Below are positions 1 to 64,000 of a stretch of DNA of 64,000 nt, one piece after another. The notes beneath the pieces are model-generated. The model saw only the letters and a list, made by a program, of their open reading frames with translations. It ran no database searches and had not been told where the DNA came from. The stretch lies in assembly GCA_947476325.1 (NCBI GenBank), contig CANJPZ010000002.1, positions 1 to 64,000 of the forward strand. Direction: 5' to 3'. This DNA comes from Caulobacteraceae bacterium (GTDB lineage: Bacteria > Pseudomonadota > Alphaproteobacteria > Caulobacterales > Caulobacteraceae). Both the position numbers and the translations under genes were made by a program. Positions within the stretch are counted from its first letter, which is position 1. Every line of letters begins with the position of its first letter.

Positions 1-78
1 CTCCGCCGTCCCAACACCCGCCTCCTGCTCGCGCAGGACCGCGATGATCTGCTCCTCGGTAAACCTCGATTTCCTCAT
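1..78 (-). CDS. IS3-family transposase OrfA, N-terminal fragment at window edge
   Basis: The 26 visible codons start at ATG 78-76 and read MRKSRFTEEQIIAVLREQEA, then GVGTAE. This is the usual opening of the helix-turn-helix OrfA of IS3-family elements, in which OrfA and OrfB are joined by programmed frameshifting to make the DDE transposase. The protein would bind the terminal repeats of its own element. The rest of the gene lies outside the window. The first residues are very conserved in this family, so the family call is good, but the subgroup cannot be fixed from so little. Confidence 0.8.
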   Translation of the reverse strand, partial: MRKSRFTEEQIIAVLREQEAGVGTAE

Positions 79-146
79 CCGTCCGTCCCTTCTCTCCATG
101 GGCCGGACTCTAATTATTTCTGGAGGAGTTTCAGGGGGTCACGTCA
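1..146 (-). mobile_element. End of an IS3-family insertion sequence (left part outside the window)
   Basis: The sequence from 146 leftwards on the minus strand starts with TGACGTGACCCCC. This fits an IS3-family terminal inverted repeat, which begins with TG. It is followed by a short untranslated stretch and a transposase OrfA start at 78. The element ends inside an FkbM methyltransferase reading frame. The other terminus and any target duplication are outside the window, so neither completeness nor activity can be judged. Confidence 0.75.
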
Positions 147-263
147 CCCGGTGACTCTGCAAAGGCCGGCTTGAAGCATCGGCTTGTAGGGAGGATCGCC
201 ATCAATCGGATTTGCTCCGATATCGACAACCTCAGTCAGCCGCTCGGCATTGAGAAGACTCAT
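144..263 (-). pseudogene. FkbM-family methyltransferase, N-terminus only, cut by the IS element
   Basis: From ATG 263-261 the minus strand reads 39 codons that include VVDIGANPIDGDPPYKPMLQ and AGLCRVTG. This matches the S-adenosylmethionine-binding start of FkbM-type methyltransferases, where DIGANP...DGDPPYK is a recognisable opening. Homology stops where the next core strand (typically GFEP) should follow, because the IS element begins there. The TGA stop (146-144) is supplied by the first three bases of the IS end. The rest of the gene presumably lies beyond the IS, outside the window. The fragment is too short to fold into a methyltransferase, so the gene is inactivated. Confidence 0.85.
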
Positions 264-286
264 AATCATAGGTGCAAGCTATCGAA

Positions 287-1009
287 TTATGCTGCCAGCT
301 CAACCAGCGGCTTCTCCTCCGGCCTGACCAGGAAGTTCTCGTTGCTGCTGTAGCGGCGGTAGGCTTGGGCGGTCTGGTAGTTGTGACCGGCGAGCCACTG
401 GTCGAAGTCGGCGCGGTTTGTGTTGCCGACCTCGATGAACATGACGGGCCGGGATTTGGCGATGGTCTGTTCGAGGCCGCGCAGCACCTTCATCTCCAGA
501 CCCTCGACGTCCATCTCAATGAAGTCGATCTGGCGTTTGGTGAACAGCTGATCGCCGGTGTCCAGCTGGATCGGGCCCTCGGGACTGGCGACCATCTCGG
601 TGCCGCCCAGGTTGTTGGGGTGCAGGGTGTGGACCGAGGCGCGCTCGGAATTGTCGCTGAGGCCAAGGCCAAGATGCTGGATATCGACCGTGGTCAGGGC
701 GTTGAGCAGCAGGTTGTAGCGCAGGATTTCAATGGCTTTGGGGTTGGGTTCTATGGCGATCATCTCGCCGGCCAGTCGGGCCGCTGCGACAAAGACCAGG
801 TGGTTGCCGACATTGCTGCCGATATCGAGATATGAGCCGCCGCGCGGGAAGTGGCGCTCGATGATGCCCAGTTCCTCGATCTCGTAGAACAGGCCGTTGG
901 CGTGGTGGTTCTGGATCTGATCGGACAGATTCTTGACGAAGAAGCGGATCAGCGGCCCGTAGCCCGTGGTCTCGATTATGATCCCGGGACTGCTGCGGAC
1001 GTTGGACAT
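287..1009 (-). CDS. FkbM-family methyltransferase
   Basis: This is a 240-residue protein with a class I S-adenosylmethionine-dependent methyltransferase fold. The glycine-rich motif I, LDIGSNVGNH, is at residues 61-70, and the acidic end of strand 2, IEPNP, is near residue 86. FkbM proteins O-methylate sugars, polyketides or peptides, and in alphaproteobacteria are often found with surface polysaccharide or glycan genes; the substrate cannot be read from this sequence. Its stop lies 23 bases upstream of the start of the IS-disrupted FkbM gene on the same strand, so the two were probably one transcript. The motifs of the two proteins differ (DIGSNVG against DIGANPIDGD), so they look like different subfamilies rather than a recent duplication. 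The length is usual for the family. Confidence 0.85.
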   Translation of the reverse strand: MSNVRSSPGIIIETTGYGPLIRFFVKNLSDQIQNHHANGLFYEIEELGIIERHFPRGGSYLDIGSNVGNHLVFVAAARLAGEMIAIEPNPKAIEILRYNLLLNALTTVDIQHLGLGLSDNSERASVHTLHPNNLGGTEMVASPEGPIQLDTGDQLFTKRQIDFIEMDVEGLEMKVLRGLEQTIAKSRPVMFIEVGNTNRADFDQWLAGHNYQTAQAYRRYSSNENFLVRPEEKPLVELAA

Positions 1010-1266
1010 GGCGCTCCCTCAGTAGGGTGAACAATCACCCCGGCACGGGTTCGTCAACCACTGAGCCGGCCAGAGAACTAGCCGAGCGGCAACGCGCGAA
1101 AGCCCTAGTGACGAAAGTAGACGCCTTTCGCGGCGCGGGCGATCCTGTCGCAACGACAGACTCGCAAGCGCCGATGGTGGGCGCTCTGGCGCTAGGGACC
1201 AGTTTCGCTTTGCCTCGAAATGGCTATATGAAGCTGAGTCTTCACTGACAGCCGGACGCCAGACAC

Positions 1267-1572
1267 GTGCTTGCCCGAATTTTCCGCCCCGCCAAATCCG
1301 CCATGCAATCGGGCAAGGCTTCGACGCAGGTCTGGATGCTGGAGTTTCGGCCGGCGTCGGCGCGCAAGCCTGATACCTTGATGGGGTGGAACACCACAAC
1401 CGATATGGACGGGCAGGTTCGCATGCGATTTGGCACCCGCGACGAAGCGATCAAATTCGCCACGCGCCACGGCATCGCCTTCGAGGTGACGGACAATCCG
1501 GCCCCGAAGAAGATCATCAAGGCCTATGCCGAAAACTTCGCCTACGGGCGAAGACAGCCCTGGACCCACTAA
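1267..1572 (+). CDS. NADH dehydrogenase accessory subunit, NDUFS4-like (ETC complex I subunit domain)
   Basis: This 101-residue protein matches the alphaproteobacterial counterpart of mitochondrial NDUFS4, a supernumerary subunit on the peripheral arm of complex I that supports assembly and stability. The N-terminal block ARIFRPAKSAMQSG is followed by a W-LEF segment and the signature MGWNTTTD with an F-T-DEAI-FA-RHG helix near residues 58-72, as in that family. The start is a GTG without a strong Shine-Dalgarno sequence; no better start exists in frame. The gene stands alone here, away from the nuo operon, as is common in this class. The 257 bases upstream (1010-1266) contain no gene I can support and should hold the promoters of this gene and of the divergent FkbM gene. 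Confidence 0.85.
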   Translation: MLARIFRPAKSAMQSGKASTQVWMLEFRPASARKPDTLMGWNTTTDMDGQVRMRFGTRDEAIKFATRHGIAFEVTDNPAPKKIIKAYAENFAYGRRQPWTH

Positions 1573-1577
1573 GTCTC

Positions 1578-1654
1578 GATCCCGTAGCTCAACCGGATAG
1601 AGCATCTGCCTTCTAAGCAGACGGTTGCAGGTTCGAGTCCTGCCGGGGTCGCCA
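1578..1654 (+). tRNA. tRNA-Arg (anticodon TCT)
   Basis: A full cloverleaf can be drawn. The acceptor stem is GATCCCG with CGGGGTC, the D-arm is GCTC..GAGC, the anticodon stem is TCTGC/GCAGA around the loop CTTCTAA, and the T-arm is GCAGG TTCGAGT CCTGC. CCA is encoded at 1652-1654. Anticodon TCT reads AGA and AGG, rare codons in GC-rich genomes. The 3' end is only 8 bases from the stop of the convergent amidase gene. Confidence 0.95.
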
Positions 1655-1662
1655 GGGACCTG

Positions 1663-3186
1663 CTAAAGCGCGGCGAGCGCCGGCGCGGGCAGATGTCCGA
1701 GCAGAGCTTCGACCGCCATCCCAATACCCAGCAGCGCGCGGTCGGATCCGGCGGGCCCATCGAGTTCGATGGAAATGGGAAGGCGTGTCTCGCGCGACAG
1801 GGCCGCCGGCAGCACAAGTCCCGGCAGTCCCGCGGTGCTGCCCGGCGATATGTTGCGCGCCACGGCGTTCTGGAACGAGACCGAAGCGCCGCCGATTGTC
1901 ATCGGCCCTGTCTGGCCTATGGGCGGCGCGGTGGTCATGGTGGCGGGGAAGAGAATAGCTGCGACGCCTTGGCGGGAAAAGAAGTCCGCGAACAGGCGCT
2001 GCATGGCCGGACGATGCACATCGCGCGCCGCTACATAGGCCGCCTCGGACTCCGGCGAGCCTTGTTGGGCCGACCGGGCGATGCTGCCGCGGATATCCGG
2101 GCTGATCTGGGCCAGCAGGTCATCGAAGCTCACCGCCGATCCCGAGGTCTGAAGCCAGGCCTTGAGGGATCCGGCCACGTCATGAAGCTGGACCGGGCCA
2201 GTCACCTTTGAAACCAGATCCGACAGTCCGGGCAGTTCGCCTTCAATCAAGATGACACCAGCCGCGCGCAAGCGGGCCAGCACATCATCAACCACGCGTT
2301 CGACCTCTGGATCGATGCCGGTGAAGTAAAATCCCCGGACCAGACCCAGGCGAAGGCCGCGAAGGGAGGCCGACGCAAGACGGCTGTTGTCGCCGGTGAT
2401 CACGGAATCAAAGAGCGCCAGGTCAGACACCACCCGCGCATGAGGTCCCACCTGGTCAAACAACGCGGTGATCGGCGCGGCGCCGTCGGTCGGGTAGCGT
2501 CCGGTCGTCGGCCGAAAGCCGCATATGCCGCAAAGCGCTGCAGGTACACGGATAGAGCCTTGCGTGTCTTCGGCCAGGCTCAGCGGAGCCATGCGCGCCG
2601 CCACGGCCGCGGCGCTGCCGCCGCTGCTGCCGCCGGGAATCCGGCTGGGGTCCCAGGGGTTGTGAACTGCGCCGAAAACGGCGTTGTTGCTGGTCCAGCC
2701 GAACGACAGTTCATGCAGGTTTGTCTTGCCCAGCACGCCCGCACCGGCGGCGCGAAGGCGCGCGACGATGGTTGCATCGCGAGCGGGATGGAAGTCCTTC
2801 AGCGCCTTGGCGCCAGCGGTGGTGCGCAGGTCCCGGGTGTTGATGCTGTCCTTGACCGGGATGGGCAGGCCGTGGAGCGGGCCGAGCGGGCTTCCGGCCG
2901 CGCGCAGTCCATCTGCGGCGCGGGCCGCCTCGCGCACCTTGTCGGGCTCAAGGGTAATGAAGGCGTTGAGACCCTGTCCTGCGACGCACCTGGCCAGCAG
3001 CGCCTCGGCATAGGTTTCTGCCTTTAGTTCACCCTTGCGCATGGCGGCGACGGCCTGGCTGGCTGACAGGTCAATCATTGCGCTGGCGCTCCTGGGGCTG
3101 GATCGGCCGTTTCCTTGCGCTGCTGCGCCACCCGCCCGGGCGAGGGGAAGGGCCGAAAGGGCCAGACCAAGTTCACGGCGGTTCAT
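1663..3186 (-). CDS. Amidase signature family hydrolase, exported
   Basis: This 507-residue amidase signature enzyme hydrolyses a carboxamide. The Ser-cisSer-Lys triad is visible: Lys112 in PVKDSI, cis-Ser187/188 in GGSSGGS and nucleophile Ser211 in DTQGSIRVP. The 24-residue spacing between the two serines fits the family. The N-terminus has an arginine pair followed by a hydrophobic, Ala-rich stretch ending in GGAAAQG, suggesting export, possibly by Tat since MNRRELGLALS carries RR. I place the start at ATG 3186, after AGGA at a good distance; the frame stays open upstream to 3246, but that extension is Cys/His-rich and unlikely. The substrate is unknown. It is divergent from the acyl-CoA dehydrogenase across 138 bases and converges on tRNA-Arg. 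Confidence 0.85.
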   Translation of the reverse strand: MNRRELGLALSALPLARAGGAAAQGNGRSSPRSASAMIDLSASQAVAAMRKGELKAETYAEALLARCVAGQGLNAFITLEPDKVREAARAADGLRAAGSPLGPLHGLPIPVKDSINTRDLRTTAGAKALKDFHPARDATIVARLRAAGAGVLGKTNLHELSFGWTSNNAVFGAVHNPWDPSRIPGGSSGGSAAAVAARMAPLSLAEDTQGSIRVPAALCGICGFRPTTGRYPTDGAAPITALFDQVGPHARVVSDLALFDSVITGDNSRLASASLRGLRLGLVRGFYFTGIDPEVERVVDDVLARLRAAGVILIEGELPGLSDLVSKVTGPVQLHDVAGSLKAWLQTSGSAVSFDDLLAQISPDIRGSIARSAQQGSPESEAAYVAARDVHRPAMQRLFADFFSRQGVAAILFPATMTTAPPIGQTGPMTIGGASVSFQNAVARNISPGSTAGLPGLVLPAALSRETRLPISIELDGPAGSDRALLGIGMAVEALLGHLPAPALAAL

Positions 3187-3324
3187 GGGCGGCATCCTGC
3201 AATGGTGGCAGGCTGTCGAATTCCGACCGCTGGCGCAAGCATGCATGAGGACTTGCCGCCAGGGTTTGCCGCCAGCGGCGAAAAGGCTATTCGCTTGACG
3301 TCGCGCTAGGCGAGGAGAAACCTG

Positions 3325-4488
3325 ATGTCGAAGGGCGCTATCCCTTCCTTCCCAGAGATCCGCCAGGCTGTGGCGCGCCTCTGCGCCGATTTTCCCGGCT
3401 CCTACTGGCAGGCTCTGGATCGAGAGCGGGCTTATCCGGCCGAATTTGTGCGCGCCCTGACGGAGGGGGGGTACCTGGCCGTGCTGATCCCTGAGGCCTA
3501 TGGCGGATCAGGCTTGGGACTGTCGGCCGCCTCGGCAATCCTGGAGGAAATCCATCGGTCCGGCTCAAATGGCGGCGCCTGCCATGCCCAGATGTACACC
3601 ATGGGCGTCATCCTGCGGCATGGCAGTCCTGAACAGAAGCAGGCTTATCTGCCGAAGATCGCCTCGGGCGAGCTGCGCCTGCAGGCCTTTGGCGTGACCG
3701 AGCCTGGCGCTGGCACCGACACCACCCGGATCACCACCTTTGCCCGGCGCGATGGCGATGATTATGTCGTCTCCGGCCAGAAGCTGTGGATCTCTCGCGC
3801 CGAGCATTCCGACCTGATGGTCCTGCTCTGCCGCACCACATCGCGCGATGAGGCGAAAAAGCCGTCGGATGGCATGACTGTCCTGCTGGTCGACATGCAG
3901 CAGGCGGTGGGGAATGGCCTGACGGTCCGCCCGGTGCGGACCATGATCAACCACGCAACCACCGAGCTGTTTTTTGAAGACTTGCGCGTGCCGGTCGCCA
4001 ACCGGATCGGCGCCGAGGGCGAGGGGTTCCGCTACATTCTGGACGGCATGAACGCCGAGCGCATCCTGATCGCGGCTGAATGCATTGGGGATGCGAAGTT
4101 CTTTATCGAGCGGGCCAGCGCCTACGCAAAGGCGCGCGAAGTTTTCGGCCGGCCGATCGGGGCCAATCAGGGCGTGCAGTTTCCCATCGCCCGGGCCTAT
4201 GCCCAGATGACCGCCGCCAGTCTGCTGGTCGACCATGCCGCAAGCCTCTTTGAGGCGGGCGAGCCATGCGGCACTGAAGCAAATATGTGCAAGATGCTGG
4301 CCTCCGAGGCGTCCTGGTTCGCGGCCGACATGTGTCTGCAGACCCACGGCGGGTTTGGCTTTGCCGAAGAGTACGACATCGAGCGCAAATTCCGCGAGGC
4401 GCGCCTCTATCAGGTCGCGCCGATCTCGACCAATCTCATCCTCAGCCATATCGCCACCCACGTTCTGGATCTGCCGAAGTCGTTTTGA
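3325..4488 (+). CDS. Acyl-CoA dehydrogenase family protein
   Basis: This 387-residue FAD flavoprotein oxidises an acyl-CoA to the enoyl-CoA and passes electrons to ETF. The signature VTEPGAGTDT is near residue 125, and the C-terminal helical domain carries QTHGGFGFAEEYDIER. The usual EGT motif that holds the base in MCAD-type enzymes is replaced by YQVAPIST. Instead Glu245 in GMNAERILIAAE aligns with the helix G glutamate used by isovaleryl-CoA and long-chain acyl-CoA dehydrogenases. A branched or bulky substrate is therefore plausible, but this is inference. GAGGAG lies just upstream of the ATG. The downstream hydratase starts 10 bases after the stop, so the two are surely co-transcribed. 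Confidence 0.88.
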   Translation: MSKGAIPSFPEIRQAVARLCADFPGSYWQALDRERAYPAEFVRALTEGGYLAVLIPEAYGGSGLGLSAASAILEEIHRSGSNGGACHAQMYTMGVILRHGSPEQKQAYLPKIASGELRLQAFGVTEPGAGTDTTRITTFARRDGDDYVVSGQKLWISRAEHSDLMVLLCRTTSRDEAKKPSDGMTVLLVDMQQAVGNGLTVRPVRTMINHATTELFFEDLRVPVANRIGAEGEGFRYILDGMNAERILIAAECIGDAKFFIERASAYAKAREVFGRPIGANQGVQFPIARAYAQMTAASLLVDHAASLFEAGEPCGTEANMCKMLASEASWFAADMCLQTHGGFGFAEEYDIERKFREARLYQVAPISTNLILSHIATHVLDLPKSF

Positions 4489-4498
4489 GGCCAATCGA

Positions 4499-5362
4499 AT
4501 GACCGCATCATCGCCTGTCACCTCTGAGGACATCGAGACCTGGCGTGGCTACATTGGCCGCTGCGAGGTTCGCCGCCAGGTGCTGGACATCGAAACCTTG
4601 CGCCGGTTTGCGGTGGCGGTGGAAGCGGACCTTGATGTCGAGCAACACATGCCGCCGCTGGGTCACTGGGCTTTCTTTCTGGATGTGGTGCCAACGTGCG
4701 ACCTTGCCCCCGATGGGCACTCGCCGCGCGGGGGCAGCCTGTTTCCGCCCATTACCCTACCCCGGCGCATGTTCGCTGGCGGATCGGTTCGGTTCCTGGA
4801 GGCTCTTGCCCTGGGCCAGCCGGCCGATCTGACGATAACGGTGGCCGATGTGAAGCATCGAAGCGGCAAGACAGGTGATCTTGTTTTTGTAGAGGTCGAA
4901 CGCGTCCTGTCCCAGGCGAACAGGTCCCGCATCCAGGAGCGACAGACGATTGTGTTTCGCGAGCTAGGGGAGGCGACGCCCCCCGTTTTTCCGGCTGATC
5001 AGCCGCTGCGGGCAGGGGCGCAGCTCTGGCGGCCCCAGACGACTGATCTATTCCGGTTTTCAGCGGTGACGTTCAACACCCACCGCATTCACTACGACCT
5101 GCCTTATGCACGGGACGAAGAAGGCTATCCGGGACTGATCGTCCATGGCCCGTTCACGGCGGTCAAGCTCTGCGGCCTGGTTCAGGCGCGCGACTCCGGC
5201 GCGCCTGTGGAGCAGTTTGAGTTTCGGGCGACCGCGCCGCTGTTTTGTGGTCAGGCGGTTCAGCTGGCGCCAGGCGCCGGTCCGGGCGAGGTTGAGGCGA
5301 TGCGGTGCGATGGCGCCATCGCGATGTCGGCTAGGGCTTCGTTCCAAGGATCGCACGGATAA
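4499..5362 (+). CDS. FAS1-like dehydratase / mesaconyl-C4-CoA hydratase-type enoyl-CoA hydratase
   Basis: This 287-residue protein has a double hot-dog layout. The N-terminal half has HMPPLGHWAFFLDVVP and a PRRMFAGG segment. The C-terminal half has the motif RFSAVTFNTHRIHYDLPYA followed by GLIVHGPFTA, the R-specific hydratase/dehydratase type active-site block (Asp/His pair). Relatives include mesaconyl-C4-CoA, itaconyl-CoA and 3-methylmalyl-CoA hydratases. It sits 10 bases behind the acyl-CoA dehydrogenase, which suggests two successive steps, oxidation and then hydration, on the same branched or dicarboxylic acyl-CoA. The frame is open from 4235, but ATG 4499 is right for the family because everything before it overlaps the dehydrogenase. 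No CoA transferase or lyase gene lies next to it. Confidence 0.8.
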   Translation: MTASSPVTSEDIETWRGYIGRCEVRRQVLDIETLRRFAVAVEADLDVEQHMPPLGHWAFFLDVVPTCDLAPDGHSPRGGSLFPPITLPRRMFAGGSVRFLEALALGQPADLTITVADVKHRSGKTGDLVFVEVERVLSQANRSRIQERQTIVFRELGEATPPVFPADQPLRAGAQLWRPQTTDLFRFSAVTFNTHRIHYDLPYARDEEGYPGLIVHGPFTAVKLCGLVQARDSGAPVEQFEFRATAPLFCGQAVQLAPGAGPGEVEAMRCDGAIAMSARASFQGSHG

Positions 5363-5419
5363 GCCTATCCTGCTGCGATCGTGAAGACGGTCTCGTCTGT
5401 CATAAAGACTTAGCTCGGC

Positions 5420-5713
5420 TTGAGGGCTTCGGGATCGTCCAAAATGGGCGACTCGATGGTGAACCTGCATGGTGGCATCGGCTGGCGTCACGCGGCCGGT
5501 GATGTCACGCCGACCTCGGACCAGATTTTCCAGAGCGGAGGGCCGCTCTTCACGGTGGCGGGCGTTCCGATCGCCAAAGACACCGCAGCGCTTGAGGCTG
5601 GTCTGGACACTGCCATGGGCCAGAACGGATCCTTCAGCCTGTCCTATTCAGGCCAGATGGGGAACGGCCTGACCGACCACGGCGTCAAAGCGACCATGCG
5701 GTGGACGTTCTGA
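5420..5713 (+). pseudogene. Orphan C-terminal piece of an autotransporter beta-barrel
   Basis: About 90 residues match the end of an autotransporter outer-membrane barrel: LHGGIGWRHA...TP, then AGVPIAKDTAALEAGLD, then a two-strand end GSFSLSYSGQ and VKATMRWTF. The terminal aromatic residue is the usual BAM recognition signal. A full barrel needs about 260-300 residues, and no signal peptide, passenger or earlier strands are found upstream in any frame. The 57 bases between this and the hydratase gene hold no remnant. The frame can start at TTG 5420 or ATG 5444, but neither has a convincing ribosome-binding site. I read it as the 3' end of a deleted gene that kept its own terminator. Confidence 0.7.
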
Positions 5714-5751
5714 TCGTCATGTGCTGATCCAATCGAGAAACGCCAGCAATC

Positions 5752-5782
5752 GGGCGCTCCGGGAAACCGGAGCGCCCTTTTT
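5752..5782 (+). terminator. Intrinsic terminator after the autotransporter remnant
   Basis: GGGCGCTCCGG and CCGGAGCGCCC form an 11-base-pair perfect stem with a GAAA loop (5752-5777), followed by TTTTT (5778-5782). It ends transcription from the left and lies just before the stop of the convergent metC. It is the clearest intrinsic terminator in the window. Confidence 0.9.
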
Positions 5783-5787
5783 GTCGT

Positions 5788-6957
5788 TCAGCGGGCGGCG
5801 GCGTAGGCGGCGAGCGCCGTCGCCAGATCGGCTTTCAGGTCTTCAACGTCTTCCAGTCCGACATGAATCCGGATCATCGGGCCGGTGTAGGCGGGCGGGA
5901 ATTTCCTGACGTCGAACTGCGGATCGCAGTTGATGGCCAGGCTCTCATAGCCCCCCCATGAAAAGCCCAGGCCGAAGAGTTCGAGCGCGTCAAGCAGGGC
6001 GTGGACGGCGGCCTGGGGTCCAGGAGACAGCACAAAGCCCAAAAGGCCGTTCTGGCCCGTGAAGTCGCGTTTCCAGATGTCGTGGCCGTGTGAGTCGGGC
6101 AGGCCCGGGCAGAGTACCTGAATGACATCAGGCTGGACTTGAAGCCAGTCTGCAATGGCCAGCGCGTTCTGGCTGTGGCGGGCCAGGCGCGTCGGCAAGG
6201 TGCGCAGGCCCCGTAGCATGGTGTAGGCATCGTCCGCCGAGGTGCTCCACCCGACTTGCCAGACCGCGTCTCGCAGGGTCTGGGCGAGCGCCGCGTCTCG
6301 AGCGCAGGCCGCACCCATGAACGAATCCGAATGGCCACCAACATATTTGGTCAGAGCCTGGACGCTGATGTCCACGCCGTGAGTGATCGGCTTGTAATAG
6401 AGGCCGGCGCCCCAGGTGTTGTCGATGAGGGTCAGGATGCCGCGTGCGCGCGCCGCCGCGGCGATGGCCGGGACGTCCTGCATTTCAAAGGTCAGGGAGC
6501 CGGGCGCTTCGAGAATAATCAGGCGCGTCTCCGGCGAGGTCTTCGCCAGAACCTCGTCCGCGCCAAGGGCGGGATCGAAGTAGCGGGTGCTTATGCCGAA
6601 CCGCGACAGCACCTTGTCGCAAAAGCGACGTGTGGGGGCATAGACGCAGTCGACAGCAAGCACCTCGTCACCGGATTTGAGAACGGCCAGCAAGGCGCCG
6701 GTCATTGCGGCCAGACCACTGGGGAAAAGCTCGGCCCCTGCCGCGCCTTCGAGGTCGGCCAAGGCTGCGCACAAGGCCGCGTGGGGCTGCAGGCCGGCGC
6801 GGCCATAAGTCACCTGACCCGAGTCGTACAGCGAGGCTGCGTTCGGCAGAATCACCGTTGAACCCCGCTGGACGGGCGGGTTTACGGTCTTCCCAATGAG
6901 GCCTGCATCGGCGCCGGTGTGTATGATCCGGGTCGCATCTGATTGTTTTTTTCTCAT
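5788..6957 (-). CDS. metC: Cystathionine beta-lyase
   Basis: This 389-residue PLP enzyme of the Cys/Met metabolism family splits cystathionine to homocysteine, pyruvate and ammonia. The PLP lysine is Lys204 in QALTKYVGGHSD, and YGRAGLQPH near the N-terminus and IDNTWGAG before the lysine are family blocks. VGGHSD and the C-terminal SWGGYESL agree with beta-lyases rather than gamma-synthases. I take ATG 6957 (MRKKQSDATRIIHTG) as the start; the frame is open further upstream, but that part overlaps the divergent lipoprotein gene and carries no homology. It belongs to a sulfur neighbourhood with sseA and cysK. No SAM riboswitch is visible in the 102 bases upstream. Confidence 0.92.
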   Translation of the reverse strand: MRKKQSDATRIIHTGADAGLIGKTVNPPVQRGSTVILPNAASLYDSGQVTYGRAGLQPHAALCAALADLEGAAGAELFPSGLAAMTGALLAVLKSGDEVLAVDCVYAPTRRFCDKVLSRFGISTRYFDPALGADEVLAKTSPETRLIILEAPGSLTFEMQDVPAIAAAARARGILTLIDNTWGAGLYYKPITHGVDISVQALTKYVGGHSDSFMGAACARDAALAQTLRDAVWQVGWSTSADDAYTMLRGLRTLPTRLARHSQNALAIADWLQVQPDVIQVLCPGLPDSHGHDIWKRDFTGQNGLLGFVLSPGPQAAVHALLDALELFGLGFSWGGYESLAINCDPQFDVRKFPPAYTGPMIRIHVGLEDVEDLKADLATALAAYAAAR

Positions 6958-7059
6958 CGTCGAAATGACCCGGCTATTAAATTGCCGTATCCGGCGGTTA
7001 GGCGCGAAGCTCGGCACTGTGTTAGTGCGGCGGCTGAAGCCGTTAATCAAGGAGGACCC

Positions 7060-8178
7060 GTGCGCTTGAAGGCGGCGATTGTGTGGACGGGTCTGTTGCT
7101 GACGGTGTTCGCCGTCGCGGGCGGATGCGCGCGCAAGCCCCAGACGGTCGTGCAGGAAGCGTCTGCCTCGAAGGCGGCGCCGGAAGTGGCGGCTGCGCCG
7201 GGCGCCGCGCCGATCGACGGGCCGACCCTGAAAGCTGTGAGGGCTCGGGGCCGGATCACCTGTGGCGTCGCGGAAGTTCAACCCGGCTATGCCTCGCGCG
7301 ATGTTCTGGGTCAGTGGCATGGCTTCGACGTGGATATCTGCCGGGCCATCGCCGCGGCCGTGTTGGGTGACGCGCGGCTGGTGCGTATCGAGCCCCTGGA
7401 TGCCAAGGCGAGGTTCAACGCCTTGCAGGCTGGTCAGGTGGATCTGGTCGCCCGGGGCGGGTGGACCTATTCGCGCGACGCGGGGCTGGGTCTGAATTTT
7501 GTTGGCGTCAGCTATTATGACGCGCAAGGCTTCCTGGCTGCCAAATCCCTGAAGCTGAAGGCGCCGGCCGATCTGGCGGGCAGAAAGGTCTGTGTGCAGA
7601 CCGGAACGGCCAATGCCCAGGCTCTGTCTGAGCGTTTCGACGCCGCGCCAAAATCGGGCAAACCGACAATTTTGGTGTTCGACACCGAGGCCGAGGCGCT
7701 GGATAGCTATCGCAAAGGGGCCTGCCAGGCGCTCAGTGGTTTTGTCTCGGCGCTGGCCTCACAAAGGGCCGGGCTGCGGGATCCCGACAAGCAGGCAATC
7801 CTGACCGATCCCGCCTCGATCGAGCCAGCCGGTCCGGTGGTGCGCCAGACCGACGGTCAGTGGGCTGACATCGTCGGCTGGACGTTGAACGCCATGATCC
7901 TGGCTGAAGAGTTTGGCGTCACGTCGCGCAGTGTCGCCAGCGATCTCAGCAAGCCTGCCCGGCCGGAAATCGGGCATCTGCTGGCGGGTGACGGCTATGG
8001 GCAGATGCTGCTGTTGCACGAAGACTGGGCTTTTCAGGTCATCCGCCAGGTCGGCGCCTATGACGAGGTGTTCGCCCGAAACCTCGGGCCGGCCACGGCG
8101 CTGAAGATCGACCGGGGTCAGAATGCATTGTGGAGCGCCCAGGCTCCGGGCTTGTTGTTCGCGCCGCCCATGCGCTGA
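7060..8178 (+). CDS. Amino acid ABC transporter substrate-binding lipoprotein (AapJ/family 3 type)
   Basis: This is a 372-residue periplasmic binding protein of solute-binding family 3. GTG 7060 follows a perfect GGAGG (7051-7055). Residues 1-23 form a lipoprotein signal with AVAGGC, so Cys23 would be lipidated. The body shows the general amino acid binding pattern: RGRITCGVAEVQPGYA, WHGFDVDICRAIAAAV, then ADLAGRKVCVQTGTAN and a GACQALSGF hinge region. No permease or ATPase gene is nearby, so it either serves a distant AapQMP-like complex or acts in sensing. The surrounding metC, sseA and cysK genes make a sulfur amino acid a fair guess for the ligand, but this is inference. The lipid anchor is unusual for Gram-negative members. 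Confidence 0.85.
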   Translation: MRLKAAIVWTGLLLTVFAVAGGCARKPQTVVQEASASKAAPEVAAAPGAAPIDGPTLKAVRARGRITCGVAEVQPGYASRDVLGQWHGFDVDICRAIAAAVLGDARLVRIEPLDAKARFNALQAGQVDLVARGGWTYSRDAGLGLNFVGVSYYDAQGFLAAKSLKLKAPADLAGRKVCVQTGTANAQALSERFDAAPKSGKPTILVFDTEAEALDSYRKGACQALSGFVSALASQRAGLRDPDKQAILTDPASIEPAGPVVRQTDGQWADIVGWTLNAMILAEEFGVTSRSVASDLSKPARPEIGHLLAGDGYGQMLLLHEDWAFQVIRQVGAYDEVFARNLGPATALKIDRGQNALWSAQAPGLLFAPPMR

Positions 8179-8184
8179 GGCGCT

Positions 8185-9036
8185 TCAGGTCTCGCCGGTG
8201 GCGATCGGCAGATCCTCGCGGCTACCCCATTCGGCCCAGGAGCCATCAAAAACCGGCGTGCGCACGTGGCCCAGTCGCGCCATGGCCAGAGCCAAGATTG
8301 CCGCCGATACGCCGGAACCGCAGGAGCAGATCACGGGTTTGGCGGTATCGATTCCTGCAGCGGCAAAACGCTTTTCCAGCTCGGCAGCCGGTAACAGGGC
8401 GCCGTCCGGGCCCAGCAAGGTCGCCCAGTGGACGTTGCGCGATCCGGGGATGTGACCAGAACGAACGCCCGGGCGCGGCTCGGGCGCGTCTCCGCGGAAG
8501 CGCTCCGGCGGACGTGCATCAGCGATTTGTTCCTTGCCGGTGGCAAGCGCCTCCCTGACCGCGTCGAGATCTCGAACGAGCGCGCTGTGATAGCGGACCG
8601 TGAAGTGCCGCTCGCGCGGGGGCAGTGGCAGGTCGTCAGTTTTTCGGCCCTCGGCAACCCACTTGGGCAGGCCGCCGTCCATGACGACGACGTCCTCGTG
8701 ACCCATGGCCCGCAGCATCCACCAAACCCGCGCCGATGAGAACAGGCCCTCGGTGTCGTAGACAACGAACCGTGAGCCATCGCCCAGACCGAGCTTGCGC
8801 ATGCGCGATGAAAACTTCACCGGATGTGGCAGCATGTGGGGCAGGGGACTGTCTTCGTCACAGATGTCGTCGATGTCGAAGAAGACGGCGCCGGGGATGT
8901 GGGCGGCCTTGTACTCGGCATAGGAGTTACGGATCGAGGTCGGCAGGTGCCAGCTGGCGTCAATGATGCGCACGTCTGGCGCATTCAGGTGATCGGCCAG
9001 CCACTGGGTGGACACGAGGGGATCGGTTTGGGTCAT
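8185..9036 (-). CDS. sseA: 3-mercaptopyruvate sulfurtransferase (tandem rhodanese)
   Basis: This 283-residue protein has two rhodanese domains. The N-terminal, non-catalytic one contains VYDTEGLFSSARVWWML. The C-terminal one carries the active loop CGSGVS with catalytic Cys239. CGSG(V/I)(T/S) distinguishes mercaptopyruvate sulfurtransferases from thiosulfate sulfurtransferases (CRKGVT). It moves sulfur from 3-mercaptopyruvate to thiols or cyanide and helps in cysteine breakdown. Its ATG directly abuts the TAG stop of cysK (zero spacing), so the two are translated from one message. It converges on the lipoprotein gene with only 6 bases between stops. Confidence 0.92.
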   Translation of the reverse strand: MTQTDPLVSTQWLADHLNAPDVRIIDASWHLPTSIRNSYAEYKAAHIPGAVFFDIDDICDEDSPLPHMLPHPVKFSSRMRKLGLGDGSRFVVYDTEGLFSSARVWWMLRAMGHEDVVVMDGGLPKWVAEGRKTDDLPLPPRERHFTVRYHSALVRDLDAVREALATGKEQIADARPPERFRGDAPEPRPGVRSGHIPGSRNVHWATLLGPDGALLPAAELEKRFAAAGIDTAKPVICSCGSGVSAAILALAMARLGHVRTPVFDGSWAEWGSREDLPIATGET

Positions 9037-10035
9037 CTAGAGCCAGGCGGGCTGGGGCAGGCCCCGTTCCGCCAGAAATTCCTTGTTGAAGATCTTGCTT
9101 TGATAGCGTGAACCGTGGTCGCAGAGAATCGTGACGATCGTATGCCCGGGGCCAAGATCGTGCGCCAGCCGTATGGCGCCCGCAATATTCACACCGGTTG
9201 ACCCGCCCATGCACAGACCTTCGTGCTCAACCAGATCAAAAATTTGCAAGAGAGCTTCCGAATCGGGGATCTGGTAGGCGTAGTCGACCTTCAAGTCTTC
9301 CAGGTTGGCGGTGATACGGCCCTGTCCGATGCCTTCGGTGATCGAAGAGCCTTCCGCTTTCAGCTCACCGCTCGAATAATAGCTGAATAGAGAGGCGCCG
9401 GGCGGATCAGCCAAGGCTATGGCGACGCCGGCCTTCTTCTGGCGCAGACCCATGGCGACACCCGCCAGGGTTCCGCCGGATCCGACGGCAGACACGAAGC
9501 CATCGACGCGGCCTTGCGTTTGATCCCAGATCTCGGGCGCGGTGGTTTCGATGTGGGCCTGGCGATTGGCGACATTGTCGAACTGGTTTGCCCAAATTGC
9601 GCCTGCCGGCTCAGTCCTGGCCTTTTCTTCAGCCAAACGGCCGGAATAGCGGACGTAATTATCGGGGTTGGAATAGGGGACCGCGTCGACCTCAACCAGC
9701 TCGGCGCCCAGCAATCGGATGGCGTCCTTTTTTTCCTGGCTCTGCGTGCGAGGAATGACGATGCAGGTGCGATAACCCAAGGCCGCGCCGACCATGGCAA
9801 GTCCAATGCCGGTGTTGCCGGCGGTGCCCTCGACGATCAGGCCGCCGGGCCTGAGCAGCCCGCGGCGTTCGGCATCGCGAATGATGAACAGGGCGGCCCG
9901 ATCCTTGACCGACTGGCCAGGATTCATGAACTCGGCCTTGCCCAGAATTTCGCAACCCGTCGCGACGCTGGCGCGGTTAAGGCGGATCAGGGGCGTGTTG
10001 CCGATGGCCTCAACGACATTGGCGCAGATGGTCAT
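9037..10035 (-). CDS. cysK: Cysteine synthase (O-acetylserine sulfhydrylase family)
   Basis: This 332-residue fold-type II PLP enzyme makes cysteine from O-acetylserine and sulfide. PLP-binding Lys44 sits in NPGQSVKDRAA, the phosphate loop is GSGGTLAG, and IGNTPLIRL marks the N-terminus. The substrate loop reads EGTAGNTG instead of the E. coli TSGNTG, a variant seen in one branch of cysteine synthases that includes fungal mitochondrial relatives. The exact sulfur donor preference may therefore differ from classical CysK. The C-terminus ends LPQPAWL. It is the first gene of the cysK-sseA pair. Confidence 0.85.
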   Translation of the reverse strand: MTICANVVEAIGNTPLIRLNRASVATGCEILGKAEFMNPGQSVKDRAALFIIRDAERRGLLRPGGLIVEGTAGNTGIGLAMVGAALGYRTCIVIPRTQSQEKKDAIRLLGAELVEVDAVPYSNPDNYVRYSGRLAEEKARTEPAGAIWANQFDNVANRQAHIETTAPEIWDQTQGRVDGFVSAVGSGGTLAGVAMGLRQKKAGVAIALADPPGASLFSYYSSGELKAEGSSITEGIGQGRITANLEDLKVDYAYQIPDSEALLQIFDLVEHEGLCMGGSTGVNIAGAIRLAHDLGPGHTIVTILCDHGSRYQSKIFNKEFLAERGLPQPAWL

Positions 10036-10097
10036 AAGGCGCTTATTGCCCGCGGATTGTGGCCAAGGCTAGGGGGAATTCCTGCGGGGTTTGCAGA

Positions 10098-12089
10098 TCA
10101 GCTGCGCACCAGAACAAAGCTGCCGGGTGCGTCGCCGAGCGGTTTGAGCTTTCCTTTGGTCGGATCGCGCTCCGGGACCATGCCGCCGGAGCGGGCTTTC
10201 AGCCACTGGTCCCAATAGGGCCACCACGAGCCGGGATGCTCGACCGCATCTCTTGTCCATTCGTCGGCGGTGGCCGGCAGGGTCTCGTTCGTCCAGTACT
10301 GATACTTATTGGCGGCGGGCGGGTTGATGACGCCGGCGATGTGGCCGGAACCCGCCATGATGAAGGTGGTCGGCCCGCCGAATAGCCTCGCACCGCGATA
10401 GACGGAGCGGTAGGGCGAAATGTGGTCATCCCGCGACGACTGGACGAAGACCGGCGCGGTCGAATTGTGGAGATCGAGCGTTTCGCCGCCCAGCTCGAGC
10501 TCGCCCTTTGAAAGCTGGTTTTTACCGTAGAACTCGCGCAGGTAAAAAAGGTGCAGCGCTCGGGGCATCCGCGTCTGATCGGAATTCCAGAACAACAGGT
10601 CGAAGGGCTTGGGCTCCTTGCCCATAAGGTAGTTGTTGACGAAGAAGCTCCAGACCAGATCGTTGGCTCTCAGGGAATTGAAGGTATCAGCCATCGAGCC
10701 GGCGGGCAGGACGCCACCCTCGGCGTCCATTCGTTTTTCGATATCGGAGACCCAGGATTCATCTGTGAACAGCATCAGATCCCCGGCTTCGGTGAAATCC
10801 TGCTGGGCCGCAAAAAAGGTCGCCGAATTGATCCGCTTGTCGCCCTTGGCCGCCATGTGGGCCATGGCGCAGGACAGCAAGGTGCCGCCAATGCAGTAGC
10901 CTACAGTGTTGACCCGATCGGTTCCGGCCTGCTCCATCACACGGGCGGTGGCTTCATAGGCGCCTTCGAACATGTAGTCCTCGAAGGTCTTGTCGGCCAG
11001 GTCGGCCTGGGGATTGACCCATGAGGCGACAAACACACTGTAACCTTGGGCGGTCAGCCAGCGGATCATGGAGTTTTCGACCCTAAGGTCGAGGATGTAC
11101 CATTTGTTGATCCAGGGCGGGAAAATCAGCAGCGGGATTTCGTGGACCTGTTCAGTGCTGGGTGAGAACTGAAGAAGCTGCAGTAAGTCATTCTGAAAAA
11201 TGACTTTTCCGGGCGAAGTTGCAATGTTTTCGCCGACCTTGAATGGCGTTGCATCAGTCTGGCTGATGGCCAGCTGGCCGTGGCCCCGCTCCAGATCGGC
11301 CGCGAAGTTGGCCATCCCGGCCGCCAGGCTTTCCCCCTTGGTCGCGATTGCTTCGCGCAGGGCTGCGGGGTTCGACATCAGGAAGTTGGTAGGCGAAAAC
11401 GCATCCGTCAGGGCCTTGGTGAAGAAAGTCACCCGGCGCCGGGTCATGGGGTCCACGTCTTGCACCTCGGAAACCAGACTGTTCAGCCATTCCGAGGTGA
11501 GGAGATAGGACTGCTTCATGACGTCGAAGACAGGGTTTTCCTGCCACTCTGGATCGTTGAAGCGCTTGTCGCCGGCAGCTGGCTTGGCCACGGGGTCCGG
11601 TGTCTCGCCTGCGGCGCGCCGGGCAGCGGACTGCCAAAGGTCCATGTAGCGAGAGTAAAGGTCGGCCTGCGCGCGCATCAGCCGGTCCGGCTGAGCCGCC
11701 AGCTTGCCCATGACCTCGGTCAGGGCCGGGCCAACATGGAACGGGTCAGCATTGGCCGTCGGCGGTCGCTCGGCCTGGCGTAGCGCGGCCTCGGCGATGG
11801 CGCCCTGCGCGCTGACGGCGGCTCGCGCCAGATTGACCGACAGGGCTTCGATAACCTTCTGCTGCTCCAGAGGCAGCTGCGCCAGGGTGTCGGCATAACT
11901 CGGCTTGTTGGCTGCGGGCTCAGGTTTGGGTTCGGCGGCTGGCCTGGCTGCCGGCTTGCGCGCCGCGGCCGGTTTGGCTGCGGATGCCTTCGCCGTCCGG
12001 GCGGGTTTGGCTTTGGAGGCCGGACCCTTTGTTTCACTCACCGATGTGCTCCCGACTTCCAGAACGCCGCGTTTAGGAGGCGTCGCCAT
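10098..12089 (-). CDS. phaC: Class I polyhydroxyalkanoate synthase
   Basis: This 663-residue enzyme polymerises (R)-3-hydroxyacyl-CoA into PHA at the granule surface. The lipase-like box GYCIGG holds nucleophile Cys399. Downstream are the Asp region in SSRDDHISPYRS and the His in GSGHIAGVINPP. PWINKWYILDL and SWVNPQ are PhaC blocks. Class I enzymes are usually about 590 residues with the Cys near 319. Here the core is preceded by about 70-85 extra residues very rich in Ala, Lys and Pro (AKPARTAKASAAKPAAARKP), which may bind DNA, phasins or the granule. No phaA, phaB or phasin gene is adjacent. A later start near residue 18 or beyond cannot be excluded. Confidence 0.95.
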   Translation of the reverse strand: MATPPKRGVLEVGSTSVSETKGPASKAKPARTAKASAAKPAAARKPAARPAAEPKPEPAANKPSYADTLAQLPLEQQKVIEALSVNLARAAVSAQGAIAEAALRQAERPPTANADPFHVGPALTEVMGKLAAQPDRLMRAQADLYSRYMDLWQSAARRAAGETPDPVAKPAAGDKRFNDPEWQENPVFDVMKQSYLLTSEWLNSLVSEVQDVDPMTRRRVTFFTKALTDAFSPTNFLMSNPAALREAIATKGESLAAGMANFAADLERGHGQLAISQTDATPFKVGENIATSPGKVIFQNDLLQLLQFSPSTEQVHEIPLLIFPPWINKWYILDLRVENSMIRWLTAQGYSVFVASWVNPQADLADKTFEDYMFEGAYEATARVMEQAGTDRVNTVGYCIGGTLLSCAMAHMAAKGDKRINSATFFAAQQDFTEAGDLMLFTDESWVSDIEKRMDAEGGVLPAGSMADTFNSLRANDLVWSFFVNNYLMGKEPKPFDLLFWNSDQTRMPRALHLFYLREFYGKNQLSKGELELGGETLDLHNSTAPVFVQSSRDDHISPYRSVYRGARLFGGPTTFIMAGSGHIAGVINPPAANKYQYWTNETLPATADEWTRDAVEHPGSWWPYWDQWLKARSGGMVPERDPTKGKLKPLGDAPGSFVLVRS

Positions 12090-12188
12090 GTGACCTGAAC
12101 CAGCATAGCTGTTGCTTGTAACCAGTTGAGCGGTGCGGGGAGGGCGCTGTCAATCTGTGCTGTGAGCGAATGACGCGCGATGTGCGGA

Positions 12189-12791
12189 TCAGTCCTGGGA
12201 AATCTCGGCCACGACGAGCCCTTTGGGACCCTCGGCAAAGCGCACCAGAACGTCTGACCCGGGAGTCAGGTCGTCGAGCCCCGAGCGGCGCAGGGTCTCA
12301 ATGTGGACGAAAATATCACCCGGCTCATTGCTGCGGACGACAAATCCGTAGCCCTTCGCCCGGTTGAACCACTTTACCGTAGCTTTTTCGAGCGGCCCGG
12401 CCAGGCCCGTCGCGCGTTGAGGCCGGTCTTGGGGGTGATCACGCGCCGGCCTGGGGGCGGAATCGCGAAATTCGCGCCTGGGGCCTTCGAAGCCGTTCTG
12501 GGGCCGGGCTTCGGGCGGGGCGGCGGTGGAGTCATCGACCTCCAGTACTTCGGAAACCTGCCAGCCTTTGGGGCGCTTTGCAGCTGTACAGATTATGGTG
12601 GCGCCTTCCAGGGCAGTCTCGCGACCGGCCTGACGCAGGCTGGTGACATGCAGAAGAATGTCCTTCAAGCCGGTCTGGCCCGGATCGTCAGGGACTATGA
12701 ATCCATACCCCTTGCCGGGATCGAACCATTTGATCCGGCCTGTGAGTCGGACCGAGCCTGCCTCCGCCCCGTCAAATTCAAACCCAGCCAT
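12189..12791 (-). CDS. Cold-shock protein with two cold-shock domains
   Basis: This 200-residue protein has two OB-fold cold-shock domains. The first, residues about 15-80, shows [18 protein letters not shown]. The second, residues about 133-198, shows [15 protein letters not shown] and [16 protein letters not shown] is RNP1 and DIFVH is RNP2, which stack on single-stranded RNA. In the first domain RNP2 reads DILLHV, a weaker match. The linker is Arg/Pro-rich and probably flexible. Two-domain CSPs of this size are known in Caulobacter and relatives, where some rise in stationary phase. ATG 12791 follows GAGGGG at good spacing; the frame open upstream is not used. A TTGACG element at 12873-12868 is a possible -35 box. 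Confidence 0.9.
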
Positions 12792-12937
12792 AAGCCCCTC
12801 GTGGCCGGCAGGACGCGCCCAGGCCCACCGACTTTGAACCATAACACTGATATTGCATTTTGACTGACGTCAACTTTTCATTTCACGCGAAAATCACGTG
12901 GAATGCTCTCGTGGCGCGAGATGCGGCCCGAGGCGGC

Positions 12938-13012
12938 TGGCAGTCCCTGGGAGAATCGAACTCCCCTTTCTAGAATGAAAATCTAGCGTCCTAACCGATA
13001 GACGAAGGGACC
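12938..13012 (-). tRNA. tRNA-Glu (anticodon TTC)
   Basis: The minus strand reads GGTCCCT at the 5' end paired with AGGGACT at the 3' end, with a G-U first pair. The anticodon stem CTAGA/TCTAG encloses TTTTCAT, giving anticodon TTC. The T-arm is GGGAG TTCGATT CTCCC, and CCA is encoded (12940-12938). Confidence 0.95.
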
Positions 13013-13072
13013 GCAGAGCGGAGCGGGCGATATATCCACCTTCCCAAACCGGCGCAAGAGTGGCGAGCGGCT

Positions 13073-14866
13073 TCAAATGCGATTGATTTGCCGTGGGTCC
13101 GCCGCATCTTCGATTTCAAGCTGAACACCGCCGGCGCCGCGCCAGTCGTCGGGTTTCAGACGGCCGGCGACTGATATGCCGCCCGCTCCAGCCAGCAGCA
13201 TCTGGCCCAGCGGTGTCTCCTCGGCGCGCCAGGCGATGGCGCGAAGACGGACGCCGGCTTCGTCGGTCAGGGTTACGCCCACGTGACCGCCCTTCATGAC
13301 CATGGGATGCTGGGCCCGCACGCCGGACAGGGCCAGCATGGGCTCGGGGTTATCCGCGCCGAAAGGCGCCAGGCGACCGAAGTCATCGACCAGGGTGCGG
13401 GTTGCGCCTTTTACCGAGACCAGGGAGTCAATCTCGACGGCGTCACTCGCAGCGGCGTCGGATTGTTCGGCGCGCAGCTGCTCAGCCAGAAACGCGCGCA
13501 GATCAGGGATGAGATCAGGCCTTACGGATAGTCCGGCCGCCATCGGATGCCCCCCGCCCGCCAGCAGCAAGCCCTCATCAAAGGCCGCTTGCACGGCGCG
13601 GCCCAGGTTCACGCCCGGCTGGGATCGGCCCGAGCCCTTCCCGACATTGGCGGCGCGATCAACGCCGATCACGATGACAGGTTTGCGATAGCGCTCGCGC
13701 AAACGTCCCGCCACGATGCCGATGACGCCTGGATGCCAATCGTCGTCGGATACGACGATTAGCGGCGCGTCGATATCGATGTTGGTCTGGCGATCAATCA
13801 TCAGCGCCGCCTGATCGGTAACCTGTCGTTCGATGTCCCGTCGCTCAATGTTCAGCGCATCCAGCTCTGCGGCGATCGCTGCGGCCTCTTGCGGGTCGTC
13901 GGTGGATAGCAATCGCGCACCCAGGTCGGGCCGGCCGATCCGCCCGCCGGCGTTAATTCGAGGTCCCAGGATAAAGCCGGCGTGAAACGTTGTCGCAACG
14001 CCGCTGGCCTTGCCGACCTCGGCAAGTGCGTGAAGGCCGGGGTTGGTCCAGTTTGACATGACCTTGAGGCCCTGGGCGGTCAGGGCGCGGTTGAAGCCAG
14101 TGAGGGCGGTCACGTCACAGATGGCGCCAAGCGCCGCCAGATCCAGCCACTGGCGAAGGTCAGGTTCGGGGCGGTCTTCGAACAGGCCCCGGGCGCGGGC
14201 TTCGCGGGACAGCCCCGCCAGCAGGACGAAGGTCACGCCCGCCGCTGACAGATTGCCCTGACCCGATTGGTCGCCTGGCGCGTTCGGATTGACCAGCGCG
14301 GCCGCAGGCGGCGGCTCTCCCCGCATCATGTGGTGGTCTATGACGACGATGGGCAGGCCCATGTCCGCAGCGGCGTTCAGCGCGTCGTAGGCCGCAGCGC
14401 CGCAGTCCATGGTGACCACCAGATCAGCGCCTTGTTCGGCGAGCCGCCTGAACGCAGCTGGACTGGGTCCATAGCCCTCGGTCAGGCGGTCGGGGATATA
14501 GATCCCTACCTCCTTGCCCATGTGGCGGAACCATCGCACCAACTGGGCGGCAGAAGTGGCGCCATCGACGTCATAATCGGCAAAGATCATGATCTCGGCG
14601 TCGGCTTCGAGGGCGTCAAGCAGGGTCTGGACGGCTTCGTCCATGCCCTGGAACGATGACGGATCCGGAAATTGCGCCTTGAGGGTCGGATTCAGAAAAT
14701 TCGTAGCGGTTAGATCGTCGATTCCGCGGGCGACGATGGCGCGGGCGAGGGGCTCTGACAGGCCATGCTGGAGACCGAGGAGTCGCGTCGTCGCTTCATC
14801 TGCCGGCCGCAGCCGCCATACGCGCCCGGTGACCGAGCGCGATACGCCGAGAAAGGGATCGCTCAT
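13073..14866 (-). CDS. recJ: Single-stranded-DNA-specific exonuclease RecJ
   Basis: This 597-residue DHH-family nuclease degrades single-stranded DNA 5' to 3' in RecF-pathway recombination and mismatch repair. Metal-binding motifs are in order: motif I DYDVDG (97-102), motif II around Asp154 in VTMDCGA, motif III DHH (177-179), and the DHHA1 part with GGRIGRPDLGA and GGGHPMAAG. The C-terminal OB-like domain is present, so the length is normal. A tRNA-Glu gene lies 60 bases downstream. It is the only DNA repair gene in the window. Confidence 0.96.
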   Translation of the reverse strand: MSDPFLGVSRSVTGRVWRLRPADEATTRLLGLQHGLSEPLARAIVARGIDDLTATNFLNPTLKAQFPDPSSFQGMDEAVQTLLDALEADAEIMIFADYDVDGATSAAQLVRWFRHMGKEVGIYIPDRLTEGYGPSPAAFRRLAEQGADLVVTMDCGAAAYDALNAAADMGLPIVVIDHHMMRGEPPPAAALVNPNAPGDQSGQGNLSAAGVTFVLLAGLSREARARGLFEDRPEPDLRQWLDLAALGAICDVTALTGFNRALTAQGLKVMSNWTNPGLHALAEVGKASGVATTFHAGFILGPRINAGGRIGRPDLGARLLSTDDPQEAAAIAAELDALNIERRDIERQVTDQAALMIDRQTNIDIDAPLIVVSDDDWHPGVIGIVAGRLRERYRKPVIVIGVDRAANVGKGSGRSQPGVNLGRAVQAAFDEGLLLAGGGHPMAAGLSVRPDLIPDLRAFLAEQLRAEQSDAAASDAVEIDSLVSVKGATRTLVDDFGRLAPFGADNPEPMLALSGVRAQHPMVMKGGHVGVTLTDEAGVRLRAIAWRAEETPLGQMLLAGAGGISVAGRLKPDDWRGAGGVQLEIEDAADPRQINRI

Positions 14867-14914
14867 CAGCCGAGGCTAGCTGATTCTACCGCCTGGCTGC
14901 GGAAGAAGCTTGGG

Positions 14915-15991
14915 TCAGGCCGCCTTGGACTTCGGCGGTGTCTCGGATTTGGTGTTCCGGTTACGGCCCAGTCGCTTAGAGGTATAGAGCGCGGCGTCGG
15001 CCCGCTCCATCAGGAATTCGGCCGTCTCTCCCGGCACACGCAACGCATAGCCTCCGGATATGGTGATCTGGCCCAGATCATCGTTGGTCGAGCGCCGCTT
15101 AAGGGCCCGGGAGGCGATTTCACCCCGGATTTCCTCAAGCACGCGCGGCGCCAGCTTGGCATGCTCGCCGGGGAAGATGATTGCGAATTCCTCCCCACCG
15201 TAGCGGGCCGCGAAACTGGGCGGGGCCGCAGCCCGTCCGATAACCGAAGCAACAAAGCGGATGACCTGGTCGCCGGTCTGGTGACCCCAGGAATCGTTGA
15301 AATGCTTGAAGTGGTCGATGTCGAGCACCGCCAGGGCGAGGGCTTCGCCGCCGGCGTCTGCCTCTGCCAGAGCTTTTTCAAGCTCGTCGTCGAAGGCCTT
15401 GCGGTTGGCCAGATTGGTCAGGGAATCGGTAGTCGCGTCACGCCGGACCTGTTCGAGGTGTTCCTTCAGACGGCCGACTTCAGCTGTTGAATCGGCGAGG
15501 CGACGCTCAAGTGCGGTGTTCTGCTCGTGGACGGTGCGCGTCGCATTGGCAAGCCGGCCCACAGTGGCGCGGATGGCATCCGGATCGGACAGGGCCGCAT
15601 CAATGTCGGCGCCGGCGGTGGCCAGGGTGCGGCCAAAGACTTCGTGGTTCTGCTTGGCCATCCGGATCGCGTCGGACACCGACGACAATTCTCGGGACAA
15701 CTGATCGCCCGTATCGCGAATTTCCTCGTTCAGCCGTTGTTTCGGCAGGTACCGGGTGGCGAGCTCTTCGCTCACCTCTTCGGTTATGCTGCTTCCGGCG
15801 GCGAGCAGTCGGTCGATCTCAGCGGCCAGATCACCCTGGGAGTCGCCCGCGACATGGAGCCAGAGCTCGAAGTTGAGCGGCGTGGGCCAAACCTTGGCCC
15901 GTTCCATGAGCTCGAGCGCATATTTGGCCAAAGGATAGGACTGAGGCCCCCGTATGGCTGACTCGACTTTATCTTGAGGCGTCATACCCAT
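14915..15991 (-). CDS. Diguanylate cyclase (GGDEF) with N-terminal helical domain
   Basis: This 358-residue protein makes cyclic di-GMP from two GTP. The active loop is RYGGEEF (GGEEF at 265-269), and DIDHFKHFND carries the metal/GTP contacts. The inhibitory RxxD site expected nine residues before the loop is absent (APPS there), so product feedback at this site is unlikely. There are no transmembrane segments. Residues about 10-130 form a conserved helical domain (LNFELWLHVAGDS, then EEIRDTGDQLSRELS), followed by a coiled coil (about 150-185) that would dimerise the cyclase. The layout resembles soluble Caulobacter enzymes such as DgcB, though I would not assign that name on this alone. I start at ATG 15991; ATG 15985 is also possible. 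Confidence 0.9.
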   Translation of the reverse strand: MGMTPQDKVESAIRGPQSYPLAKYALELMERAKVWPTPLNFELWLHVAGDSQGDLAAEIDRLLAAGSSITEEVSEELATRYLPKQRLNEEIRDTGDQLSRELSSVSDAIRMAKQNHEVFGRTLATAGADIDAALSDPDAIRATVGRLANATRTVHEQNTALERRLADSTAEVGRLKEHLEQVRRDATTDSLTNLANRKAFDDELEKALAEADAGGEALALAVLDIDHFKHFNDSWGHQTGDQVIRFVASVIGRAAAPPSFAARYGGEEFAIIFPGEHAKLAPRVLEEIRGEIASRALKRRSTNDDLGQITISGGYALRVPGETAEFLMERADAALYTSKRLGRNRNTKSETPPKSKAA

Positions 15992-16191
15992 CCCCGCACC
16001 ACGGCGTCCCGCTAGGTTATGTATCCAGCCGCAGGTTAACGCAGGCAACATAAGGCCAGAGGCCAAACACAAGGTTAAGCCGAAAGACCGATGTTCGCTA
16101 AATTCACCCCGCCGAAGACCGCCTGGGCGGTTGGCGCGGACGGCGATGCGCCTTAAGGGTGGCGCACTCCAATCTCCGACCGGCGCAATCC

Positions 16192-17469
16192 ATGCACGAC
16201 ATCAAGGCTATCCGCGAGACCCCCGACGTCTATGAACGCGCCTGGAGCGCAAAGGGCAAAGCCGGCGCAGCAACGCAGGCGCTTGCGCTCGATGAGGCTC
16301 TGCGGGCCGCCCAGACCGCGGTCCAGATTGCCCAGTCTCGGCGCAATGATGCCAGCAAACAGATAGGCATTGCCAAGGCCCAGAAGGACGAGGCGCGCGC
16401 CGGTAAACTCATGGCTGAGGTCGAAGCGCTCAAAAGCGTACTGACCAGTAAGGGCGCCGAAGAGGAGGAGGCCCGGACCGGCCTTCAAACCTTGCTGGCG
16501 TCACTGCCGAATGTGCCATCCCAGGATGTCCCGCCGGGCGAGGACGAACACGGCAATATGGAAGTTCGGCGGTTCGGAACGCCTTTCGCGATTTCCAGTC
16601 CGCGCGATCACGTCGATCTGGGTGAATCTCTTGGCCTCATGGATTTCGAGGCGGCGGCGAAAATGTCAGGCGCGCGGTTCGTCGTGCTAAAAGGCCAGCT
16701 GGCCCGTCTGGAGCGGGCTCTTGCCCAGTTCATGCTCGATATTCAGACTGAAGAGCACGGCTACACAGAGGTCAGCCCGCCGCTGCTGGTGCGCGACGAG
16801 GCTATGTTTGGCACGGGCCAGCTGCCGAAGTTCGCGGACGATCTGTTCCGCACAACTGACGATCGCTGGCTCATTCCGACGGCTGAGGTTTCGCTGACCA
16901 ATCTGGTTCGTGAGGCGATCACCGCTGACGAGGAACTGCCTCTGCGTCTGACCGCGCTGACGCCCTGTTTTCGCTCCGAGGCGGGATCGGCCGGACGCGA
17001 TACGCGCGGCATGATCCGTCAGCACCAGTTCCAGAAGGTCGAGATGGTCTCGATCACCACGCCCGAACAATCCGAGGCCGAGCATGAGCGCATGGTCGGT
17101 TGCGCCGAGGCCATTCTCAAGCGGCTGGAACTGCCGTTCCGCACCATGCTGCTCTGCACTGGCGACATGGGCTTTTCAGCCCGAAAGACCTTTGACCTTG
17201 AGGTTTGGCTCCCCAGCCAGAACACCTATCGCGAGATCAGTTCCTGCTCGAACTGCGGCGATTTCCAGGCGCGAAGGATGGACGCCCGCTGCAAGACGGC
17301 CGGCGAAAAAGGCACGCGCTTTGTCCATACACTCAACGGCTCGGGCCTTGCGGTGGGGCGCACCCTGGTGGCGGTGATGGAGAACTATCAGGACGAGGGC
17401 GGCCGTATCGCCATTCCCCAGGCCCTGCATCCCTATATGCGTGGCTTGACCCACATTGGCGGCGTCTAG
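16192..17469 (+). CDS. serS: Seryl-tRNA synthetase
   Basis: This 425-residue class IIa synthetase charges tRNA-Ser (and tRNA-Sec) with serine. The N-terminal antiparallel coiled-coil arm that grips the long variable arm of tRNA-Ser spans about residues 27-100 (alternating K/A/E heptads). The class II core has motif 2 [14 protein letters not shown] and a motif 3 arginine in [28 protein letters not shown] is a family block. I place the start at ATG 16192 ([11 protein letters not shown]), which fits the family N-terminus; the frame is open to 16159. surE begins 3 bases after the stop. The spacer to the divergent GGDEF gene (about 200 bases) contains no other gene. Confidence 0.97.
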
Positions 17470-17472
17470 ATC

Positions 17473-18243
17473 TTGCGCATCCTCATCACCAATGACGACG
17501 GGATCAACGCCGAGGGCCTGAGGGTGCTCGAAGATATCGCCGCAACAATCTCGGATGATGTCTGGGTGGTCGCGCCCGAGGTCGAACAGTCCGGCGCCTC
17601 GCGCGCCCTGACGCTGAGTGAGCTGCTTCGCGTTCGAAAAATATCGGAGCGGCGGTTTGCGGTGCGCGGCACGCCCACGGATGCTGTTATGCTCGCCGTG
17701 CAGGAGCTGATGCCGCTGAAGCCTGATCTGGTGCTCTCGGGCGTCAACCGCGGCCAGAATATCGCCGAGGATGTTTCGCTGTCCGGCACGGTGGCAGGCG
17801 CCATCCAGGGCATGGCGCTTGGCATTCCGTCCATCGCCTTTTCCCAGGCCATGATGATTTACCGCGACGACCACAAGGCGCCGTTCGAAATCGCCCGCGA
17901 GCATGGGCCGGGCGTGGTCCGCCGTTTGCTGGACGCCGGCTGGCCGAAGGACGTGGTCCTAAACGTCAATTTCCCGGACCCCGGCCGCGGAGAGGTAAAG
18001 CCGCTCATTGTCACGCGGCAGGGGTTTCGCGACATCTTCAATATCCATTTTGAACGCCGTACCGACCTGCGTGGCGGCGATTACTACTGGATGGGATTCC
18101 ACCGGGAGCCTTCTGGCGCAACGGAGGGCTCGGATATCCGCGCGGTGTACAACGGCCATATCTCTGTCAGCCCTCTTCACATCGACCTGACCCATGAGCC
18201 GGCGCTGAAGTCCCTGAGCGCGGCGCTGGCCGGCGCGGGCTGA
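17473..18243 (+). CDS. surE: 5'/3'-nucleotidase SurE
   Basis: This 256-residue metal-dependent phosphatase removes phosphate from nucleoside 5'- and 3'-monophosphates and is linked to stationary-phase survival. The N-terminal RILITNDDGINAEGL holds the metal ligands Asp8-Asp9, and SGVNRGQNIAEDVSLSGTVAGA is the second signature with Asn and Ser ligands. The start is TTG 17473, 3 bases after the serS stop, so translation is probably coupled. pcm follows after 5 bases. surE-pcm linkage is very common and suggests joint work in stress survival and repair. Confidence 0.95.
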   Translation: MRILITNDDGINAEGLRVLEDIAATISDDVWVVAPEVEQSGASRALTLSELLRVRKISERRFAVRGTPTDAVMLAVQELMPLKPDLVLSGVNRGQNIAEDVSLSGTVAGAIQGMALGIPSIAFSQAMMIYRDDHKAPFEIAREHGPGVVRRLLDAGWPKDVVLNVNFPDPGRGEVKPLIVTRQGFRDIFNIHFERRTDLRGGDYYWMGFHREPSGATEGSDIRAVYNGHISVSPLHIDLTHEPALKSLSAALAGAG

Positions 18244-18248
18244 GCGCC

Positions 18249-18896
18249 ATGATCGAAGGCCCTGACGCACGTCTGGCGAAACTGGTTCTGGCCCTGCGCT
18301 CGCAGGGCGTCACCGATCCCCAGGTGCTGTCAGCGATCGAGCGCACCCCGCGCGACATGTTTACCCAGGATATCTTCAAGGACCGCAGCTGGGAGAACCA
18401 GGCCCTGCCCATCGAGTGCGGCCAGACCATCAGCCAACCCTATATCGTCGGGCTGATGACTCAGGCGCTTACCCTGGGCCACCGTGACCGGGTGCTGGAA
18501 ATCGGCACCGGCTCCGGCTACCAGACCGCTGTGCTCTCGCGCCTGTCGCGGCTGGTCTATACGATCGAGCGCTACCGGACCTTGATGAAACAGGCCGAGG
18601 GCCGTTTCAAAAAGCTTGGCTTGACCAATATCATCACACGCTTTGGCGATGGGACGACGGGTTGGCCGGAACAGGCGCCGTTTGACCGCATTATCGTCAC
18701 AGCCGCAGCGCAGGAAGAGCCAGAGGCGTTGTTGAAGCAGCTCAAGCACGATGGCGTTCTGGTCGCCCCGGTCGGCAAGGGACCGGTCCAGAAGCTCAAC
18801 CGCTACGCAGCGGACGGCAGGGGTGGCTTCAACATCGAGACCCTTTGCGACGTAAGGTTTGTGCCCATGCTCGAAGGCGTCGCTCGCGAACTTTAA
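18249..18896 (+). CDS. pcm: Protein-L-isoaspartate O-methyltransferase
   Basis: This 215-residue enzyme methylates isoaspartyl residues formed in ageing proteins so that they can return to aspartate. The SAM motif I is VLEIGTGSGYQTAVLS near residues 84-99. The N-terminal block with IERTPRDMFTQ and the GQTISQPYIVGLMTQAL substrate loop are typical. The C-terminus EGVARELxx closes at the usual length. It is the third gene of the serS-surE-pcm run, and the LytM-like gene starts 96 bases later. Confidence 0.95.
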   Translation: MIEGPDARLAKLVLALRSQGVTDPQVLSAIERTPRDMFTQDIFKDRSWENQALPIECGQTISQPYIVGLMTQALTLGHRDRVLEIGTGSGYQTAVLSRLSRLVYTIERYRTLMKQAEGRFKKLGLTNIITRFGDGTTGWPEQAPFDRIIVTAAAQEEPEALLKQLKHDGVLVAPVGKGPVQKLNRYAADGRGGFNIETLCDVRFVPMLEGVAREL

Positions 18897-18918
18897 ACGG
18901 CCTTCGATTCAGGAAAGT

Positions 18919-18926
18919 TTAACCAT
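18919..18926 (+). promoter_or_regulatory. Possible CtrA half-site TTAACCAT
   Basis: TTAACCAT lies 67 bases upstream of the LytM/NlpD-like gene. This octamer is reported as a CtrA half-site motif in Caulobacter. It is a single short match, so chance cannot be excluded; the position in a 96-base spacer before a cell-envelope gene is what makes it notable. Confidence 0.3.
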
Positions 18927-18992
18927 AGTGGCCGAGTTTGCAGCCAGGTCCTGGGCGGGGGCCAATGCGAGGCCAGAACGAATGGAGCGATC

Positions 18993-20285
18993 ATGACCAA
19001 CCGGTGGAAATCTCTGGTTGTCCCGTCTGGCGCAATGACCGGCCTGGCGCTGGCTCTGGCCGCGTGCCAGACCTCATCGCCCTACAACGCAGCAGGTGAC
19101 GTTCAGTCGAAGGGGCCTCAACCAAATTTCCCCACGCGGATGGAATCGGCCGCGCTCAACACGCGCGACACGCAGGTCGTCGCCGCGGCGCCGCCCCCCG
19201 CATCGATTCCGCCAGGTCCGCCGTCGACCCTGTCGCAGGCCGCGGAAGCGCCTATCGTCCGTGCGACTGGCTCGATTGAAAGCCAACCCCTGGCCCCGTT
19301 GACACCGCCGCCCGTACAGGCCGCGCCACCACCACCACCACCACCACCCGCGCCGGTCTACCGGGAGATCGCCACCGGACCGGTGATCACCGTCGATGGC
19401 CCACCCGCCACCCATGTGGTCAGAAAGGGGGATACCCTTTCCTCGATCTCCCGCCAGATGGATGTCAGCGTCAAAGACCTTCAGAAGATCAACAAACTCA
19501 GTTCCTCCAACATTCACCCCGGCCAACGGATCAAGGGTGAGCCGACCCGGGTAAAGGCCTATGTGGTTCAGCCTGGGGATACCCTGTCGTCGATTGGGCG
19601 GCGCTTTAATGTCTCCAACGGCCAGCTGACGCGTTCCAACAATCTGCGCTCCAATGCCTCAATCCGTCCCGATCAGAGATTGGTCTTGCCCAGCGGCTAT
19701 CGTGACAATGGCCCGCAGCGTATCGAAGTGATAGCGGGCGGTTCGCCGGTCGAAAGTCCGGCGGCGCCGGCGCAGTCCACCAATACCTATGCCCGGCCGA
19801 CGCCGCCGCCGGTAGTTGTTGCGCGGCCCCAGCAATCAGCGCTGCCGAGCACGCCGCCTGCCAGATCGGGTGATCTGCAGTCCGGTCGGGGCAAGTTTAT
19901 CTGGCCAATCGATGGCCACACCATCGGCGGTTACGGCTCTCGTGGTCCCAACCAGCAGTCCAACGGCCTGGATATCGCCGCCGCCGAGGGAACGGAAGTC
20001 AAGGCTTCGGCCGCCGGCACCGTTACCTATGTTGGCGTTATAAATGACGATCTGGGCAATCTGGTCTTGATCGACAACGGTGGCGGGTTCTTCACGGCCT
20101 ACGCCCACCTGTCCCACGTCGACGTCAAGATGCAGGACGAAATTCGTCAGGGTCAGGCCATCGGTCAGGTTGGCCACACCGGAACGGTGAGTGAGCCGGA
20201 ACTCTATTTCGAGATGCGCCACCGCGATAACGCCCGGGAAATCGCCAAGGCGTTTGATCCCATGGTGCTGTTGCCGCCCCGCTAG
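18993..20285 (+). CDS. NlpD-like lipoprotein: two LysM domains and a degenerate LytM (M23) domain
   Basis: This 430-residue outer-envelope protein has a lipobox ALAAC with Cys25, a Pro-rich linker with a run of eight prolines near residue 115, LysM domains at about 141-184 (KGDTLSSISRQM) and 190-233 (PGDTLSSIGRRF), and an M23 fold from about 303. The metallopeptidase ligands are missing: the first His is replaced in SNGLDIAA, and the final HxH is replaced by SEPELYFEM. Such LytM factors do not cut peptidoglycan but activate amidases at division, as E. coli NlpD does for AmiC. Its place after surE-pcm matches the surE-pcm-nlpD order of many proteobacteria. It converges on the next gene with 2 bases between stops. 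Confidence 0.9.
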   Translation: MTNRWKSLVVPSGAMTGLALALAACQTSSPYNAAGDVQSKGPQPNFPTRMESAALNTRDTQVVAAAPPPASIPPGPPSTLSQAAEAPIVRATGSIESQPLAPLTPPPVQAAPPPPPPPPAPVYREIATGPVITVDGPPATHVVRKGDTLSSISRQMDVSVKDLQKINKLSSSNIHPGQRIKGEPTRVKAYVVQPGDTLSSIGRRFNVSNGQLTRSNNLRSNASIRPDQRLVLPSGYRDNGPQRIEVIAGGSPVESPAAPAQSTNTYARPTPPPVVVARPQQSALPSTPPARSGDLQSGRGKFIWPIDGHTIGGYGSRGPNQQSNGLDIAAAEGTEVKASAAGTVTYVGVINDDLGNLVLIDNGGGFFTAYAHLSHVDVKMQDEIRQGQAIGQVGHTGTVSEPELYFEMRHRDNAREIAKAFDPMVLLPPR

Positions 20286-20287
20286 GA

Positions 20288-21139
20288 CTAGAGGTGTTTG
20301 CCTCGCTCGCCGGCGAGGTCCCGGATAAACTGCCAGGCGACGCGCCCTGAGCGCGCGCCGCGCGCCTGGGACCATTGCAGGGCGCGGCGGTCCAGGTCGC
20401 GAGCCTTCAGGCCGAACCGTTCGGCATAGCTGCGAACGGCGTTCAGATAGGTAGGCTGATCCATTGCTGGAAAGCCAATCCACAGTCCGAACCGGTCAGA
20501 GACGCTGACTTCTTCTTCTGCATCCTCGGCGGCGGCGATAAGGCCTCGGCCGGCTTCGTCGTGACCTCGGGGCATCAGGTGGCGGCGGTTGGAGGTCGCC
20601 ACGAACAGCAAATTGTCCGGGGGGCCCAGAACGCCGCCCTCGACGGCGGATTTCAGCGACTTGGCCGACGACGTCAGGCCGTTGTGGCCATCCTCGAAGG
20701 ACAGGTCGTCGCACAGGACAACGAAACGTTCGGATCTGTTTCTCAGATGATCGAAAAGACGGGGCAGGGCGGACAATTCGTCGCGATCAACCTCGATGAG
20801 GCGCAGCGCCGGTGAGCGGCCTGCCTCATCCATGAAGGCGGCCTTGGTCAGGCTGGATTTGCCCGTGCCGCGCGATCCCCACAGCAGGACATGGTTGGCA
20901 GGCAGCCCCCTGGAAAAGCGGGTCAGGTTTTCGACGAACCTAGCTTTTTGGTTCTCGATTCCCACCAGAAGGTCCAGAGGCAGACTATAATCTGGGGCCG
21001 CGATATAGTGGCCCGCGCCAGCGTCGTAACGCCAGAGACGCGCATCGTCGAATTCCGGGGTCACTGGCGCCGCTGGCGCAAGTCGCTCCATGGCGTCTGC
21101 CATGCGCCGCAGCAGCGCTTCTGTCTGGGGATCGGTCAT
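20288..21139 (-). CDS. DUF815-family AAA-like ATPase
   Basis: This 283-residue protein has Walker A GSRGTGKSS (near residue 89), Walker B-like FVVLCDDLSFE and a sensor-like FVATSNRRHL, then an HLMPR segment and a short C-terminal helical lid (ARSGRVAWQFIRDLAGERG). This is the DUF815 family, which is widespread and has no settled function. I start at ATG 21139, preceded by GGAAG; ATG 21151 is possible. It is divergent from yajC across 136 bases. The fold is sure, the role unknown. Confidence 0.85.
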   Translation of the reverse strand: MTDPQTEALLRRMADAMERLAPAAPVTPEFDDARLWRYDAGAGHYIAAPDYSLPLDLLVGIENQKARFVENLTRFSRGLPANHVLLWGSRGTGKSSLTKAAFMDEAGRSPALRLIEVDRDELSALPRLFDHLRNRSERFVVLCDDLSFEDGHNGLTSSAKSLKSAVEGGVLGPPDNLLFVATSNRRHLMPRGHDEAGRGLIAAAEDAEEEVSVSDRFGLWIGFPAMDQPTYLNAVRSYAERFGLKARDLDRRALQWSQARGARSGRVAWQFIRDLAGERGKHL

Positions 21140-21275
21140 GCCCGCTTCCATATCCGCGTCGCAACGCCAATCCAAGCACTGCAAGTCATTGCAAAAGCGG
21201 GGGTGAACACCTAGGTTCCGCAAAATTTGAAAAACGGCCTCCCGGACAAGGGCGGCCAGATGATGCGGAGACGCC

Positions 21276-21629
21276 ATGTTCGCGACCCCTGCCTACGCCC
21301 AAGCCACGGGTGCCGCTGCTACCATTGGCGGGATCAATCCGGCCGTGATGCAGATGGTTCTGCTGGGCGGGATGTTCGCGCTCTTTTATTTCCTGTTGAT
21401 CCGCCCGCAGCAGCAGCGCCAGAAGAAGCACCAGGCGATGATCGCCGGCGTCAAACGCGGCGACACCGTGGTTCTGTCCAGCGGTGTGATCGGCAAGGTT
21501 GTCCGTGTTGAGGAATCTGAAATCGGCCTTGAGGTCGCTCAGGGCGTCACCGTCAAGGTCATGAAGGCGATGATCGCCGACATCCGGGTCAAGGGCCAGC
21601 CGGCTCCGGCCAACGACATCAAGTCCTGA
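21276..21629 (+). CDS. yajC: Preprotein translocase subunit YajC
   Basis: This 117-residue inner-membrane protein joins SecD and SecF to assist SecYEG. One transmembrane helix (about residues 25-43) ends in FLLIRPQQQRQKKHQ, the family signature, followed by a small cytoplasmic domain with KRGDTVVLSSGVIGKV. secD starts 22 bases downstream. This is the standard yajC-secD-secF operon. Confidence 0.96.
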   Translation: MFATPAYAQATGAAATIGGINPAVMQMVLLGGMFALFYFLLIRPQQQRQKKHQAMIAGVKRGDTVVLSSGVIGKVVRVEESEIGLEVAQGVTVKVMKAMIADIRVKGQPAPANDIKS

Positions 21630-21651
21630 TCGGGTCCCGGTAACACACCCC

Positions 21652-23259
21652 ATGATTCAGGTCGCTCGCTGGAAAGTCATACTCGTCGTCGCTGCCTTGG
21701 TGCTGTCGATCGCCTTTTCCCTGCCCAACGTCATTCCCAAAGCGACCCTCGACAAGCTTCCGTCCTGGATTCCCGCCAAACAGCTCAATCTGGGACTCGA
21801 CCTGCGGGGCGGGGTCTATCTTCAGCTGGAAGTCGATGTCGCCCAACTCAAGCGTGACAGGCTGACCAATCTGGTCGAAGAACTGCGAAGCGGCCTTCGC
21901 GCCGAGCAGATCGAAGTGACGGGGCCTGCCCAGGTTGGCGACACCATTGTCGTGACTGTTACGGACCCGGCCCAGGTCGAGGCGGCCTACAAGGTCGTCA
22001 ATAAACAGGCTCAGTCTACGTCAGGTCAGGGCCGTGCGCCCGACCTCACAGTCACCAAGCAAGGCGATCGCCAGATCGTCGCCACCTATCGACCCGAGGC
22101 TCTTGCCGCCGAATCCAACCAGGCGGTCAACCGCTCAATCGAGATCATCCGTCGCCGGGTCGATCCGGATGGCAACAAGGAAATCTCGATTACGCCGCAA
22201 GGTGTGGATCGCATCGTGCTTCAGGCCCCGGGCGACAATGACCCTGAGCGGCTGAACAACCTGATTGGCCAGACCGCCAAGCTGACGTTCCAGCTGGTCG
22301 ACGATTCTGTGCCGGTCGCCGAAGCCGCCAGCGGCCTGACCCCTCCCGGTTCTGAGCTACTGTCGATGGATGACGGTCGTACGGGCGGTCCGACGCAGAT
22401 TCTGGTGCGCCGCCGGGCGATCATCACCGGCGCCATGCTGACCCACGCCAATTTCGAGTTCAATGACCGCAATCAGCCGGCCGTAGGCTTTCAGTTCAAC
22501 GGCGAGGGCGCGCGCAATTTTGCATCCGTCACCACCGCCAATATCGGCAAGCAGTTCGCCATCGTACTCGACGGCAAGGTGATCTCGGCGCCGGTGATCC
22601 GGTCAGCCATCACCGGCGGTCGCGGCATTATCGATGGCAGTTTCACATCGGAATCTGCCTCTGACTTGGCGACCCTGCTCAATGCCGGCGCCTTGCCCGT
22701 TAAACTGACGGTGGAGGAACAGCGGGCGACGACGGCTGAACTGGGACAGGACGCGGTCAACGCCGGCAAGATCTCGATTGTAATTGGCTTTGCGGCCATC
22801 GTGGTTTTCATGCTGCTGGCCTACGGCTTCCTGTTCGGCGGCGTATCGGTCCTGGGCCTTGTGCTCAATCTGCTGATGATGGTCGCCATCCTGTCGGTCA
22901 ATCAGGCAGCCCTGACGCTTCCTGGCATCGCCGGACTGATCCTCACCTTGGCGGTGGCGGTCGATGCCAACGTTCTGATCTACGAGCGGATACGCGACGA
23001 GGAGCGGGCCGGGCAATCGCCGCTTATGGCTATGGAAACAGGCTTCAAACGGGCGAGTGTTTCCATCCTGGACGCCAACGTCACGACCCTGATCTCCGGG
23101 GTCATCATGTTCTTCGTTGCGGGCTCCGGCCCGGTGAAGGGCTTTGCCTGGACCCTGTCGGTCGGGGTGGTCACCTCGGTGTTCACCGCCATGCTGGTCA
23201 GCCAGGTTCTTCTCGGCTGGTGGTTCCGCGCCACCAAGCCCAAACAACTTCCGATCTGA
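21652..23259 (+). CDS. secD: Protein-export membrane protein SecD
   Basis: This 535-residue subunit of SecDF uses the proton gradient to pull exported proteins out of SecYEG on the periplasmic side. The N-terminal transmembrane helix is followed by GLDLRGGVYLQLEVD (D1 motif), a large periplasmic P1 domain and five more helices after about residue 365. VAVDANVLIYERIRDE contains the conserved Asp of the proton path. The length is normal. secF follows after 10 bases. Confidence 0.97.
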   Translation: MIQVARWKVILVVAALVLSIAFSLPNVIPKATLDKLPSWIPAKQLNLGLDLRGGVYLQLEVDVAQLKRDRLTNLVEELRSGLRAEQIEVTGPAQVGDTIVVTVTDPAQVEAAYKVVNKQAQSTSGQGRAPDLTVTKQGDRQIVATYRPEALAAESNQAVNRSIEIIRRRVDPDGNKEISITPQGVDRIVLQAPGDNDPERLNNLIGQTAKLTFQLVDDSVPVAEAASGLTPPGSELLSMDDGRTGGPTQILVRRRAIITGAMLTHANFEFNDRNQPAVGFQFNGEGARNFASVTTANIGKQFAIVLDGKVISAPVIRSAITGGRGIIDGSFTSESASDLATLLNAGALPVKLTVEEQRATTAELGQDAVNAGKISIVIGFAAIVVFMLLAYGFLFGGVSVLGLVLNLLMMVAILSVNQAALTLPGIAGLILTLAVAVDANVLIYERIRDEERAGQSPLMAMETGFKRASVSILDANVTTLISGVIMFFVAGSGPVKGFAWTLSVGVVTSVFTAMLVSQVLLGWWFRATKPKQLPI

Positions 23260-23269
23260 GGAACCGCCC

Positions 23270-24220
23270 ATGCGTTGGCCCCTGATCCGCAATATGCCGC
23301 ACCACTTCAGCTTCGATTTTGTCAAGCTGGCGCCGTTTGCGGCTGTCCTTTCGGTCGTTCTGATCATCGCCAGCGGCGTGTCGCTGGGCGTCAAGGGACT
23401 GAATTTTGGCACCGACTTCAAGGGCGGCACCAAGATCGATATCGTCATGACGCGGAACGTCCCGCAGATCGATCTGCAGCGGGACCTGGCGCGCATGGGC
23501 GCCCACGACCCGCACGTCCAGGGCTTCAAGGATCCACACGCGGCCCAGATCCGCTTCCAGCCGGTTGCCGGCGCCGACGCCATCGCGGCGGCCGACGCCA
23601 TAAAGGCGCAGCTCGCGGCCAAATATCCCGACATGCAGATCGGCAACCCCGACGTCGTCGGCGCCAAGGTCTCGGGCGAATTGTTCACCAAAGGCATGCT
23701 GGCCCTGGCCGCGGCGGTCGGGCTGATGCTGCTCTACATCTGGTTCCGCTTCCAGTTGCAGTTCGGATTTGGGGCGGTGATCGCTATCTTCCACGACGTG
23801 ATTCTGACGCTGGGGGTGCTGTCCTTCATGCGGATCGAATTTTCGCTGGTGTCCATTCCGGCCCTGCTGACCGTCATCGGCTATTCGATGAACGAAAAGG
23901 TCATCACCTTCGACCGGCTTCGCGAGAACCTTCGCAAGTACAAGAAGACACCCCTGCGGGACGTTATCAACCTGTCGGAAAACGAGCGGTTGTCCCGCAC
24001 CCTGATTACCGGAACCACCGCCCTTCTGGCTCTGGCCGGCATGCTGTTCCTAGGCGGGCCGGCGTTGTTTCCGATGATCCTGACCATGGTCATGGGCATC
24101 ATCTTCGGCACCTATTCGTCGATCTATGTGGCGCTGCCCGTCATCCTGCTCTGGGGCGTACGCCGTAACGACGAAGAGGCCGTGCCGCTCAAGCCGATGA
24201 CACCGCGCCCGGGACTTTAG
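23270..24220 (+). CDS. secF: Protein-export membrane protein SecF
   Basis: This 316-residue partner of SecD has six transmembrane helices. NFGTDFKGGTKIDI is the SecF D5-type motif after helix 1, and LSRTLITGTTALLAL holds the conserved Arg. The conserved acidic position in helix 4, usually Asp in YS(I/M)ND, is Glu209 here (YSMNEKVITFDRLREN). The frame is open from 23144 inside secD, but ATG 23270 gives the proper N-terminus. The next gene starts 88 bases on. Confidence 0.96.
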   Translation: MRWPLIRNMPHHFSFDFVKLAPFAAVLSVVLIIASGVSLGVKGLNFGTDFKGGTKIDIVMTRNVPQIDLQRDLARMGAHDPHVQGFKDPHAAQIRFQPVAGADAIAAADAIKAQLAAKYPDMQIGNPDVVGAKVSGELFTKGMLALAAAVGLMLLYIWFRFQLQFGFGAVIAIFHDVILTLGVLSFMRIEFSLVSIPALLTVIGYSMNEKVITFDRLRENLRKYKKTPLRDVINLSENERLSRTLITGTTALLALAGMLFLGGPALFPMILTMVMGIIFGTYSSIYVALPVILLWGVRRNDEEAVPLKPMTPRPGL

Positions 24221-24308
24221 ACCGTATTCATAACTGTCCAACAGGGGTTGCGACCAGCGGCCTCGCGGCGCAATCTCGCGTCCGGATTCTGCCATGAGGG
24301 AGGCTGCA

Positions 24309-24917
24309 GTGTCGGGTTTACTGTCCAATTTCCGCAACACCATGATCGTCAGCGTGGTGCTCGCGCTCGTCATGATCTTTGGTTACTACCATCAGGCGCA
24401 CGGCGACGTTCGCCAGTTCGGCGAGGCGGTTCTGCGCTGGGCGCACGTCTTCGCCGGAATCCTGTGGATTGGCCTCCTGTACTATTTCAACTTCGTCCAA
24501 ATCCGGGTCATGCCCAACATTCCGGCCGAGCTGAAGCCGGCGGTGTCCAAGTATATCGCTCCCGAAGCGCTGTTCTGGTTCCGCTGGGCTGCTCTGGCCA
24601 CTTGGGTTCTCGGTGTGGCTCTGGCCCTGCATCGTGGTTATTTCCTCGATGCGATCACGATTGGCTTCGCCGACGGGTTCGGCGCAGCGCCTGGTCACAC
24701 CTTCATTGGTGTGGGCATGTGGCTGGCGACGGTCATGTTCCTCAACGTCTGGGGTGTGATCTGGCCGAACCAGAAGATCGCTCTGGGCATCAAGGAGGCC
24801 GACGCCGACGCCAAGGCCAAGGCCGCCAAGACCGCCATGCTGTTCAGCCGCATCAACACCCTGCTGTCGCTGCCCATGCTGACTGCGATGGCGATGAACC
24901 AGACCGTATTCGGTTAG
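24309..24917 (+). CDS. Four- to five-helix membrane protein, PuuD-like urate hydroxylase membrane domain family
   Basis: This membrane protein of about 202 residues has hydrophobic segments near 12-30, 45-68, 88-110 and 125-150. WAHVFAGILWIGLLYYFNFVQ, FRWAALATWVLG and GVGMWLATVMFLNVWGVIWPNQ are typical of the membrane part of PuuD-type urate oxidases. The C-terminal cytochrome c of true PuuD (no CxxCH here) is absent, so urate oxidation is doubtful. Short versions like this are common in alphaproteobacteria with no proven function. I prefer GTG 24309, which is preceded by GAGGGAGG; ATG 24294 overlaps that site. It ends 7 bases before the next gene. Confidence 0.65.
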   Translation: MSGLLSNFRNTMIVSVVLALVMIFGYYHQAHGDVRQFGEAVLRWAHVFAGILWIGLLYYFNFVQIRVMPNIPAELKPAVSKYIAPEALFWFRWAALATWVLGVALALHRGYFLDAITIGFADGFGAAPGHTFIGVGMWLATVMFLNVWGVIWPNQKIALGIKEADADAKAKAAKTAMLFSRINTLLSLPMLTAMAMNQTVFG

Positions 24918-24924
24918 GAGTCCT

Positions 24925-25521
24925 GTGGCGGCGGACCTGGAAGATCTCGACGACCTCGTCCGCCGTCACGACCCCGACCGGTGGCTGGCCAGCCGGTTTA
25001 TTGGCGAGCCCCAGGCGCGTGCTGACGTCATCGCGCTTTATGCCTTTGACCACGAACTGTCGAAGATCGCCCAGGTCACCACCGAGCCCATGATGGCGGA
25101 GATCCGTCTGACCTGGTGGTCGGAGGCGATCGCCGAGATCTTTGAAGGCCGGCCGGTTCGGCGCCATCCTGTCGCTCTGGCCCTGAGCGATGTCATCACT
25201 GGTCACAGGCTGCCGCGCGAGCTGTTCGAGGCGATGATCGAGCCGCGGTTTGATGATCCTGCCGCCCGCCAGGCCGGGCCGTTGATGCGGCTGGCGGTCT
25301 ATGTCCTGTGCGGCGAGTGGGCGGTGATCGCCTGCGCCGCCGAGGGCTGGGTGGAGCACGATCCCGAGCAACTCAAGGAGGCCAACGAGAACCTCAGGGG
25401 CCTGCCTGCAAAAGGCTTTCCCGGGGTGGCCTATGCGACCCTGGCGCGGGCGAGGCGAGGGGCCCCGGACCTTGAGCGGCGGCTTCGCCTGACCTGGGCG
25501 GTGCTGCGGGGAAAGCTCTAG
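24925..25521 (+). CDS. Squalene/phytoene synthase-like protein, probably non-catalytic (NDUFAF6-type)
   Basis: This 198-residue protein has the squalene/phytoene synthase fold. DRWLASRFIGEPQARADVIALYAFDHELSKI and EIRLTWWSEAI are family blocks. True synthases are about 280 residues and have two Asp-rich magnesium sites; here the first site reads FDHEL and I see no second one. It resembles the NDUFAF6 group, which in mitochondria helps assemble complex I. The start is GTG 24925, behind AGGAG formed partly by the preceding stop. It converges on cysNC with one base between stops. Confidence 0.7.
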   Translation: MAADLEDLDDLVRRHDPDRWLASRFIGEPQARADVIALYAFDHELSKIAQVTTEPMMAEIRLTWWSEAIAEIFEGRPVRRHPVALALSDVITGHRLPRELFEAMIEPRFDDPAARQAGPLMRLAVYVLCGEWAVIACAAEGWVEHDPEQLKEANENLRGLPAKGFPGVAYATLARARRGAPDLERRLRLTWAVLRGKL

Positions 25522-25522
25522 T

Positions 25523-27394
25523 CTAGATCACCCCCCGGGCCTGCAAGGCCTCAAGCACCAGCCGGGCGGCTTGCGCCGGATCGAGCTGGGCGGTTTTCAA
25601 CACGATCTCGGCGTTCTCCGGCTCTTCATAAGGCGAGGAAATGCCGGTGAAGTGGGCGATCTCGCCGCGCTGGGCCTTGGCGTAGAGGCCCTTGGGATCG
25701 CGGGCGATGCAGTCCTCGATCGGGGTGTCGACAAACACCTCGAGGAATTCACCGTCGGCGAACAGCTCGCGGGCCATGCGCCGCTCGGCCCGGAAGGGGC
25801 TGATGAACGAGGTCAGGACCACAAGGCCGGCCTCCACGAACAGCTTGGCCACCTCGCCGACCCGGCGGATGTTTTCCACCCGGTCCTCGTCGGTGAAACC
25901 GAGGTCGCGGTTCAGGCCGTGGCGGACATTATCGCCGTCCAGCAGGAACGAGCGCACGCCGCGGTCATGCAGTTCGCGCTCGACCAGGTTGGCGATGGTC
26001 GACTTGCCCGAGCCTGACAGGCCGGTGAACCACAGCACCACCGGTTTGTGGCCGTTCAGCTCTTCGCGCTCGGCGCGGGTGACCAGCAGGTCCTGGCGGT
26101 GGATATTGGCCGCGCGCCGCAACGCGAAACTGATCATCCCTGCGCCGACCGTGGCGTTGGTGTAGCGGTCGATCAGGATGAAGGCGCCGGTCTCGCGGTT
26201 GTCTTCGTAGGGATCGAAGGCGATCGGCGTGGCGGCCGACAGGTTGCAAAAGCCGATCTCGTTCAGGGCCAGGGTCTTGGCCGCAAAATGCTCGAGCGTA
26301 TCAACGTCGATCTTGTGCTTCAGCGCCGTGACGCGGACCGGCACGTAGGATGCGCCGATCTTCATCAGATAGGGGCGGCCGGGCAGCAGGGCCTCATCGG
26401 CCATCCACAACAGGTGGGCGGCGAACTGGTCGGCGACTTCCGGCCGGTCTGTAGCGGGCGCCAGGACGTCGCCCCGGGCGATATCGACCTCATCGGTCAG
26501 CGTCAGGGTGACGGCCTCGCCGGCGCGGGCCTCGGTCAGGTCGCCGTCAGCGGTGACGATGCGGGCGATGTTGCTGGTCTTGCCGGAAGCGGCCACGGCG
26601 ATGCGGTCGCCGGGACGCACGATGCCGGACGCGACGGTGCCCGAGAAGCCTCGGAAATCCAGATTGGGCCGGTTGACCCACTGGACCGGGAAGCGGAACG
26701 GCTTGGAGACGGTGTCGGTATCAACATCGACAGTCTCCAGGTGCTCGACCAGGGTCGGGCCCGAGTACCAGGGCGTATGCTCCGAGCGGCGGGTGACGTT
26801 CTCGCCCAGCTTGGCTGACAGCGGGATGGGCGTGATCGAGGCAAAACCCAGCTTGTCGGCAAAGGACATGTAGTCGGCCAGGATGGTGTCATAGACGCCC
26901 TGATCGTAGCCCATCAGGTCGATCTTGTTCACCGCCAGGACGATGTGGCGGATGCCCAGCAGGCTGCAGATATAGCTGTGGCGCTTGGTCTGGATCAGCA
27001 CGCCCTTGCGTGCATCGATCAGGATGACGGCCAGGTCCGAGCCCGAGGCGCCGGTGGCCATGTTGCGCGTGTACTGCTCGTGCCCGGGCGTGTCGGCGAC
27101 GATGAAGCTGCGGCGCGGGGTATGGAAGAAGCGATAGGCGACATCGATCGTGATGCCCTGCTGACGCTCGGCCTCCAGGCCGTCGACCAGCAGCGCCAGG
27201 TCGATCTCTTCGCCGGTGGTGCCGTACTTGGCGGAATCGCGTTCGATCGCCGCCAGCTGGTCTTCGTAGATCAGCTTGGAATCATAGAGCAGGCGGCCGA
27301 TCAGGGTCGACTTGCCGTCGTCCACCGAACCGCAGGTCAGGAACCGCAGCAAGGTCTTGTCTTCGCTGCCGGGAATGAGTTGCGCGCCGTCCAT
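25523..27394 (-). CDS. cysNC: Bifunctional sulfate adenylyltransferase subunit 1 / adenylylsulfate kinase
   Basis: This 623-residue fusion combines two sulfate-activation steps. CysN (about 1-440) is an EF-Tu-like GTPase: G1 [10 protein letters not shown]3 [10 protein letters not shown]4 NKID. With CysD it drives ATP sulfurylase. CysC (about 445-623) is APS kinase: P-loop GLSGSGKST near residue 458, then [15 protein letters not shown] and a [11 protein letters not shown] block; it makes PAPS. Its ATG overlaps the cysD stop by one base (TGATG), so the two are coupled. No reductase genes (cysH, cysI) are in the window. Confidence 0.96.
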
Positions 27395-28332
27395 CAGAAA
27401 TAGCCCTCGCGCTTCTTCTTCTCCATCGAGGCCGACTCGTCGGTGTCGATCAGCCGGCCCTGGCGTTCGGAGGTTCGCGAGGCCTTCATCTCGGCGATGA
27501 TGTCATCCAGGGTTTCGGCTTGGCTCTCGACCGCGGCCGAGAGGGGATAGCAGCCCAGGGAGCGGAACCGCACCCAGCGCTGTTCCTCGACCTCGCCGGG
27601 TTTCAGCGGCATGCGGTCATCGTCGCGCATGATCAGCATGCCGTCGCGGTGCACCACGGGGCGCGGCTTGGCCAGATAGAGCGGCACGATCGGAATGGCC
27701 TCGGCGCGGGTGTATTCCCAGATGTCGAGTTCGGTCCAGTTGGACAGCGGGAAGACGCGGATCGTCTCGCCCTTGTTGATGCGGGTATTGTAGAGATGCC
27801 AGAGCTCGGGCCGCTGGTTGCGCGGGTCCCACACATGGCCCTCGGAGCGGAACGAGAAGATGCGCTCCTTGGCGCGGCTCTTTTCCTCGTCGCGCCGCGC
27901 GCCGCCGAACGCTGCGTCAAAGCCGTAGAGGTCCAGCGCCTGTTTCAGCGCCTCGGTCTTCATGACCTGGGTGTGCAGGGACGAGCCGGAGGTGATCGGG
28001 CCGATGCCGCGCTTTACGCCGTCCTCGTTGATGTAGATTTTCAGATCGACGCCATAGCGCTCGGCCACCGTGTCGCGGTGCCGGATCATGTCGGCGAACT
28101 TCCAGGTCGTATCGACGTGCAGCAGCGGGAAGGGGATCTTGCCGGGATAAAAGGCCTTGGCGGCCAGGTGCAGCATGACGCCGCTATCCTTGCCGATGGA
28201 ATAGAGCATCACCGGATTGTCGAAGGCGGCGGCGACCTCGCGCATGATCTCGATGGATTCCGACTGCAGGCGCTTCAGATGATCTGACAGCGGTTGGCGT
28301 TCGGTGGCGGGGGCGAGGAAGGCGGCGGTCAT
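27394..28332 (-). CDS. cysD: Sulfate adenylyltransferase subunit 2
   Basis: This 312-residue PP-loop ATP pyrophosphatase forms adenylylsulfate with CysN. The PP-loop is [13 protein letters not shown] near residue 45, and [20 protein letters not shown] and [15 protein letters not shown] are strongly conserved. The frame opens at TTG 28344; ATG 28332 ([22 protein letters not shown]) is the better start. cysNC overlaps its stop by one base. The 117 bases upstream, to the end of the exporter operon, hold no gene and should contain the promoter. I see no riboswitch or convincing CysB-type site there. Confidence 0.96.
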
Positions 28333-28449
28333 CAAAAAACCCAAAGCACGCCGGTCATTTGACGGCGGGAGCAGCCGTCCGAATAGACGAAGGGGGCAGC
28401 CGATGCGACCCCCATTATCTTGGTTCAGCCTTAGAGAAGCTATAGACCC

Positions 28450-29679
28450 TTAGTCCCTGCGAAGGGCTTCGATGGGGTCGAGCTGGGCGGCGCGGTACGA
28501 GGGGTAGGCGCCGAACACCAGGCCGACGAACATCGAGAATCCGAGCGACAGCGGCGCCGCCCAGGACGGAATCTGGGTGGGCCATCCGCCCACCTGACCG
28601 ACAATGAAGGCCGCGATAACGCCAAGCGCCAGGCCGATCAGTCCGCCGATCAGCGACAGGGTCACAGCCTCCAGCGCGAACTGGGACAGGATGTCTCCAC
28701 GCGTGGCGCCCAGCGCCATCCGCAGGCCGATCTCCCGCGTTCGCTCGGTCACGGCGACCAGCATTATGTTCATGATGCCGACGCCGCCGACCACCAGCGA
28801 CACGCCGGCGACGGCGGCCAGCAGGATGGTGAAGGTCTTGGTGCTCTGCTGACTGGCCTGGGCCACCGAGGTGAGGTTCTGGATCTGGAAATTGGCGTCG
28901 GCGCCGGGCTGGATCTTGTGGCGTTCGCGCAGCAGGGCGTCGATGTCGGTCTGGACCTTGTCGAGGGTCTGTTCGGAGTCGGCCTTGACGAAGATGTTCT
29001 GGACCGCCTCACCGCGCACGCGGCGGCCGACCACGCGGCTGCGGACCGAGACGAGGGGGCCGATCGCCAGGTCGTCCTGGTCCTGACCGCTGCTGCTCTG
29101 GCCGCGGGATTTCAGCACGCCGATGACCTCGAAGGGCACGGTGCCGACGCGGATGCGCTGGCCCAGGGGGTCATTGTCCTGGAAAAGGTTGGTGGCGACG
29201 GTCTGGCCGATGACCAGGACCTTCTTGCTGAGCTCACCTTCCTCGAACATGCGGCCGCTGGCGATCTTGAGGTCGCGGACGGTCAGGTAGGTGGCGTCAA
29301 CGCCATAGACCGTGGAGTTCCAGTTGGTGCCTTCGCCGATCAGCTGGGTGCGGGTCTGCACCGCCGATGAGACGGCGGCAATGTGCTGAACATTGTCGCG
29401 GATCGCCTGGGCGTCCTTGGTGTCGATGGAAATGGCCGAGCCGCCGCCCTGGTTGACGATCGAGCCTGCCCCGCGGGCCGAGGCCGACTGGATGATCAGC
29501 ATGTTCGAGCCGAGGGCGGAGATCTGTTCCTTGATGTTGGCCGAGGCGCCCAGGCCGATCGAGGTCATGCAGATGACGGCGCCAACGCCGATAACGATGC
29601 CGAGCGTGGTCAGGGCGCTGCGCATGGGGTGGGCGAAGATCGCGCCGGCGGCGAAACGGACCAGTTCAATGCGTTTCAT
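28450..29679 (-). CDS. ABC transporter permease, MacB type
   Basis: This 409-residue permease has one N-terminal helix (RSALTTLGIVIGVGAVI), a large periplasmic MacB core domain, and three C-terminal helices with IMNIMLVAVTERTREIGLRMALGA, the FtsX-domain signature. Unlike E. coli MacB, the ATPase is a separate gene, so this is the split form. It works with the ATPase and the membrane-fusion protein upstream to move substrates from the periplasm to an outer-membrane TolC-like channel; none is encoded nearby. ATG 29679 lies inside the ATPase gene, with a 14-base overlap. Confidence 0.92.
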   Translation of the reverse strand: MKRIELVRFAAGAIFAHPMRSALTTLGIVIGVGAVICMTSIGLGASANIKEQISALGSNMLIIQSASARGAGSIVNQGGGSAISIDTKDAQAIRDNVQHIAAVSSAVQTRTQLIGEGTNWNSTVYGVDATYLTVRDLKIASGRMFEEGELSKKVLVIGQTVATNLFQDNDPLGQRIRVGTVPFEVIGVLKSRGQSSSGQDQDDLAIGPLVSVRSRVVGRRVRGEAVQNIFVKADSEQTLDKVQTDIDALLRERHKIQPGADANFQIQNLTSVAQASQQSTKTFTILLAAVAGVSLVVGGVGIMNIMLVAVTERTREIGLRMALGATRGDILSQFALEAVTLSLIGGLIGLALGVIAAFIVGQVGGWPTQIPSWAAPLSLGFSMFVGLVFGAYPSYRAAQLDPIEALRRD

Positions 29680-30388
29680 AGTTGGCTCCCAGCATGTGGG
29701 CTTCAACGACGCCGGATTCGTCGCTGATAATAAATCCGTCCCTGAAGGTCACGCGGCGCTTGGCCTTGGCGGCGACGCCGAGGTCGTGGGTGACGATGAC
29801 CAGGGTCAGGCCATCGTCGTTCAGATCCTGGAACAGCTGGAGGACTTCCTTGCCGGTCTTGGAATCGAGGGCGCCCGTGGGCTCGTCGGCGAGCAGCAGG
29901 TCGGGGCGGCCGGCCAGGGCGCGGGCGATGGCGACGCGTTGCTGCTGTCCGCCGGACATCTGGGCGGGCCGGTGGCCGGCGCGCTCGCCCAGGCCGACCC
30001 GTGTGAGCAGCTCAAGGGCGCGTTCCTTGCGCTCGGCGGGGGGAACGTCGGCATAGACCATGGGCAGTTCGACGTTCTGGGCGGCGGTCAGGCGCGGCAG
30101 CAGCTGGAACGACTGGAAGATGAAGCCGATCCGCTTGTTGCGGAAGTGGGCCAGCTCGGCGTCGTCAAAGGTGGCGATGTCGTCGCCTTCGAACAGGTAC
30201 TGGCCCTCGGTCGGCCGGTCGAGGCCGCCGACGATGTTCATTAGCGAAGACTTGCCCGAGCCGGACGGGCCGATAATGGCGGTGAATTCGCCACGCTCAA
30301 TCTTGAGGTCGATGCCCGCCAGCGCGGCGACCATCTCATCCCCCATGATGTAGATCTTCTTGAGACCCCTAAGTTCGATCATCGACAC
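29666..30388 (-). CDS. ABC transporter ATP-binding protein, MacB/LolD type
   Basis: This 240-residue nucleotide-binding subunit has Walker A GPSGSGKSS (residues about 40-48), a Q-loop in FQSFQLLPRLTA, signature MSGGQQQRVAIARAL, Walker B LLLADEPTGALD and an H-loop in VIVTHD. The sequence type is that of MacB/LolD ATPases, which power mechanotransmission rather than classical import. It starts 12 bases after the adaptor gene's stop and overlaps the permease. No membrane domain is fused. Confidence 0.94.
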   Translation of the reverse strand: MSMIELRGLKKIYIMGDEMVAALAGIDLKIERGEFTAIIGPSGSGKSSLMNIVGGLDRPTEGQYLFEGDDIATFDDAELAHFRNKRIGFIFQSFQLLPRLTAAQNVELPMVYADVPPAERKERALELLTRVGLGERAGHRPAQMSGGQQQRVAIARALAGRPDLLLADEPTGALDSKTGKEVLQLFQDLNDDGLTLVIVTHDLGVAAKAKRRVTFRDGFIISDESGVVEAHMLGANYETH

Positions 30389-30400
30389 CGGGACTGGACC

Positions 30401-32092
30401 TTACGTCTTGGGTTGAGGGCCGCCGCCGGTGATGACGAGATCACCCTGCTTGAACGCCGTCGAGAACGCCTGGGTCACCGAGCCATCGGTGACGCCAATG
30501 CCGATGCCGATGCGGTAGGGCTTGCCGTCGCGCAGGACGTAGACCTGCCCGCGCTGGATGGTGCTGGGGTTGGCGCGGAGTTGATCGAGCTGCGCCTTCT
30601 GGGCGGGAGAGAGCAGGGCTTCGGCCGCGGTTCGCGCCTTGGTGGTGGCGTCCTGCATCTGCTTCTGGAACGGCGCGCGGTCAACGCCGGCATTGCGCGA
30701 CACGGCCTTGAGCTGCCGGGCCTGGATGGCTGACGTTTCATGCCGCTGGTCTTCAAAGACCTTTTCGATCTTTTCCATGACATCGACCGGCAGGTTCAGC
30801 TGGTCATAGGCGAAGATCGGGTTGCGGTTGCCGCCGCCACGTCCGCCGCGTCCTGCGCCGCCGGCGCCCGGGAATCCGCCGCCGCCGCCGCCGCCGAAGC
30901 CGCCAGGGCCACCCCGGCCGCCGCCGCCAAATCCGCCGCCGCCGCCGAAGCCGCCCGGAGGTCCGCCACGGCCGCCTGCGCCGCCGATACCCGGTACGCC
31001 GCCAGGGGCGCCGCCGATGCCCGGCACGCCGCCACGGCCAGCGGCTGGCGGCGCGTTCGGATCGATCGGCGCCCAGCGCAGCGCGCCGTTCGGAATACGA
31101 ATGACGTTGGTGTGACGCTCGAGGGTGATTTCAGCGTTGGCGGTCATCCCCGGGAGCAGTTTCAGGTCCGGGTTTTGCGCGCTGGCCATGACCACATAGG
31201 CCACGACGTTGGACGAGGTTTCAGGCGCCTTGCGGACCTGGGTGATCTGGGCGGTGAAATTGTCGTTCGGATAGGCGTCGACCGTGAAGCCGACGTCCTG
31301 GCCGATGCGCACCTGGCCGATGTCGGCTTCGTCGACGAGGATCTTGAGCTGCAGGACGGTGAGGTCCTGGGCGATGGTGAACAATACGGGCGCGTTCAGC
31401 GACGCAGCCACGGTCGATCCCACGTCGACCTTGCGGTTCACGACGACGCCATTGATCGGCGACTTGATGATGGTGCGGTCGAGGTCGGTATTGGCCTGCT
31501 CGACGCTGGCGTTGGACTGCTTCTGGCGCAGCTGTGAGGTCTTGACCGAGTTCTGGGACACCTTGACCGACGCCTGCGAACTGGCCAGTTGCGCCTCGGC
31601 TTTTTCCAGGGCGCTCTTCGATACGATTCCCTGATCGAACAGGGATTTGGTGCGATTGTAGTCGGCCTGGGTGACCTGGGCGTTGGCGATCGTCTGGGCC
31701 AGGTTGGCCTCGGCGGTGCTCACGGCCTGGGCGGCCGAATCGAGGTCAGCCTGGGCCGATTGAAGTTTCGAGGTCTGGGTGACGGGATCGATGATCGCCA
31801 GAACCTGGCCAGCCGAGACCGGCGAATCGAAATCCACCCGGACTTCCTTGAGCTGACCTGAAGTCTGCGAGCCCACATCCACGGTCACCAGCGCCTGCAT
31901 GGTGCCGGACGCAGAAACCGATCGCGTCACATTGCCCACCGAGACCGGCGTTGTTGTGTAAGGCGAGGCTTCCGCCTTGGGTTTCAAGAAGAACCAGCCG
32001 CCGACTGCGGCGACCACGATCATCGCACCGAACATGATGACGGGCGGTGAAATCCGGAAACGTTTGCGGGCAGGAGCGGTCTTTGTCGACAT
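30401..32092 (-). CDS. Membrane-fusion (periplasmic adaptor) protein, MacA-like, with glycine-rich insert
   Basis: This 563-residue adaptor has an N-terminal anchor helix (about 18-38), a biotinyl-lipoyl fold (SVSASGTMQALVTVDVGSQT), a long helical hairpin (about 95-200, Q/A/S-rich), and beta-barrel blocks (KILVDEADIGQVRIGQDVGF, PGMTANAEITLERHTNV). E. coli MacA is about 370 residues. Here, after GALRWAP, residues about 350-420 are almost only Gly, Pro, Arg, Ala and Phe (PGIGG, GGFGGGG repeats). A helical segment (MEKIEKVFEDQRHE) and the final RGQVYVLRDGKPYRI strand follow. It is first in a three-gene operon with the ATPase and permease. I use ATG 32092. Confidence 0.9.
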   Translation of the reverse strand: MSTKTAPARKRFRISPPVIMFGAMIVVAAVGGWFFLKPKAEASPYTTTPVSVGNVTRSVSASGTMQALVTVDVGSQTSGQLKEVRVDFDSPVSAGQVLAIIDPVTQTSKLQSAQADLDSAAQAVSTAEANLAQTIANAQVTQADYNRTKSLFDQGIVSKSALEKAEAQLASSQASVKVSQNSVKTSQLRQKQSNASVEQANTDLDRTIIKSPINGVVVNRKVDVGSTVAASLNAPVLFTIAQDLTVLQLKILVDEADIGQVRIGQDVGFTVDAYPNDNFTAQITQVRKAPETSSNVVAYVVMASAQNPDLKLLPGMTANAEITLERHTNVIRIPNGALRWAPIDPNAPPAAGRGGVPGIGGAPGGVPGIGGAGGRGGPPGGFGGGGGFGGGGRGGPGGFGGGGGGGFPGAGGAGRGGRGGGNRNPIFAYDQLNLPVDVMEKIEKVFEDQRHETSAIQARQLKAVSRNAGVDRAPFQKQMQDATTKARTAAEALLSPAQKAQLDQLRANPSTIQRGQVYVLRDGKPYRIGIGIGVTDGSVTQAFSTAFKQGDLVITGGGPQPKT

Positions 32093-32194
32093 TACGGATC
32101 CGAGCCTAATGTTAATCGTTGTGCCCGGCGGGATAGGCGCCATTCTTTGCACACTGATTTCAGCTCTTTGGCGCCCAAGGAACCCGTGCCTTGG

Positions 32195-33220
32195 TTACGC
32201 CTTGATGACTTCACCGCAGACAAACGCGTCTTCACCGGCGTCCAGCAGCCGGGCCAGAACCTCGCCTGCATTTTCCGGTGAAGCGACCAGAACAAGACCA
32301 ACGCCGCAGTTGAAGGTGCGGCGCATTTCGGCGTCGGAGACCCCGCCTTTTTCCTGAAGCCACTGGAATACCGGCGGCAAGGTCCAGGACGCCCAGTCGA
32401 ACCGTGCTGCGAGTCCGTCTGCGAGCACGCGGGGCGGGTTTTCAATCAGGCCGCCGCCGGTGATGTGGGCGCAGGCCTTGATCAGTCCTGCACGGATCAC
32501 GGGCATCAGGCTCCTGATGTAGATCCGGGTGGGCGTCATCAGCGCCTGGGCCAGGGTCTGGTCCGGCGCGAACGGCGCATCGGCGTACCAGCTGAGCCCT
32601 GTTGTCTCAACAATGCGCCGAATGAGCGAATAGCCGTTGGAGTGCGGACCAGACGAGGCCAGACCGATCAGAACATCGCCCGGGCGCTGGCCCTCCAGGT
32701 CCGGCAGCACCGAGCCGCGCTCAACGGCGCCGAGACAAAAGCCGGCTAGGTCGTAGTCGCCGTCGCCATACATGCCGGGCATTTCCGCCGTTTCGCCACC
32801 GGCCAGGACGCAGCCGGCCAGTTTGCAGCCCTCGGCGATGCCCGAGACCACGCGGGTCGCGGTCGCCACATCGAGCTTTCCGGTCGCATAGTAGTCTAGG
32901 AACACAAGCGGCTCGGCGCCCTGGGCCAGTAGGTCGTTGACGCACATGGCGACCAGGTCGATGCCGACGGTGTCGTTGATGCCGGTCTCGATGGCGATCT
33001 TGAGCTTTGTGCCGACCCCGTCGGTCGTCGAAACGATCAGGGGGTCGATGAATCCGGCGGCCTTGAGATCGAACAGCGCGCCAAAGCCGCCCAGGCCGCC
33101 ATCGGCGCCCGGCCGGCGCGTCGCCCGGGCCATGGGTTTGATCGCCTCGACCAGGGCGGCGCCGGCGTCGATATCGACACCGGACTGGGCATAGGTCAGG
33201 CCATTTTGGCGGTCGGTCAT
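32195..33220 (-). CDS. purM: Phosphoribosylformylglycinamidine cyclo-ligase
   Basis: This 341-residue enzyme of purine synthesis closes the imidazole ring to give AIR. The N-terminal [15 protein letters not shown] and [23 protein letters not shown], and [11 protein letters not shown] are family motifs, and [13 protein letters not shown] is the C-terminal block. I use ATG 33220; the frame opens at 33298 but the extra residues do not look like PurM. purN is not adjacent in the visible sequence. It is divergent from rnd across 88 bases. Confidence 0.96.
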
Positions 33221-33308
33221 CAGGAAGAGCTCAATTGCAGACGCATTGGGACGGTAATCGGCGCATACCCCTTGCCTTGAGGATGCTGCGACGGGCAATA
33301 GCTAGCTG

Positions 33309-34478
33309 ATGACACGGACGATAACCACCACTGACGAACTTGCGGCGTTCTGCCGCTCGCTGGAAACCGCCCCTTTCGTCGCGGTGGACACCGAGTTCAT
33401 GCGCGAGACAACCTACTGGCCGATCCTGTGCCTGATCCAGGCGGCCAGCCCCCTGGAAGCAGCGGTCATTGATCCATTGGCGCCGGGCCTTGATCTTTCG
33501 CCCTTCCTTGAGCTCCTCACCAATCCCAACGTCGAAAAAGTCTTCCACGCCGCTAGGCAAGACATCGAAATCTTCAACAATCTGAAAGCGATGCCCACAC
33601 CGCTGTTCGACACCCAGGTCGCCGCGATGGCGGCCGGATACGGCGAACAGGTGGCCTACGACTCCCTCGTCAGATCGATGCTCAAGATTGATCTGGACAA
33701 GTCCAGCCGCTTCACCGACTGGGCGCGGCGCCCTCTGGCGGACTCCCAGCTTTCCTACGCTCTGGCGGATGTGACCCACCTGGCAACGCTCTATCCCATG
33801 CTCCGTGACAAACTGGAAAGCGCCGGGCGTCTGTCCTGGGTCAAGGGCGACATGGCCAGCCTTGTTGATCCGGCGCTCTATGATTCGGACCCTGAAAACG
33901 CCTGGAAACGGCTAAAGCCCAAGCGGACCAGTGACAAATATCTGTCGGTTCTGAAATCCGTCGCCGCCTGGCGCGAGCGCACCGCCCAGGAACGGGACCA
34001 GCCGCGCGGCCGGATCCTGAAGGACGACGCCATCGAGGAACTGGCGACGCAGGCGCCGACTGACGCAGACGGCCTCAATCGTCTGCGCAGTGTGCCCAAG
34101 GGCTTCGCGGGTTCAAAGTTTGGCGCCGGGCTGCTTGAGGCGATTCATTCCGGTCTTAAAAATCCGGAAAAGACCGCGCCCGTCCTGGACGCTCGCAAGC
34201 CGCCTCCGCCCCAGGGCGCCGGCGCGACAGTCGAACTGTTGAAGGTTTTGCTAAAGGCGCGTGCTGAAGATTCCGGCGTCGCGTCGAAACTCATCGCTAC
34301 GGTGTCGGATCTGGAAGCCATTGCCGCGGATGATGACGCTGATACGCCAGCCCTGAAGGGCTGGCGTTTTGAGGCTTTTGGCGAAGATGCTTTGCGGCTC
34401 AAGCGCGGTGAACTGGCCCTGGTGCTGGACGATAACCGGGTGCGGGTGGTCGAGGTGCGGCGCGGCCCCCGCGCGTGA
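33309..34478 (+). CDS. rnd: Ribonuclease D
   Basis: This 389-residue 3'-5' exoribonuclease matures tRNA 3' ends. The DEDD catalytic core is visible: FVAVDTEFMRE (Exo I, Asp24/Glu26), FHAARQDIEIF (Exo II) and SQLSYALADVTHLATLYPML (Exo III). The HRDC domain follows at about 210-290 (LKSVAAWRERTAQERDQPRGRILKD), and the C-terminal part is looser. Its TGA stop directly abuts the stop of the convergent corA gene, leaving no space for a terminator. Confidence 0.95.
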   Translation: MTRTITTTDELAAFCRSLETAPFVAVDTEFMRETTYWPILCLIQAASPLEAAVIDPLAPGLDLSPFLELLTNPNVEKVFHAARQDIEIFNNLKAMPTPLFDTQVAAMAAGYGEQVAYDSLVRSMLKIDLDKSSRFTDWARRPLADSQLSYALADVTHLATLYPMLRDKLESAGRLSWVKGDMASLVDPALYDSDPENAWKRLKPKRTSDKYLSVLKSVAAWRERTAQERDQPRGRILKDDAIEELATQAPTDADGLNRLRSVPKGFAGSKFGAGLLEAIHSGLKNPEKTAPVLDARKPPPPQGAGATVELLKVLLKARAEDSGVASKLIATVSDLEAIAADDDADTPALKGWRFEAFGEDALRLKRGELALVLDDNRVRVVEVRRGPRA

Positions 34479-35447
34479 CTAAAGCCAGTTGCTGCGCTTG
34501 AAGCGCACATACAGGAAACCACAGATCGCCGCGATCGACGCAACGGTCAGAGGGTAACCCAGTTTCCAGTGCAGTTCGGGCATGAACTCAAAGTTCATCC
34601 CATAGATGCCTGCCACGGCGGTCGGGATCGCCAGGATGGCGGCCCATGACGCCAGCTGGCGGGTGATCGCCCCCTGGCGCTGTTGCTCCAGCAGGGTGCT
34701 GACCTCGAACACCGACGAGACCACCTCGCGCAGCACCTCGACCATCGAGGCGACCCGGCGTACGTGATCGCCGACGTCCCGGAAATAGGCGCGGACCTCT
34801 GAGTCGATGCACGGCATGTCATGGTGTTCGAGACGGCTGGTGACCTCTTCCATGGGCCCCAGGATTCGCCGGAACCTCAGGAGTTCCTGACGCAGGTTGA
34901 AGATGTGGGCCACCTCATCGCGACCGAGAAAGGCGTCCAGCGTGCGCTCTTCGGTCGCCAGAATTTCTTCTTCGATCTGGACCACGATGGGGAAGTAACC
35001 ATCGACGATGAAATCCAGGACGGCGTGCAGGATGTAATCCACGCCGTGCTTCAGAAGGGTGGGAGAGGCTTCCAGGTGCTCGCGCAACTCGGTGTGGCTG
35101 CGGACAGAGCCATGCCGAACGGTGATGATATGGTTGCGGCCGACGAACATGTCGGTTTCGCCGTAGCCGATCTTGTCGTTTTCCAGATGGGCGGTCCGCG
35201 CGACAACAAACAGCTGGTCGCCATAGACATCGACCTTGGGCATCTGGTGGGCGTGCAGGGCGTCTTCGACGGCAAGGGGGTGCAGGCCAAAGCGGTCCTG
35301 CAAGATGCGCAGTTCGTCCTCGGTGGGCTCATAGAGTCCGATCCAGGCAAACTCGCCCGCCTTGAGCGCGAGACCATCCGAAGCCGCCAGGTCAATCGCG
35401 CGGACACGGGCCCCGTCCTTGTAGGCATAGGCGGCGACAACGCTCAT
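34479..35447 (-). CDS. corA: CorA-family magnesium/cobalt transporter
   Basis: This 322-residue protein has a cytoplasmic funnel domain and two C-terminal helices. The signature YGMNF precedes the loop MPELHWKLGYP, which matches the GMN...MPEL pattern of Mg2+ channels of this family. HALAVEDALHAHQMPKVD is written here as HPLAVEDALHAHQMPKVD, a standard N-terminal block. ATG 35447 follows GGAG; the longer open frame to 35540 overlaps the ppx end. It starts 16 bases behind ppx, so the two are likely one transcript. Confidence 0.93.
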   Translation of the reverse strand: MSVVAAYAYKDGARVRAIDLAASDGLALKAGEFAWIGLYEPTEDELRILQDRFGLHPLAVEDALHAHQMPKVDVYGDQLFVVARTAHLENDKIGYGETDMFVGRNHIITVRHGSVRSHTELREHLEASPTLLKHGVDYILHAVLDFIVDGYFPIVVQIEEEILATEERTLDAFLGRDEVAHIFNLRQELLRFRRILGPMEEVTSRLEHHDMPCIDSEVRAYFRDVGDHVRRVASMVEVLREVVSSVFEVSTLLEQQRQGAITRQLASWAAILAIPTAVAGIYGMNFEFMPELHWKLGYPLTVASIAAICGFLYVRFKRSNWL

Positions 35448-35463
35448 CGGCACTCCAGTCCTG

Positions 35464-36948
35464 TTACGTCGAGCGGACCACCAGCCGGCGACCCAGAGCG
35501 GCGGCGAGCGTTTCCGCCCGGCGACGGGTCTGGTCGCCAAGCAGCAGGTCGGCCCTAGCCTTCTGGGCGATCAGAGTGACCGTTTCCTCATCAATATCAA
35601 GGCTGGCGTAGCCCAGCAGGCCTGGGTTGCGGCCGCACAGGTCGCAGCCCAGCCGGATCGCGGCGCCCAGGGCCCTGGCGCGACGCTGGGCGCTGAAGTC
35701 GAGCAGGCGTGAAAGAATGTGGGTGTCTTCCGGATCGGCGACGGCGGTGTGGCGCGCAAAGATCGCCACCGCCAGAAAGGCGCGTTCGGCATGGGTCTGG
35801 CCGGCGACGGGCGAGCGGAGCACTTGCTCAAAAGCAAGGGTTGCGCGGTGGTCGGGGTGCAGGCGTGAGCCAAACTCGGCAAGGCGGCAAGCGGCGGAAA
35901 CGACCAGCGCATCGCGCCCGCCCAGAACGGGCGTCAGGGTGGCGAAAGCCGGCGACAACCATCGGTCCAGTGCGCCTCCAAGCGCCTCGGCGTCGGCGGG
36001 GCGCCGCGCCAGGGCGCCCAGCCCGCTAACCAGCGGGTCCAGGGCGCGAACCTTTGGCGCCATGGATTCAAGCAACAGGCCTTCGCGGAGGCCATAGGCG
36101 GAAAAAATGATTTCCCGGGCGCCCACACGCTCGATCACACCGGCAAGGACAGCGGCGGCATAGGGCAGGGTTTCGGCGCGTTTTTTCGAGGCGCCGCCCA
36201 TGCGTTCAAGTGAACTGCGGGATTGACGCGCAATTAGCCTGGCGGTTTCAAGGGCCTCACTCGAAGCCAAGCGGTATTCGTGTATAATTTCGAGTGGATA
36301 GCCTGTTGCATGCATGTGAATTAAAGCCAGGTTCCGCCAGGCGCCGCCCACGGCGTGAAAGGTCTTGCAGGCGAACGGCGCCGCTGGCGCCAGCCGTTTG
36401 CGCACCTCGGCCTCGACCGCTTTCGGATCAAAGGGGCCCCGCCGCATGAGTGCAAATGGCCCGACCGGAAATGTGGCGGACGATCTGGGGGCGCCGCCAG
36501 AAACCTCCACCAATTCCAGACTGCCGCCGCCAAGGTCGCCGACGACCCCTGTGGCGTTCGGCAATCCTGCCGCAACGCCCAGGGCGGAATATCGGGCCTC
36601 TTCCTGGCCTGAAAGTGTTCTCAGTTCGATTCCGGTTTCCTGACGGACCAGATTGACGAAAGCCTTGCCGTCTGAAGCGTCCCGCACCGCTGCTGTTGCC
36701 ACGGCGAACACGTGGGTTGACCGCGTTTCGCCCAACAAAGCCTTGAACCGTCGCAAAGCGACAAGCGCCTTGGCGACACCGCTTTCAGACAGCCGGCCGG
36801 TTTCGGCGATATCGCGACCCAGCCCCGCCAGAACCTTTTCATTGTAGACCGTCCAGATCGCCCGGCCTTCAAGCCGGTAGACCACAAGGCGAATGGAGTT
36901 GGAGCCCACATCAATGACGGCCGCATCAATGGGTTCGGCCGTACTCAT
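35464..36948 (-). CDS. ppx: Exopolyphosphatase / Ppx-GppA phosphatase
   Basis: This 494-residue ASKHA-fold enzyme removes terminal phosphate from polyphosphate, or from pppGpp. The phosphate-1 motif is AVIDVGSNSIRLVVY (12-26), GVVGDLGGGSLELVEV is phosphate-2, and EEARYSALGVA is a family block. The C-terminal half has HD-like helices. Ppx and GppA cannot be separated by sequence alone; nearness to ppk1 favours polyphosphate as substrate. corA lies just downstream. Upstream, 36949-37188 (240 bases) contains no gene and separates it from the opposite-strand Nramp-like gene. Confidence 0.93.
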   Translation of the reverse strand: MSTAEPIDAAVIDVGSNSIRLVVYRLEGRAIWTVYNEKVLAGLGRDIAETGRLSESGVAKALVALRRFKALLGETRSTHVFAVATAAVRDASDGKAFVNLVRQETGIELRTLSGQEEARYSALGVAAGLPNATGVVGDLGGGSLELVEVSGGAPRSSATFPVGPFALMRRGPFDPKAVEAEVRKRLAPAAPFACKTFHAVGGAWRNLALIHMHATGYPLEIIHEYRLASSEALETARLIARQSRSSLERMGGASKKRAETLPYAAAVLAGVIERVGAREIIFSAYGLREGLLLESMAPKVRALDPLVSGLGALARRPADAEALGGALDRWLSPAFATLTPVLGGRDALVVSAACRLAEFGSRLHPDHRATLAFEQVLRSPVAGQTHAERAFLAVAIFARHTAVADPEDTHILSRLLDFSAQRRARALGAAIRLGCDLCGRNPGLLGYASLDIDEETVTLIAQKARADLLLGDQTRRRAETLAAALGRRLVVRST

Positions 36949-37188
36949 GAAACGCCCAACTCCTGCCTTCAGCCCAGGCTGGTTCTAGCGGGGGGACAGG
37001 GCAAAGGAAACCGGTTCTGGCGTTGACGCGCCGGTTTGTATTCCGGGCCGTGTTGAACTGCGCGCATACACGATATGTGTCGCTGGCGGTGGGGCAGGGT
37101 GCGGGCTAAGCTCACCCCGGGGCGGCGTTATTTTCGAGATGACTCACATGTGCGTGGATAACGACCCCAGGACCTGGACCTTCAAGCC

Positions 37189-38463
37189 GTGCTGAACAGG
37201 ATTCTGACAAGGCTGCGGGCCGGCGCACTGATCAAGCGGTTGGGACCGGGACTTATTACGGGCGCGGCCGACGACGATCCGGGCGGGATCGCTACCCATT
37301 CCCAGGCCGGCGCACAGCTTGGTCTCAATATCCTCTGGACGATCATATTCACCTATCCGCTCATGACGGCGATCCAGATGATAAGCGCCCGGATCGGCCG
37401 TGTCACGGGCATGGGACTGGGCGCGAATCTGGCGCGGGTATTCCCGCGCAGCATCGTCACGGGACTGGTCATCCTGTTGTTCGTCGCCAACACCGTGAAC
37501 ATCGGGGCGGACCTAGCCGCCATGGGCGCCGCCGCCAGTCTGGTCGTCGGTTTTGGCCAGCACACTTTCACCTTCTTGTTCGCGGTTCTGTCCCTGACCT
37601 TGCAGGTGTTCGTGCCCTACCACCGCTATGTCCGGTACCTGAAGTGGCTAACCCTGGCGCTGCTGGCCTATGTCGGCGTCATCTTCACGGTACACATCAA
37701 CTGGAGCGAGGTCGCGATTCGCACGGTTTTTCCGAAACTGGCTTTCGACGGCGCCACAATGACCGTGGTCATGGCGATCTTCGGCACCACCATCAGCCCC
37801 TACCTGTTCTTCTGGCAGGCTTCAGAAGAGGTGGAAGACGAAGAAGCCGATCCGGACACCGGGCCTTTGCTGCAGAATGTCGAACAAGCGCCCGCCCAAC
37901 TGCGACGAATTCAATGGGATACCTATATCGGCATGGGGGTCGCCAACGTCATCGCCTTCTTTGTCATTCTGACGACGGCGGTCACCTTGCACGACGCGGG
38001 GATCACGGACATCCAGACATCATCCCAGGCCGCCGAGGCGCTGGAGCCCATCGCCGGACATTTCGCGGTCCTGCTGTTCAGCCTGGGTATCATCGGATCG
38101 GGCATGCTGGCCTTGCCGGTGTTGGCCGGCGCGTCGGCCTATGCGCTGTGCGAGACCCGCGGATGGAAGGTCGGACTCGAGAAGAAACCGCTTGAAGCGA
38201 TCGGGTTCTACGCGGTGATCGCCCTTGGCACCCTTCTGGGTCTGGCCATCGACTACTCGCCGCTGGATCCGATCAAGGCGCTGTTCTGGAGCGCGGTGCT
38301 GAACGGCGTCATCGCGGTTCCAATCATGGCCACGATGATGATTGTCGCCTCTCGCCGCAGCGAAATGGGCGACTTCGTCGCGACCCTTGGTCAGCGCATC
38401 TTTGGCTGGACCGCGACCGTCGTGATGGCGGCTGCCAGCGTCACAATGTTTGTTCTTCACTGA
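37189..38463 (+). CDS. Nramp-related metal transporter lacking the canonical TM6 motif
   Basis: This 424-residue membrane protein has about 11 hydrophobic helices. Nramp TM1 normally reads DPGN; here it is DDDPGG (28-33, GPGLITGAADDDPGGIATHSQAG). TM6 normally has the metal-binding MPHN; here that region (about residue 198-215) reads TISPYLFFWQASEEVEDEE, so the Met and His ligands are gone. Such proteins belong to the Nramp-related branches, some of which carry Mg2+ or Al3+ rather than Mn2+/Fe2+. GTG 37189 is the start. It lies with the epoxide hydrolase gene between ppx and ppk1. Confidence 0.85.
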   Translation: MLNRILTRLRAGALIKRLGPGLITGAADDDPGGIATHSQAGAQLGLNILWTIIFTYPLMTAIQMISARIGRVTGMGLGANLARVFPRSIVTGLVILLFVANTVNIGADLAAMGAAASLVVGFGQHTFTFLFAVLSLTLQVFVPYHRYVRYLKWLTLALLAYVGVIFTVHINWSEVAIRTVFPKLAFDGATMTVVMAIFGTTISPYLFFWQASEEVEDEEADPDTGPLLQNVEQAPAQLRRIQWDTYIGMGVANVIAFFVILTTAVTLHDAGITDIQTSSQAAEALEPIAGHFAVLLFSLGIIGSGMLALPVLAGASAYALCETRGWKVGLEKKPLEAIGFYAVIALGTLLGLAIDYSPLDPIKALFWSAVLNGVIAVPIMATMMIVASRRSEMGDFVATLGQRIFGWTATVVMAAASVTMFVLH

Positions 38464-38556
38464 CCGACGTCTGGCCAGCCTCACGGGCCGGCTCTACGAT
38501 CGTATTTCTGCGGCGGCATGAGTACGAGGCGAAGCTGTTCCGCCGGGAGGGCCTGA

Positions 38557-39591
38557 ATGACTGTTTCTGTCTCCGAGCACGCAACGCGCTCCACGCGCCA
38601 TACGACCTTCTATCTGGCCGCCGGACCACTGGACGGTACGCCGATGATTTTTGTGCATGGTTGGCCGGAGCTGTCGATTTCCTGGCGGCATCAGATGCCG
38701 GTGTTCGCGGGACTCGGGTTTCGCGTCATCGCGCCGGACATGCGTGGCTATGGCCGCTCGAGCGTCTACGGTCGTCATGAAGACTACGCGATGGAACACA
38801 TCGTCGCTGACATGATCGAACTGCTGGATTCGCTGGGCGCCCAAAAGGCGATCTGGGTGGGTCACGACTGGGGCGCGCCGGTTGTCTGGAGCGTCGCACA
38901 GCACCATCCCGAACGCTGCCATGGCATCGCCAATCTGTGCGTTCCCTATATCCCCAGCGGGTTTGGGCCGGAAAATTCGCTGCCCTACGCGGACCGCACG
39001 ATCTACCCTGAAGACAAATACCCGGCCGCCCAGTGGGACTACCAGCTATACTATCGTGAGCATTTCGCTGAAGCCTGCGCCGGATTTGAAGCCGACATCA
39101 GGGCTACGGTGAAAACACTCTTTAGGCGCGGCAACCCGGCGGCCCGCGGCAAGCCGGTCGGCACGGCCTCGACCCGAGCGAACCGTGGATGGTTCGGCCC
39201 GACAGGAGCCGCTGGCCTTAATCTGCCCCGCGACGAGGCGGTGATCACCCAGGCGGATGAAGATCGCTACACCGCCGCCCTGACCCGCAATGGATTCTTC
39301 GGGCCCGACAGCTGGTACATGAACGCGCCGGCCAACGCCGCCTTCGCCGAGCTTGCGAAAGCCAACTGGCGACTGGCCATGCCGACGCTGTTTTTGCATG
39401 GCGCCTATGATTACGTTTGCGAGACCATCGACTCCCGACTTGCCGAGCCGATGCGTGAACACTGCGCCAGCTTGACCGAAGTGGTCGTTCCCTCCGGCCA
39501 CTGGATGGCGCAGGAGCGTCCCCGGGACGTGAACGCCGCTCTGGCACAGTGGCTTTCGGCGAAGCTGCCGGGGCTCTTTCCCGCGGCCTAG
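38557..39591 (+). CDS. Epoxide hydrolase, alpha/beta hydrolase fold
   Basis: This 344-residue enzyme opens epoxides to diols. HGWPE is the oxyanion-hole motif, nucleophile Asp104 sits in GHDWGAPV, the acid is in HGAYDYV and the base His in [11 protein letters not shown]. The nucleophile being Asp excludes ordinary esterases and leaves epoxide hydrolases or haloalkane dehalogenases; HGWPE and the [10 protein letters not shown] context favour the former. The cap tyrosines (YYREHF and others) are present. No signal peptide. Its TAG stop overlaps the ppk1 stop on the other strand by the shared palindrome CTAG. The 93 bases before it hold no gene. Confidence 0.88.
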
Positions 39592-41813
39592 CGGCCGGCG
39601 CCTATGTGTTCGAACGCTCTCGGCAGATCCCGAACCTTGGCGCCGCGGCCCGACAGGCTGGGGTTGGTCATGAAGTATTCATGGGCCGAAAAAGCGCCTG
39701 TCTTGTTCCAGCCTTCGACACGGTCGTAGTGGCCATCGGCGTGGAGCCGCCAGCTCTGGGCTTCGTCATTGATGTTGGCGACCATGATCTGGCCCAGCAC
39801 CTGCTGGTGCACCGTCGGGTTTTCGATGGGGGCCAGAACTTCGACGCGGCGATCGAGATTGCGCGGCATCCAGTCGGCCGACGAGATGAATACGCGGTTC
39901 TGGAGGTGGGGCATGGCCTGGCCATTGGCGAAGGCGACGATGCGGGCGTGTTCGAGGAAGCGGCCAACGATGCTCTTGACCCGGATGTTCTCGGACAGGC
40001 CGGGAACGCCGGGCCGCAGGCAGCAGATGCCGCGAACGACCAGTTCAATCTGCACGCCCGCCTGGCTGGCCGCGTAGAGCGCATCAATCAGCACGGGATC
40101 GACCAAGGCGTTCAATTTGACCCAGATGCCGGCGGGCTTGCCGTCAGTGGCGTTGGCGACTTCCGCGCTGATCATGTTCAGCAGGTCATGCTTCATGGTC
40201 ACCGGCGAGAAGGCGAGTTTTTCCAGCTTTTCGGGTTGGGCGTAGCCGGTGATGTAGTTGAACAGCTTGCCGGAATCCCGTCCCATGGCCGGGTCGGTGG
40301 TGAACAGCGACAGGTCGGTGTAAATCTTGGCTGTCACCGGATGGTAGTTTCCGGTTCCGAAGTGGCAGTAGGTCTTAAGGCCATCGCTCTCGCGGCGCAC
40401 GACCAGGGACAGCTTGGCGTGGGTCTTGTACTCGACGAAACCGAAAACGACATGGACGCCGGCGCGTTCCAGGTCGCGCGCCCACTTCAGATTGGCTTCC
40501 TCGTCGAAGCGGGCCTTGATCTCGACCAGGGCGGTGACGTTCTTGCCCGCTTCGGCCGCTTCGATCAGGGCCGCCACGATCGGGCTGTCCTTTGATGTCC
40601 GGTAAAGGGTCTGCTTGATCGCCACCACATGGGGATCGCGCGCCGCCTGGCGCAGGAACTGGACAACCACGTCAAAGCTTTCGAACGGGTGGTGGACCAG
40701 AATGTCCTTCTCGCGGATGGCCGCAAAACAGTCGCCGCCGTGATCGCGGATGCGTTCGGGGAAGCGGGCTTCGAAAGCCTTGAACTTGAGGTCCTGCCGG
40801 TCGGCCGGGATCAGCTGGGCCAGTTCATCCAGGCCCAGCAGGCCGTCGATCAGAATGATGTCCTGGGCTTCGACGTGCAGGTTGCCGAAAATGAAGGTGC
40901 GAAGCTCTTCGGCCATGGCGGCCTCGACCTCGATGCGCACCACCGAGCCAAGGCGGCGTTGCTTCAGGCTGGCCTCAAAGGCGCGCATCAGGTCTTCGGA
41001 CTCTTCGGCGATTTCGACGTCGGAGTCGCGGATGAGGCGGAACAGGCCGGAACTCAGAACCTCGCAGCCCGGGAACAGGTGCTGGGTCGAGAGGGCGACG
41101 ATGTTTTCCAGGCTGATGAAACGGCGAGCCTTGCGATCGCGACCCGCCGGCATTTCGAAGAAGCGAGCGACCTGGGCAGGAATGGGGACCAGAGCGAACT
41201 GGGGCTTGCCGTCTACGCGGCGCAGCTTGAGCACCTGGCAAAAGGCCAGGTTGGGAATGAACGGGAAGGGGTGAGCCGGGTCGATGGCGAGCGGCGTAAG
41301 GACCGGAAAGACATCGGAAAGGAACTTGTCCTGGGCCCAGGATCGTTCGGAAGGCGACAGATCGGCAGGCTCGACCAGTTTCAGGCCTTCGCCCGCCAGT
41401 TCCGAACGCAGGGCTTTGAGAACCCGCTGCTGTTCGGCCATCAAGAGTGCGGCCTGTTCGTTGATTTTCTCGACCTGCTGCGAGGCCGTCAGGCCATCGA
41501 GGCTGAGGATGCGGACGCCTTCGCGGACCTGCTCGCGCAGACCCGACACGCGGACCATGTAGAACTCGTCGAGGTTATTGGCGCTGATAGCCAGGAACCG
41601 CAGGCGTTCGAGCACACGGTGGCGCGGGTTCTCACTTTCCTCGATGACCCGGCGGTTGAATGCCAGCCACGACAGTTCACGGTTGAAGAACCGGGCAGGG
41701 GAGGCCGACAGCTCCGGATCGAGCCGAAGGTTGGAGCTCTGCGCCAGGGGCGCGATGTGGGCGGCCGTATCGGTCATCTGCTCAATCTGGGGTCGGACAG
41801 CGTTAATCGCCAT
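39588..41813 (-). CDS. ppk1: Polyphosphate kinase 1
   Basis: This 741-residue enzyme makes long-chain polyphosphate from ATP. The phosphohistidine candidate is His465 in [13 protein letters not shown], and the second catalytic His622 is in [25 protein letters not shown] starts the N domain and [14 protein letters not shown] closes the active site. ATG 41813 follows AGGA and lies one base after the hdaA stop; ATG 41828 inside hdaA is an alternative. Co-transcription with hdaA is almost certain. Confidence 0.97.
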
Positions 41814-41814
41814 C

Positions 41815-42501
41815 CTAGTCCTGATCATGGAACAGATCGTTTATGACATTGTCTACCTCGAGCACTTCGATGGCCAGGGCGCGATTGATCTCGCGGCGCT
41901 GGCTGGAGGCGGCGTCATCCAACCGCTCGACCATGGCGCGGGCCGCCGGAATCGACCGCTCCATGCGGTAGAGCAGGTAGGGAATGACCTCTTTGGCGGG
42001 CCGGATGTGGCGGTCTGCGAACAGGGTCTTGAGCACCGCGCCCAGCACAATGTCATCTGGCTCGGCCAGTTCGGCGACCAGCAGGGCGTTGAGCCGGGAG
42101 CGCAGGTCGGGCAGGGCGGCAGGCCAGCCGGCCGGGGCCTGTCGCGACGTGAGCAGCAGGGCGCCCGAGCTCTGGGTCATGTTCAGGAGGTGAAACAGGC
42201 TGGCCGCATCGGGCCAGGCCCCGGCGTTCTCGATCACCAGCCGCCGGCCCGCCAGCTGGGCGACGTCGTCTGGCGGTGAGTCCAGAAAGGCGCCATCATT
42301 CTCGGCGGCCCAGATCTGGGCCAGGTGGCTCTTGCCCGAACCTTCAGGGCCGATCAGGGCCAGCGCGCCGCCCGGCCAGGCGCGCCAGGCGTCGACCTGG
42401 GTCTGGGCGGCTGCATTGGCCGGCGAGCGGGCGAACCGCTCGCGGCTAAAGTCGGGCGCACGGCCGAGGGGAAGGCGAAGCTGGGGGTTCACGAAGGGCA
42501 A
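41815..42501 (-). CDS. hdaA: DnaA-related protein HdaA (regulatory inactivation of DnaA)
   Basis: This 228-residue AAA+ protein is a DnaA homologue without the DNA-binding domain. QLRLPL (7-12) is the beta-clamp binding motif; with the clamp, Hda-type proteins stimulate ATP hydrolysis by DnaA after initiation. The P-loop is GPEGSGKS (51-58), the Walker B region RRLVIENAG is weak as in other Hda proteins, and sensor II is near RAMVERLD. The ppk1 start follows after one base. In Caulobacter, HdaA controls replication initiation. Confidence 0.93.
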
Positions 42502-42661
42502 ACTAGTAGAGATGTGTCGGGGGGCGATAGGCCGTTCGCCTTCGAAACCGTGGGCATTTTGTGCGCAAGTGGCGCGCAGGGCTGCATTTGCGCGGGGCGG
42601 CTTGCGCGCTTTGGCGACGGCTGTAATCGTCCGCCGCGATCACGCCCCCGGGAAACTGGCC

Positions 42662-44434
42662 TTGAAGACCTCCACGATACAACGCCAGATCATCGAGGGG
42701 CTGCGCGCCAAGGCCCAGGCCAGCTGGAAGGCCGGGCGCCCGGACGAAGCCGAACGGCTGTATGCCGAACTTCTCACCCACGATCGCACAGACGCCGCCG
42801 CCCTGGAGGCTCTGGGCCATATCGCCGTGTTCCGGGGCGATGAAGCCGGCGCCCGAAAGCTGTTCGAGCGGGCCGTAAAGGCAGAGCCGAACCGGCTGTC
42901 GGCGCAGGTCAATCTGGCCGATGTTCTGCATCAGGCCGGTGAGGACGCGGCGGCGCTGAAGCTGGCGCAGCGGGTCCTGATCCGCAAGCCCGACAACGCC
43001 CTGGCCCATTTCCTGGTGGGCGACATCGCCTGGAATGGCGGAGATTTTGACGTGGCGATCGCCAGCTTAGAACGGGCGGCGGACCTATCCAGCGATCTGG
43101 CCTGGCACATCAAGAACCTGATGTTTGAGCGTCTGGATCGCTGTGACTGGCGCGGCCATGACGCCCAGGTCGCCTACTTCGAGAACCGTCTGCGGGCCGG
43201 CAAGCCGAATGGCGAGCTGTCTCTGCCCCTGGTGCTGCTGGACTCGCCGGCTGACCTTCTGCAGGGGGCAAAGACCTATGCTGAAGACCGCTATCCGGCA
43301 AAGCCGGGGCTGTGGACCGGACAGGTCTGGGGCCATGAGCGGATCCGGATTGGCTATGTCACCGGCGAGGCGAACAGCCATGCGGTCGGTGCGGCGATTG
43401 CCGGGGTGCTGGAGCATCACGACCACAAGGCCTTCGAGATCCATGCCTTTTCCCACGGCGCCGATGATCGCTCGCCAATCCGCGACCGGATCGTCGCCAG
43501 CCTTGACCGGTTCGTGGATGTGTCCGGCCTGGATGACCTGGCCGCCGCCCGGCTGATGCTGGAGAGCGAAATTGACATCGCCGTGACGCTTAGCGGCTAC
43601 ACCCGCGCCGCCAGGCCCGGCATCCTGGCGCACCGGCCGGCGCCGGCCCAGGTCAGCTATCTGGGCTTTCCCTGCACTATGGGCACGCCCTGCATCGACT
43701 ATCTGATCGCCGATGGCGAGGTGATCCCGCCGGGCGATGAGGGCTTCTATTCCGAGACGATCGTGCGGCTGCCGGACTGCTATCATCCCACCGACGACAA
43801 GGCGCAGATCGCCGCCCGGGCACCGACGCGCGCCGAGGCCGGTCTGCCGCCGGACGGGTTCGTGTTCATGGCCTATGGCCAGACGGTCAAGATCACGCCG
43901 AAGCTTTTCGGGACCTGGATGCGGATCCTGAAGCGCGCCGAAGGCTCGGTCCTGTGGCTGACCGACAAGGGGCCGCAGGCCTGCGAGAACCTGCGCCGGG
44001 AAGCGGCGGCGCAAGGCGTTGATCCGGCGCGGCTGGTGTTCGCGGACCGGGCCGAAGACCGGGCCGACCATCTGGCGCGCCATGCTCTGGCGGACCTTTA
44101 TCTGGATACGCTGCCCTACAACGCCCACTCCAGCGCCACCGACGCCCTGTGGGCCGGCCTGCCGGTGCTGACGTGCCGGGGCGCAACCTTCCCGAGCCGC
44201 GTGGGCGCCAGCATGCTGAAGGCGGCGGGCCTGCCCGACCTGATCACCGACACCCTGGCCGACTATGAGGATCTGGCGGCGGCGCTGGCGGGCGACAAGC
44301 CGCGGCTGGCGGCGATCGGGGCGCAGGTTGCAGGACCGGTGCGCGCCTCGGCCCTGTTTGACACCGCGCGGTACACCCGAAGCCTCGAAGCGGCCTTGCG
44401 GGCCATTCACGAACGCGCCCGCCCGGGCCCCTGA
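42662..44434 (+). CDS. TPR protein with SPINDLY-type O-GlcNAc transferase domain (GT41)
   Basis: This protein of about 590 residues has three or more TPRs (about 10-130: AERLYAELL, AALEALGHIAVFRGD, ARKLFERAVKAEPN) and a GT41 domain from about 215. GT41 motifs: GYVTGEANSHAV, LSGYTRAARPGILAHRPAPAQVSYLGFP, and LDTLPYNAHSSATDALWAGLPVLTCRG. It would transfer a sugar from a nucleotide-sugar to protein Ser/Thr. Relatives in Caulobacter include FlmG-like flagellin glycosyltransferases; no flagellin or sugar-synthesis genes are here, so the target is open. The frame is open from 42332; TTG 42662 is my choice since TPRs begin there and earlier codons lack homology. Confidence 0.85.
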   Translation: MKTSTIQRQIIEGLRAKAQASWKAGRPDEAERLYAELLTHDRTDAAALEALGHIAVFRGDEAGARKLFERAVKAEPNRLSAQVNLADVLHQAGEDAAALKLAQRVLIRKPDNALAHFLVGDIAWNGGDFDVAIASLERAADLSSDLAWHIKNLMFERLDRCDWRGHDAQVAYFENRLRAGKPNGELSLPLVLLDSPADLLQGAKTYAEDRYPAKPGLWTGQVWGHERIRIGYVTGEANSHAVGAAIAGVLEHHDHKAFEIHAFSHGADDRSPIRDRIVASLDRFVDVSGLDDLAAARLMLESEIDIAVTLSGYTRAARPGILAHRPAPAQVSYLGFPCTMGTPCIDYLIADGEVIPPGDEGFYSETIVRLPDCYHPTDDKAQIAARAPTRAEAGLPPDGFVFMAYGQTVKITPKLFGTWMRILKRAEGSVLWLTDKGPQACENLRREAAAQGVDPARLVFADRAEDRADHLARHALADLYLDTLPYNAHSSATDALWAGLPVLTCRGATFPSRVGASMLKAAGLPDLITDTLADYEDLAAALAGDKPRLAAIGAQVAGPVRASALFDTARYTRSLEAALRAIHERARPGP

Positions 44435-44637
44435 GTCGCGCCGGACAGGCCCCTCAGGTCGGTCCAGCAGCTGGATTTGACCCCAAATTCGCGGAAATCC
44501 TGTGCGCAAATGGCCAATCCTTGAGCCAAAGCGACGCGGATTGGGGCTTCGCCCTTTTAATGCGCCGGGTTTATCATATCTAATCAGTCATGGGCCGCTT
44601 GCGTGGCCCATCGGCCGCACGGAGACAGGAACGACAG

Positions 44638-44973
44638 ATGCCAGGCCGCAAGCAGGGAAATCCGGGAGGGGGCGAGCGCGGCGACGTGGGCGTCATCACC
44701 CAGACCAAGCCCAAACTTGCCAAGCCTTCGATGTACCGGGTCCTGCTGCTGAACGACGACTACACCCCCATGGAATTCGTGGTCTACGTCCTGGAGGAGA
44801 TTTTCAACAAGTCGCGCGAAGACGCGACCCAGATCATGCTGCATGTGCACCAGAACGGTGTCGGACTGTGCGGTGTGTTCACATATGAGGTGGCGGAAAC
44901 GAAAGTGGCTCGCGTTGTGGAGGCGGCCCGCAGGAATCAGCATCCACTGCAGTGCACGATGGAAAAAGATTGA
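44638..44973 (+). CDS. clpS: ATP-dependent Clp protease adaptor ClpS
   Basis: This 111-residue adaptor brings N-degron substrates to ClpAP. The binding pocket region reads [20 protein letters not shown], with NDDYTPM and the later [20 protein letters not shown] as family signatures. ATG 44638 follows GGAGACAGGA; ATG 44590 in frame is less likely. clpA starts 15 bases after the stop, forming the standard pair. The spacer 44435-44637 upstream holds no gene; its promoter is probably there. Confidence 0.96.
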
Positions 44974-44988
44974 AAGGAATGAGCCCCG

Positions 44989-47316
44989 TTGCCCTCCTTC
45001 TCGCGTAACCTCGAAGATACCCTTCACCGGGCGGTCGCCTACGCCAATGAGCGCAAGCACGAATACGCCACGTTAGAGCATTTGTTGCTCGCCCTTCTCG
45101 ACGACGACGACAGCGCCAAGGTGCTGAACGCCTGTGACGTCGACATGTCCCAGCTGCGATCGGCCCTGATCAGCTATCTGGATATCGAACTGAAATCCCT
45201 GGTCATCGACAGTGGCGAGGACGCCAAGCCCACGGCCGGCTTCCAGCGCGTCATCCAGCGCGCGGTGATCCACGTCCAGTCCTCGGGCCAGGAAGACGTT
45301 TCCGGCGCAAATGTGCTGGTGGCCATCTTCTCCGAGCGCGAAAGCCACGCCGCCTACTTCCTGCAGCAACAGGACATGACCCGCTATGACGCGGTGAACT
45401 TCATCGCCCACGGCATCGCCAAGCGCGCTGGCGCATCGGAAACCCGCGCCGTCAAGGCCGCCGGGACCGAGGAAGAGACCCGCACCGGCGCCGCGCCCAA
45501 GGGCGGGGATGCGCTGGAGCTTTACTGTGTCGACCTCAACGCCAAGGCCCGCGAGGGCAAGGTCGACCCGCTGATCGGCCGCGAGGCCGAAGTCGACCGG
45601 GCGATCCAGATCCTCTGCCGCCGGACCAAGAACAACCCCCTGCTGGTGGGCGAGCCGGGGGTCGGCAAGACCGCCATCGCCGAAGGCCTGGCCAAGAAGA
45701 TCAACGACGGGGAAGTGCCCGAGGTTCTGGCTCACGCCACCATCTTCTCGCTCGACATGGGCACGCTGCTGGCCGGCACCCGGTATCGCGGCGACTTTGA
45801 AGAGCGGGTCAAGCAGGTGATCAAGGAACTGGAGGCCCACGCAGACGCCATCCTGTTCATCGACGAGATCCACACGGTGATCGGCGCCGGCGCGACCAGC
45901 GGCGGGGCCATGGATGCCTCGAACCTGCTGAAGCCGGCCCTGGCGTCCGGGACCCTGCGCTGCATGGGCTCGACCACCTACAAGGAATACCGCCAGCACT
46001 TCGAGAAGGACCGCGCCCTGGTGCGGCGCTTCCAGAAGATCGACGTACACGAGCCGTCGATCGCCGACACCTTGAAAATCCTCAAGGGAATCAAGACCTA
46101 TTACGAAGATTTTCACAAACTGCGTTACACGAACGAGGCCCTCAAGGCCGCAGTCGACCTGTCGGCGCGCTACATCAACGACCGCAAGCTGCCGGACAAG
46201 GCGATCGACATCATCGACGAGGCCGGCGCCTCGCAGATGCTGCTGCCCGAAAGCCGCCGCCGCAAGCAGATCGGCGTGAAGGAGATCGAGGCCGTCGTCG
46301 CCAAGATCGCCCGCATCCCGCCCAAGGCCATGTCGCAGACCGACTCCGAGGCCCTGCGCCAGCTGGAAGGCGATCTGCGCCGCGTGGTGTTCGGCCAGGA
46401 CGCCGCGATCGAACAGCTGTCGGCGGCCATGAAGATGGCCCGGGCCGGCCTGCGCGATCCGCAAAAGCCCATCGGCTGCTATCTGTTCTCCGGCCCCACG
46501 GGCGTTGGCAAGACCGAGGCGGCCAAACAGCTGGCCGGAACCTTGGGCATCGAGCTCCTGCGCTTCGACATGAGCGAATACATGGAGCGGCACACGGTCA
46601 GCCGTCTGATCGGCGCGCCGCCGGGCTATATCGGCCATGACCAGGGCGGCCTGCTGACCGACGCCGTCGACCAGCATCCGCACGCGGTTGTGCTGCTCGA
46701 CGAAATCGAAAAGGCCCACCCGGACGTCTACAATATCCTGCTGCAGGTCATGGACCACGGCATGCTGACCGATGCTACCGGCAAGAAGATCGACTTCCGC
46801 AATGTCGTGCTTATCATGACCACCAACGCGGGTGCCGCGGATTCGCAGCGCCAGTCCATCGGCTTTGGCCGGGGCCGGGCGGCGGACGAGGAAGAGACGG
46901 CCATCAAGCGGCTGTTCTCGCCGGAATTCCGCAACCGTCTCGACGCGGTGGTGGCGTTCAAGGCCCTTACACCCGAGATCATCCGTCAGGTGGTGCTCAA
47001 GTTCGTTCTGCAGCTGGAAGCCCAGTTGGCCGACCGGCACGTCACCATCTCGATCTCGGACGATGCGGCCGACTGGCTGGCCAAGAACGGCTTCGACGAG
47101 CTCTATGGCGCAAGGCCGCTGGCCCGGGTTATCCAGGACAGCATCAAAAAGCCCCTGGCCGACGAGATCCTGTTCGGTGGTCTGGTGCGCGGCGGGCACG
47201 TCACGGTGGTGTTGCGCGAAGGCAAGATCGCCTTCGACATCGACTCCGCGGCCGGCGGCTCAGCCAAGGCCAAGGCCGACGAGATCCGCAACGAAGAATC
47301 CGAAGCGGCGGAGTAG
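44989..47316 (+). CDS. clpA: ATP-dependent Clp protease ATP-binding subunit ClpA
   Basis: This 775-residue Hsp100 unfoldase feeds substrates into ClpP. It has an N-domain (1-145, [13 protein letters not shown]), first AAA+ with Walker A GEPGVGKT (221-228), and second AAA+ with GPTGVGKT (502-509) and Walker [13 protein letters not shown]. There is no long middle coiled coil, so it is ClpA and not ClpB. The start is TTG 44989. clpP is not in the window. A REP-like repeat follows within 35 bases of the stop. Confidence 0.97.
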
Positions 47317-47349
47317 GGCGGCTTTAGCCTGCGTCACCGGGTTTGCGTC

Positions 47350-47391
47350 CATCGAGACGCCGCTTCGCGGCTCCCCAGGATGACGAGGTGG
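47350..47391 (+). repeat. REP-like palindromic element
   Basis: The spacer after clpA carries CATCGAGACGCCGCTTCGCG and continues GCTCCCCAGGATGACGAGG. GCCGC (47359-47363) and GCGGC (47367-47371) form a hairpin with a three-base loop. Elements of the type (T)CGAGACGCC..TTCGCGG..CTC.TCAGGATGACG recur in intergenic regions of Caulobacterales and other alphaproteobacteria. I see one copy here, so its repeat status rests on memory of other genomes. Confidence 0.55.
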
Positions 47392-47407
47392 GGTGGGTGG
47401 CGGACCC

Positions 47408-49045
47408 CTACTGCCGCTTCAGCGTGCCCAGATACTTCGCCACCGCTTCGCGATCCGTAGGGCTGATTGCGTCGGTTCCGAAGGCGGGCATGCCGCCCTG
47501 GCCGTTGACGATGACCCGGCTGATGTTGGCCGTATCGGTGCGGCCGGCGATGGTCGGACCGAAGCCGCCGCCACCCTCTGCGCCGTGACAGCCGGCGCAG
47601 GAGCGATCGAAGGCGTTCTTGCCGGCCGACAACTCAGCGGCGGTCAATGCGACCGGCGGCGGCGCCGGTGTCGCCGGCGCAGCGGGCGCAGGAGGCGGGA
47701 GGCGCTGCGCTGGGACCGTGGCGGCCGGGACCAGGCGCAGAATCTCGTTCTGGGCGGGGGCCGCCTGATCGGTCAGCACATAGAGGAACCCATCGGGGCC
47801 CTGTTCCACCACCTTGAACCGCTGGCAGCGGTCCATCAGCAGCTTTTCCTCGCCCACCACCTTTTCGCCTTGCATCACCAGGCGGGTGATCTGCATGCCC
47901 GACATGCCGCCGATGAAGATGTTGTTCTTCCACTGCGGGAAGGCGTTGCCCGTGTAGAAGGCCATGCCGGACGGGGCGATGGACGGGGTCCAGTAGTAGA
48001 GCGGCTGTTCCATGCCGTCCTGGGCGGTCTTGCCGCCGTTGATCAGGGAGCCGGAGTTCTGGCGGCCATAGCTGATAACCGGGAAGCCATAGTTCCTGCC
48101 CTTGCGCATGACGTTGAGCTCATCACCGCCCATGGGGGTATTCTCGGCCACCCACAGCTCGCCGGTCGCCGGATTGAGGCTCGCCGAATGGATGTCGCGG
48201 AACCCCATGGCCAAGACGGCCGGATTGGCGCCGGCGGTGTTCACGAACGGATTGTCACGCGGGATGGTGCCGTCGGTATTGATGCGCAGCACCTTGCCGG
48301 CCTGGCTGGCCAGGGACTGGGGATCGCCGCCAACGTCGGCCAGGTCGCCGGTGGACAGCACCAGCAGCGTGCCGTCGCGCGCCTGAACCAGGGCGCGAGG
48401 CTGGATATCGGTGCCCTCGCGCAGCGTCTTGACGTCTTCCAGGCTCCTTTCGTCGGCCGAAAGTCTGGCGCTGGCGATACGGCCCATGGCGGCGGCGTCG
48501 CCGGCGAATTTGGTATGGTAGCTGAAATAGATTGTCCGGTTACGGGCGAAGTTGCGGTCGACGATGACGTTATACATGCCCGTGCCCAGCCGCGGCTGGG
48601 CCATCTGGGGCACATTGGCGATCAGGTCGGAGACGACGCCGGTCTTGTCGACGATGCGCAGGCCGCCGTTGCGGAAGCTGATGATCATCTTGCCGTTCGG
48701 CAGGAAGGCCATTCCCCAGGGCCGGTCGATCCTGGCTATGGTCTCGACGGCATAGCCCTGGGTTCCGCTCACGATCGGGGCTTTTGTCTGACCGGGAAAA
48801 GCCGGGGTGGTGACATAACCATCGTTGGAATTGCGATTGGGTCCGCACAGGGCGGCGATGCGGGCGCGCTCGGCGGCCGAGCCGGCGACACCGGCGAAGT
48901 CCGGACCCGGCGGGAATTGCGGGATTGCCGCCTTGGGCGCAGCGGCGGTTTGCTGGGACCAGCCCCCGGTCGCGGTGGTCAGGGTCAGGGTGATGGCCAG
49001 GCCAGCCGTCAGCGCCGTTGCGCCAAGGTGCGCCGCTTTGAACAT
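47408..49045 (-). CDS. PQQ-dependent soluble aldose sugar dehydrogenase fused to cytochrome c
   Basis: This 545-residue periplasmic protein has a signal peptide (about 1-30), a six-bladed Asd/YliI-type beta-propeller (RIDRPWGMAFLPNGKMIISFR, GDLADVGGDPQSLASQAGKVLRI, VAENTPMGGDELNVM) and a C-terminal class I cytochrome c. The heme site is CAGCH (483-487) with a likely Met519 axial ligand in GGMPAF. It would oxidise an aldose with PQQ and pass electrons internally to heme. PQQ synthesis genes are not visible. The substrate cannot be named. Confidence 0.88.
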   Translation of the reverse strand: MFKAAHLGATALTAGLAITLTLTTATGGWSQQTAAAPKAAIPQFPPGPDFAGVAGSAAERARIAALCGPNRNSNDGYVTTPAFPGQTKAPIVSGTQGYAVETIARIDRPWGMAFLPNGKMIISFRNGGLRIVDKTGVVSDLIANVPQMAQPRLGTGMYNVIVDRNFARNRTIYFSYHTKFAGDAAAMGRIASARLSADERSLEDVKTLREGTDIQPRALVQARDGTLLVLSTGDLADVGGDPQSLASQAGKVLRINTDGTIPRDNPFVNTAGANPAVLAMGFRDIHSASLNPATGELWVAENTPMGGDELNVMRKGRNYGFPVISYGRQNSGSLINGGKTAQDGMEQPLYYWTPSIAPSGMAFYTGNAFPQWKNNIFIGGMSGMQITRLVMQGEKVVGEEKLLMDRCQRFKVVEQGPDGFLYVLTDQAAPAQNEILRLVPAATVPAQRLPPPAPAAPATPAPPPVALTAAELSAGKNAFDRSCAGCHGAEGGGGFGPTIAGRTDTANISRVIVNGQGGMPAFGTDAISPTDREAVAKYLGTLKRQ

Positions 49046-49102
49046 GGGTAGCCTCCTCGGCCCTGCAATGGACCTTCGGTCCAGTACGTCCCGAACTGGC
49101 CG

Positions 49103-49537
49103 CTAGATCAACTGTGCGGCGATTTTTTTTGCCAGATCACCCAGCTCGGCCGGATCGGCCATGCCGCCGCCGTGGCGGCCAAGGGGTACGCCTTCCCAGC
49201 GCGGAATGATGTGGACGTGGGTGTGGAACACCGTCTGGCCGGCCGCCGCGCCATTGTACTGGGTGACGATGACGCCGTCAGGCTGCAGGGCGGCGATCGC
49301 GGCGCGCGCCAACCTCTGGGTGGCGGCCATGACCTTGCCCAGGGGTTCGGGCTCCATGTCGAGCAGGTTTCGGGCCTTCGAGGTCTTCGAAATGATCAGG
49401 CAGTGGCCTTCTGACTGGGGGAAGGCGTCCATGAAGGCCAGGACGTCGGCGTCCTCAAAAATCTTCACCGACGGGATTTCGCCGCGCAGGATTTTGGCGA
49501 ACACATTGTTGTCGTCGTAGGCACCCTCAAGGCTCAT
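49103..49537 (-). CDS. HIT-family nucleotide-binding protein
   Basis: This 144-residue histidine-triad hydrolase, HinT-like, acts on purine nucleotide phosphoramidates or related adducts. The triad is HTHVHII with His105, His107 and His109, and the N-terminal NVFAKILRGEIPS is typical. The 57 bases to the sugar dehydrogenase and the 266 bases to gltB (49538-49803) hold no other gene. Confidence 0.93.
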   Translation of the reverse strand: MSLEGAYDDNNVFAKILRGEIPSVKIFEDADVLAFMDAFPQSEGHCLIISKTSKARNLLDMEPEPLGKVMAATQRLARAAIAALQPDGVIVTQYNGAAAGQTVFHTHVHIIPRWEGVPLGRHGGGMADPAELGDLAKKIAAQLI

Positions 49538-49745
49538 GATTTCCCCGTTCGATTGCTCAATTACGCGTCAATCCGTTTGCCCTGAATTCGCACAATAATC
49601 TGTAGGAATCTCTCCCAATTGCCCTTATAGGCGGTCGCCCGCGCGCCGCGGCGGCCTCAACTGCGGCAAAACCGTTCAAAATCAACGAACACGTCATCCC
49701 CCTTGGGTGGCCGTTCGACAGCGGGCGGTATATGTTGGAAAAAGC

Positions 49746-49771
49746 GCCCTTTCGGTCCTGCCGCAAAGGGC
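49746..49771 (+). promoter_or_regulatory. Hairpin in the gltB leader
   Basis: GCCCTTT (49746-49752) and AAAGGGC (49765-49771) form a seven-base stem. The right arm is also part of the palindrome AAAGGGCCTTT (49765-49775), so two exclusive structures are possible about 30 bases before the gltB start. No run of T follows, and no leader peptide is evident. This may affect translation of gltB, but it is only a structural reading. Confidence 0.3.
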
Positions 49772-49803
49772 CTTTGGGCTGTGAGTAAGAGAAGGGACCT
49801 TTT

Positions 49804-54438
<4,635 letters not shown>

Positions 54439-54462
54439 CCCCTAGAGTTCGGAGCTTACTGC

Positions 54463-55896
<1,434 letters not shown>

Positions 55897-55904
55897 GTCG
55901 AAGG

Positions 55905-56354
55905 TCAGCTGACCTCGAAGACGTCCAGGTCGACGGCGCCGGGCGCCCGCGCGCCGACGGCTATGGCCAGAATGCCGTTGAGCCTTGCAAGGCCCGGCGC
56001 TGCGGTTGTCAGTCGCACGAAGGTGCGGAAGTAGTAGGTTGACGGATCGACAATCTCGCCCCGGCCCAGAGCGGCCAGAATACCGGGCGGACCGACCCGC
56101 ACGCCTTGTGAGCGCACCTCGACATGGCCATGCCCCTCGATGTCGAGGGCATAGTGTGCGTCGATCTCCATGCCGCCGTCGGCGAGAATGGTTTGCCAGT
56201 CGCCGCCGCCGGCCAGGATACGACCGCTCAAGTCGCCCTTGACGGTCCCGCCGACGATCGGAATGAACCGGCGTCCGGGCGCGCCATCCGCAATGGTTAC
56301 GGGTGGTCCGACAAGAACGTGCAGACGCGCCATGAGGGTGAGCGAGGGGGTCAT
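55905..56354 (-). CDS. DUF3237 domain protein
   Basis: This 149-residue protein matches DUF3237, a small beta-barrel family of unknown reaction. FIPIVGGTVKGDLSGRILAGGGDWQ and DPSTYYFRTFVRLTTAAPGLARLNG are its two main blocks. The ATG overlaps the stop of the upstream monooxygenase by four bases (ATGA), so the two are coupled. Members are often found with aromatic or terpenoid degradation genes. No catalytic residue assignment is safe. Confidence 0.85.
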   Translation of the reverse strand: MTPSLTLMARLHVLVGPPVTIADGAPGRRFIPIVGGTVKGDLSGRILAGGGDWQTILADGGMEIDAHYALDIEGHGHVEVRSQGVRVGPPGILAALGRGEIVDPSTYYFRTFVRLTTAAPGLARLNGILAIAVGARAPGAVDLDVFEVS

Positions 56355-57601
56355 GGTTTCGCCGCTTCCTGTGCGCGCAGGCCTGTGAGCGCCTGATAGG
56401 ATTTCGAAATTGTCTCAAGCTCGCCGGGAGCAAACACGTCTTCGATGCGGCTGAAGCCCTGGGGCGCGCGCTCGTGGGCCAGTTGCATGCACTGTTCCGG
56501 GCCGTTGCCACGATTGGCCCGGACGATCACCGCCGTGGCGGGCAGGCGCTCGGCCTCGTAAGTCGAGAGCGCGGTCTGCGCCGGTGCGGGTCCGGACGCC
56601 GAGGTCAGTGCGCGGACCAAGGCGTCGGCGTCAAGGATCGCCTGGCTCGCGCCGTTTGAACCGATTGGATACATGGGGTGCGCCGCATCCCCGAGCAGTG
56701 TCACGCGACCGTGGGACCACCGCGAGAGCGTGTCGCGGTCGACCATCGGAAACTCGAACACAGCTTCGGCGGATCGAATGAGTCCCGGGACGTCGAGCCA
56801 GTCAAAACACCAGTCTTCGAAAGCCGGCAGAAAGGCCCCTAGGTCGCCGGGTTTGTTCCAGTCTTCACGCTGGGCAAGTTCCTTGACCGGCAATTCGGCG
56901 ATCCAGTTGATCAGCTGGCGCCCATCGGCCTGAACCGGGCGGATGGGATAGGCCACGAACTTCTGGTTTTGATGGCCGGACATGATCATGCTGGCCCCGG
57001 TCAGGAAGGGTTGGGCCAGGCTGACCCCTCTCCACAGCATGCGGCCGGAATAGGCCGGCGGGCCCTCGTCGGGCTGATAGTGGGCGCGGATGCTGGAGTG
57101 GATGCCGTCGGCGGCGATGAGCAGATCGCCCTCGAACCGGGTTGGCCCGCCGGCTTGAGTGGCGCACTCGATGACGACGCCCGAGCTGTCCTGACTGAAG
57201 GCCGTCACGCGATGGCCGGTCAGGACGCTGCTCGTCCCCAGTCGCGCGCGGACGGCCTCCAGCAAGGTCATCTGCAAATGACCGCGATGCAGGGAAAGCT
57301 GGGGCGCGGCGTGCCCGGCATAATGGCCGCGAGGCTCGCCCCAGATGCGCTGGCCATGGCTGTTGAAATAGACCAGCTCCCGCGTGACGACCGCCTGGGC
57401 TTCAAGAGCCGGCAGCAGGCCAAGTGCGGTGAGGATCCGGCCGGCGTGCGGCAACAGATTGATGCCAACGCCCAGCGGGCGAATTTCGGCGGCGGACTCC
57501 AGAACAATCACCGTGTGGCCAAGCTCGTGCAAACAAAGCGCCGCCGTCAGGCCGCCGATTCCGCCCCCCGCAATAATTATCCGCATGGCTTTGCCTGTCA
57601 T
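56351..57601 (-). CDS. FAD-dependent monooxygenase (aromatic hydroxylase family)
   Basis: This 416-residue flavoprotein of the p-hydroxybenzoate/salicylate hydroxylase group would insert one oxygen using NAD(P)H. GGGIGGLTAALCLHELGH (12-29) binds ADP of FAD, DLLIAADGIHSSIR is the DG motif, and GRVTLLGDAAHPMYPIGSNGA is the GD motif. The start at 57601 overlaps the thioesterase stop by ATGA; ATG 57586 is the other option. The substrate is unknown. It is the middle gene of a three-gene operon. Confidence 0.9.
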   Translation of the reverse strand: MTGKAMRIIIAGGGIGGLTAALCLHELGHTVIVLESAAEIRPLGVGINLLPHAGRILTALGLLPALEAQAVVTRELVYFNSHGQRIWGEPRGHYAGHAAPQLSLHRGHLQMTLLEAVRARLGTSSVLTGHRVTAFSQDSSGVVIECATQAGGPTRFEGDLLIAADGIHSSIRAHYQPDEGPPAYSGRMLWRGVSLAQPFLTGASMIMSGHQNQKFVAYPIRPVQADGRQLINWIAELPVKELAQREDWNKPGDLGAFLPAFEDWCFDWLDVPGLIRSAEAVFEFPMVDRDTLSRWSHGRVTLLGDAAHPMYPIGSNGASQAILDADALVRALTSASGPAPAQTALSTYEAERLPATAVIVRANRGNGPEQCMQLAHERAPQGFSRIEDVFAPGELETISKSYQALTGLRAQEAAKP

Positions 57602-58044
57602 GGCGCCGCCGCGCCGCGCCGTGCAACGACGGCGATGGTCAGGCGGGCGACGCAGGTCGGGCGACCCTGGTCATCCTTGATCTCGATCCCCCAGACCTGG
57701 CTGGTGCGGCCAAGATGGAACGGGCGCGCGACGCCGGTGACGAAGCCGTCGGAAACGGCCCGCAGGTGGTTGGCGTTCACCTCCTGACCGACGCAGTAAA
57801 ACCGCTCAGGATCGACACACAGGTTCGCCGCCAGACTGGCCAGGGTTTCGGCCAGGACTACGGAAGCGCCCCCGTGCAAAATTCCCATCGGCTGCCGGGT
57901 TCGCCCATCTACTGGCATGCGACCCTCCAGCCAGTCGGGCCCGAAGGCCGTCATTTCGATGCCGAGCGTGCCGTTGATGTCGGCGGTGTGGCCGGCGTTC
58001 AACGCCAGCAGGTCCAGGTTCGCGTGCCATACAGGTTGGGTCAT
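57598..58044 (-). CDS. PaaI-family hot-dog thioesterase
   Basis: This 148-residue acyl-CoA thioesterase of the PaaI/YdiI type has the helix GILHGGASVVLAETLASLAAN, in which HGG and Glu form the usual catalytic surface. C-terminal REVxx strands complete the fold (QVWGIEIKDDQGRPTCVARLTI). In aromatic catabolism such enzymes release CoA from stalled hydroxyphenylacetyl- or benzoyl-CoA products. It is first in the operon with the monooxygenase and DUF3237, with ATGA overlaps between all three genes. Confidence 0.9.
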   Translation of the reverse strand: MTQPVWHANLDLLALNAGHTADINGTLGIEMTAFGPDWLEGRMPVDGRTRQPMGILHGGASVVLAETLASLAANLCVDPERFYCVGQEVNANHLRAVSDGFVTGVARPFHLGRTSQVWGIEIKDDQGRPTCVARLTIAVVARRGAAAP

Positions 58045-58116
58045 GGGATCCCTTCCTGCCAGATCGCCGGGAAGCTGTCAGCGCCCAAGGCAAAGCTGAT
58101 GTGAACAGGATGGCCC

Positions 58117-60399
58117 TCAGAACTTGTAGTTCAGTTCGGCCATGGCCGTGCGGCCCGGGAACGGGTGGAACAGGAAGTAGCGGCGGTCGCCGAGGTTATC
58201 GATGCCGAGGGCCGCTTCCCAATGCGCGTCGATCTTGTAGCCGACGCGGGTATCGACGACGAAGAACGGATCAAAGCCCTGATAGGTGTGGGTGACCACG
58301 TCCGAGTTGTCGATCGAGGCGTAGAGCCGCTCGCTGTAGCGGCCGGCCAGCGTCCAGCTCAGCCGGTCGGTCGGCCGCCATGTGCCGACTAGGGTCGCCT
58401 TGAACTTCGGGATGCCGGGAACCTGCTTGCCGACCGCGGCGGCGAAGGCGGCGTCCTTTTCCACGACCGGGTCCGTCCAGGTGGCGCTGCCGGACAGGTC
58501 AAAGCCCTTGAACAGCACGTCCTTTAACTCGGCCACCAGCTCGACGCCGCGGACGTGGGTGCGGTCGATGTTCTGGACGTAGGAGAACAGGGTCGTCGAC
58601 TTGGGAATCAGGGGCGCGGTCTGGGAGATCAGGGCGTCGGTGATCCTCTCGTCGAACAGCGACAGCCTGACCCGTCCGCCGTCGATCGGGTGCTCGATCG
58701 CTAATTCGCCGGAGCGGGCGTGCTCGGGCCGCAGGGTGGGATTGGGCACGGTCAGCGTCGCGCCGGTGGTGATCGCCTGGTAGAGCTCCTGCACCGTCGG
58801 GAAGCGGTAGGCCTCGCCATAGGAGCCGGACAGGATCCAGCCCGAACCGCTCGCCCAGGTCACGCTGGCCTTGGGTGAGACCTTGCCGGCCGACAGCTCC
58901 GGCTGGTGAACCGACAGGGCGGGCGATGAGGAAAAGTTGAAGCCGTTTGAGGCCTTCCAGTCCTCGTACCGGCCGCCGATCGTCACCTTCACGTTGTCGT
59001 TCACATTGAGGGCATCCTGCGCCCACAGGGCGCTGGTGCGGGTCTGGCCCAGCGACTGCTGGGTCAGGGCGCCGGCCGCCCCGTCGATCCAATTGGGGGT
59101 GGCGTATTTCGAGCTGGCCAGTTCGACCTTGTCGTCGTGGGCGCCGAAGCTCAGCGCCTGATCGCCGATCTTGCGAGAGGCCGAGGCGTCGAGGCCGCGC
59201 CAGCCAGTACCGTCCATGCGCAGGATCGTGCCGGCGCCGCCGACCAGGGCGCCGGGTATCGCGGTCGTCGGCGTGCGCTGCACGTCCTTCTGATAGTCGT
59301 AGAGGCTGGCCGAAGCATTCCAGGTCCAGGGCCCGTCGCCGCGCGAGGCCATGGACAGGCTTTGCATGATGTGGCCCTCATCAAACGAATAGGTTCCGTT
59401 CGAGAAGGCGCTGGCGGCCACGCTGTAGGCGCGTCCGTCGAAGTTCAGCGTGCCGGAATAGACGGGCTGGCCGGCGGCGTCGCGCGCATAGGTCTCGACA
59501 TGGGAGTCGGTGGCGTTGCCGAACCGGCCGATGGAATAGATCGCCGAGGCGAAGGGCAGGTCATAGCCGACGCGCAGCTTCACATTGGTTTGCAGCTGGT
59601 GCTCCAGGCCGCCGGCCCCGAAGACGGCGATCGGGGAATTGGTGCGATTCACTTCGGCAAAGGAGCCGGTCACCACGGTTCCCGACGCGCTGGTCGAGCC
59701 GGGCCTGGCGACGGTGACGTAAGAGAGCGGCTGGCTGTTGCTTTCAACCACGTTGCCGGACAGGCGGAACCAGAGGTTGTCGCGCCGGTCGCCGATAGAG
59801 GCCGACAGCTGGCCAGCGCCGTAGCTGTCGTCGGTGCCGTACTGGGCAAAGCGCTGCATCGATCCGGCGGCGCGGATCGAGCCTTCGAGCCTTTGCGGCG
59901 TGCGGGTGCGGATGTTCAGAACCCCGCCGATGGAGTTGCCGGCATAGGCCGCCGAGAACGGGCCGTAGAGGAAGTCCACCGAGGCGATCTCTTCCGGATA
60001 GACCATGCTCCAGCGCGGTGAGGCGGTGGAATTGTTGTTGCCGATCAGGGCCGAGAGCAGCACGCCGTCGGCAAAGATCAGGGTCCGGGCGCTGGCCCCC
60101 AGGCCGCTGGTGCGCGTAGCGAGCGGGGCTTGCGTGTCGCCGATGTGGCGTTTGCGGACGATCAGGCTGGGCAGATATTTGACCGTGTCCTCGACGTTGA
60201 TGGCGTTGACGGTCTGGCTGATGTCTTCGCCCGTTACCGTCTCCTGGGTGGCGGGCGTCGCGCGGGCGCCGGCGCTGATGATCAGGGAATCGACCGTGGT
60301 GACGTCGGAAGGCGTCTGGGCCGCAGCGGGAAGGGCGGTGGCCGCAAGGACGGCGAGCGAAGCACTCGAAGCGAGCGCCATAAAGCGGTGGAGTGACAT
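58117..60399 (-). CDS. TonB-dependent outer-membrane receptor
   Basis: This 760-residue receptor has a signal peptide (about 1-28), a TonB-box-like DVTTVDSLIIS (32-42), a plug with LPSLIVRKRHIGDTQAPLATRT and VDFLYGPFSAAYAGNSIGGVLNI, and a barrel ending in MAELNYKF, where the terminal Phe is the BAM signal. Plug YGPFSAAYAGNSIGG is a strong family mark. The ligand is not evident; the DUF2946-like gene 65 bases upstream suggests metal. A hairpin lies in that spacer. Confidence 0.93.
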   Translation of the reverse strand: MSLHRFMALASSASLAVLAATALPAAAQTPSDVTTVDSLIISAGARATPATQETVTGEDISQTVNAINVEDTVKYLPSLIVRKRHIGDTQAPLATRTSGLGASARTLIFADGVLLSALIGNNNSTASPRWSMVYPEEIASVDFLYGPFSAAYAGNSIGGVLNIRTRTPQRLEGSIRAAGSMQRFAQYGTDDSYGAGQLSASIGDRRDNLWFRLSGNVVESNSQPLSYVTVARPGSTSASGTVVTGSFAEVNRTNSPIAVFGAGGLEHQLQTNVKLRVGYDLPFASAIYSIGRFGNATDSHVETYARDAAGQPVYSGTLNFDGRAYSVAASAFSNGTYSFDEGHIMQSLSMASRGDGPWTWNASASLYDYQKDVQRTPTTAIPGALVGGAGTILRMDGTGWRGLDASASRKIGDQALSFGAHDDKVELASSKYATPNWIDGAAGALTQQSLGQTRTSALWAQDALNVNDNVKVTIGGRYEDWKASNGFNFSSSPALSVHQPELSAGKVSPKASVTWASGSGWILSGSYGEAYRFPTVQELYQAITTGATLTVPNPTLRPEHARSGELAIEHPIDGGRVRLSLFDERITDALISQTAPLIPKSTTLFSYVQNIDRTHVRGVELVAELKDVLFKGFDLSGSATWTDPVVEKDAAFAAAVGKQVPGIPKFKATLVGTWRPTDRLSWTLAGRYSERLYASIDNSDVVTHTYQGFDPFFVVDTRVGYKIDAHWEAALGIDNLGDRRYFLFHPFPGRTAMAELNYKF

Positions 60400-60425
60400 G
60401 AATGTATTTCCTGAAGAGTCATGAA

Positions 60426-60449
60426 GCGCGTAGCCGACAGGCTCCGCGC
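60426..60449 (-). other. Intercistronic hairpin between the DUF2946-like gene and the receptor gene
   Basis: GCGCG/CGCGC and AGCC/GGCT pair across a GACA loop, with one mismatch between the two blocks. There is no T-run on the minus strand, so this is not a standard terminator. It may protect the upstream message or tune expression of the receptor relative to the small protein. Confidence 0.5.
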
Positions 60450-60464
60450 GTACGGATCAGACCT

Positions 60465-60839
60465 TCAGGAGCGGGGCGGGGCCTGGCTGGGCGGCCGTGG
60501 CGGCGCGCGGGCGGCGTAGGGGGCGTGAGCGACAGCCGGCAGCCTGTAGGCCGTCAGGGTCGCGTAGACGGCGGGATGGACGGCGAGAGTCAGGTCGTTC
60601 GGGGCGGCGACGGCGGGCGCCAGGCAATGGTCGCAGTGAGGGCAGGGCGCCGGGGTCTGCTTGTCCGGCGCACCGGGAATCTTGATGGTCTGCAGGCCAT
60701 GGCTGGTGCAGATCTGGATGGTTTGAACCGGAGCGGGCGCCGCCATGGCCGCACTGCCGGTGAAGGCCTGGACAAGCAGGGCCAGCGTGGCAATGAGCGC
60801 CAGCGCAACTTGCTTAGCCGAGGTTTGAGTCAGGCCCAT
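60465..60839 (-). CDS. Small exported Cys/His-rich protein, DUF2946-like
   Basis: This 124-residue protein has a signal or anchor helix (about 10-33) and a short exported part with a metal-site pattern: Cys44 and His47 in ICTSHGLQTI, then PCPHCDHCLAP with Cys66, His68, Cys69, His71 and Cys72. ICTxHG plus CPxC is the DUF2946 signature; these proteins often sit next to copper uptake or efflux genes. The C-terminus is Pro/Ala-rich. ATG 60839 is preferred over the longer frame to 60899. The gene lies between two TonB receptor genes on the same strand. Confidence 0.75.
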   Translation of the reverse strand: MGLTQTSAKQVALALIATLALLVQAFTGSAAMAAPAPVQTIQICTSHGLQTIKIPGAPDKQTPAPCPHCDHCLAPAVAAPNDLTLAVHPAVYATLTAYRLPAVAHAPYAARAPPRPPSQAPPRS

Positions 60840-60910
60840 CCGGTCGCCGTTACGCCGAAACGCGCGCGACGGACAAGTCAAATCCTGGCCGGGCCGCACA
60901 CATCACGTGC

Positions 60911-63361
60911 CTAGAACCTCGCCCGCAGGCCAACATAGACGCCGCGCGGCGCACCCGGCGTTACGGACTGTTCCTCAGGATCGAGCGGCAGCGGTTGAGG
61001 CCGGATGGTCCGCACGCCGCCGGCGTCGAAATAGGTTCCGAACGTGCCGTATTGTTCATTAAAAAGATTGTCGATCCGTCCAAAAATGCACACCTTTTCT
61101 GTGATGGCGTAGTCGACCCGCGCGTCCGCCGTCCAGTAGCCGGGCAGCTTGGGATTGTCATTGCCCTCGTCGCCGACGACGTATTGCGAGCCGGTGTACT
61201 GAGTGTCGAACCCGAGGGTCAGTTTCGGCGTAACCTTCAGATCGGCGCCGGCTTTGGCCCGCTGGGCGGGGATGCCGCCCAGGTGATCGCCGGGCTGAAT
61301 CTGGATGTCACCGTTCGCGTCGGCGACCGGATTATTTGGCGAGGCCAGGGTTCCGGCGAACTCGTAGGTGGCGTTGACCACGCTGTAGCCGAGGAACGCC
61401 GACCATTTGGCGGTGTCGAAGTTGAGCTGGGTTTCAAAGCCCCGGCGACGGGTCTTGGGAACGTTGGCATAGTAGCCGCGGCCGCTGAGATTGCTGGCCA
61501 GGGAGACGATGTCGTCGGTGTTGTCGGTGGTGAAGGCGCTGGCGGTCCAGGAGATCGACAGGGTTTTCAGATCGGCCGAGCCGCGGGTTCCAGCCTCGAA
61601 GGTTCTCGAAATCACCTGGCGAAGCGGCGGATCTGAGACAAGCGAGTTTTCCAGCAGGCAGGGCTTGTCCGGATCGCTGCAGCCAAGCTCCAGGGGTGTC
61701 GGCGCCCGGTTGGTTTCCGAATAGCCGGCGAACCAGGTCTGCTCGCCATGCCGCCAGGCCAGGTTGGCGGCGGGATTGACCCGGCTGAACCGGTGATTGC
61801 TGGTCAGGGACGGGTTGACGCCGGTCAGGTCTTTCAGATCAACTTTCTGGCTGTTGTATCGCCCGCCGAGGGTGAGCGACAGGTCTGGCGTCAGGTCGAT
61901 GGTGTTGGCGGCGAAGACGCCGGAAACATTGCTCTTCACGTCCAGATCGGCCGGCCCGTAGGCGACATCCGGTCCGGTATGGATGACCTGCCCAAGCCCC
62001 GGAACGGTTCCGGTGATATTGGGCAGGGGGTAGTAGGTGTCGACGACTTCCAGTTCCGGATTGATCAGCCCAAGCGTGCTGTTCGAGCGAAAGTGAATGT
62101 CGCTGGCGTCATAGGATGCGCCGAACGAGAGCGTGTTCTTGCGGCCGAAAAGGGGGTTATCGCTCGACACCTGAACCGAGGTGCCGGTGGTTTTGCTGTT
62201 GGTCCAGGTGCGATCCAGGGTGCCGTAAGGGACGCGCGGACCGTCAAGGCTGTTTATCTGATTGCGGCAGCCATCGGTGTCGACCGTCGAGACAGGGCAG
62301 GGGATCGGCGTCCCTGACGACGTCAGGACCTGAAACTCTGAGGCGGAAATCGACGATGGAAAGCCATCGCTCTGCAGGCAAAGCGTATTGGCCAGCGGTC
62401 CGGTGGACGCACAGCGCTCGAAGTCCGAGTCGTTGCCGTCCAGGTGCGCCTGCGTGAACCGGCGGGTGTGCAGGCCGCCCTGCAACGACCAGCCGCCGCC
62501 GATGTCGAAGCGGCCGTTCAGGGCCGCGAACTGGGCCTGGTTGTGGCTGGTCTGGGGGAAGGTGAATATGGCCCGAGGATCGGCGTCCAGCAGGTCGACC
62601 GGGGTGGGGCCAATTACGCCGACGCGGCTGTCGCTGGATCCGGCGACGAGGTGGAACTCACCGCCCATGGCCTTCATGCCCAGGTCGCCAAAAGCCCGGG
62701 ACGCCGACGAGCCTGAGTTCGGTCGCCAGCCGGCGACTTCGCCGCCATCGATCACGCCATAGGCGCTGAAGCTCCCGTTTTCCCAGCCGCCCTGCAGCGC
62801 GCCAGTGCGTGTTCCAAAGGCGCCGCTTTCGGCGTTGGCTTCAACCCCTTGCCAGGTGAAGCCGTCGCGAGTGCGCAAGGCCAGGGCGCCGCCCAGGGCA
62901 TTAAGGCCGAAAGCCGGATTGCTGGTGACCAGATCGATGCGCGTGATGGCGGCCTTGGGGATCAGGTCCCAGTTCATGGTGTCGCCGAACGCCTCGTTCA
63001 GCCTCTGGCCGTTGAGGTAGACTGCCAGGCCCTGGGGCAGGCCCTGCAGCGGCGAGGCGCTGAAGCCGCGGTAGTTGACGTCGCTGGTGAACGGGTTGCC
63101 TTGCGTGTCAGCGACGTTCACGCCGGCGACGCTCTGTTGCAGGGCCTCGGTGACCGACAGAGACCCGGTTTTGGCCAGGTCCTCGGCGCCGACGCTGCTG
63201 ATGGTCTGGCCCAGGCGGTTGAGCGAGACGCCGCCGCCCAGGGGGGCGGGCGCCACGACGATCAGTTCGTCCACCGTGGTTACGTCGCCGTCCGCCGCAT
63301 GGGCGGTGATGGGGGCTGCGAAGGCTGAAGCCAACAGGACAAGCACGAGAACGCGTTTCAT
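60911..63361 (-). CDS. TonB-dependent outer-membrane receptor
   Basis: This 816-residue receptor has a signal peptide ending AHA (about 22), a TonB-box-like DVTTVDELIVV (26-36) nearly identical to that of the other receptor, a plug with VTEALQQSVAGVNVADTQGNPFTSDVNYRG written around residues 60-90, and a barrel ending VYVGLRARF. RIDNLFNEQYGTFG is the usual late-barrel motif. Two Cys pairs occur in extracellular-loop regions (RCASTGPLANTLC; PCPVSTVDTDGC), which may form disulfides. ATG 63361 is taken. It is first in the putative operon and is divergent from the sensor gene. Confidence 0.92.
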   Translation of the reverse strand: MKRVLVLVLLASAFAAPITAHAADGDVTTVDELIVVAPAPLGGGVSLNRLGQTISSVGAEDLAKTGSLSVTEALQQSVAGVNVADTQGNPFTSDVNYRGFSASPLQGLPQGLAVYLNGQRLNEAFGDTMNWDLIPKAAITRIDLVTSNPAFGLNALGGALALRTRDGFTWQGVEANAESGAFGTRTGALQGGWENGSFSAYGVIDGGEVAGWRPNSGSSASRAFGDLGMKAMGGEFHLVAGSSDSRVGVIGPTPVDLLDADPRAIFTFPQTSHNQAQFAALNGRFDIGGGWSLQGGLHTRRFTQAHLDGNDSDFERCASTGPLANTLCLQSDGFPSSISASEFQVLTSSGTPIPCPVSTVDTDGCRNQINSLDGPRVPYGTLDRTWTNSKTTGTSVQVSSDNPLFGRKNTLSFGASYDASDIHFRSNSTLGLINPELEVVDTYYPLPNITGTVPGLGQVIHTGPDVAYGPADLDVKSNVSGVFAANTIDLTPDLSLTLGGRYNSQKVDLKDLTGVNPSLTSNHRFSRVNPAANLAWRHGEQTWFAGYSETNRAPTPLELGCSDPDKPCLLENSLVSDPPLRQVISRTFEAGTRGSADLKTLSISWTASAFTTDNTDDIVSLASNLSGRGYYANVPKTRRRGFETQLNFDTAKWSAFLGYSVVNATYEFAGTLASPNNPVADANGDIQIQPGDHLGGIPAQRAKAGADLKVTPKLTLGFDTQYTGSQYVVGDEGNDNPKLPGYWTADARVDYAITEKVCIFGRIDNLFNEQYGTFGTYFDAGGVRTIRPQPLPLDPEEQSVTPGAPRGVYVGLRARF

Positions 63362-63440
63362 TGAAGAGAGCCTTTTCCCCACGGTCCGGTCGCAATGCCG
63401 GGCGCCATTTGACCGGGTGATTAGCCGAACGCCCTGGCCG

Positions 63441-63457
63441 GCGCTTTGCAAAAGCGC
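63441..63457. promoter_or_regulatory. Perfect 7-3-7 inverted repeat between divergent receptor and sensor genes
   Basis: GCGCTTT-GCA-AAAGCGC lies in the 144-base divergent spacer, 79 bases from the receptor start and 48 from the sensor start. An outer GCCGG/CCGGC pair (63437-63441 and 63461-63465) extends the symmetry roughly. It is a fair candidate operator for a dimeric regulator, or a hairpin in a leader. Confidence 0.4.
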
Positions 63458-63505
63458 AAACCGGCAATCATTCACCCCGTTGCCGCACTTTTTGCAGAGG
63501 TAGAC

Positions 63506-64000
63506 TTGAACGCCGCGCGGCGTCATCTGTGCGGGGTGCTGATCCCGATCCGTCTTCGCCTGATCCTTGCCCCGGCCCTGGTGGTGCTGGCCAGTCTGGC
63601 TGCGCTTGCCGCCTCCGAGATCGGTGATGCACGCTCGCGGGTGAAGGCTGAAACCGAGTCCGGCCTGCAACTGGCCCGCCTGTTGATCGACAGCGCCCTG
63701 GCCCGCACGGCCGAGGGGGGCGATCCGGCCCTGGCCATGGCCCAGCTGGAGCGCGAATTACCGCCGGTCGTTCGCCACGTCACGATCCGGGTTGAGGGGC
63801 CCCAGGGACGCACTCTGGCGGAGCCAAGCGTACAAACACCGACAGCGCCCGACTGGTTCACGCGAATGATCACCGTGCCGCCGGTGATCACACGCTTTCC
63901 AATCCGCATCGCCGATATGCCCTATGGCCAGGTCGTGCTGTCCGCCGCGCCGCGCGACGAGATCGAGGAGGCCTGGGTCAACTGGCGCGACGAGATGATC
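63506..64000 (+). CDS. Membrane sensor protein, probable histidine kinase N-terminus (cut by window edge)
   Basis: Only 165 codons are visible. From TTG 63506, after AGAGG at five bases, it reads MNAARRHLCGVLIPIRLRLI, then a hydrophobic helix APALVVLASLAALAA (about 21-35) and a periplasmic-looking region with alternating charges (EIGDARSRVKAETESGLQLARLLID; VVLSAAPRDEIEEAWVNWRDEMI), here cited in part. This resembles the LapD/MoxY-type periplasmic domain of two-component sensor kinases, where the second membrane helix would start just past 64000. The kinase core is not visible, so the call is an inference. GTG 63536 is an alternative start. Confidence 0.55.
   Translation, partial: MNAARRHLCGVLIPIRLRLILAPALVVLASLAALAASEIGDARSRVKAETESGLQLARLLIDSALARTAEGGDPALAMAQLERELPPVVRHVTIRVEGPQGRTLAEPSVQTPTAPDWFTRMITVPPVITRFPIRIADMPYGQVVLSAAPRDEIEEAWVNWRDEMI

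Follow-up and report, generated by a model that had tools for sequence, protein, structure and literature searches.

Among the described systems nearest to the one considered here is MacAB-TolC, in which the membrane-proximal domains of the adaptor MacA are described as contacting the periplasmic domain of MacB, the interface between the two being the presumed entry point of cargo (PMC5985334). The membrane-proximal domain of adaptors has been proposed to help in cargo selection, and for MacA a link between this domain and the binding of LPS has been drawn (PMC4446572). The same source describes SilB, an adaptor with a C-terminal CusF-like metallochaperone domain, CusF itself being the stand-alone protein of a related pump. 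In type I secretion, a domain borne by the transporter, the CLD of HlyB, is reported to tether and chaperone unfolded cargo (PMC8277102). Spy, finally, is presented as a chaperone that forms a cradle-shaped dimer, positive on its concave face (PMC8144458; PMC3910116), the dimer being stable and antiparallel (PMC8144458).

In this paper, we are concerned with a single gene in which several of these themes meet. The window (the whole stretch of 64,000 nucleotides of Caulobacteraceae DNA that was analysed) encodes a MacA-like adaptor, and inside the membrane-proximal domain of that adaptor lies an insertion composed of a glycine-rich tract and, behind it, a folded helical domain assigned to the Spy/CpxP fold. 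A sequence-only reading of this DNA had noticed the tract; what it missed is the domain, and the domain is what recurs. Its presence, fold, place in the chain and recurrence are established by computation.

The precedents help only so far. As in SilB/CusF, a periplasmic chaperone domain is fused to an adaptor and a stand-alone version is known, but SilB serves an RND metal pump and has a terminal extension that is a metal-binding beta-barrel, whereas here the pump is of the ABC type, the insertion is internal, the fold is helical and metal ligands are few. With the CLD of HlyB, the likeness would be that of a cargo-tethering chaperone domain carried by export machinery; the CLD sits on the ABC transporter and the domain described here sits on the adaptor. 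The CLD is, besides, cytoplasmic and unrelated in fold.

The fusion of a chaperone domain to an adaptor is thus known from SilB/CusF, and a Spy/CpxP-fold domain in a MacA-type adaptor is apparently a recurrent, undescribed combination of known parts. In the CC-licensed literature of PMC (subscription papers and preprints lie outside this scope), we found no description of such a domain inside a MacA-type adaptor and no paper that brings “LTXXQ” together with “HlyD”; a 2026 review of adaptors (PMC13328181) makes no mention of Spy, CpxP, LTXXQ, chaperone, insertion or glycine-rich.

A MacA-like adaptor and a split pump

The sequence-only reading had placed the tract inside a MacA-like adaptor, and there we agree. 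The open reading frame (Table 1) matches Pfam HlyD_D23 (2.1e-15), scores 115.3 bits against TIGR01730 (cut-off 94.9) and finds its best structural match in the MacA of MacAB-TolC (9qgy_G; Z 22.5, 328 residues aligned, rmsd 6.9), MacA entries filling rows 1–4 and 6 of the structure comparison (Z 18.2–22.5; 5nik_D at Z 18.2). Against the MacA equivalog of NCBIfam, PRK11578, it reaches 155.6 bits, under the cut-off of 342, and by that score, it is MacA-like, not MacA proper. In the full-length AlphaFold2 model (mean pLDDT 85.4, pTM 0.64), the secondary structure runs through anchor helix, hairpin, lipoyl, barrel and membrane-proximal domains in the order of MacA, and the N-terminal helix is probably transmembrane.

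Table 1. Coordinates in the window of the adaptor, its parts and its partner genes
Feature	Position	Strand	Basis
MacA-like periplasmic adaptor, 563 aa	30401..32092, stop included; ATG at 32092	(-)	ORF
N-terminal helix, aa 16-35	31988..32047	(-)	AlphaFold2 secondary structure
Alpha-hairpin, aa 104-205	31478..31783	(-)	AlphaFold2 model
Hairpin-tip RxxxLxxxxxxS (TolC-binding RLS motif), aa 147-158, RTKSLFDQGIVS	31619..31654	(-)	Sequence
Strand before the insertion, leading into the membrane-proximal domain, aa 317-334	31091..31144	(-)	AlphaFold2 model; profile alignment to E. coli MacA up to L314
Gly-rich disordered tether, aa 351-421	30830..31042	(-)	pLDDT<50 in AlphaFold2; 45/69 Gly
Predicted inserted Spy/CpxP-like four-helix domain, aa 426-507	30572..30817	(-)	Profile, Pfam and model evidence
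First LTXXQ position, degenerate (LPVDV), aa 434-438	30779..30793	(-)	Alignment
Second LTXXQ-type motif (LSPAQ), aa 494-498	30599..30613	(-)	Alignment
Membrane-proximal strands after the insertion, aa 513-543	30464..30556	(-)	AlphaFold2 model; weak profile alignment (4.8 bits) to E. coli MacA N321 onwards
Separate ABC ATPase, MacB-type	29666..30388	(-)	ABC_tran 2.4e-36; MacB model 1.5e-80 over its positions 6-232
Separate MacB-type permease	28450..29679	(-)	MacB_PCD 5.4e-46; FtsX 3.1e-20

With MacA of MacAB-TolC, then, the protein shares the core fold, the N-terminal helix, the alpha-hairpin with its RLS motif and the MacB-type partner genes, but here the ATPase and the permease are separate genes. 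The TolC-binding RLS motif of the hairpin tip has been described (PMC3391258), and a loose form of it, R...L......[STA], stands at the tip in 79 of the 80 relatives that we compared, with S in 49 of them. Wherever at least 2.2 kb of downstream sequence could be searched with tblastn, the adaptor was followed by ATPase and permease genes, both at insert-bearing (55 of 55) and at insert-less loci (17 of 17). A channel gene is a rarer neighbor: TolC-family queries from the window's own genome found one close by at 6 of the 55 insert-bearing loci and at none of the 17 insert-less ones, and the channel of one Rokubacteria locus (L088) used as a query added L077, L081, L092 and L093, besides L088 itself. 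The window's genome has TolC-family genes on other contigs and the adaptor keeps its RLS motif, so the TolC-type channel is likely to be supplied in trans, by a gene at another place in the genome.

Three adaptor-like paralogues of the same genome (L002, L004 and L005), whose ends were inspected, have no such insert. A further open frame of 573 aa (L007; own genome G000:C5 around 93710) matches the adaptor weakly (E 2.8e-6) and has a long Gly/Arg/Ala-rich tail at its end. Among plasmids, 1056 records match the adaptor, and none covers 80% or more of it in one place.

The glycine-rich tract

The tract itself, put at about 70 residues and at 30830-31035 by the sequence-only reading, is real. That interval corresponds to aa ~353-421, in agreement with the disordered part of the AlphaFold2 model (aa 351-421), and 45 of its 69 residues are glycine; the next-best window of 69 residues among the 260 stop-to-stop ORFs of at least 100 aa in the window has 22. 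The earlier statement that ordinary MacA has nothing similar agrees with E. coli MacA: the profile alignment places the whole insertion, ~172 residues of which the tract is the first ~45%, between residues 314 and 321 of E. coli MacA, which has a loop of about 6 residues there (the part after the insertion aligns weakly, at 4.8 bits). We part company over the location. The tract had been said to interrupt the barrel, and it sits instead in a loop of the membrane-proximal domain, between the strand that enters that domain and the next strands of the same domain (E. coli MacA L314/N321).

Could the tract be nothing more than an error of assembly or a frameshift in slippage-prone sequence? There are imperfect GC-rich repeats in it, and Tandem Repeats Finder (TRF) reports imperfect repeats of 30 bp (30978-31034) and 18 bp (30881-30955). 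Yet the sequence behind the tract stays in frame when aligned with orthologues, the closest of them (L009; 62–63% identity overall) included, and this nearest relative has a long Gly-rich tract of its own. Because homology in other genomes is in frame on both sides of the linker, a frameshift is rejected, an assembly error is very unlikely, and we give an artefact next to no weight.

What the tract is made of varies. In 59 insert-bearing proteins, the linker has a median of 26 residues and runs from 6 to 75, apart from one Polaromonas adaptor (L117), whose figure of 205 includes the first of its domain copies, and its glycine content from 0 to 57% (median 23%); the linker in the window is second in both length and glycine content. 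Many relatives have linkers that are Ala/Pro/Ser-rich or charged, and Gly repeats as such are not conserved. In 15 pairwise comparisons, with dS near saturation in several, linker dN exceeds core dN in 14 (the exception being the window and L050) and domain dN in 12. Since the linker is faster and varies in length and composition across relatives, the Gly tract is a local and extreme form of a generic tether.

The sequence-only reading had offered two functions for the tract, a flexible spacer or a surface that binds substrate or peptidoglycan. The first survives, for the tract is predicted to be disordered, varies among relatives and is faster than the core in 14 of the 15 pairs. Binding by the Gly repeats is unsupported, the linkers of relatives being often not Gly-rich. 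Several orthologues (L009, L022, L031 and L038 among them) continue beyond the membrane-proximal domain into a second Gly-rich tail at the C terminus, which the window protein does not have.

The domain behind the tract

If the tract is a tether, what is tethered? About 85 residues behind it are confidently helical in the full-length model (aa 426-430, 436-466, 473-492 and 496-507). Modelled alone, the insert (pLDDT 88.2, pTM 0.74) folds into four helices, at residues 12-16 (short), 22-52 (long), 59-78 and 82-93. A profile of 46 such inserts finds, as its best PDB sequences, E. coli Spy (1.3e-8), CpxP (0.002) and Salmonella STV (VirG-like; 0.019), and 37 of the 46 members match Pfam LTXXQ (PF07813) at E<=0.01, the best at 2.1e-9, with 5 matching Metal_resist.

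The window's own copy is a less forthcoming member of the family. It scores 18.3 bits against LTXXQ, under the gathering cut-off of 24.3, with sub-threshold E values of 0.047 (whole protein), 0.0046 (fragment) and 0.0039 (domain), and whole-protein scans of 10 orthologues list LTXXQ at E<=1 for 5 of them and above the cut-off for none. At the first LTXXQ position, where the majority of the alignment keeps L and Q, the window has LPVDV; the Gln of the second motif (Q498) is invariant in all 46 members, and in the alignment two Leu are nearly so.

Structure comparison points in the same direction. Foldseek with the insert model ranks STV, CpxP, Spy and CnrX first, with probabilities up to 1.00 and no match at E<=0.001 (best E 0.037). 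In VIA, rows 1–22 are all STV, Spy, CnrX, CpxP or NccX (Z 7.2–9.0 over 70–93 residues); row 23, an unrelated phage protein at Z 7.2, ties with rows 21–22, and VIA itself notes that Z 7–9 can be generic for helical bundles. Because profile and fold matches agree, we assign the predicted domain to the Spy/CpxP/CnrX (LTXXQ) superfamily. It shares with Spy/CpxP (PF07813) and with the CnrX-type Metal_resist family (PF13801) the four-helix topology, the LTXXQ-type motifs of the family alignment and the best profile and fold matches; it differs from them in being embedded in another protein, with a degenerate first motif and a score under the Pfam cut-off.

Judged by substitution rates, the helical domain is under purifying selection: its dN/dS is below 1 in all 15 pairs (0.08–0.69). 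It is faster than the linker in 3 pairs, including window–L050, where its dN is 0.70 against 0.26 for the linker and its dN/dS is 0.69. The domain carries a net positive charge in 50 of the 59 insert-bearing proteins; none of the 59 has a Cys in it, 46 have no His and 2 have at least two His. Such a composition fits the positive concave face of Spy better than it fits a His/Cys metal site, and it sets the inserted domains apart from metal sensors of the CnrX/ZraP type. We, therefore, regard metal sensing through His or Cys as disfavored; Met or carboxylate ligands are possible.

One might still hold that the insertion is a low-complexity spacer and that its helices are incidental, as the disordered, Gly-rich tract and a few relatives (L049 and L162) with a Gly-rich loop and no detected domain would allow. 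The helical part, though, has a recognizable fold and family, is under purifying selection and has relatives that exist as separate genes; a spacer alone, contradicted by the domain homology, is rejected as a full account, and we think it highly improbable.

Distribution and history of the insert

Is the insert a private invention of this organism? It is not, for it recurs in other genomes. Within the family, at least 28 of 149 genomes, counting that of the window, match the adaptor at E<=4e-78 (with up to 9 candidates scored per genome), and linker and helical domain are present in 27 of the 29 family proteins extracted from 30 loci (L048 was left out), L043 and L049 lacking them. Further afield, we took the best 80 of at least 569 relatives, one genome per species, as found by tblastn with the insert-bearing protein; 58 have the domain, 20 do not and 2 are incomplete (L101 through a frameshift, L127 because its contig stops there), proportions that overstate the prevalence, since the set is biased to close relatives. 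It also partly overlaps the family loci; L050 and L009, for instance, are probably the same genome. In these 80, the length of the chain after the anchor is bimodal, 80–103 residues in 20 and 145–397 in 58, and an HMM of the insert matches all 58 long proteins and no short one, a partly circular test in that 45 of its 46 sequences come from the long group. In L101, a Caulobacteraceae MAG, the frameshift falls before the insertion, and another frame still encodes the inserted domain.

The best 80 include Caulobacterales, Maricaulis, Kordiimonas, Robiginitomaculum, Burkholderiales, Paraglaciecola, Rokubacteria, a Thermodesulfobacteriota MAG and others, and the insert itself is found in Alpha-, Beta- and Gammaproteobacteria, Rokubacteria and others. 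An insert-free query run on 115 genomes of the class matched in 23 genomes, the window's own included, and of the 23 loci that lie in genomes other than the window's, 8 have the domain at E<=0.001. On an adaptor tree built without the insert (79 proteins, L101 and L127 left out), the state of the insert changes 9 times, against a mean of 18 when shuffled, and at least 7 changes are forced by starred branches; it is a quick tree with 30 open forks, on which gain and loss are not separable. A simple single origin is rejected by those 9 changes, and the tree, therefore, indicates that gain, loss or exchange of the insert has recurred.

Some copies have had adventures of their own. L117 (Polaromonas MAG, 4989-7145) has two tandem copies of the domain (75.6 and 84.9 bits). 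In L022 / L066, an adaptor of 736 aa, the inserted domain is itself interrupted by ~150 Gly/Gln/Pro-rich residues, with one motif in each half. L162, a relative at the level of the class, has a very long Gly/Ala/Pro linker and a single LTPEQ motif, perhaps what is left of a decayed domain.

What the domain might do

The reading that we favor, and would call about an even bet, is that the domain is a tethered periplasmic holdase that concentrates polypeptide cargo at the entrance of a split MacAB-TolC-type pump. The Gly tract would be a long N-terminal tether that hangs the Spy/CpxP-fold domain from the membrane-proximal part of the adaptor and lets it swing, leaving the beta fold undisturbed. 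If the adaptor is hexameric, like MacA, six tethered copies would ring the adaptor–transporter junction, where periplasmic cargo would enter. These domains, which may pair as Spy does, could act as a built-in, ATP-independent holdase, catching unfolded or amphipathic periplasmic polypeptides and thereby enriching them where the pump takes up its cargo, in the way that the CusF-like domain of SilB does for metal. We prefer this reading to a sensor, which we rank second, and to a structural clasp, which we rank third, because most inserts carry a net positive charge, none contains Cys and most are free of His, and because of what has been described of MacA/MacB and of Spy. The low score and degenerate first motif of the window's copy weigh against it, as do the relatives without the domain. 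The cargo may be something other than polypeptide, given the link drawn between the membrane-proximal domain of MacA and LPS.

The sensor would have the domain, like CpxP or CnrX, perceive envelope stress, misfolded protein or a ligand and gate the assembly or activity of the pump, with no handling of cargo. What makes one take it seriously is a clade of Rokubacteria. Two of its adaptors (L077 and L081) carry the insert and have the channel gene directly upstream, and two others (L088 and L092) are without it. In these latter operons (L088:1831-8347 and L092:721-5994), the genes run ECF sigma, probable anti-sigma, Metal_resist/LTXXQ protein, TolC-type channel, adaptor and ATPase, with the permease in L088; the anti-sigma was assigned by eye (it has no Pfam match), as was the secreted look of the stand-alone protein. 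The stand-alone proteins match Metal_resist (CnrX-type; 1.3e-10 and 5.9e-13) more strongly than LTXXQ (3.1e-5 and 0.0036). Here the stand-alone relative is encoded between a sigma/probable anti-sigma pair and the genes of the pump, an order that recalls cnrYXH, and CnrX and NccX are among the fold matches of the insert; the stronger Metal_resist match and the neighboring ECF sigma gene fit a sensor as well as they fit a chaperone. On the other hand, when the Rokubacteria sigma and anti-sigma were used as queries at the 80 loci (tblastn, E<=1e-4), a single ECF, in L120, was found beside insert-bearing adaptors, and the His and Cys ligands are mostly missing from the inserts. We consider a sensor unlikely, while keeping it at the head of the alternatives.

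Whatever the domain does, stand-alone relatives in the pump operons of 2 of the 20 insert-less relatives suggest, on gene content, that the same kind of module can serve a pump either in cis or in trans. They also bear on the clasp, in which antiparallel Spy-like dimers between neighboring protomers would stabilize the ring of adaptors or the way it holds the permease, with no binding of clients. The Spy dimer is its precedent (PMC8144458), the insertion lies within the domain that is described as docking on MacB (PMC5985334) and L117 has its two tandem copies. A rigid clasp is, nevertheless, ill served by long, variable and probably disordered tethers (disorder was predicted for the window alone), by stand-alone versions in two operons and by 20 of 80 relatives that do without it; we doubt it somewhat more than we doubt the sensor.

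One might go further and imagine a class of MacAB-type pumps whose ring of tethered Spy-like chaperones exports unfolded periplasmic polypeptides through TolC-type channels, a quality control of the envelope that works by export instead of refolding or proteolysis and whose chaperone can be switched between cis and trans. This larger picture is speculative, and we consider it unlikely.

To our knowledge, little is known of how MacAB-type pumps recruit periplasmic polypeptide cargo, and a chaperone-fold domain at the adaptor–transporter junction, swapped for a stand-alone gene in two operons and duplicated in one adaptor, offers a testable handle on the problem. The recurrent design hints at pumps with a built-in module for catching cargo or for sensing, and tether and domain together would readily explain some of the Gly-rich or overlong adaptors in annotations.

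The window's own genome also encodes a stand-alone LTXXQ protein of 184 aa (L130:1360-1914, minus strand; G000:C1 around 204698; PF07813 5.2e-9) with Gly/Arg-rich flanks of similar composition, which is possibly related in origin to the domain of the adaptor.
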